Source: Proteus vulgaris (GTDB lineage Bacteria; Pseudomonadota; Gammaproteobacteria; Enterobacterales; Enterobacteriaceae). Taken from it: DNA of 64,000 nucleotides. Shown piece by piece: positions 1 through 64,000 of the stretch. Position 1 is the stretch's first letter, and every line of letters begins with the position of its first letter. The DNA is taken from NCBI RefSeq assembly GCF_033708015.1, contig NZ_CP137920.1, forward strand, positions 3,968,001 through 4,032,000, read 5' to 3'. A program made the translations under genes and the position numbers. The notes under the pieces were generated by a model that saw only the letters and a list, made by a program, of their open reading frames with translations, was not told the origin of the DNA and made no database searches.

Positions 1-365
1 GTAATGAAAGGTCAAAATTACTCAGTTATATTAAACGTATTGAGCCTGATAGTGGCACACCATTAGCTGAATCTATTAAACGTGCAGGTAATTTAATTAA
101 AGGCAATAATCGTGACACGATTATTGTGTTGTTATCAGACGGTTTAGAATCTTGCGATCAAGATCCATGTGCAGCGGCGAGAACCTTAAAACGCGCTCAC
201 CCTCGCGCCATTATTAATGTTGTCGATATCTTAGGTACTGGTGCAGGTAACTGCGTTGCCGATGCCACTGGCGGAAAAGTCTTCACTGCGCGTAATGCGA
301 ATGAAGTCAGTTTAATGACACGAAAAGCGATTGAAGATTATATTCCGAAGAACTGTAATGATTGA
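1..365 (+). CDS. VWA-domain protein, C-terminal part (5' end outside window)
   Basis: The reading frame is open from base 3 to the stop at 363-365, so only about 120 C-terminal residues are visible. The stretch IIVLLSDGLESC is the typical central strand of a von Willebrand A domain with its metal-site Asp (LSDG). A following strand (INVVDILGTGAGNC) and the terminal helix complete the fold. Two cysteine pairs (ESCDQDPC and GNC) suggest an oxidising, extracytoplasmic location, although the signal peptide would lie outside the window. A hairpin terminator follows, so it is probably transcribed separately from the srf operon 550 bp downstream, although that operon also contains a VWA protein. Function is unknown: VWA domains bind proteins through a metal ion. 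Confidence 0.8.
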   Translation, partial: NERSKLLSYIKRIEPDSGTPLAESIKRAGNLIKGNNRDTIIVLLSDGLESCDQDPCAAARTLKRAHPRAIINVVDILGTGAGNCVADATGGKVFTARNANEVSLMTRKAIEDYIPKNCND

Positions 366-384
366 TTACTGTGACTCATATTGA

Positions 385-425
385 GTTCACTCTCTTTAAT
401 TTCACATTGAGGGTGAACTTTTTCA
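385..425 (+). terminator. Rho-independent terminator after the VWA gene
   Basis: An 11-bp stem pairs AGTTCACTCTC (385-395) with GAGGGTGAACT (410-420), with one T-G wobble, followed directly by a T run (420-425). It lies 20 bp after the stop codon. Confidence 0.8.
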
Positions 426-922
426 TGTATCACGTGTATTTTATTATATTGAAGTTGGCAAGCTCTATATCTTATCTATCTTAAGCCTCTTTAATTATGT
501 GTTTTTTCTTTTTTATTTTCACGTTATTCAGAATAACCCTATTTTGTGACTATTATCACAGTGACTAAACAATCATTAATAGTTTGTTCTTTTATATTTT
601 GTCTTTTTTTTCTTCTACTCCATTATTTTTTAATGTAAAACTCAACATCTCGGTGATTTAATCTATATATTTAAGAAAATATAGCGCAACCTGTAAAATC
701 ATTATTTAATTATCATAATCGTTATCTTAATATTCCCTCTTTCACACAAGAAAAATAAAAAAACCTTTAATAATAATTAGTTAATTAACCCTAAATAATC
801 CGCTAGATAGACACATAATTTCTGATAATATAAAATGTATATCAATTTTATATCTTTATTTTTAGCCTTAAAGCCTATTTACGGATAAGCCAACTTACCC
901 ATAGATAATCTTGCCTAGCGGA
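426..922. other. A+T-rich intergenic region upstream of the srf operon
   Basis: About 500 bp with no convincing ORF on either strand and very high A+T content. It must contain the promoter of the following ten-gene operon. TATAAA-like boxes occur near 829-836, but none has a clear matching -35 box, so no promoter is called. Such A+T-rich upstream DNA is typical of H-NS-silenced regions; that is inference. Confidence 0.5.
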
Positions 923-2410
923 ATGATCGTCGTGAATAAAGCATTCTTACGAAGTGGTAAATTAGAAAATTACCTCCCAATGGGGGAAAATGGACAGGCT
1001 GTTTATATCTCTGCACTGCAGCTGCGTGAAACTCTACGTTTAAGAGGAAAGGCTCATATTTCTCAATGCCTTGCTATTCCTCAGCCAAATGAAACTGGCG
1101 AACGCATTGACTGGTATTCACCGATTGACGGCTCTGTTATTCCTTGGTCTGCGGCTTCAGAAGAAGAGCGCGCCGCCGCTTATGCTTTACTGAAAAAGAA
1201 CCAAGATGATTTAATCGCCTTCAGTGAACAAGAACAACAAAAGACTGGAAATAAAGAAAGTCAGCTATTTGGTGCTCTGCTCAGTAAAACGATCCAATTT
1301 CCTGACGAAAACCATATTTTTATTGTTGATGGACAACCGATTATTACTTTTTGGGGTTTTGTCAATGCCAACCAACAACTTAGAGCTGATCCTGTTGCTT
1401 GCTTAAAACCCGCTGTTGTCCCTATTGCACCCACATCAACAGCAGTTCCACCAGCACAAGAAGAAAAAATCATTATTACTGATACGAAACGCTCTTGGTG
1501 GCGCTTCTTATGGTGGTTGTTACCTTTATTATTGCTTCTACTCGCAATTTTCTTTTTAAGAGGTTGTTTCTCAACGCCAGCGTTACCGATGATCGATAGT
1601 AAAACACCCGATATTGAAGCGCCTAAATTGCCAGAACCGACGCTTGAAAAACCGAAAGTCCCCACAGTAGTTACTCATGGCCACACAGTCGGCGTACCAA
1701 CAGGTACAGTTCATACAGGAACATTAGGTACCGTAGAGGCGAATGGAAATGTGATTGATAGCACTGGTGGTAATAGCACACAGGCTGATCCTAATACGGA
1801 TTTATCTAGGGTAGATCCTCAAACAGACAATAACCAAGGTGCATTGCCTGAAGGAATATTACCTGAAGAAGCACAACAACCGACTGTACCGCCGGTTGAT
1901 CCTACTACACAAAATGAGCAACCGAAAACAGATAACACTCCAAATATGGGAAATGAGAGTAAACCCTCTACCCCGCCTGTTGATCCCAATGCGCCACCCG
2001 ATGTCACACCGCCCACGACAGCAGATAACACAACACCACTGACCATTCCTGCGAATGCGTTAGCGAATGGCTCAACCCAGTTCCTGAATGGTCAATGGAA
2101 AGCTGGGGCAGGAATTCAAGATCAAAAAACAGGTAAACCACTGAGCCTGAATTACCAACTCGATAATGGTAAAGGGCAAGTCGTCATGACACGCAGTGAT
2201 GGCGTGACCTGTAAAGCCCCTGTCAATGCAACCATTAATCAAGGCGGATTAAATATTAATAACCAAGGTCAAGCTCTGTGCAGTGATGGTTCAAACTATT
2301 TGATGCCAAATATCATTTGCCAGCCAGGAAGCCAAAATATAGCTGATTGCCAAGGAAAATATGAAAATAATCAGCCATTCCCATTATCAATGAAGCGGGA
2401 GAATAACTAA
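923..2410 (+). CDS. srfA: SrfA family protein
   Basis: First gene of the operon, about 495 residues. The N-terminal part (KAFLRSGKLENYLPMGENGQ, then LQLRETLRLRG) resembles Salmonella SrfA as I recall it. A strongly hydrophobic segment after WRFLWWLLP, about residues 193-214, is a single membrane anchor. It is followed by a long Pro/Thr/Asp-rich linker and a C-terminal domain of about 110 residues with several cysteines (TCKAP, LCSDG, NIICQPG, IADCQG), presumably periplasmic and disulfide-bonded. Start choice: the frame opens at a TTG at 911 without a ribosome site. ATG 923 is listed, while GTG 932 has a better-spaced GCGGA upstream and is equally possible. srfB follows after 3 bp. The Salmonella srfABC genes were named as SsrB-regulated factors; the biochemical role is not established. 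Confidence 0.85.
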   Translation: MIVVNKAFLRSGKLENYLPMGENGQAVYISALQLRETLRLRGKAHISQCLAIPQPNETGERIDWYSPIDGSVIPWSAASEEERAAAYALLKKNQDDLIAFSEQEQQKTGNKESQLFGALLSKTIQFPDENHIFIVDGQPIITFWGFVNANQQLRADPVACLKPAVVPIAPTSTAVPPAQEEKIIITDTKRSWWRFLWWLLPLLLLLLAIFFLRGCFSTPALPMIDSKTPDIEAPKLPEPTLEKPKVPTVVTHGHTVGVPTGTVHTGTLGTVEANGNVIDSTGGNSTQADPNTDLSRVDPQTDNNQGALPEGILPEEAQQPTVPPVDPTTQNEQPKTDNTPNMGNESKPSTPPVDPNAPPDVTPPTTADNTTPLTIPANALANGSTQFLNGQWKAGAGIQDQKTGKPLSLNYQLDNGKGQVVMTRSDGVTCKAPVNATINQGGLNINNQGQALCSDGSNYLMPNIICQPGSQNIADCQGKYENNQPFPLSMKRENN

Positions 2411-2413
2411 TTC

Positions 2414-5398
2414 ATGTTAGCGCCACTGACCGATTATAAAGATAAAATTACCCTTATCCGAGACAGTAATATTCAGTTTCTGGATTTTGGCTTTAAGCTA
2501 CCACAACGTAAAGAATACGGTGAGTTTGTTAAAAAAGGCGAAAACGGCCCATTAATGCGACTCATCTATAATGAACGAGATGATAACTATCTTTATCCTG
2601 CACCTAAGGATCAGCCTCAAACCCCGAGAGAAGCTGAATTTAGTTTCTCCCTTGAAGCGTCATTAACACTCTTAAATGACACATGGCTACCTGTACCATT
2701 TTTCCGCTTTAATCCACCACGAGCGTTCTCTCAAGGCCCTGATAACTGGGTAAGAATGATGTTCCATCAACTGACAGAGCCAGATGAAGATGGGCATACA
2801 CATCGCGTTGTTGTGGCATTTGACACACGAATTGAGCCGAATCGCGCCAATACAGCTTATCTGGCACCAAACGAAGAAGATGTTCGCTCGGGTGTTGCTT
2901 TTGCGCTTGCCTATTTAGGCTATGAAGTTGAGAACTTCCTTGAAACACCATGGATTGATGGTTGGTTAAAGGAAGTCTTTAGCGAAAGAGCGCTGGCGGT
3001 GACTAAAATGTACCATGATGAACTTGAAGATGCGCTCAAAGAGTTTCAACATCAGGCACATTATCTCAATTTGCTCAATATATTAGGTGAGAAACTACAC
3101 TTGCCTGAAATCAAAATTAACGAAACCAAACCGCAAGAGCCCGCGATTGACGTTGATCTTATTCTTGATGTGGGTAACTCACGTACCTGTGGGATCTTAA
3201 TTGAAGATCATATCAATGATAACAAAGGGTTAACGCAACTCTATGAAATGACGCTGCGTGATTTAAGTCACCCTTATCAAATCTATAATGAACCATTTGA
3301 AAGCCGTGTTGAATTTGCGCAAGCGGAATTTGGTAAACAAGATTTTTCAGTTAATAGCGGTCGCAACAATGCCTTTATGTGGCCCACTATTGGTCGCGTT
3401 GGCCCTGAAGCCAATCGCATGGCAGCGCAACGGTTAGGAACGGAAGGCTCAACGGGTATTTCAAGCCCTAAACGCTATTTATGGGATGACTCACCATATT
3501 CTCCAGGTTGGCGCTTTAGCCGCTCTTTTGGTCAAACAGACCGAGAGCCACTGGCGACGGCTGTTCCAATGACATACCTGCTAAACGATCACGGTGAACC
3601 GTTATTCCGTTTAGAACCAGATGATCGCATGCCAGTATTTACGCCAAACTATACTCGCAGTTCATTAATGACCATGATGTTAACCGAAGTGTTAGCACAA
3701 GCATTGACGCAAATGAACAGCCCAGCTCAACGCCTTAAAATGAGTCACGCAAGTGCGCCTCGTCAGTTGCGCAATATCATTTTGACTATTCCACCTGCAA
3801 TGCCAAAACCCGAGCGTGCAATTTTTGAAACGTGCATGGAAAACGCATTAGGGCTCATTTGGAAAGCAATGAATTGGGATCCGACGGATGAGAAACTCCG
3901 TTTTGATGGTAAAGATGAACAATGCCGTATCCCGATGCCAAACATCCATGTGAAATGGGATGAAGCCACTTGTGGCCAGTTAGTTTACCTCTATAACGAA
4001 ACACAAATTAAATTTGGTGAGCGTACTGAAGCCTTTTTTGCCAGCCAAGTGCGTGAAGATAACCGCGCATTAACGGGTGATAGCGCCTTAAAGATTGCCT
4101 CAATAGATATTGGTGGCGGAACAACCGATCTCGTGATCACACGCTATAAACTGGATACGGGGACGGGGAGCAACGTCAAAATTATTCCAACACAGTTATT
4201 CCGTGAAGGATTCAAAATTGCAGGTGATGATATTTTATTAGATATCATCCAGATTTGCGTATTGCCTGCATTACGCACAGCATTAACGGATGCGGGTATT
4301 TCTGATGCTGATGCGCTGATGTCTTCTCTTTTTGGGAGCGAAGGTTTAGATGCAGGGCAACAAGTGTTACGCCAACAGCTTACCCTACAAATCTTTAATC
4401 CGATTGGGTTAAAGATTTTAAGCCAATACGAAAACTACGATCCATTAGTTCCTCATGAAGGCATTAACAGTACTTTTGGTGAATTACTTAGCGTTCTACC
4501 TACAGAGCATGTACGTCGTTATATTGATGACGCAACGAATAAAGAGCTCGGTGGCGGCGACAGTTTCTCCATTTTAAATGTGCCTGTACAAATTAACTTT
4601 GCACAATTACACGCTGAGTTTATTTCGGGTGAACGTATTAATATCACCCGTAGTTTAAAAGCCCTATGTGAAGTGCTTTATTACTACTCCTGTGATGTTT
4701 TATTGCTGACGGGTCGCCCTTCTCGTTTACCGGGTATTCAGGCGCTATTAAAAGTATTACAGCCTGTACCGCCTTCGCGTATTCTGCCATTACACGGCTA
4801 CAAAACAGGTGGTTGGTATCCATTCAACAAAAAAGGTCGTATTGACGATCCAAAATCTACCGCGGCAGTCGGTGCGATGCTGTGTTTAATGGCTGAAAAT
4901 GCACGTTTGCTCAACTTCTACTTCTCAACAGGTAACTTTAAAACGTATTCAACCGTCCGTTATTTAGGGATGTTGGATAATAACAACACAATTTCCGATA
5001 ATGACGTTTACTACCGTGATATTCAGGATAAATTTGAGCCTGATCCTGATACCTATTTCGAAGTCAGAGGCGGGATCCGCTTAGGTTTCCGTCAATTAGA
5101 TAATGCCCGTTGGCCAGCATCTCCACTTTATACCTTACGCATTAAAAATCCGAAATTGGCGCAACAACTTAGCCAAGAAGACAGCGTATTGCATATCAAG
5201 CTTGGAGAAGAAAGAGGCGCCTCTGGTCATAATAATGACAATAAATCTGAAAAATTACGTATTGAAGAAATGGAACTGATTAATGGCAAAGGTGGCGTTA
5301 ATAAAAACGGGTTAAGTTTCAAACTCAATACGTTAGCAGATAGTGGTATTGGTGAAACATCCTATTGGCTGGATAGCGGGAGTGTATTAGGTAAATGA
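2414..5398 (+). CDS. srfB: SrfB family protein with actin-like ATPase motifs
   Basis: 994 residues, the usual SrfB length. The sequence carries the signatures of the actin/Hsp70/FtsA (ASKHA) nucleotide-binding fold: a phosphate-1 loop DVGNSRTCG at about residue 252, a phosphate-2 loop DIGGGTTD at about 565, and an adenosine-type loop TGRPSRLPG near 767. It therefore probably binds ATP and is cytosolic; no signal peptide or membrane segment is seen. Roughly the first 240 residues form an unrecognised N-terminal domain. The ATG is 3 bp after srfA, and the TGA stop overlaps the srfC start (ATGA), indicating translational coupling. It is annotated in databases as a virulence factor, but the motifs point to an intracellular ATPase rather than an exported effector. 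Confidence 0.9.
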   Translation: MLAPLTDYKDKITLIRDSNIQFLDFGFKLPQRKEYGEFVKKGENGPLMRLIYNERDDNYLYPAPKDQPQTPREAEFSFSLEASLTLLNDTWLPVPFFRFNPPRAFSQGPDNWVRMMFHQLTEPDEDGHTHRVVVAFDTRIEPNRANTAYLAPNEEDVRSGVAFALAYLGYEVENFLETPWIDGWLKEVFSERALAVTKMYHDELEDALKEFQHQAHYLNLLNILGEKLHLPEIKINETKPQEPAIDVDLILDVGNSRTCGILIEDHINDNKGLTQLYEMTLRDLSHPYQIYNEPFESRVEFAQAEFGKQDFSVNSGRNNAFMWPTIGRVGPEANRMAAQRLGTEGSTGISSPKRYLWDDSPYSPGWRFSRSFGQTDREPLATAVPMTYLLNDHGEPLFRLEPDDRMPVFTPNYTRSSLMTMMLTEVLAQALTQMNSPAQRLKMSHASAPRQLRNIILTIPPAMPKPERAIFETCMENALGLIWKAMNWDPTDEKLRFDGKDEQCRIPMPNIHVKWDEATCGQLVYLYNETQIKFGERTEAFFASQVREDNRALTGDSALKIASIDIGGGTTDLVITRYKLDTGTGSNVKIIPTQLFREGFKIAGDDILLDIIQICVLPALRTALTDAGISDADALMSSLFGSEGLDAGQQVLRQQLTLQIFNPIGLKILSQYENYDPLVPHEGINSTFGELLSVLPTEHVRRYIDDATNKELGGGDSFSILNVPVQINFAQLHAEFISGERINITRSLKALCEVLYYYSCDVLLLTGRPSRLPGIQALLKVLQPVPPSRILPLHGYKTGGWYPFNKKGRIDDPKSTAAVGAMLCLMAENARLLNFYFSTGNFKTYSTVRYLGMLDNNNTISDNDVYYRDIQDKFEPDPDTYFEVRGGIRLGFRQLDNARWPASPLYTLRIKNPKLAQQLSQEDSVLHIKLGEERGASGHNNDNKSEKLRIEEMELINGKGGVNKNGLSFKLNTLADSGIGETSYWLDSGSVLGK

Positions 5399-8109
5399 AT
5401 ATGATGGATGAAAAACAGTTAACAGCCAAATGGGATGCCATTTATCAAGGTGCAGGTAAAGCCATTGATTGGGTGACGGCAGTAAGAGGTAATGCGCCTC
5501 GTTTAAATACCGAAGCCGATAGCCTTATCTATCGTCTACGCCGTAGCCGTAATATGGCAAAAAATCTCAGTTTAGCAACACAGCGCCCCATGTCTGTGGG
5601 CTTTTTTGGTCTCTCTCAAGCAGGAAAATCGTACCTGATTTCAGCACTTGCCGCAGGGCAAGAGGGTAGATTAAGAACCAGTATGGCAGGTAAAACACTT
5701 GATTTTATCGACCATATCAACCCACCGGGCGGCGGTAAGGAAGCGACTGGTTTAGTGACTCGCTTTAGCCGCAATGCCACAAAAGGTACACAAGCGTTTC
5801 CTGTCGAGTTGCATCTTTTCAGCGAAATTGAGATCGTTAAAATTCTCGCCAATGCTTACCTGTATGATTTTAATCAAGAAAAAATTGAATTTGAACTAGA
5901 TGACGAGAAAATTTCTCGTTTAATCAATTCATTAAGCACACAATGCAATGCGACACCTGTTGCCGGTATTACTCATGATGATGTTGTTTCATTATGGGAT
6001 TATCTGCAACGCCACGCGGAAAAAAGCCAGAAAAAACTGGCAACAACCTATTGGCCTAAAGCGATTGAATTAGCGCCTTATCTCAACATTGCACAACGCG
6101 CTAAACTCTTTTCTGTTTTATGGGGCGATATTGCAGAGCTCACTTCCGCTTATCAACGTTTTAGCACCACACTTGCTTCTTTAGGTAATGCCTCTCTTGT
6201 TTTAGCCCCGCTCTCTGCGTTAGTTAAAGAGCAAGACGGCGTGTTAGTACAAGAAGACAGTATTATGAACGTAGATATGTTAGAGCGTCTCAATACTGCC
6301 AATGATAGCCAGATCAGCATTTGTCCTGTTCATGGCGATCATATTGATGCCCCTGTTACCCTTTCGTTAGCAGAGTTAACCGCACTGACGGTTGAATTAG
6401 TCGTCCCATTATTAGATGCACCAAGTAAAACCCTGTTTGAACATGTTGAGCTGCTCGATTTTCCGGGCTATCGCGGTCGTTTAGGGGTTGAAACCATGGC
6501 GGATGTACGTCGTCAAGTCAACGATGATAGTGCTAACCCTCTGGCACAACTTATTCTTCGGGGTAAAGTTGCCTATCTGTTTGAACGTTATACCGATAAT
6601 CAAGAGATGAATGTGTTAGTGGTATGTACTGCATCAAACAAACAGTCAGATGTAAAAGAAGTCGGTGCTGTTCTCACAGAATGGATCAACAATACACAAG
6701 GCAAAGATGCACAAACTCGAGCTAAACGTCCTTCAGGTTTAATTTGGGCAATGACCATGTTTGATATGCGTATTACCAACTCTTTAACCATGAATGAAGC
6801 GTTATTACGCCAATCATGGGGCAAAGGTGGCATGATCAAAATGGCAATGCTAGAGCGCTTTGGTCAATATGAATGGATGTCATCCGATTGGATCAATGGT
6901 GAAGCCTTTAATAACACCTTCTTAGTACGTAAACCCAGTGTACCTACCCCATTTATTCAAATCAGTAATGGCAAAGAGATTGTTCTCAATGAGGACAGTG
7001 TTTCACAATTACATCTGATGAAAAAAACCTTTACTGAAGATGAAACTGTCCAACGCTATATTCGTGAGCCAGACCAAGCATGGGAGGCGATGTTGTCGCT
7101 TAACGATGGGGGGATGCAACGCCTTGCAGACTACCTTGAAACCGTTGCATTAAAATCACTAAAACTTGAACGTATTAGCGAGCAATTGCAAGAAATTCAA
7201 CGTGATTTAATTGGTCATCATCTTGAAAAATGGTATCAATCCGGTGGTGAAGAAGAGCTTCAAGTCAAACGTCGTAATGCAGCCACTATCTTACGCTTTA
7301 TGCAAAGTCGCCCTTATCTACAAGGTGCCTTGCTAGATTATCTTCTGCCTTCGCGTAAATCACTCTACGACCTGTATATGCAAGAAAAAGAGATTGTTGA
7401 TTCGCTTTCAGATAACAAAAAAGCGACTCAAGCCCCAGTTTCTGCTTTTGCAGCTATGGAGCAACCCACTTTCGATCTCTTTAGCGATGCGCCAATTTCT
7501 CTGGTCTCAGAAGAAGATGAAGCCCCTAAAGGTCACGGTAATGAGGTTACCTACCCTAAAAAAGTGATGGCATTATGGATAAACCATCTGCGCAGCCTGC
7601 CAGATAACGGTACGTTGTTAACCTATTTAGGCATTGATCAAGAAATTATGGTGCTGTTAGTTGATGAGCTTATCACGGCGATTAACCGCCTTGGTGTTGA
7701 ACAACGTATGTTGAAAACCCTTGCAGGCACCGAAGCCATCGCTCGACGCGATGACTTAGCCGAACAGCAATCATCTCGCGTATATAATGTACTGGGCGAC
7801 TTTATTACTTGGTTTAATTTCAAAGATAACGGGGTTGAAAAGCCAGATAGCAAAATCAATGTTGGTCATAAAATCTTTGAAAGACCCGATAACACGAGTG
7901 TGCAATGGGCTGATGATGAGCGTTTAGTTCGCTTACCGACCAACCCCGTTAACTATACTCTTTTATTTGTGATTGATTGGCTTATCGCTTTATCAGCGAT
8001 TATTACCGAGAATGCGGGGCATTCTGCGGGAAGAGAGATCAGTGCTGAACAAAATGCACTGTTAGGTCAAATCATTCAAACCATGAAATCATCCATCGTG
8101 GAGTCATAA
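5395..8109 (+). CDS. srfC: SrfC family protein with P-loop GTPase motifs
   Basis: 904 residues. A Walker A/G1 loop GLSQAGKS lies at residues 72-79, and DFPG at 355-358 is a good G3 (DxxG) motif, so this is a probable large P-loop GTPase, perhaps dynamin-like in outline. No clear NKxD G4 motif was identified. No signal peptide or membrane span is evident, so it should be cytosolic or peripheral. The ATG at 5395 overlaps the srfB stop; in-frame ATGs at 5401 and 5404 are alternative starts. The next gene begins 3 bp after the stop. Function is not established; the family belongs to the srfABC set. The pairing of an actin-like ATPase with a P-loop NTPase suggests a nucleotide-driven cytoplasmic machine. 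Confidence 0.9.
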   Translation: MNMMDEKQLTAKWDAIYQGAGKAIDWVTAVRGNAPRLNTEADSLIYRLRRSRNMAKNLSLATQRPMSVGFFGLSQAGKSYLISALAAGQEGRLRTSMAGKTLDFIDHINPPGGGKEATGLVTRFSRNATKGTQAFPVELHLFSEIEIVKILANAYLYDFNQEKIEFELDDEKISRLINSLSTQCNATPVAGITHDDVVSLWDYLQRHAEKSQKKLATTYWPKAIELAPYLNIAQRAKLFSVLWGDIAELTSAYQRFSTTLASLGNASLVLAPLSALVKEQDGVLVQEDSIMNVDMLERLNTANDSQISICPVHGDHIDAPVTLSLAELTALTVELVVPLLDAPSKTLFEHVELLDFPGYRGRLGVETMADVRRQVNDDSANPLAQLILRGKVAYLFERYTDNQEMNVLVVCTASNKQSDVKEVGAVLTEWINNTQGKDAQTRAKRPSGLIWAMTMFDMRITNSLTMNEALLRQSWGKGGMIKMAMLERFGQYEWMSSDWINGEAFNNTFLVRKPSVPTPFIQISNGKEIVLNEDSVSQLHLMKKTFTEDETVQRYIREPDQAWEAMLSLNDGGMQRLADYLETVALKSLKLERISEQLQEIQRDLIGHHLEKWYQSGGEEELQVKRRNAATILRFMQSRPYLQGALLDYLLPSRKSLYDLYMQEKEIVDSLSDNKKATQAPVSAFAAMEQPTFDLFSDAPISLVSEEDEAPKGHGNEVTYPKKVMALWINHLRSLPDNGTLLTYLGIDQEIMVLLVDELITAINRLGVEQRMLKTLAGTEAIARRDDLAEQQSSRVYNVLGDFITWFNFKDNGVEKPDSKINVGHKIFERPDNTSVQWADDERLVRLPTNPVNYTLLFVIDWLIALSAIITENAGHSAGREISAEQNALLGQIIQTMKSSIVES

Positions 8110-8112
8110 TTC

Positions 8113-9108
8113 GTGTTTAATCCAGAATTAAAACCCGTACAACCTGCTCGACCTGGCTTTGCGGTATTAAGCATTCGAAATTGGGAAGGTGACGCTTCCC
8201 CTGTTTATTTAAGCATTCAGCGTAATCAAGATCGCTATTTCTTAAATGATAAAGGGGAATGGGTAGGTAATGCCTTTTTCCACCAGCTGTCACTTGAAGA
8301 TGCTGAGGACGGCTATCAAATCGTTCTTGATAAAACGTTGGTCGATCCCCTCGTTAGCAACTTACAAATGGCGTATCAATTTACGTTAAAAGACGATAAC
8401 GAAACACAAGATATCGGACGATTGCGTATTCGTGATGGTGTCTTAGCCTCACAAGCACAAGGTCAAAGTGAAGCATTAAAATCAACGGCAACGTTAGATA
8501 CTCAAGCCGTTCCACCCACTCCCATTGTCGAAACTTCACCAGAGCCTGAATCAATCAAAGAGCCTGAGCCAATTATTCCTGAAATGAAGGTGGATGAACC
8601 GCCACAACGACCAACACCACCTGCACCGAAAAAATCAAAAATTGGCTTAATTTTAGCGATTATCCTGATTTTAATTTTAGCGGGTATCTTAACGTGGTTC
8701 TTCTTACTAAGAGGCAATCCAGCAGGCGAACCTGCACCACAACCGACACCAGAACCGGCAACAACCAGTGTGTGCAGTGTTGAAAACATGAAATCAGGTA
8801 CCGCATTAGCCTTTGTACAAAGTTGTATACAGAGCCAACCAGATAGCAAGACTATCCTTGCAACGATCTCACTCGCAAAACAGAACAATCAATGTGATGT
8901 GGCTCAGCGTTTATATGCTTATAAAGCACAATCAGGTGATGTTGATATCGCACTGAATTACGCTCGTGAATACGATCCAGAAACGGCATCAGCACAAGGC
9001 TGCTTTAGTGCCGACAAAGAAACCGCCATTTATTGGTACGAAGCGGTTCTTAATTATGACTCACAAAACAGTGACGCCAAAGCGCGTCTTGAAGCTTTGA
9101 AAAAATAG
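8113..9108 (+). CDS. single-pass membrane protein with TPR/Sel1-like C-terminus
   Basis: Starts at GTG 8113, 3 bp after srfC; 331 residues. The first ~130 residues look like a small cytoplasmic beta-rich domain (RPGFAVLSIRNWEGDASP onward). A Pro/Glu-rich linker leads to a membrane span at about residues 177-198 (IGLILAIILILILAG). A periplasmic Pro-rich stretch and a helical C-terminus follow, with four Cys (SVCSVE, SCIQS, NQCDVA, GCFSAD) and alternating Ala/Tyr/Leu helices reminiscent of Sel1/TPR repeats (IYWYEAVLNYD). Topology is N-in, C-out, like SrfA. I do not recognise a named family. Its place in the operon suggests it links the cytosolic SrfB/SrfC to the periplasmic proteins downstream. 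Confidence 0.8.
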   Translation: MFNPELKPVQPARPGFAVLSIRNWEGDASPVYLSIQRNQDRYFLNDKGEWVGNAFFHQLSLEDAEDGYQIVLDKTLVDPLVSNLQMAYQFTLKDDNETQDIGRLRIRDGVLASQAQGQSEALKSTATLDTQAVPPTPIVETSPEPESIKEPEPIIPEMKVDEPPQRPTPPAPKKSKIGLILAIILILILAGILTWFFLLRGNPAGEPAPQPTPEPATTSVCSVENMKSGTALAFVQSCIQSQPDSKTILATISLAKQNNQCDVAQRLYAYKAQSGDVDIALNYAREYDPETASAQGCFSADKETAIYWYEAVLNYDSQNSDAKARLEALKK

Positions 9109-9117
9109 GAAAGTCGC

Positions 9118-11121
9118 ATGAAAAAGGCGCATTGGCTTACTCTTATTCTCAGCGGTTTAATTCTCACAGCGCCAGCCAGTGCTGAAGAGAAAAAACCACT
9201 ATTACAAGAGGGTAAAAAGACTCTCTATCAGCGTGTATTAACCTACCCAGGTTGCCAAGTGGCAGACACAATTGGCGCGGCAGGTAAAGAACAACCCGCA
9301 TTTAGCCGTTTTTATGTCTATCAGCGTCAAAAACAAGGCGCCAATGAATGGCTACAAGTCGGCCCTGATAGCTTGGGTCATATTAGCGGTTGGATGAATG
9401 CAAGCTGTACATCTGAATGGAAAATGCAATTAACGCTGGCTTTTACTAACCCAGCGGGTCGTAACCCAATGCTATTTTTCAAAGATAAACAAACGGTTGA
9501 AGGCTTACTTGAAAGCCCAACGCCTGAAAAACAGTACCAACCTTTTTTAGCTGATATCAAAAATCAAAAAGTTAATCCGGCTGTTTTAGCTAAAGAGCCT
9601 GATTATATGATTGATCAAAAAAGTAATTTTTATCTGTTGCCTGTACTCGGATCAGATGAAGTCTTTACTGATGCGGGCTATAAAGTCCGCGTGCTCAATG
9701 TGGCTTCTGTCTCTTCTCAAACCAAAGACAGAAAAAACGCACAGAATGCGAATGCGGCTGCAAACAGTGCAAAACCGGCAACACCAGACAGCAAAGATGC
9801 TGACAATATGATGCAAGGTTTTTCTGCGGCAGTAGTGTTTGTTATCGACTCAACAATATCCATGGATCCCTATATTGATAGAACCAAAGAAGCGATCCAA
9901 AAGGTTTATGCACAAGTCGAAAAAGACAACATGTTGGATAAGGTTAAATTTGGTTTAGTCGCGTTTCGCTCTAATATCAAAGCCGTCCCCGCATTGGAAT
10001 ATGACAGCAAGATGTTTGTTAATCCTAATGATGTGAAAGATGGTCCCGATTTCCTGAATAAAGTTAAAGAATTACGCCAAGCTAAAGTCTCAAGTAGTCG
10101 TTTTGATGAAGATGCTTACGCTGGTGTAATGCAAGCCCTTGATGATGTTGATTGGACACGTTTTGGTGCGCGCTACATTATTTTAATCACCGATGCAGGC
10201 GCATTAACGGGAGATGATCCTCTCTCATCAACGAAGCTCGATGCTGAACAAATTCGCCAAGAAGCCGCTTATCGCGGTGTTGCACTTTATACATTGCACT
10301 TAAAAACCCCATCAGGAGCAAAAAATCATGCTTCTGCACAAGCGCAATATGAGGCATTAACGCTGAATCCGTTCTTACACAAATCCCTTTACTACCCTAT
10401 CAACTCAGGAGATGTAAATAGTTTTGGTCGAATGGTCGATAGTCTAGCCACCGCAGTCACCACTCAAATTCAAACGGCTTATCGTGGCGAAGCAGCAGTA
10501 GGTAGCGCATTAAATGCTGATCCTGCGTATAGCAAAGATAAAGAGACAGATACCTTACTAAACGATGCGCACGATTTAGGCTATGCAATGCGTTTAGCTT
10601 ATTTAGGTGAAAAGCAAGGTACAAAAGCGCCTCCTGTCTTTAAAGCATGGATAAGTGATCGGGACTTATTACAGCAAAATATCCCAACGACAGAAGTACA
10701 AGTTTTACTGACTAAAAGTGAGCTTAGCGATTTAAGTGATGTAATGAAAAAAATTGTTAATGCGGCTAATGAAGGCTTGATCTCGCCTGACAATATGTTT
10801 GCTGATTTACGCTCAATTGCTGCCACGATGGGGAACGATCCCAATCAAATCAAACAAGGTTCAGCAACTAAATTAGGTGAAATGGGCTTACTCGGTGAAT
10901 ATGTCGAAAACTTACCTTACTTGAGTGAAGTCTTAGGGTTAGATGAAGAAACTTGGAAAAGCTGGGATGGGCTAGAACAAGAGAAGTTTATCCGTCGCCT
11001 CAATACCAAGTTGCAATACTACCAACGTTATAATGAAGATGTTGATCGTTGGATATCCCTCGCACCGCAAAGCGATCCGCGCGATCACGTTTATCCGGTT
11101 CCACTGGAAAACTTGCCTTAA
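9118..11121 (+). CDS. periplasmic VWA-domain protein, PpkA C-terminus-like
   Basis: 667 residues with a clear signal peptide (hydrophobic LTLILSGLILTAPASAEE, cleavage after ASA at about residue 22). A VWA domain begins at about residue 240. Its metal site is DSTIS at 244-248 (canonical DxSxS with Thr at position 3), and a second Asp lies in LITDAG at 359. The sequence VVFVIDSTISMDPYIDRT resembles the periplasmic VWA region of PpkA, the T6SS threonine kinase, but no kinase domain is present here. The C-terminal ~200 residues are helical. The stop TAA overlaps the ATG of the ABC ATPase (TAATG). By analogy with the Pseudomonas TagQRST-PpkA pathway it could be the periplasmic receiver of an envelope signal; this is inference from gene order and VWA similarity. 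Confidence 0.85.
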   Translation: MKKAHWLTLILSGLILTAPASAEEKKPLLQEGKKTLYQRVLTYPGCQVADTIGAAGKEQPAFSRFYVYQRQKQGANEWLQVGPDSLGHISGWMNASCTSEWKMQLTLAFTNPAGRNPMLFFKDKQTVEGLLESPTPEKQYQPFLADIKNQKVNPAVLAKEPDYMIDQKSNFYLLPVLGSDEVFTDAGYKVRVLNVASVSSQTKDRKNAQNANAAANSAKPATPDSKDADNMMQGFSAAVVFVIDSTISMDPYIDRTKEAIQKVYAQVEKDNMLDKVKFGLVAFRSNIKAVPALEYDSKMFVNPNDVKDGPDFLNKVKELRQAKVSSSRFDEDAYAGVMQALDDVDWTRFGARYIILITDAGALTGDDPLSSTKLDAEQIRQEAAYRGVALYTLHLKTPSGAKNHASAQAQYEALTLNPFLHKSLYYPINSGDVNSFGRMVDSLATAVTTQIQTAYRGEAAVGSALNADPAYSKDKETDTLLNDAHDLGYAMRLAYLGEKQGTKAPPVFKAWISDRDLLQQNIPTTEVQVLLTKSELSDLSDVMKKIVNAANEGLISPDNMFADLRSIAATMGNDPNQIKQGSATKLGEMGLLGEYVENLPYLSEVLGLDEETWKSWDGLEQEKFIRRLNTKLQYYQRYNEDVDRWISLAPQSDPRDHVYPVPLENLP

Positions 11122-11813
11122 TGATCCAGATTGAAGGCATGGCAATTACGCGTGGTGATGCGCAACATGGTTTTCGTGTTGCGCTTCCTTCATTGACCCT
11201 TGAAAAAGGAGAAATTTGCGCGCTAACAGGGCTAAGTGGTTGTGGGAAAAGTACCTTACTAGAAATGATTGGGCTAATCTTACGCCCTGACGAATTAACG
11301 CATTTTCAACTTGATAATGAGTTAATTATCACACAAGCGTTGTTGAATAATGAACAAACTCAACTTGCATCATTACGTGCTGAAAAATTGGGTTTTATGC
11401 TCCAAAGCGGTGGGTTACTCCCCTTTTTAACCGTTATGCAAAATATTCAATTACCTCGCAAAATGCTGGGATTAACGCAACACTCTGCTTGGCTCGATCA
11501 CGCGATTGAGCATCTGCAATTACGCCCCTTACTTAGTCGCTTTCCTCGCCAACTCTCTATTGGTGAGCGCCAACGCGTAGCATTTATTCGTGCCATCGCC
11601 CATGAGCCCGCTTTATTACTTGCTGATGAACCCACCGCAGCCCTTGATCCCCATAATGCGCAAGTGCTGTATGCACTCATTGTCGAAATGGTAAAGCAAC
11701 TGGATATCTCTGCACTGGTTGTGAGTCACGATTGGTCTTTAGTCGAGCGTTTTGGTTTTAACCACTATCACGCACAACTTGAAGGAGGCGGTAGTGTCTT
11801 TATCAAACAATAG
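11121..11813 (+). CDS. ABC transporter ATP-binding protein (LolD/MacB type, TagT-like)
   Basis: 230 residues from ATG 11121, which overlaps the preceding stop; a longer upstream frame would run through the VWA gene and is not used. Walker A GLSGCGKS (37-44), Walker B LLLADEP, D-loop AALDP and H-loop VVSHD are intact. The signature reads LSIGE instead of LSGGQ, a mild variant. Its length and single domain fit the MacB/LolD class, which works with an FtsX-type permease to do mechanical work on envelope proteins rather than to import solutes. The permease follows with a 20-bp overlap. Between a PpkA-like VWA gene and an FGE-like gene it occupies the position of TagT in the Tag signalling cluster. 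Confidence 0.9.
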   Translation: MIQIEGMAITRGDAQHGFRVALPSLTLEKGEICALTGLSGCGKSTLLEMIGLILRPDELTHFQLDNELIITQALLNNEQTQLASLRAEKLGFMLQSGGLLPFLTVMQNIQLPRKMLGLTQHSAWLDHAIEHLQLRPLLSRFPRQLSIGERQRVAFIRAIAHEPALLLADEPTAALDPHNAQVLYALIVEMVKQLDISALVVSHDWSLVERFGFNHYHAQLEGGGSVFIKQ

Positions 11814-13029
11814 CGCCAATCCTAATCGCCTAGGCTTACTTTGCTCACTCGCTTGGCGTGACTTAATTTATGATCGCAAAGTCGCACTCTGTATTGTGTT
11901 CTCTTTAGTTTCTGTGATTGCGCCACTACTGCTACTGTTTGGACTAAAGAATGGCATTGTAACGCAGCTTCACAACCAACTGCTAAATGATCCTCGTAAC
12001 CTTGAAATACGTATGTTAGGTAATGGCAACTACCCTCAAACTTGGTTTGATGAAATTGCGCAAAAAGAAGAAGTTCGTTTTGTTATCCCATTAACACGTA
12101 GCTTAAACACACAAGCCGATATTGTGATTGATGGGCAACATTTTATTGATAATGCCGAAATTATTCCGACGGCAGAGCACGATCCTTTATTAGAGGGTGC
12201 GACTATTCCTCAAAATGCAGACACCTTAGTGCTCTCTGCCAATGCGGCACAAAAACTACAGGCGAATGTAGGCGATAGTGTGCGCTTATTTATCAGCCGT
12301 AAGCTTAATGGTGTCAATGAACGAGCCAAACGTACCTTTACAGTCAGTGCCATTATCAGTGATAGCAAGTTTCCAAGAGCAGCCGCTTTTGTTTCTCTTG
12401 ATGTTTTAGTCGCAATGGAAGATTACCGAGATGGTTATCAAGCACCTCTTTTTGGCGTAACACAAGGCGTTGAAGCAAAACCAAGAACCCAGTTTGCTAA
12501 AGCTCGCCTTTATGCAAAAAATTTAGATGCCATTGCGCCTCTTGATGATTGGTTTAGACAACAACACATCGATGTGATGACACAAAAAAGCCAAATAGAC
12601 GCTGTAAAAGCAATCAGCTACGTCCTTAACGTAATTTTCTCCGTGATTGCATGGGTATCACTATTAGGCTGCATTGCCTCATTAATTGGTGCATTCCTTG
12701 CCAATATTGACCGTAAACGCAAAGACATGGCTGTACTACGTCTATTAGGTTTTCGTCAATTTGCCGTCTCTTTATATATTGTGTTGCAAGCACTGCTATT
12801 AACCAGTGTTGCCTTTATTTTAGCCCTTGGGCTTTATACCATCGGTAGCGCCTTATTTACCTCATTATTAGGTACACATTTACCTGAACAAGCCTTTGTT
12901 TGTCAGTTAACATTTTGGGATTTATTGATTGCCATGTGCAGTGCCTTACTGGTGGCCTTAGTGGTGGCAAGTATTGGCGCATTACGTGCCGTTTCGATTG
13001 AACCAGCGGAGAGCTTACGTGAAATTTAA
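11794..13029 (+). CDS. FtsX-type ABC permease (TagS-like)
   Basis: 411 residues from GTG 11794, preceded by GGAGG at the right distance; the frame opens upstream, but those codons lie inside the ATPase gene. Topology is MacB/LolC-like: one N-terminal membrane span (VALCIVFSLVSVIAPLLLLF), a periplasmic domain of about 230 residues, then three C-terminal spans (ISYVLNVIFSVIAWVSLLGC; a second around VLQALLLTSVAFILALGLY; a third around LLIAMCSALLVALVVASIGA). It ends in the family's typical tail SIEPAESLREI. Overlaps with both neighbours indicate translational coupling. With the preceding ATPase it should form the TagST-like inner-membrane complex of this locus. Substrate is unknown. Confidence 0.9.
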   Translation: MSLSNNSANPNRLGLLCSLAWRDLIYDRKVALCIVFSLVSVIAPLLLLFGLKNGIVTQLHNQLLNDPRNLEIRMLGNGNYPQTWFDEIAQKEEVRFVIPLTRSLNTQADIVIDGQHFIDNAEIIPTAEHDPLLEGATIPQNADTLVLSANAAQKLQANVGDSVRLFISRKLNGVNERAKRTFTVSAIISDSKFPRAAAFVSLDVLVAMEDYRDGYQAPLFGVTQGVEAKPRTQFAKARLYAKNLDAIAPLDDWFRQQHIDVMTQKSQIDAVKAISYVLNVIFSVIAWVSLLGCIASLIGAFLANIDRKRKDMAVLRLLGFRQFAVSLYIVLQALLLTSVAFILALGLYTIGSALFTSLLGTHLPEQAFVCQLTFWDLLIAMCSALLVALVVASIGALRAVSIEPAESLREI

Positions 13030-14575
13030 TTTATCGCTGCTAACTTTATCATTCGCGCTGTTATCTAGCAGTTTTACCGCATCTGCCAAATGGGACGATA
13101 AATTCGTTAACCCAAAAGCTTTACCTGATGATGTGATCTTGCCTTTCCCTTGTGACGGTTCAATGATCTTTCGCCAAGTCACTATTCCATTAAGTCAACC
13201 GTTACAAGACTACAGCGTGACGCTAGGGCAAGAAGGCGATGAATGGGGTTATTTAGAGCAATCACGAGCTGAACATATTGCGGGTAGTTTCCCACTAAAA
13301 GGCAAAGAAAAAGGCCGTTATTACCTTATGGCGAAATATCCAGTTACTGATCTGCAATATAACGCCATGCAGAGCGTGGTTAACGGTAAAGAGTGCCCTG
13401 TTGCTTCAAATAAATTACGTTTACCAAAAGTGAATATCAGTTGGTATGAAGCAATGCAATTTGCAGATCAATATAACCAATGGTTAAGAAGCAAACATCC
13501 AGAAGCACTCCCTGTTGAAGATGGCGCAAAAGGTTTTGCAAGATTACCGACAGAAACAGAATGGGAATTTGCGGCGCGTGGTGGTTTAAACGTCTCTGCC
13601 TCAGAATTTCGTGATATGCGTTTCCCAATGCCAGAAGGCACCAAAAACTATATTTGGTCAGCAGGTAGCCAATCCGCTAATGGCTCATTACAGCTCACCG
13701 GTTTGTTATCACCGAACCCACTTGGCTTACATGATATGTTGGGTAATGTCGCTGAAATGATGTTTGAGCCTTTTAGACTCAATAAACTCGACCGCTTACA
13801 TGGACAAGCGGGTGGATTTATTGTGCGCGGTGGTAGCTATCTCACCCCAGAAAGCGATATGCGCAGTTCATGGCGTCAAGAAGAGCCTTATTACACTAAT
13901 ACTGGTGCGAATAAAAACAAATACACAGGCTTTCGTTTAGCGATAGTTGCCCCAGCATTAACCTCACGTGACAAAATCAAAGAGATAGAAAAAGAGTGGC
14001 AACAATTAGGTAATGAGAAACCCGCTAACAATAAATCAAAAACCAATAGCGATAATTCCATTAATAGCCTAAATACGCTATCAACCCAAGTACAAGATGA
14101 AGCATTGAAGAAACAATTAGCTGAATTGAAAAATACATTACGCGCAAACGCACAACTGCGTGATGAACAACGAGATCAAGCTATCCGCACTTCACTGCAA
14201 TTAGGTGCTTTTTTATGTACCAAATTAAAAGATGATGGCGAATTTTATGATCGATTAATCGCTCTCCATGAAAAAAACTGCCCTACTGGCACAAAAGATG
14301 CCACATGTGAGCGACGTCAAGCGCAAGTTAATGAACATAAAAAAACCCTCGACTTTGTTGTGAGCTATTACGCAGACACCTTAGTGGATATGGCAACAAC
14401 GTATGATGCTTCTTTAGTAAAACCTCAAATTGACGTTGTACGCCAATTGATGGAGGCCAGAGGAAAATCCAATTTAAATACGTACCTTTCAACGTATATG
14501 CAAGGACTGCAAGGATATTGGGCTAATGGTAAAGTTTCACGCAATGAATGGCTTGAAGCGTGCAAAAAACAATAA
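13019..14575 (+). CDS. periplasmic formylglycine-generating-enzyme-like (SUMF1/FGE-sulfatase) protein, TagR-like
   Basis: 518 residues from GTG 13019 (overlapping the permease stop), giving a clean signal peptide ending SSSFTASA-K at about residue 25; a longer frame start at 12974 would bury it. FGE-fold landmarks: YYLMAKYPVTDLQYNAM, LPTETEWEFAARGG, GLHDMLGNVAEMM, FIVRGGSYLTPESDMRSSWR and YTGFRLAI. No sulfatase is nearby, so this is probably a binding or scaffolding version of the fold, as in TagR, the periplasmic regulator of PpkA. The C-terminal ~190 residues (after about 330) are helical and charged, with paired cysteines (FLCTKL, KNCPTG, ATCERR, EACKKQ). This helical extension is longer than the FGE domain requires. 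Confidence 0.87.
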   Translation: MKFNLSLLTLSFALLSSSFTASAKWDDKFVNPKALPDDVILPFPCDGSMIFRQVTIPLSQPLQDYSVTLGQEGDEWGYLEQSRAEHIAGSFPLKGKEKGRYYLMAKYPVTDLQYNAMQSVVNGKECPVASNKLRLPKVNISWYEAMQFADQYNQWLRSKHPEALPVEDGAKGFARLPTETEWEFAARGGLNVSASEFRDMRFPMPEGTKNYIWSAGSQSANGSLQLTGLLSPNPLGLHDMLGNVAEMMFEPFRLNKLDRLHGQAGGFIVRGGSYLTPESDMRSSWRQEEPYYTNTGANKNKYTGFRLAIVAPALTSRDKIKEIEKEWQQLGNEKPANNKSKTNSDNSINSLNTLSTQVQDEALKKQLAELKNTLRANAQLRDEQRDQAIRTSLQLGAFLCTKLKDDGEFYDRLIALHEKNCPTGTKDATCERRQAQVNEHKKTLDFVVSYYADTLVDMATTYDASLVKPQIDVVRQLMEARGKSNLNTYLSTYMQGLQGYWANGKVSRNEWLEACKKQ

Positions 14576-14599
14576 CAGAGACTTTGAGATAGGTGTGGT

Positions 14600-15283
14600 A
14601 TGAACAAACAACTTATGGCTGTACTTAGCATTAGTACATTACTTGCCTTATCAGGATGCCAAAGCAATAACGGTACTGATCCTCGATTAAAAAACAACAG
14701 TGATATGGAATTTTTCAGCAAATCAGGCATTACAGCTTGTGCAGGGGGGGCTGCAATTGGGGCATTAGGATGCTTAGTCTCAAATTCCAGCAATAAAGGC
14801 GCATGTATGCTCATTGCTGCTGTCGCGGGTTGTGGTGTCGGTATTGGTGCAAATGCCTATTTAGACAACAAACGCCAAAATTACGCGACAAAAGAAGAGA
14901 TGCTCAATTCCATGATTGCTGACATTCAAAATGAAAATCAGCGTTTACAAAGTGCCTCTAACACAGCGAAAGCGGTGATTGCTGATGATAAAAAAGCCAT
15001 TGCAAAAATTCAGCAAGATATGAAACAGCAACGTTTAAATAAAGAAGCCGCAGAGAAACAACTCAAAGGTATTGATGCCAATATTGCAGCACTTCGCTCA
15101 CGCTTAGCAGATATGAAAAAACGTGAAAATGAATGGCGTGATATCGCAGCGCAAAGCCGTCAAGATGGCTTAAAAACAGCACAGCTTGATAAACAAATCA
15201 ATGGGATGAAGCAACAAGTTGCCTCTTTACAAGAAGAGCTTGATAGCCTTTATACTCAACGCACTGCAATAAGACTTAGTTAA
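14600..15283 (+). CDS. outer-membrane lipoprotein with glycine zipper and coiled coil (TagQ position)
   Basis: 227 residues. A type II signal peptide ends in the lipobox LALSGC, with Cys20 as the lipidated residue and Gln at +2, which predicts sorting to the outer membrane. A Gly/Ala-rich segment (AGGAAIGALGC, then AAVAGCGVGIGAN) at about 48-85 could be a glycine-zipper membrane-interacting hairpin. It is followed by about 130 residues of charged heptad-like sequence, probably a coiled coil long enough to reach across the periplasm. It starts 24 bp after the FGE-like gene. In the Tag cluster this place is held by the lipoprotein TagQ, but sequence similarity to TagQ is not something I can confirm. 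Confidence 0.8.
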   Translation: MNKQLMAVLSISTLLALSGCQSNNGTDPRLKNNSDMEFFSKSGITACAGGAAIGALGCLVSNSSNKGACMLIAAVAGCGVGIGANAYLDNKRQNYATKEEMLNSMIADIQNENQRLQSASNTAKAVIADDKKAIAKIQQDMKQQRLNKEAAEKQLKGIDANIAALRSRLADMKKRENEWRDIAAQSRQDGLKTAQLDKQINGMKQQVASLQEELDSLYTQRTAIRLS

Positions 15284-15297
15284 AATTAAAAAGGATA

Positions 15298-15789
15298 ATG
15301 ATGAAATTTTTACCACTTTCCCTTCTCGGAATGACCTTACTTTTAAGTGGATGTGTGACTAATCCAGCGGATTGTGATCCGACAACAGGCGATGTCAGCA
15401 TTATCACCAAATTTAATTGTAATTACTCAGGGACTTACGATAACCGTATTGAGCAAAAAAAAGTGATCCTAGGCAATGAACAAGCATTAAATAGAGAATT
15501 TAAAGCTGTTTTAGCTGCCATTGAAAAAGAAAAGCAACAAACTAATGCCAGCCTCAAAACCCAACAAGCAAACCAACGCGCATTAAATCAATCAATGACC
15601 AATCTGTTAAATCAAATTCGCCAAAAAACGAAAGGGCAAAATGATATTCAAAAGCAGATCAATGAAATTGATAAACAAATGAAAGCAGCCCAAAACAACC
15701 CATCAAAATCAGTGATGGAAAAACAACTTGAGCTAGAAAATTTACAAAATCAGGTCATTAGCCTACAAAGTGATTTAGGCCTTAAATAA
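15298..15789 (+). CDS. small coiled-coil lipoprotein, last gene of the srf operon
   Basis: 163 residues. The lipobox LLLSGC gives Cys19 as the acylated residue with Val at +2, consistent with the outer membrane. A short Cys-containing segment (ADCDPTT, KFNCNYSG) precedes a long Gln/Lys/Asn-rich coiled coil (about residues 50-163). It starts 14 bp after the previous lipoprotein with AAGGA upstream, and the two share the same plan (lipobox, Cys-bearing head, coiled coil), so they may pair or be distant paralogues. A hairpin follows immediately. No named family recognised. Confidence 0.8.
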   Translation: MMKFLPLSLLGMTLLLSGCVTNPADCDPTTGDVSIITKFNCNYSGTYDNRIEQKKVILGNEQALNREFKAVLAAIEKEKQQTNASLKTQQANQRALNQSMTNLLNQIRQKTKGQNDIQKQINEIDKQMKAAQNNPSKSVMEKQLELENLQNQVISLQSDLGLK

Positions 15790-15796
15790 ACCTAAA

Positions 15797-15825
15797 AAGG
15801 CTCTCATTATTATACAGAGAGCCTT
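15797..15825 (+). terminator. stem-loop at the end of the srf operon
   Basis: A perfect 9-bp stem AAGGCTCTC (15797-15805) / GAGAGCCTT (15817-15825) begins 7 bp after the last stop. The downstream T run is poor (TTCCACCTTATT), so termination efficiency is uncertain. The A-rich left flank would supply U residues on the opposite strand. Confidence 0.6.
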
Positions 15826-16053
15826 CCACCTTATTTACATTCTTATTTCTTATTTCTTATTTATTTACATGGTAATTTATATTAACAATATATTATAAAT
15901 TATATAATATTAATTATAATAAATAGACTCTTTTAATAAAACAACCGTATTTAAATTAATGTACTCTTTTTTATTTCATTAAAAATAGACTCATTATTAT
16001 AATCCTCTCGTTTAATAATACATTCTTATTATTTTAATTATGGGATATAACTA

Positions 16054-16605
16054 ATGAAAACGAAATTACTATCTGCTTTATTTATAAGTGGCTTATTGGC
16101 GACCTCTTCTGTTTATGCTCAAAATGATTTTACATTAGATAAAACCACACTTTCAGCAGGTTATGCACAAGTCAAAATGGCTGGTCAAAATCCAATGCAT
16201 GGCGGTGTTTTTTCTATTCGCCAAGAAGTCAATTCACAATTTGGTCTTTTAGTCACAACGACTTACGCCCAAAATGAATATGATCTAAATAAATCGATTA
16301 ATACTTTCTTTAAAGACGTCAATGCACGTTATTACTCTGTTATGGCGGGCCCCACAGTACGTTTAAATGATTTTATTAGTGTTTATGGCACGGCAGGGAT
16401 GAGCCAAATTCAATTTAAATCTGAACATTCTGAATTAAAAAAAGTAAAGAAAAATGCATTTAGTTGGGGCGCAGGTTTAATCATTAATCCAGCAGAAATG
16501 GTTTCTATTTCTCTCGGATATGAAAATAGCCGTTTTAAATTTAAAAACACCGATGACCGAATTATTTTAGATGGTTTTATTGCTAATATCGGTTATCGTT
16601 TTTAA
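16054..16605 (+). CDS. Ail/Lom-type outer-membrane beta-barrel protein
   Basis: 183 residues with a signal peptide (LFISGLLATSSVYA, cleavage at about residue 22) and alternating amphipathic strands of an eight-stranded barrel. It ends with an aromatic C-terminal residue (ANIGYRF), the BAM-recognition signature. Strand motifs such as LSAGYAQVKM, YYSVMAGPTVRLND and FSWGAGLIINPAEMVSISLGYENS match the Ail/Lom/OmpX family, which acts in adhesion, serum resistance or surface stability. It is a single-gene unit: about 260 A+T-rich bases separate it from the srf operon, and its own terminator follows. Whether it is functionally linked to the srf locus cannot be told. Confidence 0.85.
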   Translation: MKTKLLSALFISGLLATSSVYAQNDFTLDKTTLSAGYAQVKMAGQNPMHGGVFSIRQEVNSQFGLLVTTTYAQNEYDLNKSINTFFKDVNARYYSVMAGPTVRLNDFISVYGTAGMSQIQFKSEHSELKKVKKNAFSWGAGLIINPAEMVSISLGYENSRFKFKNTDDRIILDGFIANIGYRF

Positions 16606-16613
16606 TTAAAAAT

Positions 16614-16642
16614 AAGCACATATTATAAAATAATATGTGCTT
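16614..16642 (+). terminator. terminator of the Ail/Lom gene
   Basis: A 13-bp perfect stem, AAGCACATATTAT (16614-16626) with its complement (16630-16642) and a 3-nt loop, lies 9 bp after the stop. The T run is short. Confidence 0.65.
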
Positions 16643-16656
16643 CCAAAAATAAAATA

Positions 16657-16680
16657 CCTCTGTCTAATTTAAAACAGAGG
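16657..16680 (-). terminator. terminator of the chb operon
   Basis: The inverted repeat CCTCTGT (16657-16663) / ACAGAGG (16674-16680) is followed on the minus strand by a T-rich tract (complement of 16643-16656). It lies 64 bp downstream of the chbG stop. Confidence 0.6.
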
Positions 16681-16743
16681 CAAAATAACTCAAAAAGACC
16701 CACACTAGGGAATAAACACAGACACCGATTATCTAAAAATCCA

Positions 16744-17505
16744 CTACATTAAATCTTGATACGTGCCTAGCCGATAACCTCGTTCCAAAATGGCCTGTTT
16801 TAATGCGCTATCGGTTAAGACTTCAAGTTCTGTTAGACGCTGAAAACAATAACCACTTGCACGCAATGGGTTATCAACAAAAGCAGGGTGTGTCATCACT
16901 TCAATAGAATGCTCATGCCGCGCTTTCGATTCATCAAGTACCTTTAAAAACAGTGCTTGAGTGATTTCATCACCATAAAATTGACTATCAAAACCATCAC
17001 TACTTATTACACTTTGAGTATCAATCCCCTCTTTGTGTGCGAGTCGTCTATCAACCCGCATTGGTAGCGATTTTTCTTTGGCAAACTCCGCCACAATAGG
17101 AAAAATTTGTTTAAACATATGCACATGATGGTGACTATCAATATGGTCTGGTTCACAACCAAAGATCTCAATAAAACGCTGATATTGTGCTTTAAGCTCA
17201 ACACGAATTTCATCAAGTGGCAAATTGCCCTCTTCTGCCATTTGCCATACCCATTTCCCTAAGACACCTTCACGCGTTAAAGAAGGTAAAGGAGACAGTG
17301 GTTTACCCATCGTCAACGTAAAATGAAGCCCAACGCCTAATCCGGGCAAATCATGACGTAATTGTGCGGCATGTTTAATTCCTTCAGCATTGACAAGTGC
17401 TGTTGTTGAGCTAACCACCCCATAACGAAAACACTCTGCAATACCGTAGTTTTGCCCTTTACTTAGCCCAAAATCATCCGCATTCACAATTAATAAACCC
17501 GCCAT
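16744..17505 (-). CDS. chbG: chitooligosaccharide deacetylase ChbG (YdjC family)
   Basis: 253 residues. The YdjC-fold metal site is visible: NADDFGLS near the N-terminus and DSHHHVHMF in the middle. It removes an N-acetyl group from chitobiose- and chitotriose-6-phosphate so that the mono-deacetylated sugar can induce ChbR and be cleaved by ChbF (established for E. coli). It is the last gene of chbBCARFG, separated from chbF by 36 bp. Length and order match the E. coli operon. Cytoplasmic, with no signal peptide. Confidence 0.95.
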
Positions 17506-17541
17506 TCTGTCTCCTTATTACTTATTTTTATCTGCTGACGA

Positions 17542-18897
17542 TTAATGAGAGGCTTTTTCTAACTCTGTAATTGCTTTAGCAAAATTAGGTAGATGTGCTT
17601 TATGCGCTAATAACATCTCTCGTGTAAGGACTTCTGCATCTTTATCTGAAAGTACTAACGGTGTTAAATTCATCGCTAATAAAGCATCATTTAATTCACC
17701 ACTGATAGCCGCTTTGCTGGCCGCGATCTCAAAGGCTTTGATGGTATGAATTAATCCCATCACTTTTTCATCAAAATGCGTTAAACGTGGATGAGGTTTA
17801 GCGCCATCACGTCCTAAAATAGCAGTCACCTCAATTGACCAATCTGCTGGAATATTATCAATATGGCCATGATGAGGAATATTCACATAATGCTCAGCAT
17901 GTTTATCATTATAAATAGCATTTATCACTTCGCACGCCGCATCAGAGTAATAAGCACCGCCACGTAATTCCAACTCTTTCGGTTTGATATTTAAATCAGG
18001 ATCTTTATACAACTCAAACAGTTGCTTTTCGACTTTTTGTACGACTTTAGCGCGAGCGCCCCCTTTATAGTATTCACCCATTTCAATCGCTAACATCTCT
18101 TTTTGCTTGAAGTAATACAGTAAATAAGAGCATGGCAGCATATTAAGAGAGCGGATCAACCCTTCACTAAAAGGTAAGTCAAAAATATTTTTTACAGAGC
18201 CCGCGGTTAAGGTTCCTGAAGCCACACCGTCCAATAATTCAGGAAAACGGGATTGACCATTAACAATAACGTCTTTAATAAACACCATGTGATTTAAACC
18301 AAATAAATCAATAGAGAGTTCATCTTTATCCGTTAACTTCAAAACATCGGTAATAAACATTTTCATACCGATTGGGATATTACAAACCCCAATAAATTTC
18401 TTAAAATTGGTATGACGATAAACGGCTTCTGTTACCATTCCTGCTGGATTCGTAAAGTTGATGATCCACGCATTAGGGCAAATTTCTTCAACATCCTTAA
18501 TAATATCGAAAATAACAGGGATAGTGCGTAAACCCTTAAATAGCCCCCCAGCACCATTAGTCTCTTGCCCTAAATAGCCATGACTTAAAGGAATAGATTC
18601 ATCAAGCTCTCTTGCTTTCAATTGACCAACACGCAATTGTGTTGTGACAAAATCAGCCTCTTTTAATGCTTCACGGCGATTAAGGGTTTTATAAAGGGTT
18701 AAAGGAATACCTGCCTTTTTTACCATGCGCTGACAAAGCGCAAAAATAATATCAAGCTTCTCTTTTCCTTCTTCAATATCCACTAGCCATAATTCAGTGA
18801 TCGGTAGTTCATGATAGCGCTTAATAAAACCTTCTAATAATTCAGGCGTATAACTGCTTCCACCACCAATGGTAACAACTTTTAATTTATGACTCAT
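17542..18897 (-). CDS. chbF: 6-phospho-beta-glucosidase ChbF (GH4)
   Basis: 451 residues, the normal size for glycoside hydrolase family 4. The N-terminal NAD-binding loop reads VVTIGGGSSYTPELLEGF, and the Mn-coordinating Cys and His occur in GVCNIPIG and GLNHMVF. GH4 enzymes cleave 6-phospho-glycosides by an NAD+/Mn2+-dependent oxidation-elimination mechanism. Here the substrate is the phosphorylated, deacetylated chitobiose delivered by ChbABC and ChbG. A 160-bp gap containing two long palindromes separates it from chbR upstream, unlike the tight spacing of the other chb genes. Confidence 0.95.
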   Translation of the reverse strand: MSHKLKVVTIGGGSSYTPELLEGFIKRYHELPITELWLVDIEEGKEKLDIIFALCQRMVKKAGIPLTLYKTLNRREALKEADFVTTQLRVGQLKARELDESIPLSHGYLGQETNGAGGLFKGLRTIPVIFDIIKDVEEICPNAWIINFTNPAGMVTEAVYRHTNFKKFIGVCNIPIGMKMFITDVLKLTDKDELSIDLFGLNHMVFIKDVIVNGQSRFPELLDGVASGTLTAGSVKNIFDLPFSEGLIRSLNMLPCSYLLYYFKQKEMLAIEMGEYYKGGARAKVVQKVEKQLFELYKDPDLNIKPKELELRGGAYYSDAACEVINAIYNDKHAEHYVNIPHHGHIDNIPADWSIEVTAILGRDGAKPHPRLTHFDEKVMGLIHTIKAFEIAASKAAISGELNDALLAMNLTPLVLSDKDAEVLTREMLLAHKAHLPNFAKAITELEKASH

Positions 18898-18969
18898 AAA
18901 ATACTCCCATACAGCATAATAGTGCTGTTATTTGTGTATTAATGGCGAAATTAAGGCGTAAAGAACCAT

Positions 18970-18993
18970 GAAGAAAATAAGCTTATTTTCTTC
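18970..18993. repeat. 24-bp perfect palindrome in the chbR-chbF gap
   Basis: The arm GAAGAAAATAAG is followed by its exact complement, centred on AGCTT. In the minus-strand mRNA it can fold as a hairpin. No T run follows, so it is more likely an mRNA processing or stability element, or a protein-binding dyad, than a simple terminator. Confidence 0.7.
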
Positions 18994-19006
18994 TTTCTCT
19001 CTATTT

Positions 19007-19030
19007 CCAATAAAGGTTAACCTTTATTGG
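19007..19030. repeat. second 24-bp perfect palindrome in the chbR-chbF gap
   Basis: The arm CCAATAAAGGTT is followed by its exact complement, centred on GTTAAC, only 13 bp from the previous palindrome and 27 bp downstream of the chbR stop in the direction of transcription. Confidence 0.7.
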
Positions 19031-19057
19031 TTATTAACTTTTACGCTTAATAATGAA

Positions 19058-19915
19058 TTAGTTTGTTTCTTTAATACTGTATAAATTCTTCCGATAACTA
19101 TTAGGTGTCAGCGATGTTATTTTCTTAAATGTCTTAATAAATAAACTTGGACTGCTGTAACCCGCATCAAAAGCAATATCTGTTATCGAGTAGTTTGTAA
19201 TTTCCAATTGTTTTTTCGCAAAATTAATTCGAATATCATGAATAATTTGCATTGGTGTTTTATCGTAATAACGCCGAGTTGCTCGGGTTAAATATTCTTG
19301 TGATTTCCCTGATAACATCACCATATTAACCAGTGCATTTTCACCAAATTTTTGTTTGTCATGCATCTCGTTTACAGTGTCTCTCAGCCATAAGGGAATA
19401 TCGTCTTGCGTTCTGTTTTCTCGATGGTGTCGTAATCTATTCACCACATTAAAGGTGACCATTTCAATAAATTCATTAAATTCAGTATGGCGGAAGTTCA
19501 GGGAGCCAATAACAGATTCAATATAGGACAGAAACTCATTTTTCAATTCATAAACTTGTGAAGCAATAAAATAAGAAGGCAATAACGAGAGATAATGTTT
19601 ATCAAAAAAGGCTTTACTAATTCCCACATTTAAAATACGAGTTGCACCAAAATCATAAAAACTTTGATGATGAGAGCCGATGGGGATAAAAACAAAGTCA
19701 CCCCGCTCTAATAAAATCTTTTTACCATTAATCTCTTGATAATAGCGTCCTGTTAATACAATGGTGAATTCATAATAATCATGCTGATGCAGCCCACTGA
19801 CACTCTCTGTTTTATTATAAATAAAGACATGAAAGTTTTTGCCATTAAATAGCTGATCTTCATAGACCATGCGTATTTCGCTTTGTGCTCTCAATGACTC
19901 CACCACGGTATTCAT
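19058..19915 (-). CDS. chbR: AraC-family regulator ChbR
   Basis: 285 residues. The N-terminal cupin ([26 protein letters not shown]) binds the sugar effector. The C-terminal AraC DNA-binding domain has two helix-turn-helix motifs, the second showing the usual [22 protein letters not shown]. In E. coli ChbR represses the operon without substrate and, with CRP, activates it when mono-deacetylated chitobiose-6-phosphate is present. It starts 1 bp after the chbA stop, so the two are translationally linked. Position within chbBCARFG is conserved. Confidence 0.95.
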
Positions 19916-19916
19916 C

Positions 19917-20267
19917 TTATTTTATCTTCTCATGTAACTCGATTAATTCTGTCACTAACTCCCTGGCTAACATCGATGTCATCAAATGATCTTGCGCATG
20001 GACTAATACCAAACTGACTTTTGTTTTTCCGACGCCTTGATCATCACCAATTAAACGCGTCTGTATTTTATGTGCTTCATTTAATGCTTCGCGAGATTGC
20101 TCCATTAATTTTTTAGCGCCATCAAAATCACCTTCTTTGGCTTTTTTTAATGCACCATAAGCCACACTACGCGCTTGGCCTGAGTTAATAATGAGCCCCA
20201 TAATGATCTCTTCAAATTCGTCATCGGTTGCACTGCTATCAACGGCATTTTCAATATCTAACATCAT
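19917..20267 (-). CDS. chbA: PTS chitobiose-specific EIIA (ChbA)
   Basis: 116 residues, a lactose/cellobiose-type IIA. The phosphoryl-accepting His lies in LVHAQDHLM near the C-terminus. The helical bundle includes [21 protein letters not shown], typical of the family. It passes phosphate from HPr to ChbB. It is soluble, third in the operon, and separated from chbC by a 58-bp gap with a stem-loop. Confidence 0.95.
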
Positions 20268-20287
20268 CGTTCCTCTTTAACACTGGC

Positions 20288-20311
20288 AAGTGCAGAGAAA
20301 CCTCTGCACTT
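20288..20311 (-). other. intercistronic stem-loop between chbC and chbA
   Basis: A perfect 10-bp stem AAGTGCAGAG / CTCTGCACTT with a 4-nt loop and no T run. It probably stabilises or processes the polycistronic mRNA, or acts as a weak attenuator. Confidence 0.55.
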
Positions 20312-20325
20312 GTGTTTTCTATCAC

Positions 20326-21684
20326 TTAAAATTTCAACGCATTGGCAATATCTTCTTCACTTTCTTCTTTTTCAATTTCAGTTTGCGCTTTATTTGAAAT
20401 AATCACGAAAGGAAGATAAATCAGTGTGGCAACCCCCAAGTTAAACAGTGCTAATAACAGTGCCGCAATACTACCGTTGGTATTAAAGAAGGCACCTAGC
20501 CCGGTTGGCATTGTCCACGGTGCAATATTTGTTACTGGTGGGATTATCCCTAAGTAATAAGCCGTCACCGTAATTGCAGCAAGAATAGGCTGAATAAGAA
20601 TAAAGGGAATAAACATGACTGGGTTCATAATCACAGGTAGACCAAAAATAATCGGTTCGTTAATTTGGAATAAACCTGCTGGTAATGCCAGTTTTGCCAC
20701 TTGGCGATGATCGGCACGACGAGATGCAATAAAGATAGCCAAAATAAGCCCCAATGTTGCCCCTGTTCCCCCTAAGAAGATAAAGGAATCTAACATAGGT
20801 TTCGCCCAGAGATGGAACGTTTTACCTGCCGCGAGCGCCGCTTCCACTGAACCGTATTCAGTATAAATTGAGACGTTCTCTAACGCCCAAGGCGTCATAA
20901 TGCCACTATCAAGTGCTGCAAGTGCAAGAGAACCATGAATACCAAAGAACCACAGTAGAGAGGTGAAGATAACGTAAGCCCAACCCACCACAGAGCCCAT
21001 TGATGCTAATGGTGTTGAGATAGAATCTAAAATAATTTGATGGAAGTTCGTCTCATACGTCGCTAATCCCCACGAAACGACCCCCATAACTGATAGAATA
21101 ATAAAGCCGGGAATTAATGCAGAGAATGAGCGTGAAACAGAGGCTGGCACGCTATCTGGTAAACGGATAACCCAGTTGCGACGCACAATAAAGGTAAACA
21201 TCTCAGCTACAACAAGACCAATAATGATACCAGAAATAATATTGGCACCACCTAACCAGTTAGCACCTACTGCATAAGCGCCACCTGCGTTATAAGGTGT
21301 TACGGTCATAAAGGCGGCAATAGAAAGTAAGCCTGCCGCAATTGGATCAACTTTACGCTCTTCAGCTAAAGCCATTCCAATAAAGAAGGGGGCCATCAAC
21401 GACATGATCCCCAATGTACCGTTATAGACATTCCCTCCTATGGCTTTAAAACCATTGAGTGTTTCTATTGTGGATGCATCAAGGCGGATACCTAAAGAAT
21501 AAAAAAAGGAGCCATCACCAAAACTAAGAAAGACGTTATTGATAAGTACAAACATTGCCCCTGCAAGGGTTAACGGCATTAAACGAATAAAGCCATTTTT
21601 AATCGCATTGACGTGAGGTTGCTTTCCAATTTTAACCGCAAAAGGAAGGAGTACCTTTTCAAGTGAACCAATAAACTTACTCAT
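20326..21684 (-). CDS. chbC: PTS chitobiose-specific EIIC (ChbC)
   Basis: 452 residues with about ten hydrophobic segments, the membrane channel of the lactose/cellobiose PTS family. Characteristic segments are [19 protein letters not shown] near the N-terminus and [18 protein letters not shown], containing the conserved substrate-site Glu and Pro residues. It imports chitobiose, which is phosphorylated by ChbB on entry. It lies 94 bp downstream of chbB and shares its promoter. Confidence 0.95.
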
Positions 21685-21778
21685 AGAAAAATACCCTTAA
21701 AATGCCGCTAATTGCTCGGCTTGCTGAAAAATTCGCTCTTTGACTGGAATAGAAATAATAAAAAATAAAAAAATAGAA

Positions 21779-22105
21779 TTAATTTGTTGTTGCAGATGCT
21801 TTTTTAATAGAGGCGACAGCGGCTTTTAACACACCTAAACCATCTACTTTTCCATATAACAAAGAATCGATCACTTCGACCGGTTTATTCGGGAGTAATT
21901 TTTGGATATCAGGCAACATCCAGCTAATTTGTGGTCCAAGTAAAATCAGATCTGCATCCTGTCCTTTTTGTGCCGCTAAGGTTTCAGGAAATGCTTCAAT
22001 GACCACGGGTACCTCATATTTTTCTGCTTGTGCTCGCATTTTGGTCACGAGAAGAGATGTTGACATGCCAGCAGAACAAAATAAGTAAATATATTTCTTT
22101 TGCAT
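21779..22105 (-). CDS. chbB: PTS chitobiose-specific EIIB (ChbB)
   Basis: 108 residues. The active-site phospho-cysteine sits in the N-terminal P-loop-like turn [11 protein letters not shown] (Cys10), as in all lactose/cellobiose IIB proteins. It accepts phosphate from ChbA and passes it to the incoming sugar. It is the first gene of the operon, with the regulatory region upstream at 22106-22400. Confidence 0.95.
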
Positions 22106-22229
22106 AAAACCCTCTTGAATTGGTAACGATTGACCCTAGAGATAATAAGACTTTCTCTTGTGCATTCATTACTGTGTCAGTACAGAAACCGAAGTAAGAT
22201 TAAAATAAGGATTGTTTCTGCTTGAATGA

Positions 22230-22314
22230 AGTATACGCAATGATACTAGTTAACGATATTTCTTATAGGTCCAGAATTGTCTCTCCTTGACCTGCTCTTT
22301 TGACACTCTTCACA
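22230..22314 (-). promoter_or_regulatory. putative chb promoter with CRP site
   Basis: On the minus strand TGTGAAGAGTGTCAAA (22314-22299) matches the CRP consensus TGTGA-N6-TCACA at 9 of 10 arm positions. A TATACT -10 box lies at 22235-22230, which would place the CRP centre about 83 bp upstream of the transcription start, a class I distance. No good -35 box is seen, as expected for a CRP/ChbR-dependent promoter. The rest of 22106-22558 shows no ORF. Confidence 0.5.
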
Positions 22315-22430
22315 AATTGAGTAAATAATCTGAAGAGTTCTTTCACGTCACGAAATTTGTCTTTCTTATTAACCGTTATGATCATTCGCAACATTTCGCC
22401 ATTTTAGTCAAGTTAATTCTTTATTATTAT

Positions 22431-22449
22431 GAGAATGTGAATTAGTATC
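22431..22449 (+). promoter_or_regulatory. putative Fur box of the siderophore transporter operon
   Basis: GAGAATGTGAATTAGTATC matches the 19-bp Fur consensus GATAATGATAATCATTATC at 14 positions. It lies 110 bp upstream of the binding-protein start, which implies repression in iron-replete cells. Confidence 0.55.
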
Positions 22450-22558
22450 ATTACTCTTTATGTTTTTGATGGTATTATCGTCTTCTTTGTGGATCGACAT
22501 TTAGGCCACTGCGGTAAAGATCCGTGTTATTTCGTATTGCAACAATATGGGAAAGAGA

Positions 22559-23530
22559 ATGTTTAAAAAGTCATTAAGCCCACTGTTTTTACTGCTTTCT
22601 TCACTTGTTATCGCTGGTTGTGATAATGCTCAAGACACATCAACAGCACAATCAGCAGAGAAACAAACTCTCACGATTGAACATTTCCAAGGGACCACTG
22701 AAATCCCTGCACACCCACAAAAAGTGGTTGTGATGAATATGGAAACACTCGATATTATTGATGCATTAGGTGTTTCTATTGTGGGTCTTCCACAAACGAA
22801 TGTTCATTTACCAAAATTCTTAGAGAAATACACCAATCCGAACGACTATATCAATGAAGGTGCATTATTTGAGCCGAACTATGAAAAACTCAGTACAACA
22901 GCACCTGATTTAATTTTAAGTGGTAGTCGTGCTCGTGATGCGTATGCAAAATTAAGTGAAATTGCCCCTGCGATTTCGATGGATATCGATCCTAAACGTT
23001 TCGTTGAAAGCCTTGCCGAGCGCACAACAACATTAGGTCAAATTTTTGGCAAAGAAGAACAAGCCAAAAAATTACTGGCTGATTTCCATAGCAAAATTGA
23101 TACCGTAAAAACCAAAACGCCAGACGCAGGTAAAGCAATGGTCGTTTTAGTCAGTGGCGGTAAAATTTCGGCTTATGGTCCAGGCTCTCGCTTTGGCTTT
23201 ATCTATGATGTATTAGGTTTTGAACCCGCTTATGTTTTTGATAGCCCAGGTTCACACGGCAACATCGTTAACTCTGAATTACTGTTAAAACTTAACCCAG
23301 ACTGGATGTTTGTTATTGATCGTGATGCCGCAATTGGTCGTGAAGATTCACAACCTGCTCAACAAGTTCTTGATAATGCTCTGGTCAGAAAAGTAAATGC
23401 TTGGAATAAAGACCAAGTTATCTATCTTGATGCAAGTTCCATTTATATCTCTGGCGGGATCCAAACATACTCTCGCTTAATGGATACAATTAATCAGGCA
23501 TTGGATCAAAAAAATAAAGTAACTGAATGA
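22559..23530 (+). CDS. iron-siderophore ABC transporter, lipoprotein substrate-binding protein (FatB/CeuE/VctP-like)
   Basis: 323 residues from ATG 22559, preceded by GGAAAGAG; an in-frame ATG at 22547 lies inside that ribosome site. The lipobox VIAGC gives Cys21 as the acylated residue with Asp at +2, the signal that keeps lipoproteins in the inner membrane. Family III binding-protein landmarks: VVVMNMETLDIIDALGV, EPNYEKLSTTAPDLILSGSR and the C-terminal SGGIQTYSRLMDTI. It presents ferric-siderophore to the two permeases downstream. The best family match from memory is the catecholate-type FatB/CeuE/VctP group; the exact siderophore is not determined. The stop overlaps the next start (ATGA). 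Confidence 0.88.
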   Translation: MFKKSLSPLFLLLSSLVIAGCDNAQDTSTAQSAEKQTLTIEHFQGTTEIPAHPQKVVVMNMETLDIIDALGVSIVGLPQTNVHLPKFLEKYTNPNDYINEGALFEPNYEKLSTTAPDLILSGSRARDAYAKLSEIAPAISMDIDPKRFVESLAERTTTLGQIFGKEEQAKKLLADFHSKIDTVKTKTPDAGKAMVVLVSGGKISAYGPGSRFGFIYDVLGFEPAYVFDSPGSHGNIVNSELLLKLNPDWMFVIDRDAAIGREDSQPAQQVLDNALVRKVNAWNKDQVIYLDASSIYISGGIQTYSRLMDTINQALDQKNKVTE

Positions 23531-24489
23531 AAACGTTCCATTTATCATTGGGGATAGGCGTCATCGCTATCCTCTCAATGATCAGCCTATTTGTCGGTGC
23601 AGGAGATATTACTCCTGCTTCGCTGTTTTCTGATCCCGATATGCGCGATATCTTCTTTATCAGCCGTGTTCCGAGAACCCTATCATTATTACTCGCCGGT
23701 GGTGCCATTAGTGTTGCAGGTTTAATCATGCAACTGCTTACGCAAAATCGTTTCGTTGAGCCCTCTCTTGCTGGCACAACGCAATCTGCAAGTCTTGGAT
23801 TATTAGTCGTCATGCTGCTCTTTCCCGCAGCGAGTATCTTTACCAAAATGATGGTCGCCACTGTTTTTGCCCTTTTGGGGACGTTACTATTTATGTTGCT
23901 TTTACAAAGGATCACCTTAAAAACAGCGCTAATAGTTCCTTTAGTTGGCATTATGCTCAGTGCGGTTATTGGCGCACTCACCATCTTCTTAGCCGTGTAT
24001 TTCGATTTACTGCAATCATTAGATGCATGGACAAGTGGCGATTTTTCAAGTGTATTGCAAGGTCGTTATGAACTGTTATGGCTTGTTGGCGCTCTTGCCT
24101 TAATGGCATGTTGGGTTGCAGATAGTTTTACTGTGGCTGGAATGGGCCGAGAGTTCTCGATTAACGTGGGACTGAATTACCGCAAAATCATGATCATTGG
24201 ATTATCCATTATCGCGCTTATCAGTGGTGTCGTGGTTTCTGTTGTGGGTGCATTGCCTTTCCTTGGTTTAATTGTGCCCAATCTGGTGAGCTTAGTAATG
24301 GGGGATAATATACGCAAAACCATCCCTTGGGTCTGCTTAAGTGGTGGTGGGATTGTTTTACTGTGTGATGTGATTGGTCGCCTTATTCGCTACCCATTTG
24401 AAATTCCTGCCAGCGTTATTTTAGGCGCTGTGGGTGCCGTTATTTTCCTTTTCTTACTACTAAAGCAGCAACGTTATGCAAAAAGTTAA
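23527..24489 (+). CDS. iron-siderophore ABC transporter permease (FecCD family, first)
   Basis: 320 residues and about nine or ten membrane spans. FecCD-family landmarks: FFISRVPRTLSLLLAGGAI near the N-terminus, then FVEPSLAGTTQSASLG, and the coupling-helix region ALPFLGLIVPNLVSLVMGDN. It overlaps the binding-protein gene by 4 bp and the second permease by 14 bp. It forms the heterodimeric channel with the next gene. Resembles CeuB/VctD. Confidence 0.9.
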   Translation: MKTFHLSLGIGVIAILSMISLFVGAGDITPASLFSDPDMRDIFFISRVPRTLSLLLAGGAISVAGLIMQLLTQNRFVEPSLAGTTQSASLGLLVVMLLFPAASIFTKMMVATVFALLGTLLFMLLLQRITLKTALIVPLVGIMLSAVIGALTIFLAVYFDLLQSLDAWTSGDFSSVLQGRYELLWLVGALALMACWVADSFTVAGMGREFSINVGLNYRKIMIIGLSIIALISGVVVSVVGALPFLGLIVPNLVSLVMGDNIRKTIPWVCLSGGGIVLLCDVIGRLIRYPFEIPASVILGAVGAVIFLFLLLKQQRYAKS

Positions 24490-25483
24490 TTCATCCATAA
24501 TTAGCAAATGTACTGGCGCTGCCGAACATAAGAAAATGCGCCTTTCCCCCATGTCTCGTATCTGGTTATTATTAGGGGCATCGTTATTATCTATTGTGTT
24601 ATTTATGACGATAAACCTAAACGGCAATATCTCTTATATTCTGACGCATCGTGCTTACATTATTCTCACCATGATTGTGGTGGCATTTGCAGCGGGTGTT
24701 TCTACTATCCTGTTCCAAACCATTGCCAATAACCGTATTTTGACGCCTTCACTAATGGGATTAGAAGCCCTGTTCGTGTTGCTACAAACGGTGTTTGTCT
24801 TCTTTGAAGGCGATATGCCAGCCTCATGGATGCTGAATCTATCAAAGTTTTTCTTAGAATCGACATTGCTAGTGCTATTTTCCGTTGTACTCTACCGCTG
24901 GCTGTTTAGTTCTGTACGTTTTAACATCAATTTAGTCCTCATGATTGGGATTATTTTAGGAACACTATTTCGTAGTTCAGCTACGCTATTACAACGCTTG
25001 ATGGATCCTAATGAGTTTTCCATTTTACAAAGTCGCATGTTTGCCACATTCACTCGTGCCACTCCTGATCTTATCTTTTGTGCCTTAGCCATTATCGTTG
25101 TCGTCGGTATCTTACTGTGGCGAATGCGCTATAGTTTTGATGTCATGGCATTAGGCCAAGCAAATGCCATTAACCTTGGTATTAATTACCGCAAACAGAC
25201 CACTTATATCCTGTTACTGATTTCTGTTTTAGTTGCCGTTTCTACTGCTTTAGTTGGTCCGTTAACCTTCTTGGGTTTAATTGTGGCTAACCTTGCTTAT
25301 CATATCAGTGGCAGTAGCCAACACCGTTTCTTGATGCCTGTTGCCTTCCTATTGGGGACTATTGCCTTAATCGGCGGACAACTGGTTTTAGAATATGGCT
25401 TAAAAATGACAGGAACACTTTCTGTTGTGATTGAGTTTGTTGGTGGGATGTTCTTTATCTATTTGGTGTTAAGAAGACTTTAA
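24476..25483 (+). CDS. iron-siderophore ABC transporter permease (FecCD family, second)
   Basis: 335 residues, FecCD family. Landmarks are TILFQTIANNRILTPSLMGLEALF and LVGPLTFLGLIVANLAYHISG. ATG 24476 lies inside the previous gene; internal ATGs at 24536 and 24551 would remove a hydrophilic 20-25-residue N-terminus with no family equivalent and may be the true start. Resembles CeuC/VctG. The ATPase gene begins 1 bp after the stop. Confidence 0.88.
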   Translation: MQKVNSSIISKCTGAAEHKKMRLSPMSRIWLLLGASLLSIVLFMTINLNGNISYILTHRAYIILTMIVVAFAAGVSTILFQTIANNRILTPSLMGLEALFVLLQTVFVFFEGDMPASWMLNLSKFFLESTLLVLFSVVLYRWLFSSVRFNINLVLMIGIILGTLFRSSATLLQRLMDPNEFSILQSRMFATFTRATPDLIFCALAIIVVVGILLWRMRYSFDVMALGQANAINLGINYRKQTTYILLLISVLVAVSTALVGPLTFLGLIVANLAYHISGSSQHRFLMPVAFLLGTIALIGGQLVLEYGLKMTGTLSVVIEFVGGMFFIYLVLRRL

Positions 25484-25484
25484 T

Positions 25485-26240
25485 ATGATTGAAATCAGCA
25501 AAATATCAAAACGTTATCAAGACACAACGGTTCTCGATAATATCACAACAACCATTCAACGTGGCGGTATTACTTCGATCATAGGCCCTAATGGCGCAGG
25601 TAAATCCACACTACTTTCGGTTATTGGGCGTTTATTACTTCCTGAAAGTGGCATGGTAAGCGTTAATGGTATGGATGTTGCGGCAACAGATAGCGATGTT
25701 CTTGCTAAAAATCTCTCAATACTGCGCCAAGAAAACCAGTTTGTCAGTCGTTTAACCGTAGAAGAATTAGTGAGTTTTGGGCGCTATCCTTACAGTAAAG
25801 GGCGTTTAACACTCGATGATAAGAAAGTCATTGATGAATCATTAGCCTTTTTAAATTTGACCGAGTTTCGTCATCGCTATCTAGATGAATTATCGGGCGG
25901 GCAACGTCAACGTACCTATGTTGCGATGGTGCTATGTCAAGACACAGAATATGTCATGCTTGACGAACCGCTGAATAATCTTGATATGAAACACGCGGTA
26001 ATAATGATGAAACTTCTGCGAAAAGCGGCGGATGAATTAGGAAAAACCATTATTATCGTTATTCATGATATCAATTTTGCCTCTGTTTATTCTGACTATA
26101 TTTTAGCCATGCGGAATGGAAAACTGTATTATCATGGTTCACCCAAAGAGATCATGAAAGCAGATATTATCGAAGATATTTTCGATACTCCCGTTGACGT
26201 TAAAGAGCTCGATAATAAGCTAATTGCTATGTATTACTAA
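25485..26240 (+). CDS. iron-siderophore ABC transporter ATP-binding protein
   Basis: 251 residues. Walker A GPNGAGKS, Q-loop region LRQENQF, signature LSGGQRQRTY, Walker B YVMLDEPLNNLD and switch His in VIHDINFA are all intact. It belongs to the FepC/FatE/CeuD class and powers uptake through the two preceding permeases. Last gene of the operon, followed by a strong terminator. Confidence 0.92.
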   Translation: MIEISKISKRYQDTTVLDNITTTIQRGGITSIIGPNGAGKSTLLSVIGRLLLPESGMVSVNGMDVAATDSDVLAKNLSILRQENQFVSRLTVEELVSFGRYPYSKGRLTLDDKKVIDESLAFLNLTEFRHRYLDELSGGQRQRTYVAMVLCQDTEYVMLDEPLNNLDMKHAVIMMKLLRKAADELGKTIIIVIHDINFASVYSDYILAMRNGKLYYHGSPKEIMKADIIEDIFDTPVDVKELDNKLIAMYY

Positions 26241-26266
26241 TTCCAACTAGCTTGATTCGCTTCAAT

Positions 26267-26307
26267 AAAAAGCATGTTGTTCTTCTCATTAACAACATGC
26301 TTTTTTT
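26267..26307 (+). terminator. terminator of the siderophore transporter operon
   Basis: An 11-bp stem AGCATGTTGTT (26271-26281) / AACAACATGCT (26291-26301) is followed by seven T. The A run on the left makes it usable on the opposite strand too, although the smvR stop lies within it. Confidence 0.85.
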
Positions 26308-26860
26308 ATTCTCTTTTTCCTTGCTGAAGTAACACCGAATCAATATCTTCAAAGATAGATTGCCACTCATTATCGTTAATATCCATTAAGCCTAAATAGC
26401 GTAATAGGAATGTGCCTTCTGTTGCTAAAAATGCCAATCGTGCACGTTTTCCAGCTTCTGTCGTCGTATCTATACCCGTTAATCGTTGCTGATACCACGC
26501 TTTTGTACTTTGCAAATATTCTGGCGTTTGTAGCAATGCCGCTAATAAACTTGCCCCTTTAGCAAAAGAGATTTGATCATGAGCCTGCGTGGCATAAATA
26601 TGTGCAGCGACGCGATTTTCAGATGAATCATCATTTTTAATAACTTCTTTAAATTTGGTTTCATAACTCTCTTCCCAATGCTCAAACATCGCATCAATCA
26701 TCGCTTCTTTACTGCTAAAACAGTATTGGACACCCCCTTTTGAAATGCCCATTCTTTTCGCCACTGTATCAATAGTGAGTGCTGCCGCACCTTGTTCCAT
26801 TACGATATCGAAGATTGTTTCTAACAACTTCTCCCTATCAATGGTTCTTTGACGTCCCAT
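26306..26860 (-). CDS. smvR: TetR-family repressor SmvR
   Basis: 184 residues from ATG 26860, which has GAGG 6 bp upstream; the open frame extends further back, but those codons cover the promoter/operator. The N-terminal TetR helix-turn-helix is clear (LTIDTVAKRMGISKGGVQYCF, about residues 27-47). The C-terminal ligand domain is of the type seen next to smvA. It is divergent from the efflux pump gene with an 85-bp shared promoter region containing a palindrome. In Klebsiella and Proteus the equivalent repressor controls smvA, and its loss raises tolerance to cationic biocides such as chlorhexidine (established knowledge). Confidence 0.85.
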   Translation of the reverse strand: MGRQRTIDREKLLETIFDIVMEQGAAALTIDTVAKRMGISKGGVQYCFSSKEAMIDAMFEHWEESYETKFKEVIKNDDSSENRVAAHIYATQAHDQISFAKGASLLAALLQTPEYLQSTKAWYQQRLTGIDTTTEAGKRARLAFLATEGTFLLRYLGLMDINDNEWQSIFEDIDSVLLQQGKRE

Positions 26861-26876
26861 AAAAAACCTCTTTTCA

Positions 26877-26888
26877 ATACGACCGTAT
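26877..26888. promoter_or_regulatory. probable SmvR operator
   Basis: The palindrome ATACG-AC-CGTAT lies between the divergent smvR and smvA genes, 17 bp upstream of the smvR ATG. It is the only clear dyad in the intergenic region. Confidence 0.5.
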
Positions 26889-26945
26889 GGATTTATATTA
26901 TAGCTGCTAGTAAAAATAATACACATAAAAATAACTGAGATTTCT

Positions 26946-28433
26946 ATGATAAAAGATTATAAACGTTGGATAGTCTTACTTTTGGTCTCTAGCATGCTGT
27001 TTCTCATTGTTGTTGATGTCACTGTGCTTTATACCGCATTGCCACGTTTAACCCATGATTTAAACGCAAGTGCTTCAGAAAAACTGTGGATAATGAACGC
27101 TTATCCTCTTATTGTTGCTGGATTATTACCCGCTGCGGGTATGCTTACGGACAGGATCGGCCATAAAACATTATTTATTAGTGGATTACCGCTGTTTGCG
27201 CTCGCTTCATTATGTGCAGCATTTTCACCTTCGGCTACTGCTTTAATTGCTTCTCGCGGTTTTTTAGCCGTAGGCGCCGCAATGAGTATGCCAGCAACAC
27301 TATCAATAGTGCGCCAAGTTTTTAGCGATCCCCAAGAGCGCGCTATTGCGATTGGTATTTGGTCTGCTGTGGCTTCTGGTGGTGCCGCTTTGGGACCGTT
27401 AATTGGTGGAATTCTATTAAACAACTTCTGGTGGGGTTCTGTCTTTTTAATCAACGTTCCCATTGTTCTTTTCGTTTTACCTTTCTCTTTTTGGCTTATC
27501 CCTAAGTTTTCGGGACACAGTGATCATAAAATTGATTATTTAAGCTCAGTACTCATTTTAGTGGGTTTGATCAGTGCTATTTATGCCTTAAAAGAAATAG
27601 GAAAACCTTATACACAGTGGAATGAAGCTACGATTGCCACTATTATTGCCGTCGTCTTTCTTACTCTATTTACGCTACGCCAACGTCAACAGACTCACCC
27701 AATGATTGACTTTACGCTATTTAAAAACCGCTTTTTTAGTGTCGGTATTTTAATGGCTATACTTTCGATGGTGATCATCGTGGGCATTGAATTATTGCTT
27801 AGTCAACGTTTACAGCTTGTTGCAGGTTTTACTCCTCTTCATGCAGCGCTGGTTATTTTACCTATTCCGATTGGCTCTGTACTGGCTTCTCCATTAGCAG
27901 GTTATTTTTTGGTACGTTTAGGTGAAGTTCGCTTAATTATTGCCGGATTTATACTTACTTTAGTGGGAAATCTGTGGTTACTTGCTGTTTATCAAACAAC
28001 ATCACCCATGGTGTTAATTGGTAGCTTATTCTTCATTGGCTTTGGGTTAGGCATTATTTTTACCACCGCATCGACATCAATTATGTTGAGTGTGGCAGAT
28101 AACCAAGCAGGAATGGCAGCATCCATTGAAGATGTCGCTTATGAGCTAGGTAGTGTGATTGGTGTAACATTTATGGGCAGTTTGATGAGTACGGTGTATA
28201 CCTTAAAACTGATATTGCCTGACTCATTAACCATCGATGATACCGTATATGACAGCTTAGATGAGGCGCTTATTGTTGCCGAGAAATTGCCAAATGACGT
28301 GGCTTCTCTTGTAATATCTCAAGCAAATATCGCCTTTGAAAATGCTTTTTTTGTCGTGTTAACTGCGACAGCAATGATTACCGCACTTAGCTTGATTTTT
28401 TTACCTTATTGCTTACGTAGCACAGTAAGATAA
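26946..28433 (+). CDS. smvA: MFS multidrug efflux pump SmvA (DHA2 family)
   Basis: 495 residues with 14 hydrophobic segments, the DHA2 drug:H+ antiporter layout. Motif A appears as GMLTDRIGHKTLF, and motif C-like sequence as AVASGGAALGPLIGGIL. The N-terminal VVDVTVLYTALPRLTHDL and WIMNAYPLIVAGLLP match SmvA/QacA-type pumps. It exports cationic compounds such as methyl viologen and quaternary ammonium antiseptics. Expression is presumably controlled by the divergent TetR protein. Confidence 0.85.
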   Translation: MIKDYKRWIVLLLVSSMLFLIVVDVTVLYTALPRLTHDLNASASEKLWIMNAYPLIVAGLLPAAGMLTDRIGHKTLFISGLPLFALASLCAAFSPSATALIASRGFLAVGAAMSMPATLSIVRQVFSDPQERAIAIGIWSAVASGGAALGPLIGGILLNNFWWGSVFLINVPIVLFVLPFSFWLIPKFSGHSDHKIDYLSSVLILVGLISAIYALKEIGKPYTQWNEATIATIIAVVFLTLFTLRQRQQTHPMIDFTLFKNRFFSVGILMAILSMVIIVGIELLLSQRLQLVAGFTPLHAALVILPIPIGSVLASPLAGYFLVRLGEVRLIIAGFILTLVGNLWLLAVYQTTSPMVLIGSLFFIGFGLGIIFTTASTSIMLSVADNQAGMAASIEDVAYELGSVIGVTFMGSLMSTVYTLKLILPDSLTIDDTVYDSLDEALIVAEKLPNDVASLVISQANIAFENAFFVVLTATAMITALSLIFLPYCLRSTVR

Positions 28434-28460
28434 AATGCACTTAATAATAAGTAATTGATA

Positions 28461-28497
28461 AATAACCTCACGCAATATCATGGTGCGTGAGGTTATT
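28461..28497. terminator. bidirectional terminator between smvA and the antiporter gene
   Basis: A perfect 14-bp stem AATAACCTCACGCA (28461-28474) / TGCGTGAGGTTATT (28484-28497) with a 9-nt loop, between convergent genes. Confidence 0.8.
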
Positions 28498-28517
28498 AAC
28501 TGCAATATTAGATGATA

Positions 28518-30029
28518 TTAAAGCGTAATAATTCCTTTCATTAATAACCCTACTACAACAACATCAAGTAATAATAAAATAACTAAATAAAGTATCTCTT
28601 TTGCCTGGAAAATAGGTTTATTATCGTGTTTTTCTTTACGTGACCAAATAAAAATGGGCAATCCGCAAGTTAACAAAATAGGCACTAACGCAACATACTG
28701 GATTTGGCTTGCATACAAAATAAAGAGACAGAAAATAACACCTAATACACCACTTAATAATGCTAATTGTCTTCCTGTTTTAGCGTATTGATCATATTGG
28801 CGATTAATACAAATCTTGGTGATATAAAGTGTTGTCGTAATATAAGCGGGAACAACCATTAACGCGCTAATGTTATACATTGTATTCCAGGCATTATTAG
28901 AAAAGTAGACTAATAGCATTGCCGCCTGCATAACAATACTACTTACCCACAACGATGTATTTGCCGCTTGATTTTTATTCGTACGAGCAAAGACCTTAGG
29001 AAATGCGCCCTTTTGACCTGCAACCATTGGGATTTCAGCACATAACATTGTCCATGCTAACCACCCCGCTAATACAGAAATAATCAACCCAACATTCATT
29101 AGCCAATCGCCCCAATTTCCAACAACTTTAGCCAATACACCTGCCGTAGAGGGGTTACTTAATTGCGCTAATTGACTTTGTGGCATAACACCAAAGGGTA
29201 ATACTGATAATAAAATATAAATAATTAATGCTAATAAAAATCCTAATAAAGTGGCTTTACCCACATCTTTCTTATTTTTTGCTCTACCCGATAAAACAAC
29301 AGCCCCTTCCACACCAATAAATGACCATAATGTTACCGTCATTGGTGCCAAGATTTGTGACATTAACGAGACAGGCTCTGACTTATTACCGACAGTACTC
29401 ATGATTTGAGGAGATGTTCCCCAAAAATTACTAAATAATTGGTAATAATCAATAAGTACACCAAGCACAATAACAAATAAAATCAATGGCACTAATTTAG
29501 CAAGGGTTCCGAGTGTATTAACGAAGCCCGCAACTTTTGTTCCTGATAACACTAAAAAGTTATAGCCCCAAATTAAAATAGAACCACAGATAATCGAATT
29601 TAAATTATTACCGTCAGTAAAGACACCAGGGAAAAACTGATCAAATGCATCCATCAAGATAACGGCAAATGCCACGTTACCAAATGCAGTCATTAACCAA
29701 TAACCCCAAGCCACATTAAATCCAATAAAAGAACCAAAACCCTCTTGTGCATACATATATACGCCTGCCTGAAGATCGGGTCTTAAATCCGATAACAAGC
29801 GAAATGCATTAGCAATAAAATAAACGCCAATACCCGCAATAATCCATGCAATAAGCACAGGACCTATTGCTGAACTTGCTGCGGTATTTTGTGGCAAGCT
29901 AAACACGCCACCACCTAACATTGAACCTACAACAATTGCAATAAGTGCCAATAAGCCCAATTTTGCACCACTACCTCCCGTTGTATTAGTGGTGTTGCTT
30001 GATGATGTTATTTCAGATTTGTTCGCCAT
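28518..30029 (-). CDS. basic amino acid/polyamine antiporter (APC superfamily, ArcD-like), distal copy
   Basis: 503 residues, about twelve membrane spans. The N-terminal GSMLGGGVFSLPQN is the APA-family substrate loop (G-S/T-x-G-G-G). Other landmarks: LRPDLQAGVYMYAQEGFG, WSFIGVEGAVVLSGRAKNK and GWLAWTMLCAEIPMVA. The family exchanges an external basic amino acid for the internal product: arginine/ornithine in ArcD, arginine/agmatine in AdiC. It lies 84 bp downstream of the decarboxylase and is a close paralogue of the antiporter upstream of it. Relative to that copy it carries a longer Ser/Thr/Asn-rich N-terminus. Exchange of decarboxylase substrate for product is the likely job. Confidence 0.85.
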   Translation of the reverse strand: MANKSEITSSSNTTNTTGGSGAKLGLLALIAIVVGSMLGGGVFSLPQNTAASSAIGPVLIAWIIAGIGVYFIANAFRLLSDLRPDLQAGVYMYAQEGFGSFIGFNVAWGYWLMTAFGNVAFAVILMDAFDQFFPGVFTDGNNLNSIICGSILIWGYNFLVLSGTKVAGFVNTLGTLAKLVPLILFVIVLGVLIDYYQLFSNFWGTSPQIMSTVGNKSEPVSLMSQILAPMTVTLWSFIGVEGAVVLSGRAKNKKDVGKATLLGFLLALIIYILLSVLPFGVMPQSQLAQLSNPSTAGVLAKVVGNWGDWLMNVGLIISVLAGWLAWTMLCAEIPMVAGQKGAFPKVFARTNKNQAANTSLWVSSIVMQAAMLLVYFSNNAWNTMYNISALMVVPAYITTTLYITKICINRQYDQYAKTGRQLALLSGVLGVIFCLFILYASQIQYVALVPILLTCGLPIFIWSRKEKHDNKPIFQAKEILYLVILLLLDVVVVGLLMKGIITL

Positions 30030-30057
30030 AAAAAACCTCTTATCTCCAGATAATCCT

Positions 30058-30083
30058 ATCTGGCACTTTAATCAGTGCCAGAT
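30058..30083 (-). other. stem-loop between decarboxylase and distal antiporter
   Basis: A perfect 10-bp stem ATCTGGCACT (30058-30067) / AGTGCCAGAT (30074-30083) without a following T run on the minus strand. It may uncouple the two cistrons by partial termination or mRNA processing. Confidence 0.5.
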
Positions 30084-30113
30084 ATTTTGATAAAATTGTT
30101 ATCTCGTTATTGA

Positions 30114-32486
30114 TTATTGACGGCCTTTCTTAATAGCAGAAACATGGCGTTTAAATTTTATATGTGAAGGTAACACTTTCGCTTCGCGTTCATCTTCAAC
30201 AATAGCTCTAACCCAAAAATCTCCGTTTTCATCTACATTAATTCCCTGAATTTCATGCTCAAATCCTGGAAATTCTTTATCAAAATTCTGTAATGCTTTA
30301 AGGTAACCAATAATACCTTGATCCCCTTTAGGTAGGCGTTCACCCGGCATAAGTACAGGAATTCCTGGTGGGTAAGGAACTAACATAGTCGCAGAAATAC
30401 GGCCTGAAAAATCATCAAGAGGGATATGCTCAGCTTTATAACGAACCACTTTTTGGTAAGCATCAGCGGGGGACATTACAGGTGTAGGGTCGGTATTTAC
30501 CGCCTCACTAATATGTTTCATTAAATCCAACTCATCCATCTTATTGTGCATAGTTTGGCAAAGTTGTTTTAATGTCATTTTTGCATATTTAGGAGACGCG
30601 TCTTTCAGTGATGGGATTGCCTCTGTCGCTAACGCATTTGAATCATAGAGTTTTTTAAAGGTGAGTAAACTTTCTAATAGTGTTCCCCATTTTCCTTTTG
30701 TCACGCCAACAGAGAACAGAATTAAAATGGTGTAATCTCCTGTTCTTGCGATCTCAATACGCCGATCATCTAAAAATTTCGTGATGATATAACCAGGAAT
30801 ACCCATTTTTTGGTATTTGCCATCCGCGGTGATCCCAGGGCAAGTTATTGTGACTTTCACGGGATCTAGCATACTGTCGCTATCGGCAATATCTTCATCA
30901 GAAAAACCATGCCATTTATCACCCACTTTTAATGTCCAGCAATCTGGCTCTTGGCTTAACAGATTAAGAGGTGCTTGCTCAAAACTGTGGCTTTCACCTG
31001 TTTTCGGATCACGTACTTGGGTCGGTTGTAGTACATCAAAGAACCACTCTGATTCACCATTCTGTTCTTTTAATTGACGTTTGACAGAAACAACCGCCTT
31101 ACGAAAACCAATGGCTTCTTCTATCGATTCCTGTACTAAAGATGGACCTGATTCACCTTTCATCATACCCACAGCAACATCAATAGAAGCAATAATTGGG
31201 TAATAAGGCGATGTTGTGCCATGCATCATAAATGAGTCATTAAAATCATCAAAATTTAAAGGCGCACGATCACTTTTCTTCACATGGATCATCGATGCCA
31301 TAGAGAGTGATGGCAACATTTTATGTGTTGATTGCACCGCAAAAATGGTAGGACGGTTTGGCATATCCTCAGCAACATCCATCGCAAAACGATTTTTATA
31401 CAGAGGATGAAAACGCGCATAAGCATACCATGCTTCATCAAAATGAATACGGGGTACACTGGCGGCTAAATTTTTTACGACATCATTGACGTTGTAACAA
31501 AAACCATCATAAGTGCAGTTGGTAACCACGGCATAAGTAGGCTCCGTACTAACGGCACCTTCTGCTAGCGGGCTCTCTTTTATTAGTTGACGAATACTTG
31601 CCTGTGATAATCGTTTGGTTGGAATAGGGCCAATTAATCCGTATCCATTACGTGTTGGTTTCAAATAAACAGGGCGTCCTTGTGAAAGCGTCAAACCATG
31701 ATTAAGCGATTTATGGCAGTTTCTATCAACGACTACGATTTCATTAGCACCTACAGCACCTTGAGCAACAATACGATTAGAGCCTGATGAGCCAGACACA
31801 CCATAAAATGTCCAATCAGCACCAAATAGCTCTGCGGCAATTTCTTCTGATGTTTTTGATGGCCCAGCATGAATAAGATAGTCACCCATTTCAGCCGTCG
31901 CGACACCAATATCCGCCCGCATCATATTTTCACCAAAGAAGTTAATAAACTCGATGCCAATAGGATGTTTTAAATATGCCATACCGCCCATATGCCCGGG
32001 GCAATCCCAGTAATAATCACCATCCTCAGTGAAATTTTTTAATGTTTTAAAATAAGGTGGTAAAAGACTTTCTGCATAGCGATGAATTAATGTATAAATG
32101 CGATTCGCCGTAAATGTAGCTGTTTCTGAGTAAAGATAGATATATTCGCTAACTTCTTTAAGAATATTGATAGAGACATTATCTGTAATATTTTCTTCGG
32201 AGATTAATAATATCGGTGTATCTGAATTTCTCTGTCTGAATAATGAAATAAAACCTTCGGCTTCTATATTCATTTTGGGATTATTTTTATCCCAAAAAAT
32301 ACCAACGGCACTATATTTCGGGCTTTCTTTTATATATTTAATACCATGATCAATATTATCTGCAATTTGAGCTACAAATCCACGTTCAGCAATTGCTTTT
32401 TGTAAAGATGTTAATGCCTGTTTAGCGGGGCTATCTTCTTTTAGCCCAGATGAAGAGACAAATAATACATTATGATTAAATTTCAC
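30114..32486 (-). CDS. PLP-dependent inducible amino-acid decarboxylase, arginine decarboxylase (AdiA)-like
   Basis: 790 residues from GTG 32486, which has GGAGG 5 bp upstream; an ATG at 32507 is in frame but would include the ribosome site. Domain order is that of fold-type I Orn/Lys/Arg decarboxylases: response-regulator-like wing domain (about 1-125), PLP core, C-terminal domain. The PLP lysine is in STHKM (Lys389; AdiA has Lys386 by memory). VVTNCTYDGFCYNV, RIHFDEAWYAYARFHP and the C-terminal GFEHE match AdiA better than CadA or SpeF. Decarboxylation consumes a proton, so with its antiporters it would form an acid-resistance or polyamine-producing system. Substrate specificity (Arg, Lys or Orn) cannot be proved by reading. 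Confidence 0.87.
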   Translation of the reverse strand: MKFNHNVLFVSSSGLKEDSPAKQALTSLQKAIAERGFVAQIADNIDHGIKYIKESPKYSAVGIFWDKNNPKMNIEAEGFISLFRQRNSDTPILLISEENITDNVSINILKEVSEYIYLYSETATFTANRIYTLIHRYAESLLPPYFKTLKNFTEDGDYYWDCPGHMGGMAYLKHPIGIEFINFFGENMMRADIGVATAEMGDYLIHAGPSKTSEEIAAELFGADWTFYGVSGSSGSNRIVAQGAVGANEIVVVDRNCHKSLNHGLTLSQGRPVYLKPTRNGYGLIGPIPTKRLSQASIRQLIKESPLAEGAVSTEPTYAVVTNCTYDGFCYNVNDVVKNLAASVPRIHFDEAWYAYARFHPLYKNRFAMDVAEDMPNRPTIFAVQSTHKMLPSLSMASMIHVKKSDRAPLNFDDFNDSFMMHGTTSPYYPIIASIDVAVGMMKGESGPSLVQESIEEAIGFRKAVVSVKRQLKEQNGESEWFFDVLQPTQVRDPKTGESHSFEQAPLNLLSQEPDCWTLKVGDKWHGFSDEDIADSDSMLDPVKVTITCPGITADGKYQKMGIPGYIITKFLDDRRIEIARTGDYTILILFSVGVTKGKWGTLLESLLTFKKLYDSNALATEAIPSLKDASPKYAKMTLKQLCQTMHNKMDELDLMKHISEAVNTDPTPVMSPADAYQKVVRYKAEHIPLDDFSGRISATMLVPYPPGIPVLMPGERLPKGDQGIIGYLKALQNFDKEFPGFEHEIQGINVDENGDFWVRAIVEDEREAKVLPSHIKFKRHVSAIKKGRQ

Positions 32487-32587
32487 GGACACCTCCATAG
32501 GTATCAAATACCTATATTTATTAGGTTTACATTACATTACTCATTTTGCTTCACAAAAAATCAGTTGGTCATTTCACAATGATCAAA

Positions 32588-34048
32588 TTAAAATTTAATA
32601 AAATCATTCAAATATAAAATAATAGTTAATATGTCCAGCATGATAATAAAAATAAAGAACGCACGTTCTGTGGGCGTAAATATCACTTTTTTCTCTTGAT
32701 ATCGAGACCACACAAAGAGGGGGATCCCCAAAGTCAGTAAAATAGGAACCATTACTAAATACTTTATTTCACAGGCATAAAACATAAATAGACAAAAGGC
32801 TAACCCAATAAAACCACTAATCAAGGCTGAGATTTTTCCTTTATCTGCATATTTAGAAAAATCGCCTGATAAGCAAAGTTGTAATAAATATGCTGAGGAA
32901 GTTAAATAAGCGGGTAAAACCATTAATGCGGAAATGGCTAACATTGTTAACCAAGCATTGTTGGAGAAATAAACAACAAAGACGACTAACTGCATAAATA
33001 GGCTACTGACCCAAAGTGATACGCTAGCAGCGCCATTATCATTTTTAGTGGCAAAGGCTTTCGGGAAAGTTCCGTTCTGAGCTGCGGCCATAGGAATTTC
33101 AGCACAAATCATTGTCCACGCTAACCAACTGGTTAATACGGAAACCAAAACGCCAATATTAATTAACCATTCACCCCAATCTCCTGACACTGTTTTTAAT
33201 ATTCCTGCCGTAGAGGGCGTGGGGATCATGCTTAATGTTTTTTGAGATAAAACACCAAAAGGTAATATTGAAATAAAAATACAAATAATCAGTGAGACAA
33301 TAAAGCCGATCAACGTGGCTTTCCCCACATCTTTCTTATTTCGAGCGCGTCCAGATAACGCAACAGCGCCTTCTACACCGATAAAACACCATAAAGCAAC
33401 ATCGAGTGGCGCTAATATTTGTTCTGAAATAGAACCCAGATTATCAGCCGGTATAGAGGCAGAATTTCCCCAAAAATTATTGGTGAGTTCTTCATAATTA
33501 AGAAAATAAACGAGAATAAAAACAAAAATACTTAAAGGAATTAACTTAGCAAATGTCCCGATAATATTAATTGCGCCCGCTAACTTTGTACCGGATAAAA
33601 CCAGGTAATTAAATCCCCAAATGAGAATAGAGGCACCAATAATAGAAGGAATATTATTTCCTCCCTTAAAATCACCAGGTAAAAAATAATTTAAAGTATC
33701 CATAACCATAATAGCAAAAGCAACATTACTAAATATGGTCATTAACCAATAGCCCCACGCCACAATAAAAGCGACAAAAGATCCAAATCCTTCACGAGCA
33801 TACATATAAATACCCGCTTGGAGATCTGGACGAACGTCAGATAGCACCATAAAAATACGAGCAATAAAATACATGCCAAAACCACAAATAAGCCAAGCAA
33901 CAATAACTGGACCTACTTCCGAGGTTGCAGCCATATTTTGTGGTAGACCATCAACACCACTGCCTATCATTGAACTAATGACGATAGCAACAAGTGCAAG
34001 CAAGCCTATTTTTTGGCTTGCATTGTTATTAGAAGCGCCCTTTGACAT
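32588..34048 (-). CDS. basic amino acid/polyamine antiporter (APC superfamily, ArcD-like), proximal copy
   Basis: 486 residues, about twelve spans, clearly paralogous to the antiporter at 28518-30029 throughout: GSGVDGLPQNMAATSEVGPV, LRPDLQAG-equivalent VRPDLQAGIYMYAREGFG, IGVEGAVALSGRARNKKDVG, WLAWTMICAEIPMAA. One notable difference: the substrate-loop glycines read GSGVDG here versus GGGVFS in the distal copy. First gene of the three-gene unit, 101 bp before the decarboxylase, with a long A+T-rich leader upstream. It probably exchanges the decarboxylase substrate for its amine product. Confidence 0.85.
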   Translation of the reverse strand: MSKGASNNNASQKIGLLALVAIVISSMIGSGVDGLPQNMAATSEVGPVIVAWLICGFGMYFIARIFMVLSDVRPDLQAGIYMYAREGFGSFVAFIVAWGYWLMTIFSNVAFAIMVMDTLNYFLPGDFKGGNNIPSIIGASILIWGFNYLVLSGTKLAGAINIIGTFAKLIPLSIFVFILVYFLNYEELTNNFWGNSASIPADNLGSISEQILAPLDVALWCFIGVEGAVALSGRARNKKDVGKATLIGFIVSLIICIFISILPFGVLSQKTLSMIPTPSTAGILKTVSGDWGEWLINIGVLVSVLTSWLAWTMICAEIPMAAAQNGTFPKAFATKNDNGAASVSLWVSSLFMQLVVFVVYFSNNAWLTMLAISALMVLPAYLTSSAYLLQLCLSGDFSKYADKGKISALISGFIGLAFCLFMFYACEIKYLVMVPILLTLGIPLFVWSRYQEKKVIFTPTERAFFIFIIMLDILTIILYLNDFIKF

Positions 34049-34534
34049 ATTATTATTAACCCTATTGCAACAATAATTTTATTAAAACTATTAGTTAATT
34101 TTTAATTATAGTTAAATATAAAAATGACACAGGTTTTTATCCTATATATCACTGTAATAATGATGTGCATAACCTATTTAAGATGAACAATCGTATACTC
34201 TGTGCTAATTATTTAATCATCTTGTGATGAAAAATAACAAACAAAACAACTAAAAAATAGATATAAGTCAAAAAAAAACACTAATACAAGAATAATTATA
34301 ATTTATTCATTCATTGTGTTAGATATAAAAAACCAATTATTATTAATCTTATTAAGATTATTATAATTGTATATTTAAACCTTTATAAAAAAATCACTAT
34401 ATATAAAACATTCAACGAGTTAAAGACAAAAAACCTTATTTAAAAATAATTGATATAGTTAATACTATCTACGTATTAATATGTAGGTATATATTAAGAA
34501 TATACTCTTTAAGCGGATATTTTTAATTTAGATA
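34049..34534. other. A+T-rich regulatory region upstream of the decarboxylase operon
   Basis: About 490 bp, extremely A+T-rich, with no supported gene. It contains an inverted repeat TAATCTT-ATT-AAGATTA (34344-34360). It should hold the promoter of the antiporter-decarboxylase-antiporter unit and the end of the araC-type gene transcript. Such composition suggests H-NS silencing with relief in acid or low oxygen; that is inference. Confidence 0.45.
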
Positions 34535-35320
34535 TTAAAAACAATCTATATTTAATCCATCCAGACTAAAATGAGAAGGCGATTGTCCCATCTGCTTTTT
34601 AAACATCGTTGAGAAAGAGCCGGCACTGTTATAACCCAAATCAAAAGCAATTTCAGTGATCCCGCGGCCTGATAATATTTGTGTTAATGAATTCAATAAA
34701 CAGACCTGTTGTCGCCATTGTGAAAATGACATTCCTGTTTGTTGGCGGAAAAAACGACTAAAAGAACGCTCACTTTTATGTAATTTATCTGCCCACTGTT
34801 GTGGTAAAGAATCTATTTTAGGATTACGAATAAAATCACGACATAGTTGAGCTAATTTACCGTCTTGTGGAATTGGCGCAAAAAACGGTAACGGTTTTGC
34901 TTTCGCTAACTCACATAAGATTAACTGCATTAACAGACCATCCCGACCTTTTTTATCATATTCTGCGGGCACATCTACAGCATCAAGCAAGAGTTGACGA
35001 AAAAGAGGAGAAACACTGACAACCTCACATTGTTTACTATGACGCGGTGCTGCAGAAGGTTCAATATATAGGCTACGAGTGCTCACATCTAGCATACGCG
35101 TTTCATGCCCAGTTTCTGGCGGGATCCACACACCACAAGACGGTGGGATAACCCACTCACCATCATTGGTACTCACTTCAATTAAACCGGTGGCAGGATA
35201 TAAAAATTGAGCTCGGCGATGTTGATGCGTTTCTAACAAAGTATTGGGCAAATAATCTGTACCCAGCGCAATAACATCTCGGTCAAGTGAATCAACGCTT
35301 TTTAAAGGTACATTTCTCAC
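34535..35320 (-). CDS. AraC-family regulator with N-terminal cupin
   Basis: 261 residues. The N-terminal cupin (HQHRRAQFLYPATGLIEVST, then PPSCGVWIPPETGHE) and a C-terminal AraC DNA-binding domain (ITEIAFDLGYNSAGSFSTMFKKQMGQSP) resemble the NimR/YdeC-type regulators, which usually control an adjacent transporter. Here no MFS pump is adjacent. It lies on the same strand upstream of the decarboxylase operon and divergent from the dms operon, 445 bp away. Its target could be either neighbour or distant; the sequence does not decide. Confidence 0.85.
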   Translation of the reverse strand: MRNVPLKSVDSLDRDVIALGTDYLPNTLLETHQHRRAQFLYPATGLIEVSTNDGEWVIPPSCGVWIPPETGHETRMLDVSTRSLYIEPSAAPRHSKQCEVVSVSPLFRQLLLDAVDVPAEYDKKGRDGLLMQLILCELAKAKPLPFFAPIPQDGKLAQLCRDFIRNPKIDSLPQQWADKLHKSERSFSRFFRQQTGMSFSQWRQQVCLLNSLTQILSGRGITEIAFDLGYNSAGSFSTMFKKQMGQSPSHFSLDGLNIDCF

Positions 35321-35765
35321 AATTAAGCCACTCTCTTTTTATTTTCATTCTTTTAATATAACAGTTCTCACGCACACTACACACTGGCAAATAATGAGCC
35401 CTATGATTAAAATCGATATATATCTAAATAGATAACGTAAGTGCCTTATGTGAAATTTCAACCTTCTTGATATCTATTTAACAAACTTTATTAACAATCA
35501 AAAAACGCACTTTTAACACCCCTCGTAAATAGGCTGAAATTCAAATGTCATTGTCTGGTTTTAGAATGTTGGCAAAAGATTAATCAACTACTATCCCTCT
35601 CGCAGAGGTTATTTCGCGCATTCTGCAATTATCTATGCATTCAATAATAATGCAGCGGATACCAGACATTCCCTTTATTCATAGTCTAGAAAAATCACGC
35701 ACATTCTTTATATCAAGTATCGGGTATATCGGGATCCGCCTATTATGTTTAAGGTAGAGTTCATT
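35321..35765. promoter_or_regulatory. divergent regulatory region between the araC-type gene and dmsA
   Basis: About 445 bp with no ORF. An anaerobic promoter is expected for dmsA. The only FNR-like element seen is TTGAT-ATCT-ATTTA (35467-35480), one perfect half site and one poor one, so it is only a weak candidate. AAGGTAGAG just before ATG 35766 is a good ribosome site. Confidence 0.4.
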
Positions 35766-38186
35766 ATGAGCAATCAGTCCGATCACGATAGTGATACAAA
35801 GAGTATTCTCAACGATGTTAGCCGCCGCCACTTTATTCAAGCGAGCTCAGCATTAGTTACCCTTCCATTTCTCGCTTCAAACACTTTTGCGGCGACATCA
35901 GATAACGCTATCCCAGTAAAATCAATAACAACCGAAGATAGTGAGCGTGTTGTTTCAACGTGTAGTAGCTTTGACTGTGGCGGTAAATGTGACATCCGTG
36001 CCCATGTAAAAGATGGCAAAGTTACCCGTATTAGTACACGTCCAGATGCTGATTTAGATGAAGAGATGCCAATTATGCGTGCCTGTGTACGAGGCCGTGG
36101 TTATCGTAAATTTGTTTATCATCCAGACCGTTTAAAATACCCAATGAAACGCGTTGGGAAACGGGGAGAAGGAAAATTTGAGCGCATTACTTGGGAAGAA
36201 GCAACCACACTTATTGCGCAAAATATGCAACGCATTAACCAGCAATATGGTCCAGCCTCTCGCTTTGTCAGCTTAAGTACCGGTGTGACTGGTGGTATTT
36301 TCTCAGGTGCGAATATGTTACGTCGCCTATTTAATCTCACGGGTGGTTTTCTGGAAAATTATCACTCTGTCAGTAACGGCAATACGCTTGCAGTCACCCC
36401 TTATACTTACGGCACCGCAGCCAGTGGTAGTACACTCGATACGTTAGAAAATACCCCTCTTGTGATTTTATGGGGTCATAACCCTAATGAAACTATTTTT
36501 GGTCATTCAAACCATTTCTTCCAGAAAATGAAGAAAAACGGCACTAAATTTATTGTCGTTGACCCACGTTATTCTGATACCGCCTCTTCTTTAGCGGATC
36601 AGTGGATCCCTTTACTGCCAACAACAGATAATGCCATGATGGATGCGATGATGTATGTCATCGTAAGTGAAAACCTTCATGATCAAGCATTTATCGATAA
36701 ATACACGATTGGCTTTGATGAACACCAAATGCCAGAAGGCGTGGGTGAAAATGAGTCTTTAGTTGCCTATTTAATGGGTAAAAAAGATGGCATTAAGAAA
36801 ACCCCTGAATGGGCTGAAACCATCACTAAAGTACCAGCAGATACTATTAAACAATTAGCTCGTGAATACGCATCGACAAAACCAGCAGCATTAATGCAAG
36901 GCTGGGGGCCTCAGCGCCATATTTGTGGTGAACGGACGGCGCGTGGTGCAACATTACTTGCGACTATTACCGGTAATGTAGGTGTTCGTGGCGGTTGGGC
37001 TGCGGGTTATGGTATGGCATTAAACTCCGAACTACGTAAGACCATTGCGGGGCCAAGTCTATTAACCAACCCAGTAAAAGCAAAAATCAATATCACCAAC
37101 TGGGTACAAGCGTGCGAAGATAGAAATTTAGTCACACCGCAAAATGGGTTACTGAATGCAGAGAAACTTGATACTGAAATCAAGATGATTTTCTCAATGG
37201 CAGGTAACTACATGACAAACCAAAATACCGATATCCTTCATGCCGCAAAAGTACTTGAAGATGAATCAAAAGTAGAATTTATTGTTTGTAGTGATCTCTA
37301 TCTGACACCCAGCGCAAAATATGCCGATATCTTACTGCCAGAAACCAGCTTCTTAGAACGCTGGAACATCGGTGGTACATGGAGTTATGGCGACTATATT
37401 ATTCTTTCTGAAAAAGTAATTGAGCCTGAATTTGAGCGTCGCACTGACTATGATTGGTTACGTGAAGTTGCCGATAAATTAGGGGTAGGTGAACAATTTA
37501 GCGAAGGTAAAGAGACGGATCGTGATTGGATTGAATATTTAGTCGATGACGCAAGTGTCAAACGTCCTGAAGACGGTATTCCAACCTTTAAAGAGCTATT
37601 GGTGAAACGTCGTCATCTATTAAAACATCGCCCGCATACTCAAAATGTCGCGTTTGAGAAAAATATCCAAGATATCGAGAATAATCCATTCCCAACACCA
37701 TCAGGCAAAATTGAGATTTTCTCTAAGCGCTTATATGACATGAATAATGTCGATATTCCTGCACTCTCTCATTATGTACCCGCTATTGAGGGCCCTGAAG
37801 ATACGTTAACGGATAAATACCCATTACAACTTATCACATGGAAAGGACGTAACCGCGCAAATTCAACACAATTTGCCAACCCTTGGTTGCAAGAAGTGCA
37901 ACGCCAAGAACTCTGGTTAAACCCGTTAGATGCCCAAGATAGAAACATCAAAGAAGGCGAGAAAGTCAAAGTGTATAACGATCGTGGGATCACGATGGTT
38001 CCCGTCAAATTAACACAACGAATTATGCCTGGTGTCGTCGCCTTGCAAGCCGGTGCTTGGTGGCAACCTGATGCAAAAGGCATAGATCAAGGTGGATGTG
38101 CCAACGTATTAACATCATCCCGTAGCACCGCAATGGCACATGGCAATGCTCACCAAACATTATTGGTCGAGGTAGCAAAAGTATGA
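35766..38186 (+). CDS. dmsA: DmsA/YnfE-family molybdopterin reductase, catalytic subunit
   Basis: 806 residues from ATG 35766. A twin-arginine signal (SRRHFIQASS with hydrophobic h-region ending FAATS) directs folded export by Tat. The N-terminal [4Fe-4S] ligands are Cys66, Cys71, Cys75 and Cys107, spaced C-x4-C-x3-C rather than the C-x3-C-x3-C of E. coli DmsA. The Mo-ligand Ser is probably Ser203 (aligned by the following PYTYG). Strongly DmsA-like stretches: YPMKRVGKRGEGKFERI, GWGPQRH, LLPETSFLER and GVVALQAGAWWQPDAKG. It reduces S- or N-oxides (DMSO, TMAO) or a similar acceptor in anaerobic respiration. The stop overlaps dmsB. Confidence 0.9.
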   Translation: MSNQSDHDSDTKSILNDVSRRHFIQASSALVTLPFLASNTFAATSDNAIPVKSITTEDSERVVSTCSSFDCGGKCDIRAHVKDGKVTRISTRPDADLDEEMPIMRACVRGRGYRKFVYHPDRLKYPMKRVGKRGEGKFERITWEEATTLIAQNMQRINQQYGPASRFVSLSTGVTGGIFSGANMLRRLFNLTGGFLENYHSVSNGNTLAVTPYTYGTAASGSTLDTLENTPLVILWGHNPNETIFGHSNHFFQKMKKNGTKFIVVDPRYSDTASSLADQWIPLLPTTDNAMMDAMMYVIVSENLHDQAFIDKYTIGFDEHQMPEGVGENESLVAYLMGKKDGIKKTPEWAETITKVPADTIKQLAREYASTKPAALMQGWGPQRHICGERTARGATLLATITGNVGVRGGWAAGYGMALNSELRKTIAGPSLLTNPVKAKINITNWVQACEDRNLVTPQNGLLNAEKLDTEIKMIFSMAGNYMTNQNTDILHAAKVLEDESKVEFIVCSDLYLTPSAKYADILLPETSFLERWNIGGTWSYGDYIILSEKVIEPEFERRTDYDWLREVADKLGVGEQFSEGKETDRDWIEYLVDDASVKRPEDGIPTFKELLVKRRHLLKHRPHTQNVAFEKNIQDIENNPFPTPSGKIEIFSKRLYDMNNVDIPALSHYVPAIEGPEDTLTDKYPLQLITWKGRNRANSTQFANPWLQEVQRQELWLNPLDAQDRNIKEGEKVKVYNDRGITMVPVKLTQRIMPGVVALQAGAWWQPDAKGIDQGGCANVLTSSRSTAMAHGNAHQTLLVEVAKV

Positions 38187-38824
38187 GTAAATTTATCGTT
38201 TATCCTGCCGTGAGCAACAAACAGTTAGGATTTTATATCGACAGTGCTCGCTGCTCAGGTTGTAAAGCGTGTCAGGTAGCTTGTAAAGATAAAAACAACC
38301 TTGATGTCGGACGCAAATTTCGTCGTGTCTATGAAATCACTGGTGGGGGTTATACCCGTAATTCTAAAGGCGCGCTGGTCAATAATGTCTTTGCTTACAC
38401 GTTATCTATTTCTTGCAACCATTGTGACGATCCGATTTGCGTTAAAAACTGCCCAACGACAGCAATGCATAAGCGTGAAGGAGACGGTATTGTCATGGTC
38501 GATACAGACAAATGTGTCGGTTGTGGTGCTTGTGCATGGTCTTGCCCTTATGGCGCGCCACAGATGAACCCAGAAACTAAACAGATGTCAAAATGCGACT
38601 TTTGTATTGATTTACAGCAAAAAGGTGAACAACCCGTTTGTGTCGCCACTTGCCCGCTAGGCGCAATCCAATTTGGTCCTATTGATGAACTACGTGAACG
38701 CTATGGCGATTTAGATTATGTCACGGGTTTACCTTCCCCTGAAATAACACATCCCAACCTTGTTATTAACCCACATCAGGGTGCAAATAATGACGGAATT
38801 AATAATAAGGGAGAAAGAAAATGA
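38183..38824 (+). CDS. dmsB: DmsB-type iron-sulfur electron-transfer subunit
   Basis: 213 residues with sixteen cysteines in four ferredoxin-like groups, for example CSGCKACQVACKDKNN, CNHCDDPICVKNCP, CVGCGACAWSCPYG and CDFCIDLQQ with CVATCPLGA, binding four [4Fe-4S] clusters. It relays electrons from the menaquinol-oxidising DmsC to the molybdenum site of DmsA on the periplasmic face. It lacks its own signal and is exported with DmsA. It overlaps dmsA and dmsC by 4 bp each. Confidence 0.95.
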   Translation: MSKFIVYPAVSNKQLGFYIDSARCSGCKACQVACKDKNNLDVGRKFRRVYEITGGGYTRNSKGALVNNVFAYTLSISCNHCDDPICVKNCPTTAMHKREGDGIVMVDTDKCVGCGACAWSCPYGAPQMNPETKQMSKCDFCIDLQQKGEQPVCVATCPLGAIQFGPIDELRERYGDLDYVTGLPSPEITHPNLVINPHQGANNDGINNKGERK

Positions 38825-39720
38825 ATGAATGGTCATTATTAATCTTCACATTCATGATGAATGCGACCATCGGTCTTGCACTAACAACAGGTTTTTTTGC
38901 GTGTCGCCTTTCTCATTATCTTAATGCAGAAAGCTATTATCGCTTTATGCTATTGACCTTATTCGTTATTTGCGGATTGGCGGGTCTAGGTTCTATTGCC
39001 TCAATCACTCACTTAGGTGTGCCCTTAAATGCCCCTAATGCGATTAGAAATGTTTTTTCTGCTTGGCTCAGTCGTGAAGTTGCCGTCACGGCTATTTTCG
39101 TTGGCTGTTTAGGCTTAACCTTTTTATGGCTCTGGCGTACTCGCAAACTCTCAATGTTGTTATTGAGTACCAGCATTCTGATTGGGTTATTTGATATTTA
39201 CTGCATGGCATCGATTTATCGCCATACTTCCATTTTGACATGGATGGATCCAAACACTTACGTGATGTTCTTCGGGGCAATGCTAACACTAGGTTCAGCT
39301 ATTTTCTTTTTACTTATCAAAGTATTACAACGTATTGGAAATAAGTTAGGTATTGAAATACCACAAACCTCTTTCCCAATGCGCTGGAAATGGCAGTTAT
39401 GGGGAATAATGGCATTTAGCTTAATAGGTCGATTACTGTATCAACCTTTTTATGAGCAATATTTAACTAGCACGCTCTATAGCCAAAAATCGGTGACATT
39501 TCCGTTATCACCTATTCAAGTCTATTACTCCATTGGTTCGTTACGGACGATATGCTGGATCTTAGCAACCTTTGCAGTATTGGCTTGTGGCTATAGTTTA
39601 GTGAAATTCCTAGCCCCTAAAAATCAAGATAAATCAACTGAGTCTATCTTTGTGTTTGGCTGTGTGATCGCCATTATCGCTGACTTTATGTTGCGCTATG
39701 TTTTCTACTCAATTCACTAA
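38821..39720 (+). CDS. dmsC: DmsC-type membrane anchor and quinol-binding subunit
   Basis: 299 residues with about eight hydrophobic segments, starting MNEWSLLIFTFMMNATIG, as in DmsC. FGSIAS-type loop here is LGSIASITHLGVPLNAPNAI, with the conserved His, and IYCMASIYRHTSILTWMDPNT matches the family. It anchors DmsAB and oxidises menaquinol. ATGA overlap with dmsB. An 80-bp gap with a hairpin separates it from the chaperone gene. Confidence 0.9.
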   Translation: MNEWSLLIFTFMMNATIGLALTTGFFACRLSHYLNAESYYRFMLLTLFVICGLAGLGSIASITHLGVPLNAPNAIRNVFSAWLSREVAVTAIFVGCLGLTFLWLWRTRKLSMLLLSTSILIGLFDIYCMASIYRHTSILTWMDPNTYVMFFGAMLTLGSAIFFLLIKVLQRIGNKLGIEIPQTSFPMRWKWQLWGIMAFSLIGRLLYQPFYEQYLTSTLYSQKSVTFPLSPIQVYYSIGSLRTICWILATFAVLACGYSLVKFLAPKNQDKSTESIFVFGCVIAIIADFMLRYVFYSIH

Positions 39721-39755
39721 TTGTCATTGAGCAAATCGTTTAAATAATAAAAAAA

Positions 39756-39780
39756 ACAAACCTCATTAATTGGGGTTTGT
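39756..39780. other. stem-loop between dmsC and the chaperone gene
   Basis: ACAAACCTC (39756-39764) pairs with GGGGTTTGT (39772-39780) with one wobble and a 7-nt loop. An A run precedes it and no T run follows, so on the plus strand it is more likely a processing or partial-termination element. Confidence 0.4.
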
Positions 39781-39800
39781 GTAAGGAAGTATCAAAAATT

Positions 39801-40370
39801 ATGAGCAGACTCTCTTATTATGCAGCTGCATTTAATTTATTGGGAATTTGTTATTTATTCCCACCTGATGATGACACCAATAAAACTGCACTCAACTTTT
39901 TTAAAACCGGGGATTTTGCAGCGCAGTGGCCTTGTAAAATTGAAAGCTGTCTGTGTGAACGTTTAATTAATTCTGTTTCTATCGAGACAGAGCAATTAAA
40001 AATCCAATGGCAAAATCTTTTTGTTGGTCCTAATGCGTTGCCCGCTCCTCCTTGGGGTTCGGTCTATTTAGATCCTGAAGGTTTATTACAAGGGGATTCG
40101 ACTCTTGCACTGAGTGAATTTTTAAAACGGGAACGTTTAAAAGTAAACACACCTTTTCCAGAGCCGATTGATCATATCGGTTTGATGTTATTTCAAGCGG
40201 CAGTATTGGCTTCGGAAAAAAGAGAAGAAGCGGTTAATGAACTATTATCCCTTCATTTGACCACTTGGCTACCTCACTATTTAAATAAATTAAAAATGAG
40301 TGGGTATAGCCAATTTTATAGCACGTTAACAGAACTGGTAACCATCACGGTGAACGCATTCAGAAAATAG
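39801..40370 (+). CDS. dmsD: TorD/DmsD-family Tat proofreading chaperone
   Basis: 189 residues from ATG 39801, preceded by GTAAGGAAG; the frame is open upstream, but those codons lie in the hairpin. Family signature FVGPNALPAPPWGSVYLDPEG is nearly canonical, with E-LLQGDSTLALSEFL following. The protein binds the Tat signal peptide of DmsA and holds it until the cofactor is inserted. Location downstream of dmsABC supports this. Cytoplasmic and all-helical. Confidence 0.9.
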   Translation: MSRLSYYAAAFNLLGICYLFPPDDDTNKTALNFFKTGDFAAQWPCKIESCLCERLINSVSIETEQLKIQWQNLFVGPNALPAPPWGSVYLDPEGLLQGDSTLALSEFLKRERLKVNTPFPEPIDHIGLMLFQAAVLASEKREEAVNELLSLHLTTWLPHYLNKLKMSGYSQFYSTLTELVTITVNAFRK

Positions 40371-40410
40371 AAATTTATTAATAACTTATCATCCTAACAT
40401 AATTATTTAA

Positions 40411-40445
40411 GGTAATTTGGACCACGCACCCAAATTACCTTTTTT
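40411..40445 (+). terminator. terminator of the dms operon
   Basis: A perfect 10-bp stem GGTAATTTGG (40411-40420) / CCAAATTACC (40430-40439) followed by six T. Confidence 0.9.
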
Positions 40446-40450
40446 AATGA

Positions 40451-40756
40451 TTATGATTTTAATCTTAAGCGTTTTGTTAAACGGCGTAGGTTAGCCGGAT
40501 CAAGTGATAATTCTCACGCAGTTGCTACCCAATTTTGGTTATTATGTATCAATGCTTGTTTCATTAAGTCTCGCTGAAAATCATTCGTTACTTCTTTTAA
40601 ACTTTTGCCTTCAGAAGATAATATTTGAGCTCCTGAATAAACTGGATTTTCAGCCCCTAAAGCAAAATGGCTAACGAGTCATCCAGCTCTTGTTAGAACA
40701 ATTGCTCGATGAAGAGTATGCTCTTTTAATCTCAAATCTTTGTGATCTAACTGAAC
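40451..40756 (-). pseudogene. norR: norR remnant (C-terminal ~100 codons of a sigma54 activator)
   Basis: Read on the minus strand in one frame, the segment encodes KEHTLHRAIVLTRAG, stop, then LVSHFALGAENP onward with DFQRDLMKQALIHNNQNW, VATA, stop, ELSLDPANLRRLTKRLRLKS and a final stop at 40451. This matches the end of NorR (the HNNQNW and ANLRRLTKRL parts are the Fis-type helix-turn-helix). Two in-frame TGA codons interrupt it; the second sits where Arg (CGA) would be expected. The receptor and AAA+ domains are gone, replaced by the LacI-type gene, whose stop codon is immediately upstream in the same frame. No norVW lies in the window. Confidence 0.8.
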
Positions 40757-42964
40757 TCACCGTTCACCTTGCGTATCAATCAACAAACGCTGATTTATAT
40801 ATTCTATAGTCTCGTCTATCGTCATAATATTATTAATAACATTAGTAATACCTTGTCCGATAATTATTTCTGCTTGACGTAAATTAAATAATTTACCATT
40901 TGGTACTGATGATTCTCGTATTCCCTTATTAATTTCTTGATAAGCCAATGTCATCCATGGGTAGCGATGGCTAATTTCTTGGTTATGACTGAAATTTTGA
41001 TGATTGCTGTTTCCACCTAATAAAATAAGGTGATCTATCACCATTGGGGAATAAAGCCAACGATAAAACTGCTCTGCATATTGTGATTTTTGGCTATAAC
41101 GTGAAACCCCTAATACGCCACCCCCTAATTGTGGAATACCTCCGGGTACAGGTGCAAAACCTGTTTTCGGTAAAATATTGCTATGAGCGACATCATTAAA
41201 TAGATTCATATAAGCGATCAGCATAGCTAGATGCCCTTGCTCAAATTGTCTAACGGATCCACTCCACCACTTATTATGAATATTTTCAGTGATCGACAAC
41301 TGTTTTAAATATTCTTCTAATATTTCACCTGCTAAAGGCATTTCTAGTCTAGGAATATTATGACTTCCTATTAAACACCCTCCTTTGGCGTAATAACGTA
41401 ATAGATACTCTGTTGCAATCAGCCCTGCACTACCCAATGTTGTTGAAGCCCCCATAGGGCAATTTAATTGCCCTTCGTCATGTTGTTCAGTAAAAAACTG
41501 CGTCACATTATCGTATTCTTCAAATGTTGTCGGTACAGTTAACTCATTACCTGTTTTTTCGTAATACATTCTTTTTAGAATAGGATCTTCAAATACGTCT
41601 TTTCGATAAAATAAGAGTTGCGCACTGGCATCAAAAGGCATGGCATAAGCAACATTATTGACTAAACTAAATTTTTGCTGTGTCGGCGATGAAAAATTAT
41701 TTAATAAGTCCGTTAGGCCATTACCGATCTTATCTAATGGCTGTAATATTCTTTCCGCAAACCAAGGAAAACAGGCCATATCAATACGCAATAAATCATA
41801 ATAGGGATGCAAATGTAACTGACTTAAAATTTGATAAATTTCATCGTAAGGATGTATCGCCAAATTAACTTTAATCCCTGTTTGACGATAAAAATGAGGC
41901 AGTAGCTTTTTTAATGCACTTGTTGAAGGGCTAGGTAAAATAAGTAAGTTAAGACTTATCTCTGCTTTATTCTCACTGATCACTGCGGGTGTAAAAGTAT
42001 AAAGATGGTCACTTTGATTACGCACGCAAGTCACATTAATTTCAGTGAGTTCATTGTCATCTTCTACCTGCATTAATGCATCCATCACTTCTAATCCAAG
42101 CTGAGCGTAATTCATTGGAAAGTAATACAACCCTTTTAATACAGGTGGAATATTGTCGCTCAATGCAAAAATAGGTGGGCAATCATGATGACTACCAAAA
42201 TAACTCGCTTGTGTTAAATAATGCGCTTTCTCTATATCTTGAGCTATAAAGATGTCAGGGATTTGCTCCAGAGAAAAGAAATCAAACGCAATTTTATAAC
42301 TCTCTTCATCAGATGCACAAAGCATCACATGCTTTTTATCGGGTGCATATTCTACAAGTCTATTTTGTAATTCATTAGCAAAATTGTGATTATTTAAATA
42401 ATGGCTACTCCCGATAAAAATACCCACTAGTTTGCCTGTCGTTTTTGCAACCTGCTGGCAAATAGCTTCTGCTGCTTGAGCAAAATCGAGTGTGAACGAT
42501 CGTTGAGCATTCAATGGCTGGCGATACACAAATGCAACTTGAGAAGGCGCTAATTTTAACGTGTCAAAATAAGTATTCGCATCTTTAAGGCAGCTAACCG
42601 TGATCACTTGTTTATAGCCACCCGCCGCAATTTTCTGTAATACCTCTAATTCTGTGGTTTCCAGATCATCTGTTAAAAAAAGATCGTAGGTAACTTCAGG
42701 AAAGTGGGCAATAGACTGCCTTAACGAATTAAAGAAAACGGCATATTTTTCAGAAACCAATTGAGGTAAAAGTATCGCAATTTTATGGCTTTTATTGGTT
42801 CTTAGCAGTTGAGCTTGTGTATTTAATTGATAGCCCATTTGTTTAGCGGCTTGATGCACTGCTTCAATTTTCTCAACACTTACATTTCCACGTTTATTCA
42901 ATACGTTAGAAACTGTTCCATGAGAGACACCTGCTAGTTTTGCAATATCTTTAATCGTTGCCAT
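40757..42964 (-). CDS. LacI-type regulator fused to an ABC solute-binding domain
   Basis: 735 residues, about twice the length of a LacI protein. Residues 1-56 are a standard LacI headpiece (IKDIAKLAGVSHGTVSNVLN, hinge QLLRTN). About 60-325 is the usual periplasmic-binding-like effector domain (KIAILLPQLVSEKYAVFFNS). From about 340 to the end it resembles a type 1 extracellular solute-binding protein (MalE/UgpB class): LPHFYRQTGIKVNLAIHPYDEI, AYAMPFDASAQLLFYRKDVFED, GHLAMLIAYMN and TGFAPVPGG. There is no signal peptide and no ABC permease nearby, so the binding domain must act in the cytosol as a second sensor. It is divergent from the metallohydrolase/symporter/MgtC operon, which it presumably regulates through two GAACGTTC dyads. 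Confidence 0.87.
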   Translation of the reverse strand: MATIKDIAKLAGVSHGTVSNVLNKRGNVSVEKIEAVHQAAKQMGYQLNTQAQLLRTNKSHKIAILLPQLVSEKYAVFFNSLRQSIAHFPEVTYDLFLTDDLETTELEVLQKIAAGGYKQVITVSCLKDANTYFDTLKLAPSQVAFVYRQPLNAQRSFTLDFAQAAEAICQQVAKTTGKLVGIFIGSSHYLNNHNFANELQNRLVEYAPDKKHVMLCASDEESYKIAFDFFSLEQIPDIFIAQDIEKAHYLTQASYFGSHHDCPPIFALSDNIPPVLKGLYYFPMNYAQLGLEVMDALMQVEDDNELTEINVTCVRNQSDHLYTFTPAVISENKAEISLNLLILPSPSTSALKKLLPHFYRQTGIKVNLAIHPYDEIYQILSQLHLHPYYDLLRIDMACFPWFAERILQPLDKIGNGLTDLLNNFSSPTQQKFSLVNNVAYAMPFDASAQLLFYRKDVFEDPILKRMYYEKTGNELTVPTTFEEYDNVTQFFTEQHDEGQLNCPMGASTTLGSAGLIATEYLLRYYAKGGCLIGSHNIPRLEMPLAGEILEEYLKQLSITENIHNKWWSGSVRQFEQGHLAMLIAYMNLFNDVAHSNILPKTGFAPVPGGIPQLGGGVLGVSRYSQKSQYAEQFYRWLYSPMVIDHLILLGGNSNHQNFSHNQEISHRYPWMTLAYQEINKGIRESSVPNGKLFNLRQAEIIIGQGITNVINNIMTIDETIEYINQRLLIDTQGER

Positions 42965-43036
42965 TGACCTTTTTCCATCTCAATTTCTGCTTTTACTAGC
43001 ATACCTGAATTATTTATCGCGACTACTGCTAATTAA

Positions 43037-43049
43037 TTTGAACGTTCCA
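43037..43049. promoter_or_regulatory. operator copy 1 for the LacI-type regulator
   Basis: TTTGAACGTTCCA with the core palindrome GAACGTTC, 73 bp upstream of the regulator gene, typical of LacI-family half sites. It is the exact mirror of copy 2. Confidence 0.6.
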
Positions 43050-43163
43050 TTCTTGATTTGTTTTAAAAACAAACAATTGTCATTTATCTCAAATAAATGA
43101 TTATCAATATCAATTAAAAATTATCTCGTTAATAATCAATAGGATTATAAATTTAATTTGAAT

Positions 43164-43183
43164 AAGATCACTGATCTGATCTT
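43164..43183. promoter_or_regulatory. dyad between the two operators
   Basis: The inverted repeat AAGATCA-N6-TGATCTT lies midway in the 345-bp divergent region. The spacing resembles a CRP or similar dimer site, but the arms do not match the CRP consensus. Binding protein unknown. Confidence 0.4.
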
Positions 43184-43218
43184 CATTTATTGGCAAACAA
43201 TCTCCCGCATTTTATTAT

Positions 43219-43231
43219 TGGAACGTTCAAA
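43219..43231. promoter_or_regulatory. operator copy 2 for the LacI-type regulator
   Basis: TGGAACGTTCAAA is the reverse complement of copy 1, 79 bp upstream of the metallohydrolase start. The two dyad centres are 181 bp apart, compatible with DNA looping. Confidence 0.6.
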
Positions 43232-43309
43232 TTTATCTATACCTTATAGATAACCAACACCAGACATTCAATAAAATCATAATAAAACAATAGGATAAGG
43301 GGATTACTT

Positions 43310-44131
43310 ATGAAACTTCATTTTTTAGGGACGGCTGCCTCAGAAGGTATACCGAATCCCTTCTGCCGTTGTGAACACTGTCTGAAAGCAAGAGAACTTG
43401 GTGGGAAAGATATCAGAACTCACTCTTCAGCCATTGTCGATGACATTATGTTAATCGACGTATCGCCTACATTTAGTTATCAGTTAATGCGTGATGGCAG
43501 GGATGCTACCCATTTTGAAAACCTACTATTCACCCATACTCATCCCGATCATTTCAATGTTGGCGATCTATTTAGCCGAATGGAAGGTTATGGCTTTGAA
43601 ATTCATCATCCTCTTCACATTTTTGGTAATGATCGTGCAATTAATGGTTGTATCGAAGTTTTACCCGGTTACAGCAAAGAGCGTTTCGCTTTTCACTGCT
43701 TAATTCCTTTTGTTACTGTCGAAAGAAACGGTTATAAAATTACACCATTACTCGCTAATCATGCGAAATGGGAGCTTTGCTATGTTTATCATATTGAGAA
43801 AGATGGCAAGGTTATTTTCTATGGCCATGATTCAGGTTGGTTCCCTGAATTAACGTGGAAATGGTTAGAAAACAAACCAATTGATATCGTTGTGTTTGAA
43901 TGTACTTATGGACTCAATGGTAAAGATCGTACTGATAACCATATGAGCCTAGAAACCGTATTTGCAGCAAAAGAAAAACTGCAACAGCAAGGTTGTTTAC
44001 ATCAAGATACACAAATTGCCGTTTCACATATTTCACACAGTGGTAAATTGCTTCACCACGAATTAGAAGCTGTTTGTGCTCCTCACAATATCCGCGTTGC
44101 CTACGACGGATTAACCTTAGAAATAAATTAA
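43310..44131 (+). CDS. PhnP-like metallo-beta-lactamase-fold hydrolase
   Basis: 273 residues. The N-terminal GTAASEGIPNPFCRCEHCLKA matches the PhnP group (GTGxxxGxP followed by a Cys cluster), and THTHPDHF is the two-metal motif HxHxDH. Further ligands are His in LLANHAKW, Asp in YGHDSGW and the C-terminal SHISHSGKLLHHE. PhnP hydrolyses 5-phosphoribosyl 1,2-cyclic phosphate in phosphonate breakdown; this protein is a relative with no phn genes nearby, so a different cyclic phosphodiester is likely. First gene of a three-gene operon with a good ribosome site (ATAAGGGG). Cytoplasmic. Confidence 0.8.
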   Translation: MKLHFLGTAASEGIPNPFCRCEHCLKARELGGKDIRTHSSAIVDDIMLIDVSPTFSYQLMRDGRDATHFENLLFTHTHPDHFNVGDLFSRMEGYGFEIHHPLHIFGNDRAINGCIEVLPGYSKERFAFHCLIPFVTVERNGYKITPLLANHAKWELCYVYHIEKDGKVIFYGHDSGWFPELTWKWLENKPIDIVVFECTYGLNGKDRTDNHMSLETVFAAKEKLQQQGCLHQDTQIAVSHISHSGKLLHHELEAVCAPHNIRVAYDGLTLEIN

Positions 44132-44144
44132 GAGGAGAACGACG

Positions 44145-45392
44145 ATGGATATGAAAATAACCTCTCGCTTACTGATTATGATGTTTGTGCAATATTTCAT
44201 GCAAGGTGCATGGAATATGACCATGGGGCTAGTATTAAGTAGCTATGGCATGGCAAGCATTATTGGTAATGCCTACGCTTTATTAGGCGTCGCAACCATT
44301 ATCTCCCCATTATTTATTGGTATGGTAGCAGATCGTTTTTTTGCTTCACAAAAAGTCATGGGCATCCTTCATTTAATTAATGCCGCCGTCATTCTTTGTG
44401 TTCCTCAATTTATTGAAGCACAAAACAGTGGTATGACTTTATTCTTAATATTTATTATTGGATTATTGTTTTATCCAACAACTGCGCTGTCAAATAGTAT
44501 TAGTTTCTCTCATATTAATGGCGTGAAATATTTCCCTATTATTCGTGTATTCGGTACATTCGGTTTTATGGCTATCGGATTTATATTAGGTGAAATGGGC
44601 TTCTCTGGCAGTACGATGACTTGGTATATCGCTTCTGCTGTGGGTGTTTTACTTGGTTTCTACTGCTTTACTTTACCTAATACGCCACCTAAAGCGAAAG
44701 GTAAGCCATTCTCTGCTCGCGATATTTTATGTTTAGATGCACTTTCATTATTTAAAGATCGTTATTTTGCTATCTTAATGTTTAGTATCTTTATTTTAAT
44801 GATCCCAAAAACAGCTTACTCCGCTTATATTCCCGTTTTTATTAAAGCATTAGGTTTTAATAACGCGGCATCTATTATGCAAATAGGTATAGCCTGTGAA
44901 GTTCTGTTTATGTTCGTATTGTCATTCTTCTTAATGAAATTTGGCTTCAAAATCACATTACTTTTAGGGGCTGTTAGTTGGATCATTCGCTCAATATTCT
45001 TCTCTTATGCAGCGGTAAATACAGAGTTTTACTTTATCGTTATCGGATTAATGTTACAGGGATTATGTTGGGACTTCTTCTTTACTGCTGGTGATATCTA
45101 TGTTGACCGAAAAGCCAAACCGGAAATTCGTGCTCAAGCACAAGGCCTACGCTTTATTGTCTCTAATGGTTTCGGCTTATTATTTGCTTCCACTATTTGT
45201 GGTCAAATCTTTAATTCAACCATAACAGAAACAGGCGATGCTGCATTACCGCAGTGGTCAACATTCTGGATATATCCAGCCGTCGTTGCTGCCGTCGTAA
45301 CCTTGTTCTTTATCTTCTTCTTTAAAGATGATGTAAGTAAAAAGAAAAATAACGAAGATAAGAAAGCACCAGAAAGTACAGCAACCGCTTAG
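44145..45392 (+). CDS. MFS symporter of the nucleoside:H+ symporter (NHS/NupG) family
   Basis: 415 residues, twelve hydrophobic segments. The N-terminus LLIMMFVQYFMQGAWNMTMG and the segment FYPTTALSNSISFSHING with FPIIRVFGTFGFMAIGF are typical of the NHS family (NupG/XapB and relatives). The region GLRFIVSNGFGLLFASTICG also fits. The C-terminal tail is Lys/Glu-rich. It lies 13 bp downstream of the metallohydrolase with GAGGAG as ribosome site. It probably imports a nucleoside or glycoside that the hydrolase or its product pathway processes; the actual substrate is unknown. Confidence 0.8.
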   Translation: MDMKITSRLLIMMFVQYFMQGAWNMTMGLVLSSYGMASIIGNAYALLGVATIISPLFIGMVADRFFASQKVMGILHLINAAVILCVPQFIEAQNSGMTLFLIFIIGLLFYPTTALSNSISFSHINGVKYFPIIRVFGTFGFMAIGFILGEMGFSGSTMTWYIASAVGVLLGFYCFTLPNTPPKAKGKPFSARDILCLDALSLFKDRYFAILMFSIFILMIPKTAYSAYIPVFIKALGFNNAASIMQIGIACEVLFMFVLSFFLMKFGFKITLLLGAVSWIIRSIFFSYAAVNTEFYFIVIGLMLQGLCWDFFFTAGDIYVDRKAKPEIRAQAQGLRFIVSNGFGLLFASTICGQIFNSTITETGDAALPQWSTFWIYPAVVAAVVTLFFIFFFKDDVSKKKNNEDKKAPESTATA

Positions 45393-45426
45393 TATTAAAA
45401 TAATAGGCCAACGTTAGGATCAAACC

Positions 45427-46140
45427 ATGGACGCATTAATTCAGTTTGTTGACAGCATTGGCCCTTTATCACTATCAAGCATTGCTAAATTACTGGCCGC
45501 CTTTATTTTGGGTGGCCTTATTGGCTTAGAGCGTGAATCAAAGGGAAAACCTGTCGGTTTTAAAACCTGTGTCATTATTGCTGTTGCCAGTTGTTTATTA
45601 ACTATCGTTTCTATTCAATCTGCGGAATATTACGCCAATATCTCCGATAATATTCGTAGCGATCCCATGAGATTAGCGGCACAAATTATCAGTGGTGTCG
45701 GTTTTCTGGGGGCTGGTGTTATATTACATCGACGTGATGATGCTATTTCAGGTCTGACAACAGCGGCTATCGTATGGGCATCAGCGGGTGTTGGTATTGC
45801 TTGTGGCTCAGGTTTTTATTGGCATGCCATGATTGTCACTGTGCTCTTTTTTATGGCTATTCAACTTAGCCCACAAGTGGTGCTATTTCAGATGAAAAAT
45901 CAACGTTTAGGTAAGATTAAAGTGCGTATGTTATTTACTCATGAAAATGGTGTTCCTCTTTTAATTGAGTATTTAAAAAGCCATAAAGATGTAATTGAAA
46001 ACCTGACTATTCGTGATATTAAAAAAGAGCGCGTTGAGGTGAATTTAAAACTGTTAGTAAGGCAAAAAATTACCTTGCCTGAATTTTATTGCTCATTAAA
46101 ACAGCTTGAACATGTTCATTCTGTTTCGCTAGATCATTAA
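45427..46140 (+). CDS. MgtC/SapB family membrane protein
   Basis: 237 residues. The N-terminal MgtC/SapB domain has four or five spans with the signature FILGGLIGLERESKGKPVGFKT and the segment RLAAQIISGVGFLGAGVILHRRD. The C-terminal ~85 residues are a soluble ACT-like domain (IKVRMLFTHENGVPLLIEYL). Characterised MgtC proteins modulate ATP synthase and intramacrophage survival; other members are uncharacterised. It starts 34 bp after the symporter and ends the operon at a strong terminator. Linkage with the hydrolase and symporter is unusual and its role here is unknown. Confidence 0.88.
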   Translation: MDALIQFVDSIGPLSLSSIAKLLAAFILGGLIGLERESKGKPVGFKTCVIIAVASCLLTIVSIQSAEYYANISDNIRSDPMRLAAQIISGVGFLGAGVILHRRDDAISGLTTAAIVWASAGVGIACGSGFYWHAMIVTVLFFMAIQLSPQVVLFQMKNQRLGKIKVRMLFTHENGVPLLIEYLKSHKDVIENLTIRDIKKERVEVNLKLLVRQKITLPEFYCSLKQLEHVHSVSLDH

Positions 46141-46153
46141 TCTATTTAAAAAT

Positions 46154-46186
46154 AAAAAGTGCGCTTAATTTAACGGCGCACTTTTT
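46154..46186. terminator. bidirectional terminator after the MgtC gene
   Basis: An 11-bp stem AAAAAGTGCGC (46154-46164) / GCGCACTTTTT (46176-46186). A and T runs on both sides serve the convergent acyltransferase gene too. Confidence 0.85.
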
Positions 46187-46217
46187 ATCTTATTTTGATG
46201 ACCGATTAATGGTCACA

Positions 46218-48200
46218 TTAAGGTTTTTTTATAACTAACGGATTACCAAAACGTTCTAGATACATCATGCCAAAAATTGTTGAAGCATAATCTGTAATAT
46301 GGCCGACATCACGATAAACAGGTACACCTTCTATATCGGTTAAGCAGATATTTTTATCACACTGTACATCTTTAGGATCGATGATAATCAACGTTGGATA
46401 ATCCTTTTTTAATTTAACAAATAACTGATCCATCCATGTATTCCCCTCACCTTTATAGTTTTTGGGATTACAGTTATTATCGGCAAAGTCTTTTCTTAAT
46501 TTTGCATTTTCATAAAAACAGGTCATAAAACCACTTGGCATAGAATTGACTGTTTTAATAAAAACGGGTTTAGCTCCCGTGGCAATAATAAGATCGAGCG
46601 CTTCTCGCATCGCATTCTCAACACGTTTACGAGACGCTTCAACCGTTCTCACATCACCTAGCTTATTAATGACATGATTTGACGCGTAGTTATTCCAAAC
46701 TTGCCCAAATATGACATAATCAAAGTGGTTATTCTTGATAAGTTGATAATATTTTGCCGTTTGATCGTAACAACGTTGATAAACTGTATTTTTATGGTTA
46801 GACCAGTCATAAAGATAAATATTAGGAAGAGTAATACACGATGACGTTGCTTGTGCATATACATCTATCTTGGCATCTTTACCTAATATATCCATAAAGC
46901 CCCAATAATGATTTGCATGAGAATCACCAAATAAAAATGCTTTTCTCTGGCTTCCTACTTCACCAAGATGGCACATTTTATCGGGATCAGAGGCTTCAAA
47001 ATTCATACATTTAGCTCGGTTGGGATAATTAAACTGATTTAACTTAGCTTCTAAATTAACGTAATTTTGCCCAAGCCTTGCTCCAATACCTTGATATTTT
47101 TCATTTAGTGCATTGAGCCCTAAAGCGCATAAAATAGGAACAATTAACAACAGTGTGATGGAATATTTAAAGGCTAAACGCTTCCTTCTAAATGGCTTTT
47201 CAATAAGAAAATAAGAGACCAGTGAGAGCAATAAGGTTAATGCTAACAGTGATCCTTTTTGTAGTTCTGTATTAAACACACCGATATAACGCGCAACGGC
47301 AAATAATGGCCAATGCCATAAATAGAGCGAGTAAGATAATAATCCAACAATCACGATTGGCTTCAATGAAAGTAGTTTTTTAATAATACTTTCATGCTGT
47401 CCTGTATAAATAATTAATGCAGCACCAAGACAAACATACAACGTATTAAGATTCGGATAACCTGCAATAATATCATTTTGGAATGCAACCCAAATAATAA
47501 TACCTAGCGCAATTAAGCTAATAACGTCATTTATTCTTCGATTAAGTTTTATCGTTGTCGGGAAGTAAGCAACACATGCCCCCAACATAAATTCAAAGAT
47601 ACGCGTACTAAAATAGTAGTAATTTTTCGGTTGATCTTTTTGATAAAAAAACACCAGAGAAAAAGAAATTATCGTAATAAATACAACAAGATAAAAATTA
47701 TTTATTTTTTCTTTATGATTGATTTTATGCAGAAAATAAAGAACAAAAGGCAAGAAAAGATACCATTGCCACTCTATTGCTAAAGACCATGTGTGCAATA
47801 ACGGTAAAAAGAGTGCATCTTGTGCTGCATAGCTGGTTGTCGCTCTCGCAAAGTATTTATTAGAGAGAAAGGCTGAGGCATATTTTTCGCTATTTGTAAT
47901 ATCAAGATAATCATTCGGGAGATAGAAAATACCTGAAATCACTAAAACTGCAATTAGAACAACAAGGTAAAGTGGCTGTAATCGCCATAATCGACGATTA
48001 TAAAAATCACGGAATGAAAAATGTCCTTGTGACAATGACGTTTTAATTATCAACGAGATCAAAAAACCAGAGATCACAAAGAAAATATCAACACCAATAA
48101 ATCCTGAAGGAATTAAGCGATTATCCAAATGGAAAAGGATAACCAAAATAACAGCGATCGCTCTTAAACCATCGACATCAGCACGATATTTTATATTCAT
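46218..48200 (-). CDS. OatA/OafA-type O-acyltransferase with SGNH domain
   Basis: 660 residues. The N-terminal acyltransferase-3 domain has about ten spans and the landmarks YRADVDGLRAIAVILVILFH, GVDIFFVISGFLIS and LPLLHTWSLAIEWQWYLFLP. The C-terminal domain from about 390 is SGNH-like: FLFGDSHANHYWG carries the nucleophile Ser, and RDVGHITDYAS the catalytic Asp/His pair. Such enzymes move acetyl groups across the inner membrane onto LPS O-antigen, peptidoglycan or other surface glycans. It is monocistronic and its acceptor glycan cannot be inferred. Confidence 0.9.
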   Translation of the reverse strand: MNIKYRADVDGLRAIAVILVILFHLDNRLIPSGFIGVDIFFVISGFLISLIIKTSLSQGHFSFRDFYNRRLWRLQPLYLVVLIAVLVISGIFYLPNDYLDITNSEKYASAFLSNKYFARATTSYAAQDALFLPLLHTWSLAIEWQWYLFLPFVLYFLHKINHKEKINNFYLVVFITIISFSLVFFYQKDQPKNYYYFSTRIFEFMLGACVAYFPTTIKLNRRINDVISLIALGIIIWVAFQNDIIAGYPNLNTLYVCLGAALIIYTGQHESIIKKLLSLKPIVIVGLLSYSLYLWHWPLFAVARYIGVFNTELQKGSLLALTLLLSLVSYFLIEKPFRRKRLAFKYSITLLLIVPILCALGLNALNEKYQGIGARLGQNYVNLEAKLNQFNYPNRAKCMNFEASDPDKMCHLGEVGSQRKAFLFGDSHANHYWGFMDILGKDAKIDVYAQATSSCITLPNIYLYDWSNHKNTVYQRCYDQTAKYYQLIKNNHFDYVIFGQVWNNYASNHVINKLGDVRTVEASRKRVENAMREALDLIIATGAKPVFIKTVNSMPSGFMTCFYENAKLRKDFADNNCNPKNYKGEGNTWMDQLFVKLKKDYPTLIIIDPKDVQCDKNICLTDIEGVPVYRDVGHITDYASTIFGMMYLERFGNPLVIKKP

Positions 48201-48301
48201 AAGTCAAACATATAATCCGAATAAAAAGAATCGTTGGATTATATACTAATTAGCCATATCGCTTCAGTCTTAAAAAGAAGACTACGCTTTAATATTGTCT
48301 A

Positions 48302-49018
48302 TTAATAACATCTAAATGGCCATAATTGATTAAATTCCATCGTTAAACCCATCTGTACTTCAGTTGAAAGTGAACCTTTGCTTACCACAAATTTGGGATG
48401 TCGAATAACAATAGGGGTATTAATCGCATTATGTATTAATGATGATCGGTTTTGCTCTAACGCCTTATAAAGCGTTTTCATATCTACTGATAGCGTATTC
48501 TCACGTAATCGTCCAAGCGTAATATGAATAATATCTTTATGAAGTGTACTCTCAATAGGGATCTGCTGATAAATCTGCTGCCTAAAGCGTGTTAACTCTT
48601 CTGAGATACCCGTTAATATCAGGCTACCATTGGATGTTAGGACAACGTTATTAAATGAAATTTCAATACTTTTTAGTTGATTAAAGATTTTTGCAATCTC
48701 ATGACACCACGATAATAATACGGGACGTTGCCGTTTAAACTGCTCATTTTTTTGATTAAAAATCGTTAATAATGTGGAATGAAATTCTTGTGGCTGAGTA
48801 AATTCAATAAATGGAAACTTAAGTGCAAGCTGTTCACAATAAGTCGTTAGCTTCTGACTAAAAGGAATAAAGTTTTCTTCAATTTCAGGCTGACAAATCA
48901 TTAATTGCCCCGCATTTAAGCTGACATCAATAATACTTTCATCATTAATTTGTCGTTGCCAAGTTTCACCTGTTGCTAACTTTTTCAGGGTCGCTTGTGT
49001 CAAAAATTCGTAAGCCAT
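48302..49018 (-). CDS. probable 2H phosphoesterase-superfamily protein
   Basis: 238 residues. Two HxT/S-type motifs, FHSTLLT (His80-Ser-Thr82) and IHITLGRL (His165-Ile-Thr167), are separated by 85 residues, the hallmark of 2H phosphoesterases (LigT/2'-5' RNA ligase, cyclic phosphodiesterase). The flanking strand-helix pattern (IEISFNNVVLTSNGSLILTG) is compatible. The family cleaves or forms 2',3'-cyclic or 2'-5' phosphodiesters of RNA or nucleotides. I do not recognise the specific subgroup, which resembles uncharacterised enterobacterial proteins. No operon partner: 101 bp from the acyltransferase on the same strand. Confidence 0.65.
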   Translation of the reverse strand: MAYEFLTQATLKKLATGETWQRQINDESIIDVSLNAGQLMICQPEIEENFIPFSQKLTTYCEQLALKFPFIEFTQPQEFHSTLLTIFNQKNEQFKRQRPVLLSWCHEIAKIFNQLKSIEISFNNVVLTSNGSLILTGISEELTRFRQQIYQQIPIESTLHKDIIHITLGRLRENTLSVDMKTLYKALEQNRSSLIHNAINTPIVIRHPKFVVSKGSLSTEVQMGLTMEFNQLWPFRCY

Positions 49019-49421
49019 AAATAAACCTAAACCAAGAATAGAATGATGACTAATACTTTGGTTTGAGTGGGATTTAAAATCAAGTTTTAGAGAAAATAAT
49101 AGAATAAAGGTAAAGATGGCGTTTTTGAAATAGGATCAAGATTATCTTGAGTCAGCTCATTACATGCCCCAATCCACCATTGATAAGTCATATAAATCGC
49201 TTACTTATTGATTGTCTCATTCACATTACAGCAAGACATAACTTATTACCACTTTCAGCTATTGGCATCAGAAAAACCTTTATGAATAAAAATTAACACC
49301 CCATTCTAATAAATTTTGTTTCTTTAGTTTGAATTTATGTTATAAATAACAAATACGCATTTTGAAAAACAATCTTTCATATTGCATTGCGATGATATCC
49401 ATTTCAATAAAGAGCAAAAAG
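49019..49421. other. intergenic region before the NSS attenuator
   Basis: About 400 bp with no supported gene. A TATAAA box at 49341-49346 is a candidate -10 element for the leader transcript, with a weak -35 (GTTTCT) 17 bp upstream. Confidence 0.4.
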
Positions 49422-49475
49422 ATGAACATGAACGCTAATAACCGACTATTAAGCCTAAACCTACTCCTTCGTTAG
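49422..49475 (+). CDS. leucine-codon leader peptide of the NSS transporter
   Basis: A 17-residue ORF encoding MNMNANNRLLSLNLLLR then TAG. Six of the last nine codons are Leu, including three CTA codons, one CTC and one CTT, which are slow leucine codons. AAGAG lies 8-12 bp upstream of the ATG. Immediately downstream are mutually exclusive hairpins ending in a T run, so it is a classical attenuation leader in which leucyl-tRNA shortage stalls the ribosome. ATG 49428 is an alternative start. Confidence 0.75.
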   Translation: MNMNANNRLLSLNLLLR

Positions 49476-49527
49476 GTGGCTGAGCACGTTCATTTTTTTG
49501 CAAAAGCCACCAGTAAGGTGGCTTTTT
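49475..49527 (+). promoter_or_regulatory. transcription attenuator upstream of the NSS transporter
   Basis: Three complementary blocks: GGTGGCT (49475-49481, overlapping the leader stop), AGCCACC (49505-49511) and GGTGGCT (49517-49523), the last followed by five T. Blocks 2 and 3 form the terminator (extended stem AAAAGCCACC / GGTGGCTTTT, loop AGTAA); blocks 1 and 2 form the antiterminator. A ribosome stalled at the Leu codons (49446-49469) leaves block 1 free and permits readthrough; one that reaches the stop codon covers block 1 and allows termination. Confidence 0.75.
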
Positions 49528-49569
49528 GTTGTGCCCCTACTGGTGGAACTGTTTTTTAGGGGAGTTTCT

Positions 49570-49680
49570 ATGATGTCTAGTTTCACCATTAGGATGATGA
49601 GTTACAACGTCTTATCAATAAGCCACTATATGATGGCAATAGCCTCTACCACTCATTCGATAACACAGGAGGCAAAATGA
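49570..49680 (+). CDS. small ORF translationally coupled to the NSS transporter
   Basis: A 36-residue ORF with a strong ribosome site AGGGGAG (49558-49564), 5 bp before ATG 49570. Its TGA overlaps the transporter ATG (ATGA at 49677-49680). The peptide is Met/Ser/Thr/Tyr-rich (MMSSFTIRMMSYNVLSISHY at the N-terminus) and not strongly hydrophobic, so it does not look like a membrane subunit. The ribosome site can pair with an upstream CCCCTA (49534-49539 with 49557-49562), suggesting a second, translational level of control. It may be a regulatory leader or a small protein; I recognise no family. Confidence 0.55.
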   Translation: MMSSFTIRMMSYNVLSISHYMMAIASTTHSITQEAK

Positions 49681-50993
49681 GCCAACAATGGACATCACGA
49701 GTCGGCCATATCTTAGCAGCCGCAGGCTCTGCAATCGGCATTGGCGCAATCTGGAAGTTTTCTTATGTTGCAGCCAATAATGGCGGCGGTGCATTTTTAA
49801 TTGTCTTCTTGTTATTTAGCTTTGTGATCGGACTTGCTGTATTACTGGCTGAGAATATTTTGGGAAGTAGCACACACGCTGAAGCCGTTAACGCATTTAA
49901 AAAGATGATGGGACGTAATTGGGTCATTATTGGCGTTATTGGTGTATTCAGTTCATGGTGTATTTATAGCTTCTATAGTGTTGTTGGTGGTTGGACAATT
50001 GGCTATACCGTTATGGCGGCAACAGGCCAATTGAATATTACAGATAGCGCTGAATTAACAGGTATTTTTACTCATTTTATTAGTGATCCTTTATGGCCTA
50101 TTTTGGCTCACCTTACCTTTGCTGGATTAACCTGTTTTGTCGTTTTAGCGGGTGTACAACGTGGATTAGAAAAAGCGGTCAAAATCATGATGCCAATGTT
50201 GTTTATCATTATGATTTTATTGATTATTGTTGGCATCAGCTTGCCTGGTTCTTCTGAAGGTTTAAAATTATTTTTATACCCTGATTTCAGTAAGTTAACG
50301 CCTCAAGGCGTATTAGATGCGTTAGGATTAGCCTTCTTCTCACTGTCTATTGGTTTAGGTATTCACATCACTTACAGTGCTTATTTAGCGGATAATAAAG
50401 GTATCGCTAACTCAAGTATGTGGGTCGTTATTTTGTCATGTATGGTCTGTGTACTTGCCGGATTAATGATTTTCCCCGCATTATCTGCCGCAGGTTTAGA
50501 GCCGAATGCTGGCCCTGGTTTGACCTTTATGACGATGCCCGTTTATTTCGCTAATTTACCTGGTGGTAATGTTTTAGCCGTGACTTTCTTTGTCTTGTTA
50601 TTAATGGCAGCATTAACCTCTGCAATTTCATTACTTGAGCATATCGTTGCTTATGTGCAGATGCGTTTTCAGTGGACTCGCCGTCGTGCTGGATTAGTCG
50701 TTACCGCCTCTATTATGTTGATGGGAATTCCCGTTTCATTATCTTTCGGACCTATGAGTGATGTGACGCTGGGAGGAAAAACCGTCTTTGATCTGTTGGA
50801 TTACCTGACTTCTAATATTTTGATGCCACTGTTTGGCATTGCAATGTGTTTGATCTTTGGTTGGTCACGTAGAGCAAATGCCTTTATTCCTGAAAATATC
50901 ACGGGATTAAAACGTCAAAGCTTATTATTAGTATGGCGTTATATTGGTCCTATCTGTATCGGAATTATTTTAGTACACGGGTTAATTGGTTAA
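49677..50993 (+). CDS. neurotransmitter:sodium symporter (NSS/LeuT family)
   Basis: 438 residues with eleven or twelve spans. The N-terminal AAAGSAIGIGAIWKFSYVAANNGGGAF is the family's unwound TM1 sodium/substrate site. TM6-type sequence FFSLSIGLGIHITYSAYL and the TM8 region LLLMAALTSAISLLEHIVAY are also present. Bacterial members carry leucine, tryptophan, tyrosine or methionine with sodium. The leucine-rich leader upstream argues for branched-chain amino acid, especially leucine, uptake when leucine is scarce. The ATG is coupled to the preceding small ORF. Ribosome site GGAGG. Confidence 0.9.
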   Translation: MSQQWTSRVGHILAAAGSAIGIGAIWKFSYVAANNGGGAFLIVFLLFSFVIGLAVLLAENILGSSTHAEAVNAFKKMMGRNWVIIGVIGVFSSWCIYSFYSVVGGWTIGYTVMAATGQLNITDSAELTGIFTHFISDPLWPILAHLTFAGLTCFVVLAGVQRGLEKAVKIMMPMLFIIMILLIIVGISLPGSSEGLKLFLYPDFSKLTPQGVLDALGLAFFSLSIGLGIHITYSAYLADNKGIANSSMWVVILSCMVCVLAGLMIFPALSAAGLEPNAGPGLTFMTMPVYFANLPGGNVLAVTFFVLLLMAALTSAISLLEHIVAYVQMRFQWTRRRAGLVVTASIMLMGIPVSLSFGPMSDVTLGGKTVFDLLDYLTSNILMPLFGIAMCLIFGWSRRANAFIPENITGLKRQSLLLVWRYIGPICIGIILVHGLIG

Positions 50994-51005
50994 TCATCAG
51001 CAAAA

Positions 51006-51029
51006 AGAGCCACTCAAATGAGTGGCTCT
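51006..51029. terminator. hairpin terminator between convergent NSS and lyase genes
   Basis: A perfect 10-bp stem AGAGCCACTC (51006-51015) / GAGTGGCTCT (51020-51029). The T run lies on the minus-strand side (complement of 51002-51006), so it serves the lyase operon best. Confidence 0.7.
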
Positions 51030-51060
51030 CGACTTAATTATTTATGGATACTTGATGACT

Positions 51061-52434
51061 TTATTTATAGCTTTGCTTAATTTCTTGAGCCGCTGCTAAC
51101 CCACGTTTTGCTTCCTTTTCAGCAAGTTCTACGGATAAACCGATATAAGAACGAGGATCGAGCATTGCCTTAATTTCATCTGCATTAAACGCCGCGGTAA
51201 TGGTTTCATTCTTCATCAGGTTAGTGTAAAAATCTTCACCATCTGCCGCTGTTTTAATCGCTTCTTCATATAACAGTGAATGCGCTTTATCTTTCCCTAA
51301 TTTTTCTGCCATTTTCATCATAACGTATTCGGTATTATCTAAACCCTTATTTCTCATCACGTTATGTAGCATTCTCTCTTCATGAGGAACAATGGTTCTT
51401 GAAAGTTCTTCCGTTCTTAATAAAATTTCTGTTGTTAATTCTAATGCTTCTTCAATTAAGCCATCGAATAACATATAAGAACTACTATCACCTTCATAAG
51501 GTCTTACCGCAGAGTACATCCCCACATTAGGTAATGAGTACAGTTTCTGCGAGTTAGCAATAATTCCTTTCGCGAGTTTGGGGTTAATTTTATGAGGCAT
51601 CGTGCTACTCCCCACCGTGCCTTTTGTAAACCCTTCAGAAACTTCAGCAATTTCTTCTAACGTCGTGCTATAAACTTCTTCACCTATTTTATGGCAGATA
51701 TTTGCCATCAAAGCCAAGTTCATCATGTACTCTAATTTATGCGTACTGAGGTTACGTGAAGGAACCTCCATCGCTTGCATACCCACTAATTCAGCAACGC
51801 GTTTTTGTACTTTCATTCCCACTTCAGGCATTGAGTTAAAAGCACCTACTGCGCCTCCCATCATAATGGTAAATACACGCTTCTCACATTCTTTCATGCG
51901 CTGGTAGCAATCAATAAAATCGCTGATCCACACGGAAACTTTATACCCATAAGTGATAGGAATGGCATGACGACCGTGCGTTCTTCCCGCCATGACCATA
52001 TGTTTTGTTTTTTCTGCGAGATTTGATAAGTTTTCAATAATCTCACTCAACAATAACATGAACTTATTGTGTACGGTTTTCATCATATACAGCTGTGAAC
52101 TTTGCTGTATATTTTGCGTGGTAATACCGTAGTGCACATATTTACCACTTTCTTCAGAGCATGCCTTCACCAGCACTTTTAAGAAAGGCACAAAGCCATG
52201 ACCGATTTTTTGATAAATACGGTTCATCTCTTCAAAATCGATATTCTCAATAATCGCCTTTTCTTTAATTTCATCTGCGGCAGACTGTGGAATAAAACCG
52301 TATTCAGCTTGTGCTTGCGCTAACATTGCTTCAAACATCAACCAAGTTGAATATTTAGCTTCATTGGACAGCAGATTTTTTATACCGCGATCGTCGATTG
52401 TTTTACTTTTAGAATCGTATAACGCTCTCATCAT
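51061..52434 (-). CDS. fumarase/aspartase-superfamily lyase (adenylosuccinate lyase-like)
   Basis: 457 residues, the usual length for PurB/ArgH-like enzymes. The superfamily signature GSSTMPHKINP is intact, with the flexible catalytic loop Ser. TTQNIQQSSQ and MAGRTHGRHAIPITYG carry the conserved substrate-site His and Thr-Ser-type residues. The family eliminates fumarate (or another dicarboxylate) from an N- or C-substituted succinate. It is 8 bp downstream of a PTS EIICB gene and not near purine genes, so it is unlikely to be housekeeping PurB. A catabolic substrate bearing a succinyl or aspartyl group is suggested. Confidence 0.85.
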   Translation of the reverse strand: MMRALYDSKSKTIDDRGIKNLLSNEAKYSTWLMFEAMLAQAQAEYGFIPQSAADEIKEKAIIENIDFEEMNRIYQKIGHGFVPFLKVLVKACSEESGKYVHYGITTQNIQQSSQLYMMKTVHNKFMLLLSEIIENLSNLAEKTKHMVMAGRTHGRHAIPITYGYKVSVWISDFIDCYQRMKECEKRVFTIMMGGAVGAFNSMPEVGMKVQKRVAELVGMQAMEVPSRNLSTHKLEYMMNLALMANICHKIGEEVYSTTLEEIAEVSEGFTKGTVGSSTMPHKINPKLAKGIIANSQKLYSLPNVGMYSAVRPYEGDSSSYMLFDGLIEEALELTTEILLRTEELSRTIVPHEERMLHNVMRNKGLDNTEYVMMKMAEKLGKDKAHSLLYEEAIKTAADGEDFYTNLMKNETITAAFNADEIKAMLDPRSYIGLSVELAEKEAKRGLAAAQEIKQSYK

Positions 52435-52442
52435 ATATCCTT

Positions 52443-53999
52443 TTATTTCTTCATTGCTTCATCAACAGCATTGCGAACAAATTCGACTTTAGGGCCATAA
52501 ACGACATGGACATGGTTTGCTGCCGGAAAGAAGAATGCTGTACATCCAGACTCCAACATTAATTCTTTATCTATTTGATTAACTTCACTAATATCAATAC
52601 GTAATCGTGTAATACAGTTATCAACATTACGAATATTTTGTTTACCGCCTAATGCTTGAATTAAAATCTCGGCAATTTCGCCATAACGTTTTTCTTTGAT
52701 TAGCGTATTTTTCATATTGCTTGATTCTTCTCTACCCGGCGTTTTGATATCAAATTTGACGATAGCCCAGTAGAAAATAAAGTAGGTCACAACAGCCAGT
52801 GCGCTACCAATCAATACTAAGAAGATCCAGTTAGTATGTTCGTACAGTAAACCAAAAATCGTGAAGTCGAAGACTGTGCCTCGGATATAACCAATTGCAA
52901 CACCCGCAAACGAGAGTAAAACTGCGCCAATACCCACGATAATCGCGTAAATTAAATAAAGTAGCGGCGCGATAAAGACGAAGGTAAATTCAAGAGGTTC
53001 TGTGACGTTACCTAACATGGCGGTTAAGACCATCGTCACCAACATCGATTTCACTTCAGGACGGTTTTCTTTTTTAGAGGTTCTGTAAATTGCTAACGCA
53101 ATCGCTGGGAATAGGAACAGCGTAACAAGCATCTGTTGCTGAGCCATAAAACGCGTTAGGCTTGGCATCATTGTCCAATATTCACTGCTTGGTCCTTGGT
53201 TAAATAACACTTCCGTCATTGCAGGCACAACACCTACATAGGTTTGCCCATCAATCACATAAGAACCACCCGCTTCGGTAAATCTAAACAGTACGTTCCA
53301 GACGTGGTGTAAACCAAATGGAATAAAGAGACGTTCACCACCCGCGGTAAAGAAAGGCCCGACAGGACTTAAGAAGACAGCCGAGAGCTTGGTTAAGCCC
53401 ATGACTAATACTTCCCAAATAAAAGGCAGTAGTGCACCGACACCAATCATTAATCCGACCATAATAATGGCGACAGATTTTTTTCCTGAGAAGAAGGCAA
53501 ATGCCGTCGGTAATTCAAGATTATAGAATTTATCCGTTGCCCATGCAGCAATTAATCCCGTGATAATCCCTCCCGCGGCACTAATATTCATGGTTTGTAT
53601 ACCCAGAACCTTGATTTGCCCTACCTGCGTCATAACCGCAGGATCAGCAAGTTTTCCTGTCAATACCAGCCAGATATTGATAGTACTTATCAAGGTTAAA
53701 TAGCCGACAACAGAGGCAAAGACCGCTATCCCCTTATCTTTGTGGCTCATACCATATGCCACACCCATTGCAAATAAGAGTGGGATATTGTCAAACACAA
53801 CACCAGCAATCGAGCGGATACTCACTAATAAAGCATTGACGGTTTCATTTCCTAGAAAAGGAAAGCGTGCAATCATATAAGACTGAACTAAAGCACCACT
53901 GATCCCTAAGATCATACCAATAGGTGCCAACACACCGATAGGTAGAAGTAGGGTTCTACCAAAGCGCTGAATAGATTCGCTGAACTTTTTCCTGGCCAT
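52443..53999 (-). CDS. PTS EIICB of the glucose/glucoside superfamily
   Basis: 518 residues in the order IIC then IIB. The IIC part (about 1-420) has about ten spans with LLPIGVLAPIGMILGISGAL, FIPFGLHHVWNVLFRF and GNVTEPLEFTFVFIAP, the conserved GITEP-like glutamate loop (here NVTEPLEF). The C-terminal IIB domain has the phosphorylation site NVDNCITRLRIDIS with Cys462. No IIA domain is present, so it should use EIIA-Glc (Crr). The sugar is unknown; MalX and GlcNAc/glucose transporters are relatives. A cluster of GTCAT dyads lies upstream. Confidence 0.9.
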   Translation of the reverse strand: MARKKFSESIQRFGRTLLLPIGVLAPIGMILGISGALVQSYMIARFPFLGNETVNALLVSIRSIAGVVFDNIPLLFAMGVAYGMSHKDKGIAVFASVVGYLTLISTINIWLVLTGKLADPAVMTQVGQIKVLGIQTMNISAAGGIITGLIAAWATDKFYNLELPTAFAFFSGKKSVAIIMVGLMIGVGALLPFIWEVLVMGLTKLSAVFLSPVGPFFTAGGERLFIPFGLHHVWNVLFRFTEAGGSYVIDGQTYVGVVPAMTEVLFNQGPSSEYWTMMPSLTRFMAQQQMLVTLFLFPAIALAIYRTSKKENRPEVKSMLVTMVLTAMLGNVTEPLEFTFVFIAPLLYLIYAIIVGIGAVLLSFAGVAIGYIRGTVFDFTIFGLLYEHTNWIFLVLIGSALAVVTYFIFYWAIVKFDIKTPGREESSNMKNTLIKEKRYGEIAEILIQALGGKQNIRNVDNCITRLRIDISEVNQIDKELMLESGCTAFFFPAANHVHVVYGPKVEFVRNAVDEAMKK

Positions 54000-54102
54000 A
54001 TTTTTTTCCTTATGACTTCTCGAATATAAAAGAATTACCGAGGTACTCTATCTTAGGGATTATAAGAAATGAATGACGTACTGGTTTTAAATATTATCTC
54101 AG

Positions 54103-54137
54103 GTCATGATTTATGACTTAGGTCATTTATTAATGAC
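54103..54137. promoter_or_regulatory. tandem GTCAT/ATGAC dyads upstream of the PTS operon
   Basis: GTCAT-N5-ATGAC (54103-54117) is followed by GTCAT-N6-ATGAC (54122-54137), with a further ATGAC at 54073-54077. They lie in the 333-bp gap between the PTS gene and the RpiR gene and are plausible operators of that regulator. The rest of 54000-54332 shows no gene. Confidence 0.5.
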
Positions 54138-54332
54138 TAATTTAATAAATAACCGAGAATAAATGAATTTACTCTATTAAATAATATTTATTTTAGGGTT
54201 TGGAAGTCTGATTGAAAAGAAAGACTATTTTAGAACAAAGCATGATTAATCTAACAGAATAGATTAATACTATTCACGCTTTAATAATTTCAAAGAGATT
54301 CGAATAAACCATATAGATACCGCTGTCTCTTT

Positions 54333-55073
54333 TTAAAGTAAATTTTCCAACTCATTAATCAGTAAATCCACCAGCATAAAAAAGCCAATGCGAGATTTGG
54401 TATCATCTTTCTTTGTATCATGATTATCAGCAAAACAAAATAGAGCATGAGTTGCATAAGTGGTTAATTCGTTGGTATTAAATGCTGTCATGCTAATGAT
54501 GTTGGCATCTTTTAACTGCACGATCTTTGCTGTCTCGATGATTTTCTTAGTACCACCTGAAAGGGAGATAAAGATCACCGTGTCGTCTTCATTAACAAGA
54601 CGTGTAAACGAATCAGATAAATTATAATCATTAATAAAAAAGCAATGTAGACCTAATGCAAATAATAGATGTTCAAGGTAATACCCTACTGCTTTGCTCG
54701 TGCCTCTTGCAACAATAAAAATATTCCTAGAATGACGTAAAGTTTTTGCACACTCCTGAATTTGCTCTTCATTAATTAAGGTAAATGTTTTATTAATATT
54801 TTTTTCTAATTGTTTTTTATAGGACGCGGCATTAGTCTTTTCGACTTTATTTTTTGTTAAAATATAATTATTAATTTGAAATTTAAGCTCTTTAAATCCA
54901 CTAAATCCCAATTTTTGCGATAAATTAATGATAACCGTTTTTGATACAAAGGTTTTGGCGACTAGATCATTAATATTTAAATACGGAATATCCGCAATAT
55001 TATCGGTGAGATACTTTAATACTTTCTTTTCGCTGATCGTTAAATTGTCATAATTTTTTAAAAAATCCAGCAT
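54333..55073 (-). CDS. RpiR-family transcriptional regulator
   Basis: 246 residues. The N-terminal HTH_6 domain reads KNYDNLTISEKKVLKYLTDN with NDLVAKTFVSKTVIINLSQKLGFSGFKELKFQ, and the C-terminal SIS domain carries NIFIVARGTSKAVGYYLEHLL and VIFISLSGGTKKIIETA, binding a phosphosugar. Same strand as and upstream of the PTS-lyase genes, with 333 bp between, so it may be transcribed with or divergently regulate that pair. The effector is probably the phosphorylated PTS product. Confidence 0.88.
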   Translation of the reverse strand: MLDFLKNYDNLTISEKKVLKYLTDNIADIPYLNINDLVAKTFVSKTVIINLSQKLGFSGFKELKFQINNYILTKNKVEKTNAASYKKQLEKNINKTFTLINEEQIQECAKTLRHSRNIFIVARGTSKAVGYYLEHLLFALGLHCFFINDYNLSDSFTRLVNEDDTVIFISLSGGTKKIIETAKIVQLKDANIISMTAFNTNELTTYATHALFCFADNHDTKKDDTKSRIGFFMLVDLLINELENLL

Positions 55074-55267
55074 ATCTCACCTAATAAATTAATCTAAAAC
55101 ATCTGATGAAAACAGCAAACATAAAAAGCAGTTCTGTTCTTTCTGCGAGTTTATATGAAATAAAGTGCATAACGAGTATACGTTAAATCATACAGTTATA
55201 TAGGAGCAGAGTATTATTTTGTGAATTAGGATAATAATGAGCTCATTTTTTATGAGCCCAATACGTA

Positions 55268-55513
55268 TTATTCGTTACCCCAGCGATTAAGAAACATGGC
55301 GATATCATCAATGCGTTTTTTATCAATACCCGCTTCTTTTGCCATCTCTTGCTGTGCGTTTTCGCTAATTTCTTCGTTATTCATTAATCGTGTAAGTAAT
55401 AACTGGAAGTAGAGAGCAAGTGCATCTTCTTCTGCTTCAGCAACAGGCTCTATCGATTCCATCGCATACTCTTCGACCATATCATAATATTTAAAATGAA
55501 TGTCATTGTTCAT
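55268..55513 (-). CDS. ymjA: YmjA family protein (DUF2543)
   Basis: 81 residues from ATG 55513, which has GGGGA upstream; the frame is open 14 codons further, but E. coli YmjA (81 residues) starts at this Met. Near-identical stretches include [16 protein letters not shown] and the C-terminal MFLNRWGNE. Small, acidic, helical cytosolic protein of unknown function, conserved in Enterobacterales. Monocistronic. Confidence 0.9.
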
Positions 55514-55637
55514 AAGTTGTCCCCAAGGATTAACGTTTATACTCGTCGTATTCAAATGAGTAAGAGTATATCTCTACATTCGCCTGTTAGCCTAAAATTC
55601 GCTATCATCCACTTCCTTCTTTTTTGCGGATAAGCTG

Positions 55638-56354
55638 ATGTCTACGATTATTGATACTTTTATTGCTCCACCTTGCCATGATGAAATCGAGATCCTTTAT
55701 CAAGATGAGCATTTAGTACTTATCAATAAACCAACTGGACTATTGAGCTTATCAGGAAAAAATCCACAAAACATCGACTCGGTACATTATCGATTAGTGA
55801 AGCTATTTCCAGACTGTACTCTTGTTCATCGCCTTGATTTTGGTACTTCTGGTGTGATGGTTGTGGCGCGCAATAAAGCAATCAACGCGCTTTTGTGTCA
55901 ACAATTTAGTCTACGCAGAGTAACCAAAGTATACAACGCACTACTGTGCGGGCATTTAGATGAGAATGAAGGAATTATCGATGCGCCGATTGCAAAAGAT
56001 CCATCTCTGTTTCCACGCATGTCGATTTGCCCCACTAATGGCAAACCTGCACGCTCTCGTTATCGTGTTATTGCGCGTTTTTATCAGACGTTAGAAGATG
56101 GAACATTATTGCCTCTAACGCGGGTACAATTTATGCCTGAAACAGGAAGGACACACCAACTTCGCATTCACAGCCAGTTTATAGGGCATCCTATTTTAGG
56201 TTGTGATTTATATGGCGGAGGCAACGAAGGTTTAATTGAAGAAAGGAAAGGAACAGAACGGACTCCGCGACTTATGCTTCATGCGAGTGAACTTCATTTT
56301 GTCCACCCCATTAGCCAAACACCCATAAAAGCGTGCAGTGAGAGCCCGTTTTAG
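55638..56354 (+). CDS. RluA-family pseudouridine synthase
   Basis: 238 residues. The catalytic Asp is in VHRLDFGTSGVMVV, the family motif HRLDxxTSG. LINKPTGLLSLSGKNP and PETGRTHQLRIHSQFIGHPILGCDLYG complete the active site and RNA-binding strand. It isomerises uridine to pseudouridine in rRNA or tRNA. Length is close to RluA (single catalytic domain, no S4 domain), but the N-terminus differs from E. coli RluA, so the target position is not assigned. It stands alone on the plus strand. Confidence 0.9.
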   Translation: MSTIIDTFIAPPCHDEIEILYQDEHLVLINKPTGLLSLSGKNPQNIDSVHYRLVKLFPDCTLVHRLDFGTSGVMVVARNKAINALLCQQFSLRRVTKVYNALLCGHLDENEGIIDAPIAKDPSLFPRMSICPTNGKPARSRYRVIARFYQTLEDGTLLPLTRVQFMPETGRTHQLRIHSQFIGHPILGCDLYGGGNEGLIEERKGTERTPRLMLHASELHFVHPISQTPIKACSESPF

Positions 56355-56364
56355 CTATCGATAT

Positions 56365-56847
56365 TTACAGTTTAAGTGCCTTTATTGTTTCATCGATATC
56401 GAGCTCATCTTCAGTAAAAATGATTTCTGTTCCGTGCATAGTGGTGATCGCAAGCTTTCTCAACGTGCGCATGTTATTCGCGCCATCCGCTGATTTTGGT
56501 CTGATGCTATTCATTAAGGTACCAACAGAAAGTACCGTATTTTCTTTATTGATATGCGTATCTGCAGATATCTCTTCACTATAAATTCGAAATGACTTAA
56601 TGGATGCTAGTTTAACTCGCTCACCTGCAATATAAACGTATTTACTGTCTGGGATCACTTTCACTGCGTAAGCAGACAAGCCTTTCGTATTTGTGGTTGG
56701 TTCAAACGTGACATTGGCATCTGTCTTTATCAAAGCAGGGTTGGCAACTTTAATCACATGAAAATAACGGTTATCACCGTTTTCATCTTTAATAAATCCA
56801 AAACCTTTATCTTCAAACCACTTTGTGATTATTCCGTTCATTGCCAT
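56365..56847 (-). CDS. cold-shock-domain protein with C-terminal extension
   Basis: 160 residues. The N-terminal cold-shock fold carries the RNP1-type motif KGFGFIKDENG and RYFHV (RNP2), residues about 10-32, and a Phe-rich nucleic-acid face. After about residue 75 follows an ~85-residue C-terminal part (YVYIAGERVKLASIKSFRIY, TEDELDIDETI) of unknown fold, so this is not a small CspA-type chaperone. Role is probably RNA or ssDNA binding. Convergent with the pseudouridine synthase gene, 10 bp apart. Confidence 0.8.
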   Translation of the reverse strand: MAMNGIITKWFEDKGFGFIKDENGDNRYFHVIKVANPALIKTDANVTFEPTTNTKGLSAYAVKVIPDSKYVYIAGERVKLASIKSFRIYSEEISADTHINKENTVLSVGTLMNSIRPKSADGANNMRTLRKLAITTMHGTEIIFTEDELDIDETIKALKL

Positions 56848-56940
56848 TATCGCCTACTTAATCGTTTATCTACAAAAATGTCCAGACGCAGTATAAAGCA
56901 CAATGCGTATACAGACTATGCTTATAAACCACTTTGCTCA

Positions 56941-57474
56941 TCACCACATCAAATCATCTGGAATTTTAAAATCAGCATAAGGATCGTCTTCATCTTGTTC
57001 TGTTTCGCTAAGTGCGTTATTTAACAAGATACAGTCCACATCTCGTTGGGTAATTTTATCCGCGACACTGGCAGGAATAATTGCGTATTCCGTTTTATCT
57101 GCGTTATCCAGACGCGCAATGGCGAGTCGTCCACTAATCAATTGAGATTGCGTCAGTTTATCCACCACAATATTTTTAATCACATTATTGTCAGTGAAGT
57201 TAAAGTCAATATCGCCTTTTGATGGCGTAATTTTATTCATTTCAATAAGTTGCTTAACTTGCGCTTTATATTCTTTAGATAAAGTGGCTTGTTTTTGTTG
57301 CTCACTAAGCCGTTTATCTCGCTCAAGCTGCGCTTTTTTATTTTCTTCTACGGCTTCTCTTGCTTCTCGCGCTTGAACGCGTGATTTTTTTGCTGTTCTT
57401 TGGACTTTTGCCATTTTTTTACTGGTCACAAGCCCAGCTTTTAACATTTGCTCTTGTAAGGTAAGTTTTGCCAT
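56941..57474 (-). CDS. yaiL: YaiL family protein (DUF2058, nucleoprotein/polynucleotide-associated)
   Basis: 177 residues. N-terminal MAKLTLQEQMLKAGLVTSKK and C-terminal DEDDPYADFKIPDDLMW match E. coli YaiL closely. A basic, Ala/Arg/Lys/Gln-rich helical region (about 20-80) probably binds nucleic acid. YaiL is annotated as a nucleoprotein; the molecular role is unclear. Single gene. Confidence 0.93.
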   Translation of the reverse strand: MAKLTLQEQMLKAGLVTSKKMAKVQRTAKKSRVQAREAREAVEENKKAQLERDKRLSEQQKQATLSKEYKAQVKQLIEMNKITPSKGDIDFNFTDNNVIKNIVVDKLTQSQLISGRLAIARLDNADKTEYAIIPASVADKITQRDVDCILLNNALSETEQDEDDPYADFKIPDDLMW

Positions 57475-57659
57475 TGTTATGCCTAAATTTGCTCAATCAC
57501 TTTTGAAATTATACCTGTAATTTCCAAGAGTGCATTAGATTGTAAGATGAGTCAGTTAAGAGAGGAAATAGACCTTGTGAGATTTGAACCTATCCGTGCA
57601 TTCAGAGTATATTGGAAAAACTATTATCAAACTTTCGCTTATAACAGGTAATACTAACA

Positions 57660-58007
57660 ATGGCTCTGATCCCAAAAAACTATGCACGGTTGGAAAGTGG
57701 CTACCGTGAAAAAGCACTGAAAATCTATCCATGGGTGTGTGGACGTTGTGCGCGTGAATTTGTCTACTCGAACTTACGTGAACTCACCGTTCATCATATT
57801 GATCACGACCACACCAATAACCCAGAAGATGGTAGTAACTGGGAATTATTGTGTCTGTTTTGCCATGATCATGAACATTCAAAATACACAGAAGCAGACC
57901 AATATGGCACAACGGTTATCGCTGGTGAAGATGCACAAGATGATATAGGTGCAGCCACTTATAACCCTTTTGCTGATTTAAAATCGATGCTTAATAAGAA
58001 AAAATAG
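57660..58007 (+). CDS. yajD: YajD family HNH nuclease
   Basis: 115 residues. The zinc cysteines are Cys27, Cys30, Cys65 and Cys68, and the HNH core is VHHIDHDHTNNPEDGSNW (His45-His46). Nearly the whole sequence matches E. coli YajD, including LCLFCHDHEHSKYTEADQ. It is a putative HNH endonuclease of unknown biological substrate. Divergent from yaiL, 185 bp apart. Confidence 0.93.
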   Translation: MALIPKNYARLESGYREKALKIYPWVCGRCAREFVYSNLRELTVHHIDHDHTNNPEDGSNWELLCLFCHDHEHSKYTEADQYGTTVIAGEDAQDDIGAATYNPFADLKSMLNKKK

Positions 58008-58017
58008 AGAACACAAT

Positions 58018-58040
58018 GTCTGCTTTATCGTAAAGCAGAC
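58018..58040 (+). terminator. stem-loop after yajD
   Basis: A perfect 10-bp stem GTCTGCTTTA (58018-58027) / TAAAGCAGAC (58031-58040), loop TCG. The T run is weak. Confidence 0.65.
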
Positions 58041-58165
58041 TATTTAACAAAATTTTGAGCTGTATATTATCCGTCTCAAAATCCGTCTTCTATGCCAAAA
58101 TAAGCTAAAAAGAGAAGAATTGAATAAATAATAAAATCAATAATCGTTGTTTTTAATAAAATAAA

Positions 58166-58215
58166 AAAGGTGAGAATTTATCTAATTCTTATAATTGATA
58201 AAATCATTCACCTTT
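58166..58215 (-). terminator. terminator of the fimbrial operon
   Basis: The outer arms AAAGGTGA (58166-58173) / TCACCTTT (58208-58215) with extra pairing inside form a long hairpin, followed on the minus strand by a T run (complement of 58161-58168). It lies 20 bp after the adhesin stop. Confidence 0.7.
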
Positions 58216-58234
58216 ATATTAACTTAATATATTT

Positions 58235-59254
58235 TTAATTATACTCCATCTGAATATTTACAACACTTTTTACATTTCCAGCCTTTACCGTTGATGATGG
58301 CTCAGGTGCATATTCTGCATTGAATAAAGAGGTAAGAACATCTGCAGTAATATTATAAGCAACTGGCTCACCCGCTTTTATGGTTTTATTATATATATCG
58401 ACTATCTTAAAACCAATGCCTTTGGCAGGATTATTAGTTTCTGTATTTTTAAAAACAGTTCTATTACTATCTACTGTTGTGCCTATAAAGGTAATATTTA
58501 TTGTATTATTTGTATTACACTGTAAATTTATTGGTATTCTTTTTGATGTATTTGCACCCGCGTTATAATTATCAAGAGTAATAGATGCAGAAGGGGTAGA
58601 AAAGTCACAGGTTGGCTCTAATATTCGTACTTCACTAGATGTTCTTACTGGCACTAAAACATTAAAAGCCTCATCAGCGCCAGGAAGATCGGCTCTTCCT
58701 CTTAGCTCCATTTTAAATAATTCAGTCCCTGCTGGAATGATGCCGGCAGTAGGTTTAAATCTAAATACGTTAGCTGTTATTTGATTATTTGCTATCTTAT
58801 ACCATTGCTTAATATTATTTGGATGCCTAATTGAGCCACTATATACACCACCAATATCAGAGTTATCTTTCCCCCCTGTATATGGTAATAAATATTGGTC
58901 ATTTAGTAATTCTTGTGAAACTCTAGGAGACCATACACCAAACACATTGTAATTTTGCCAATTATCATTAGTCTTAAATTCCCTTATTTCTTTTGATTGA
59001 GCAAGTGAACATTTCACGGCTACATTAGCCGATATTCCTTTCGCTGCGTCGCTTGGTTTTATAACTGGCGGTAATCCGACTACATAAAGTGCCTGATCGG
59101 ATGGTAAAATACTTCCAGAAGGCAATCCATATTCTCGCGCTCCCTCATAGGAGATAGAAGGACTAATGTCACCACAATAAATTTTCCAATCTGCATAGGA
59201 GTAAGTACTTACAGAAAATAAAGCAAATGTTAGAATTAATGACTTATATTTCAT
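58235..59254 (-). CDS. fimbrial tip adhesin (two-domain)
   Basis: 339 residues. A signal peptide (LTFALFSVSTYSYA) is followed by a unique N-terminal domain of about 190 residues (DWKIYCGDISPSISYEG onward), presumably receptor-binding. The C-terminal part, from about EPTCDFSTPSASITLDNYNAG, is a pilin-like domain with its disulfide (PTCDF / LQCNTN) and penultimate-Tyr end (QMEYN). This layout is that of FimH/PapG-type tip adhesins. Last gene of the operon. The receptor is unknown; no close named homologue recognised. Confidence 0.8.
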   Translation of the reverse strand: MKYKSLILTFALFSVSTYSYADWKIYCGDISPSISYEGAREYGLPSGSILPSDQALYVVGLPPVIKPSDAAKGISANVAVKCSLAQSKEIREFKTNDNWQNYNVFGVWSPRVSQELLNDQYLLPYTGGKDNSDIGGVYSGSIRHPNNIKQWYKIANNQITANVFRFKPTAGIIPAGTELFKMELRGRADLPGADEAFNVLVPVRTSSEVRILEPTCDFSTPSASITLDNYNAGANTSKRIPINLQCNTNNTINITFIGTTVDSNRTVFKNTETNNPAKGIGFKIVDIYNKTIKAGEPVAYNITADVLTSLFNAEYAPEPSSTVKAGNVKSVVNIQMEYN

Positions 59255-59275
59255 AATAAAACTCTCTATAATTGG

Positions 59276-59779
59276 CTAAGCCCAAGTATATGTAACATTA
59301 ATAATTGATTGTAATGTTCCAGATGAAGTCGGACCGTTTAATTTAATAACCCTAGCAGACAGATTAAATATGACTGTACTATTATTTACATTACCTATTT
59401 TTTTATTTATAGAATCACCTGAACGAATTAGCACTGAATTATCCTTGTTTCTAATTTGTACGCCGACATTCGTTGATGTTCCTTTGTTAATAAAATATCT
59501 GTTTGCAACATTATAGTCACCCGAAAATACAGCCGAAACATTATTTGTTACATTAGGGCAATTAGTCATAGTAATATCAAAATCCACCCAATCTGAATAA
59601 GGGTTTAGTTTATAAGTAAAAATATCACCTAAATCGACGACTTTATTTGATGGAATAATAGTACACGGCTTAGCTAATACTTTTCCATAAATCGTGACAA
59701 CCGAAGTTTTAATTTCTTTAGCATATGTTAATGAAGGCAAGCTGAATAAAAGTAGCATACTAATAATATATTTAGTCAT
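59276..59779 (-). CDS. minor fimbrial subunit
   Basis: 167 residues from ATG 59779 (GAAGG upstream), giving a clean signal peptide (ISMLLLFSLPSLTYA). The immunoglobulin-like pilin fold has the disulfide between the Cys of AKPCTIIPS and TNCPNVT. The C-terminal strand ends IINVTYTWA. The N-terminal donor strand (EIKTSVVTIYGKVLA) fits. Probably an adaptor near the tip, given its position next to the adhesin. Confidence 0.82.
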   Translation of the reverse strand: MTKYIISMLLLFSLPSLTYAKEIKTSVVTIYGKVLAKPCTIIPSNKVVDLGDIFTYKLNPYSDWVDFDITMTNCPNVTNNVSAVFSGDYNVANRYFINKGTSTNVGVQIRNKDNSVLIRSGDSINKKIGNVNNSTVIFNLSARVIKLNGPTSSGTLQSIINVTYTWA

Positions 59780-59789
59780 AAAACCTTCT

Positions 59790-60320
59790 TTATAAGTATT
59801 CAAGAACGAAATTTGCAGTTGCTGTAAATTTACCCATTGTAACGGGTAAACGAACAGAGACTAATTCCGCATTTAAATTAATCACATTACTTACACTGGG
59901 TTGCAAGTCGACCATTACAGCTCTATTTTTATTAATAGGGATCTGCGTACCGTTAGCATTAGTTATCATAATGGCGACTCCTGTTGCTGCTGCTGGCACA
60001 CTATCTAATTTTAATAAGTCACGATTAGAAGGATCTTGCTCACCATTAAAACTTAAATATGCCCCTCTCGCAGTTTCTCCACACCGACTTAATACAATAT
60101 TAAAACTTTTTTTAGGTCCTCTACGATCTAAATCTAAGAAATTTTTATTTGCATTAGAACCTAAATTAACAGTAAAGTTTTGGCTTCCTATTTCAACTTC
60201 ACAAGAATTAGACCAAACTTGCCCTTTAATAGTTATTTGCGTTTGTGCTTTAGCAATACTTGATATAAAAGGCAAAAGAAAAATTATCGCTAAAATATAA
60301 AGTGGTTTTTCCAGTTTCAT
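59790..60320 (-). CDS. fimbrial subunit (type 1-like pilin)
   Basis: 176 residues. Signal peptide ends at about SSIAKA; the mature N-terminus (QTQITIKGQVWSNSCEVEIG) has the donor-strand pattern and first Cys; the partner Cys is in LSRCGETARGAYLSFNG. It ends with the penultimate-Tyr motif (NFVLEYL). It lies directly after the usher gene and before two further tip genes, so it is probably a minor pilin; the major pilin should lie beyond the window. Confidence 0.82.
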   Translation of the reverse strand: MKLEKPLYILAIIFLLPFISSIAKAQTQITIKGQVWSNSCEVEIGSQNFTVNLGSNANKNFLDLDRRGPKKSFNIVLSRCGETARGAYLSFNGEQDPSNRDLLKLDSVPAAATGVAIMITNANGTQIPINKNRAVMVDLQPSVSNVINLNAELVSVRLPVTMGKFTATANFVLEYL

Positions 60321-60334
60321 TATTCACCTTCACT

Positions 60335-62872
60335 TTATTGACATTGAGCTGAGAAATTAACAATAGACTGGTTTTTCTCAATATTTGATAAGTCATATGT
60401 GAAGGAACAGGCTTGGTCTGCTTGGTTGCCCCATTTCACATTAATCATTCCTTTATCATTTAGACCTGCAATATAAGCTTGGCCAGCATCACCAACAAAA
60501 GAGGAAATACTTTTATTTTCTATCGTGGCAATAGCACCAAAAGGTACTGGATTTCCTTTATAAGTAATATTAATAAAGGCTTTATACCCCACCTGAGGAT
60601 CAAAGCTTGCGAGTACTACAGCATCATTATCTGGTACTACGCTGACGATAGCATTTTCAATTTCAACATTTTTAGGTAGCTTAGTAATATCCAACTCTAC
60701 TCTGTTTACACGATAGTTCGATGCATAAGGAATAAGTGCATAACCACGACTATCCGTTGAAATACCCCGATGTCCCGCAATTGGCGTATTACTCGCACCT
60801 GGCGCTTTAACTAAAATTGCCGTTTGATTTAGAGATTGTCCAAAGGTTATACCGTCAGAGTGAATTAAGGCCCCGCCTGACATACTATAATAGAGCTGTG
60901 AACTATCTTTATTATAAGAGTAGCCGACATTAGTGATCATTTTAGGTGAAAAATAGCTACCTGAAATACTACTTTGGTATAATGTTCTTTCATTCTTATT
61001 ATACCCTTGCGATATATTGTAGCTTAATGCGTCATTCTCAAGTAAATTGCCACTTAATGTCATTTGATCGCTCAATGAACCATTTAAGTCAGAAACAAAT
61101 GAATTACTAATATAACTATTTTTATAAATAGCTGTACTATCTGGTGATAAAAATAGACTCATCGGAACGGACATATTAAATGATAGCATTTGATCATTCT
61201 TATCATTCCATACCGTCTTATTATTAGAGTAGTTAGTACTAAAAGAGATCCCATTGTAACTAGTGGAATAACCAACTTGTAATAATGTCTCTTTTTTAGA
61301 CGTGTTCCAATATGTTTTATTCTCACCACTTAAATATATTGAACCAAATCCAACTGGCTGAGAGATGTTAATACTTGTTTTACCTTTTATTTTAAAGTTC
61401 AAGTCATAATAATAGTTATCATCATTGTCATATTTATCCGAATTCATATATTTATAGTTAGTATCATTAAAATCATAATAACCACTCGTTGAATAGCGAT
61501 AGCCTGCAAAATGAATATCAGTATCTGTTTTTTCTAAATTCTTTTGATAAGATATTTCAAACTGTTGCCCGTCATGAGAACTGTTATCGGCAAGTTTTGA
61601 ATGCGCTTGTGTAACAGAAAGGGATACCGCTCCTAACGTACCTAAATTTTTTGCACTACCTAATGTAAAGCTATTATAATTTTTGGATAATTGTGTACCA
61701 CTAAAAAGAGTTAAATCATTCTTTAATCCATAATAGAATTCACCCATTACGAATTTATTTTTTTCAACTTCAGCGCCTCCATTCCTGACTTCACCAAAAT
61801 TAATAGCATACTGAAAACCACCTGCACGTTGCATATTGGGTAAAGAAGACCATGGAACCGTAAATGATTGAGTACTACCATCTGCTTCTTTTATTGTTAC
61901 ATATAAATCACCACCTGAGCCCACGGAATTTAAATCATTTATTTCAAAAGGACCCGCAGGCACCGTTTCTTGATAAATTTCATATCCGCTCTGTTTAATA
62001 GAAACAACCGCTGTTCCTTTCGCAATACCTCGGACAACAGGCGCAAAATTACGCAGACTATCAGGTAACATAGACTCTTCTGACGTCAGTTTAATCCCTC
62101 TAAAACTGACACCATCATATAAGTTTGATGATGTATAAGTATCCCCTATGATTAACCGCGAGCGCCATTGCCCTAAATCACGAGATAAGGTTGTATTAAT
62201 ATGATTGAAATCAGTTTTAGAGCCCTGTTTGCTACTATTATAATTCCATGTTGAATAGTCTCTTAATCTCCACGCACCAATATTTAAACCAGATCTTAAA
62301 TTTAAATAATGTCGATTTGAAGAGCTACCTTTATAATCATAATTACCACCAGAATAATTATAATTAATGATAGCACTCGTAATACCACTACTCCATTGAC
62401 TAGGAGGGATATATCCTTTTGCTTTATTATCAATATATAACTGTGGTATTGATATATCTAAGCGTAATTTACCAATATCTAAATTTGTTTTTGCATCAGG
62501 AAATATTTCATCTATCGTTGTCGTTGTTTTTATTTCTTTAGGAATATATTCATGTTTAATTGGCATAAGGCCAATTTCATTCTCATTAAAATACGGCTGC
62601 ATCTTTCTTTTATCATTATTAAACTTAAAATCTAAGGTTAATGCTGATAAAAAATTATTATTGATATAGACATCAACTTTGTAAAAGCCGTCTGGGATTT
62701 CTTGACCTTTCTCAAAATTTGATAGATCAGCAACATTTTCAACATTATCCGATATAAGTAACGGATTAAACCATAAGTCTTGTGCCGATGAATTAAGACT
62801 GACAATATAAACAAGAAAAGCAGAAGTAATACTATACTTACTACTTTTTTTAAATTTGTGATCTTCTCTCAT
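60335..62872 (-). CDS. outer-membrane fimbrial usher (FimD/PapC family)
   Basis: 845 residues, the normal usher length. Signal peptide, then the N-terminal chaperone-binding domain (DLWFNPLLIS onward, with GFYKVDVYINN), a beta-barrel with conserved middle strands (FAPVVRGIAKGTAVVSIKQSGYEIYQETVPAGPFEINDL contains the plug-barrel motif), and a C-terminal periplasmic domain ending VNFSAQCQ. It exports and polymerises the pilin subunits delivered by the chaperone. It lies 14 bp upstream of the first pilin. Confidence 0.92.
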   Translation of the reverse strand: MREDHKFKKSSKYSITSAFLVYIVSLNSSAQDLWFNPLLISDNVENVADLSNFEKGQEIPDGFYKVDVYINNNFLSALTLDFKFNNDKRKMQPYFNENEIGLMPIKHEYIPKEIKTTTTIDEIFPDAKTNLDIGKLRLDISIPQLYIDNKAKGYIPPSQWSSGITSAIINYNYSGGNYDYKGSSSNRHYLNLRSGLNIGAWRLRDYSTWNYNSSKQGSKTDFNHINTTLSRDLGQWRSRLIIGDTYTSSNLYDGVSFRGIKLTSEESMLPDSLRNFAPVVRGIAKGTAVVSIKQSGYEIYQETVPAGPFEINDLNSVGSGGDLYVTIKEADGSTQSFTVPWSSLPNMQRAGGFQYAINFGEVRNGGAEVEKNKFVMGEFYYGLKNDLTLFSGTQLSKNYNSFTLGSAKNLGTLGAVSLSVTQAHSKLADNSSHDGQQFEISYQKNLEKTDTDIHFAGYRYSTSGYYDFNDTNYKYMNSDKYDNDDNYYYDLNFKIKGKTSINISQPVGFGSIYLSGENKTYWNTSKKETLLQVGYSTSYNGISFSTNYSNNKTVWNDKNDQMLSFNMSVPMSLFLSPDSTAIYKNSYISNSFVSDLNGSLSDQMTLSGNLLENDALSYNISQGYNKNERTLYQSSISGSYFSPKMITNVGYSYNKDSSQLYYSMSGGALIHSDGITFGQSLNQTAILVKAPGASNTPIAGHRGISTDSRGYALIPYASNYRVNRVELDITKLPKNVEIENAIVSVVPDNDAVVLASFDPQVGYKAFINITYKGNPVPFGAIATIENKSISSFVGDAGQAYIAGLNDKGMINVKWGNQADQACSFTYDLSNIEKNQSIVNFSAQCQ

Positions 62873-62897
62873 AATGCATCCAGTCTATATAGAAAAT

Positions 62898-63596
62898 TTA
62901 TATTTTCTTTGTGATCCTTGGTGTCATAGAACCATAGTCATTAATGGTTTCATAACTGATTTCATTACTTACTTTTGAAGTAGATTTAATAGGAATATTA
63001 GCCTCACCAAAAGGTTCAACCATAATATTGTCTAGATCATCATTATTTAATTTCAGCTGAACAATGGTCACAAAAACAGGAGAAGGATTCTTGATAATTA
63101 ATTTATCATTAGAGACAGTAAAGACCAGTTTGCTAGGTGCTTCTTCTAATGATTTTAATAATCCATCAGGTCTATAAAACATTTTAATTCTATTTGTAAT
63201 AGAGAATTGAAGTATATTTTTATCTGCATCTTTTTTATCAGAAGCTGGAATTGATTTAACATTAACCCAAAATAAAGATTCTCTATCTGTAGGTAATTGT
63301 GTATTTTTTTTGTCCAGAATTAATAAATTATTCTCTTTTTTTCCTTGCATCATAAAAAGAGGTGGAGTGATAACAAATTGCTCACTTTTTTGACCGTTGC
63401 TATTTTCTATCCAAGATTGAATTAAATAAGCATCTTCATCTAAACTTGTATTTACAGGCAATACAACTTGCTCTTTATCCATAGGAAAAATAACTCTTGT
63501 TGTACCTAAAGATACGCCAGCTTGTGCCCATAATGACACACTCATCATACCTATAATTAGAGTTATAACTCCAATAATTCTATTTTTGAATATCAT
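62898..63596 (-). CDS. periplasmic fimbrial chaperone (PapD family)
   Basis: 232 residues. Signal peptide ending SLWAQA is followed by an N-terminal Ig domain beginning VSLGTTRVIFPMDKEQVVLPV, the G1 strand LQFSITNRIKMFYRPDGL (the subunit-binding Arg/Lys residues), and the C-terminal domain. It caps pilin subunits by donor-strand complementation and hands them to the usher 25 bp downstream. Confidence 0.92.
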   Translation of the reverse strand: MIFKNRIIGVITLIIGMMSVSLWAQAGVSLGTTRVIFPMDKEQVVLPVNTSLDEDAYLIQSWIENSNGQKSEQFVITPPLFMMQGKKENNLLILDKKNTQLPTDRESLFWVNVKSIPASDKKDADKNILQFSITNRIKMFYRPDGLLKSLEEAPSKLVFTVSNDKLIIKNPSPVFVTIVQLKLNNDDLDNIMVEPFGEANIPIKSTSKVSNEISYETINDYGSMTPRITKKI

Positions 63597-63616
63597 TTAA
63601 TTGATCCACTTTTATT

Positions 63617-64000
63617 TTACTGATAACTGACAAGCAGTTCTGTTGCAACTTCTGGAATAAGTTTTACTTTATCTTTTTTTATTATTCGATATTTTGCAAT
63701 CAAATAAAACTCAAGAGAATCATCATTTGACTGATAGTTAGGATCAAACTCTGAACTCACAACAAGTAAATTCTTATTATGATCAAATAAAACAATTCCA
63801 GTATGATATTTTATATTTCCATCATATTTTTTTATTAAAAAATCCTGATGATTAGAAGACACTTTATTAAATGAAACAGTAACTCCATCAGCGATGTATC
63901 TTTTACATCCCTTAAAGATAAATGAATATTTTAATAAATTTATAATGTCTTTTTCTTGTTCTATATTTGAATCAATAATTCGTTCAAGATCTCTTTTTTG
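63617..64000 (-). CDS. unknown protein in the fimbrial operon, C-terminal part (5' end outside window)
   Basis: The frame is open from the window edge to the stop at 63617, so about 127 C-terminal residues are seen. The GTG at 63862 is only an internal codon. Sequence such as FIFKGCKRYIADGVTVSFN and FYLIAKYRIIKKDKVKLIPEV shows alternating beta strands without pilin, chaperone or usher motifs. It lies 20 bp upstream of the chaperone, so it is probably co-transcribed. No family recognised. Confidence 0.65.
   Translation of the reverse strand, partial: QKRDLERIIDSNIEQEKDIINLLKYSFIFKGCKRYIADGVTVSFNKVSSNHQDFLIKKYDGNIKYHTGIVLFDHNKNLLVVSSEFDPNYQSNDDSLEFYLIAKYRIIKKDKVKLIPEVATELLVSYQ

Follow-up and report, generated by a model that had tools for sequence, protein, structure and literature searches.

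A kinase-free TagQRST-PpkA-like sensor joined to srfABC in Proteus vulgaris suggests a stand-alone envelope damage alarm with a swappable output

In the window, a 64,000-nt stretch of a Proteus vulgaris genome, srfABC is followed in one gene array by homologs of the Pseudomonas TagQRST-PpkA damage sensor that lack the PpkA kinase half. This cluster suggests a stand-alone damage alarm in which the inner, output part can be swapped. We assign a probability of about 0.5 to the reading that the locus is a trans-envelope damage relay, in which a sensor would signal through single-pass proteins to an SrfB-SrfC complex that in turn would remodel or protect the inner membrane. That srfABC can be joined to tag genes has been in print since 2013: Campbell et al. 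described a ten-gene srf-tag neighbourhood in host-associated Deltaproteobacteria, consisting of srfABC, an unknown gene, tagQ/R/S/T and 'ppkA', with all but one of the genomes devoid of T6SS machinery (PMC3608642), and the neighbourhood is also mentioned for Xenorhabdus (PMC6950479). In the portions of the 2013 paper available to us, 'ppkA' is taken for a kinase, SrfABC function is still called unclear, and kinase absence, the SrfC fold and other outputs are unmentioned. In the open-access literature we found no report of a PpkA half without its kinase, of a dynamin-like SrfC, of decayed SrfC motifs or of interchangeable outputs. For a long time SrfABC has gone under the label of toxin or virulence factor; the present findings place its fuller form behind a PpkA/TagQRST damage sensor.

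The array comprises ten long open reading frames on the + strand, at 932-15789, with overlaps or short gaps between neighbours in the ORF list (Table 1). Profile searches matched their families and confirmed the ten overlapping or closely spaced genes of the initial annotation: SrfA, SrfB and SrfC matches lie together in one operon, and the VWA, ABC, FtsX and FGE domains were found as stated there. Among the 80 nearest loci, which are the best 80 of at least 531 relatives and not independently sampled, 79 have all ten genes in the same order; the array is therefore not a chance arrangement. The seven nearest named loci are all from Proteus, with 93-98% identity to the window. The hairpin just 3' of the operon is absent from the terminator scan's list, and directly after the operon, at 16054-16605, lies a small outer-membrane beta-barrel-like gene (OmpX/Ail-type by eye).

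Table 1. Features of the srf-tag array, in window coordinates
Feature	Position	Strand	Evidence and remarks
Eleventh gene (SrfA-VWA protein), 3' end	1..365	+	497 aa total; start 1128 bases before the window; VWA_2 PF13519 2.5e-9
srfA	932..2410	+	NF040486 E 4.7e-137; TM about 188-219 by hydropathy; N-domain and C-domain
srfB	2414..5398	+	PF07520 1343 bits; actin/Hsp70-type (ASKHA) ATPase motifs
srfC	5395..8109	+	PF10139 1013 bits; large GTPase-like; predicted dynamin-like (AlphaFold model, PDB fold match, G motifs)
P4 single-pass protein	8113..9108	+	N-terminal beta-sandwich domain, TM, C-terminal TPR/Sel1-like helices (model, fold comparison, alignment)
VWA protein	9118..11121	+	PF00092; signal peptide by eye; PpkA periplasmic-half homolog without kinase
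TagT-like ABC ATPase	11121..11813	+	PF00005; about 150 bits to tagT of ppkA loci
TagS-like FtsX/MacB-type permease	11794..13029	+	PF02687, PF12704; GTG start 11794 by eye
TagR-like FGE-fold protein	13019..14575	+	PF03781 2e-33; GTG start 13019 and signal peptide by eye
TagQ-like lipoprotein	14600..15283	+	Lipobox LSGC; NF041250 E 4.1e-7
Second small lipoprotein (Lp10)	15298..15789	+	Lipobox LSGC; same place in 79/80 nearest loci
Hairpin, 9-bp stem, just 3' of operon	15797..15825	+	RNA fold -13.8 kcal/mol; without strong T run

The second half of the array proved Tag-like, as had been proposed, in that TagRST and the periplasmic half of PpkA have homologs part by part, and TagQ only weakly. TagQ scored above its curated cut-off in 6 of 397 genomes, and we read five of these loci, all of the Pseudomonas type. 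Along transcription, all five run ppkA-tagT-tagS-tagR and then tagQ, an order identical to that in the window; the mirror order claimed in the initial annotation is thus refuted, and is an artefact of map drawing. The VWA protein matches the C-terminal half of each PpkA over its full length (residues 20/25-667; E 4e-130 to 3e-138), and the ABC, FtsX and FGE proteins match each ppkA locus at E 3e-45 or better. In an alignment of eighteen such VWA proteins, D244, S248 and D359 are invariant at the metal site, which we take to be a MIDAS. The permease and the FGE protein score far higher against TagS and TagR than against other proteins of their families. Against TagS the permease reaches 208-234 bits, and against six other FtsX-family permeases of its own genome no more than 14; the FGE protein reaches 193-205 bits against TagR and no more than 18 against three other FGE proteins, taken from its own and two other genomes. 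TagR-like proteins stand apart from the three other FGE proteins in a tree (SH-aLRT 95); in the permease tree, whose outgroups are very long (4 changes), TagS-like proteins were not split off, although the pairwise scores do separate them. By eye, the FGE-fold protein appears to have no cysteines where catalytic formylglycine-generating enzymes carry their active-site cysteine pair. The TagQ-like lipoprotein matches NF041250 weakly (29.6 bits against a 300-bit cut-off), and its homolog in genome G337 (E 4e-15) scores 55 bits to the same profile (cut-off 300). Taken as a whole, homology gives good support to the assignment of the sensor half.

The kinase domain, by comparison with PpkA, is missing. 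No kinase or FHA family matched any of the ten window proteins in a profile search, and the genome holds no PpkA-type kinase, its only Pkinase matches being 2085-aa and 506-aa frames elsewhere, which bears out the initial annotation on this point. The VWA protein was considered as a kinase and rejected, with no kinase domain match. Three public records of kinase-less VWA homologs (P0019, P0025, P0051) are labelled 'serine/threonine protein kinase' or PpkA. The window locus therefore shares with TagQRST-PpkA the VWA/PpkA periplasmic half, TagT, TagS, TagR, a weakly TagQ-like lipoprotein and the gene order, but is without the kinase and T6SS genes and adds SrfABC, P4, a second lipoprotein and the SrfA-VWA protein.

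This last protein is the product of an eleventh gene, directly upstream of the srfA array and cut by the window start (L005:10872-12365). It carries an SrfA-like N-domain and a VWA_2 domain, with a TM segment and a Pro-rich linker between them (by eye), and a single chain thus bears hallmark domains of both cassette halves. Of 152 loci searched, 93 have a homolog scoring above 80 bits, as do 76 of the 80 named loci; none was found in the fetched stretches (about 2 kb upstream of srfA) of 13 loci with the short, srfABC-only form.

How might these parts work together? In P. aeruginosa, TagQRST-PpkA is required for the T6SS to respond when the outer membrane is damaged mechanically or chemically, as reported for tagQ and ppkA deletions (PMC11881912). 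In the relay that we favour, the sensor would consist of outer-membrane lipoproteins (TagQ-like and Lp10), the TagR-like FGE protein, a TagST ABC complex and the periplasmic VWA protein, a set that would correspond to the Pseudomonas responder to outer-membrane damage with the PpkA kinase half gone. The signal would be passed instead by single-pass proteins, namely P4 with its TPR/Sel1-like domain, the SrfA-VWA protein, and SrfA, presumably with its N- and C-domains on the cytosolic and periplasmic sides. The recipient would be a cytosolic complex of SrfB, a putative actin/Hsp70-type ATPase, and SrfC, a putative dynamin-like GTPase; driven by GTP, SrfC would act close to the damage, most likely by stabilising, tethering or resealing the inner membrane there. 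Homology and prediction supply the parts, their order, the absence of the kinase, the independence from the T6SS and the SrfC fold; membrane sidedness, signalling direction, contacts, and membrane protection or repair as the output are what we infer. Because the sensor is kept, the kinase dropped and single-pass adaptors added, SrfBC is the simplest candidate output, and GTP-site decay, the predicted dynamin-like fold and the swappable outputs described below strengthen the case for SrfB/SrfC as the putative cytosolic output proposed in the initial annotation. We modelled the proposed membrane-integrity output of SrfC on DynA, a bacterial dynamin described as clustering on membranes after phage attack and seeming to support their integrity (PMC8844932). 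A dynamin-like GTPase output behind a damage sensor would give SrfABC a directly testable function, the response to outer-membrane damage.

The cytosolic partner of the VWA-TagTSR module varies among 64 module loci from three samples (21 + 20 + 23, the third a class sample; VWA matches in G507, G519 and G545 are not among the fetched loci). Srf-type loci make up 44 of them, two recognised only as srfC tails on short contigs. A PpkA fusion is present in six, the G232 locus being so classed provisionally from frame length and T6SS distance. Four have a separate kinase: in G817 and G651 the module sits in T6SS loci with kinase, PP2C and IcmF, and in G558 (L264) and G444 (L266), genomes without TssC, it is accompanied by kinases and trypsin-FHA proteins, with additional FHA and PP2C genes in L264 (PP2C shown for G558). 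L264 and L266 are phosphorylation cassettes without a T6SS. TIR proteins stand in the output position in two (G350, G463), where the VWA-TagTSRQ operon (L093 and L104 in G350, L262 in G463) opens with a TIR protein, an uncharacterised protein of 287-292 aa and a small one with a TM segment by eye, and closes with a trypsin/peptidoglycan-binding protein. In two others, the second copy of G651 (L312) and G744 (L313), the module is preceded by a Tubulin_2 protein of 1000 aa and by a protein with weak similarity to P4. One locus (L259, G499) is an srf remnant in which a frame with SrfA-like and SrfC-tail matches precedes P4, without SrfB; it is a decayed or fused srf locus. A recognised output is missing in three (G014, G410, G630) and unclear in two: L298, which is cut, and L300, where SrfB and SrfC were not found in the 3.8 kb before the VWA gene. 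In the VWA tree, the ppkA rows form one 100/100 group, the split-kinase rows included form another, and the two TIR rows together with G410 form a third with the same support.

We put at even odds the broader proposal that VWA-TagT-TagS-TagR(-TagQ) is a general receptor for outer-membrane damage with an interchangeable cytosolic output: PpkA kinase and T6SS, kinase/FHA without T6SS, dynamin-like SrfBC, TIR or tubulin-like proteins. If so, a wider family of envelope alarms would include the T6SS retaliation switch as one branch and, as another that lost its sensor, the classical srfABC 'virulence' operon. Damage sensing by the Pseudomonas T6SS would then share its receptor family with bacteria that have no T6SS and with Klebsiella plasmids.

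Copies of the cassette on plasmids and in E. coli bear on a further possibility, that the locus serves conflict or phage defence, with envelope perturbation by a phage, contractile weapon or predator activating a killing or protective NTPase complex. Among 119 matching plasmid records, 117 are Klebsiella, and in 114 the match spans 80% or more of the Klebsiella version; in E. coli the cassette is present in 31 of 5426 genomes, always on the chromosome, and in strain S1 IS and integrase genes lie near it. These copies, the sensor operons of TIR and tubulin type, and the delay of phage lysis reported for DynA (PMC8844932) would suit a defence role, as would the description of GTPase systems with Hsp70, tubulin or vWA partners as conflict systems, a theme alike in the available portions of Kaur 2020 (PMC7159879), whose main text is without 'Srf', 'FtsX' or 'dynamin'. 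We nevertheless consider this role unlikely: for the ten window proteins PADLOC gave nothing beyond coiled-coil and generic ABC-type matches (best of the latter mad3, 94.5 bits), the plasmid copies are mostly predicted non-mobilizable (106/119), and the operon is conserved on deep branches. Three srf-tag cassettes lie on a Klebsiella plasmid (L316), a Leclercia plasmid (L317) and an E. coli chromosome (L318); both plasmids carry an IrmA-family gene near the cassette, and in L316 and L317 a Gly-zipper gene (by Pfam for L316) and a small gene stand upstream of srfA in place of the SrfA-VWA gene.

SrfABC and the module do co-occur, and the cassette is widespread in the sampled Pseudomonadota. In 397 genomes of the phylum, SrfB above its cut-off (a 21.1-bit match in G168 was dropped) was found in 26 genomes and 27 loci, of which 13 have the VWA-Tag module, 13 are srfABC only, and one (G134) is srfABC-P4 without the module. 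In G114, counted as module-bearing, the module is on another contig than the srf genes, and both pieces end at contig ends. Outside the window's family the module accompanies 10 of 11 SrfB loci; inside it, just 3 of 16, and all thirteen srfABC-only loci belong to that family (G345 has one locus of each kind). In a midpoint-rooted SrfB tree of 46 rows, the thirteen short forms make up a single 100/100 group beside the Enterobacterales long forms, and the short operon is for this reason best read as derived. SrfABC of Salmonella and other Enterobacteriaceae has srfA, srfB and srfC in the same order as the window, and we presume that Salmonella SrfABC itself is a short form; the 13 sampled short forms differ in being without the envelope genes and, in 11 cases, in having a damaged SrfC G1, G2 or G3.

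This damage was scored with GTPase motif definitions that we assume to apply to SrfC, in 105 module-bearing and 13 short-form rows (leaving out L052, with a contig break and masked stretch, L055, and the partial SrfC of L258, L259 and L260). The P-loop, switch T, DxPG and TxxD are all present in 101 of the 105 module-bearing rows, the window's included. G1, G2 and G3 are intact in 105, 102 and 105 of these, the three G2 exceptions having S in place of T, and in 4, 2 and 3 of the short-form rows; G4 is intact in 104/105 and 13/13, and two short forms keep all four motifs. Such apparent decay of the GTP site where the module is missing is suggestive of coupling, within one clade and not as independent replication. 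The predicted fold of SrfC looks dynamin-like: the best PDB fold matches of its AlphaFold model are dynamin-like, with low TM-scores and large rmsd. Its predicted architecture and G motifs resemble those of SynDLP, BDLP and IniA; unlike them, SrfC gave no sequence-profile match to PDB chains and is tied to an envelope sensor and an ASKHA-type partner. SrfB, likewise without a PDB profile match, has phosphate-1, phosphate-2 and adenosine motifs, which, by the motif definitions used, we take to be of the actin/Hsp70 type, and their key residues are invariant in 120 of 120 rows. The P4 model has pLDDT 85 and pTM 0.46.

These features make it very unlikely that SrfABC is a secreted or injected toxin complex with the Tag half as its export or trigger device. 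That idea draws on the cytotoxicity of Xenorhabdus SrfABC lysates, whose proteins form a complex (PMC6950479), and on the suggestion by Campbell et al. that PpkA might trigger SrfC export (PMC3608642). Against it stand the NTPase motifs of SrfB and SrfC and the predicted dynamin-like architecture of SrfC, the TM segments in SrfA and P4, the presence of the cassette in many Pseudomonas, Azotobacter and Azomonas genomes, and the joining of the same sensor elsewhere to kinases, TIR or tubulin-like proteins.

TagST might instead move lipoproteins or lipids in the manner of LolCDE or MacB, with SrfBC helping assembly and no signalling. The ABC ATPase does match the LolD profile (122 bits, so that its score to TagT is not discriminating alone), and the permease weakly matches LolCE/MacB domains. 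Such an envelope-maintenance transporter seems highly improbable to us, however, as PpkA loci supplied the closest homologs that we found and the module occurs with different cytosolic effectors.

The damage relay would operate without a T6SS, and the initial annotation had described a stand-alone system lacking T6SS genes. This held at the locus but not for the genome, in which TssC (PF05943, 420 bits) lies about 0.87 Mb off, with neighbours resembling tssB, tssK, tssL, hcp and clpV (by eye). Among 26 srf-type genomes (a set that excludes G604, G499, G476 and the class-sample genomes), TssC is present in 15 and absent from 11, so independence from the T6SS was borne out in many genomes. Where present, it lies on a different contig or far from the module (the shortest distance within a contig being about 93 kb, in G376); in six of six PpkA genomes, it is within about 13 kb of the module. 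Although homology to the T6SS threonine-phosphorylation pathway and the T6SS in this and other srf-type genomes would favour it, a role for the module as remnant or distant regulator of the genome's own T6SS, signalling without PpkA, is very unlikely given the 11 genomes without TssC, these distances, and no kinase or FHA match among the ten window proteins. Within the T6SS locus (G000:C1:3114084-3117183, L004), tandem look-alike membrane proteins of 174-198 aa lie downstream of the clpV-like gene.
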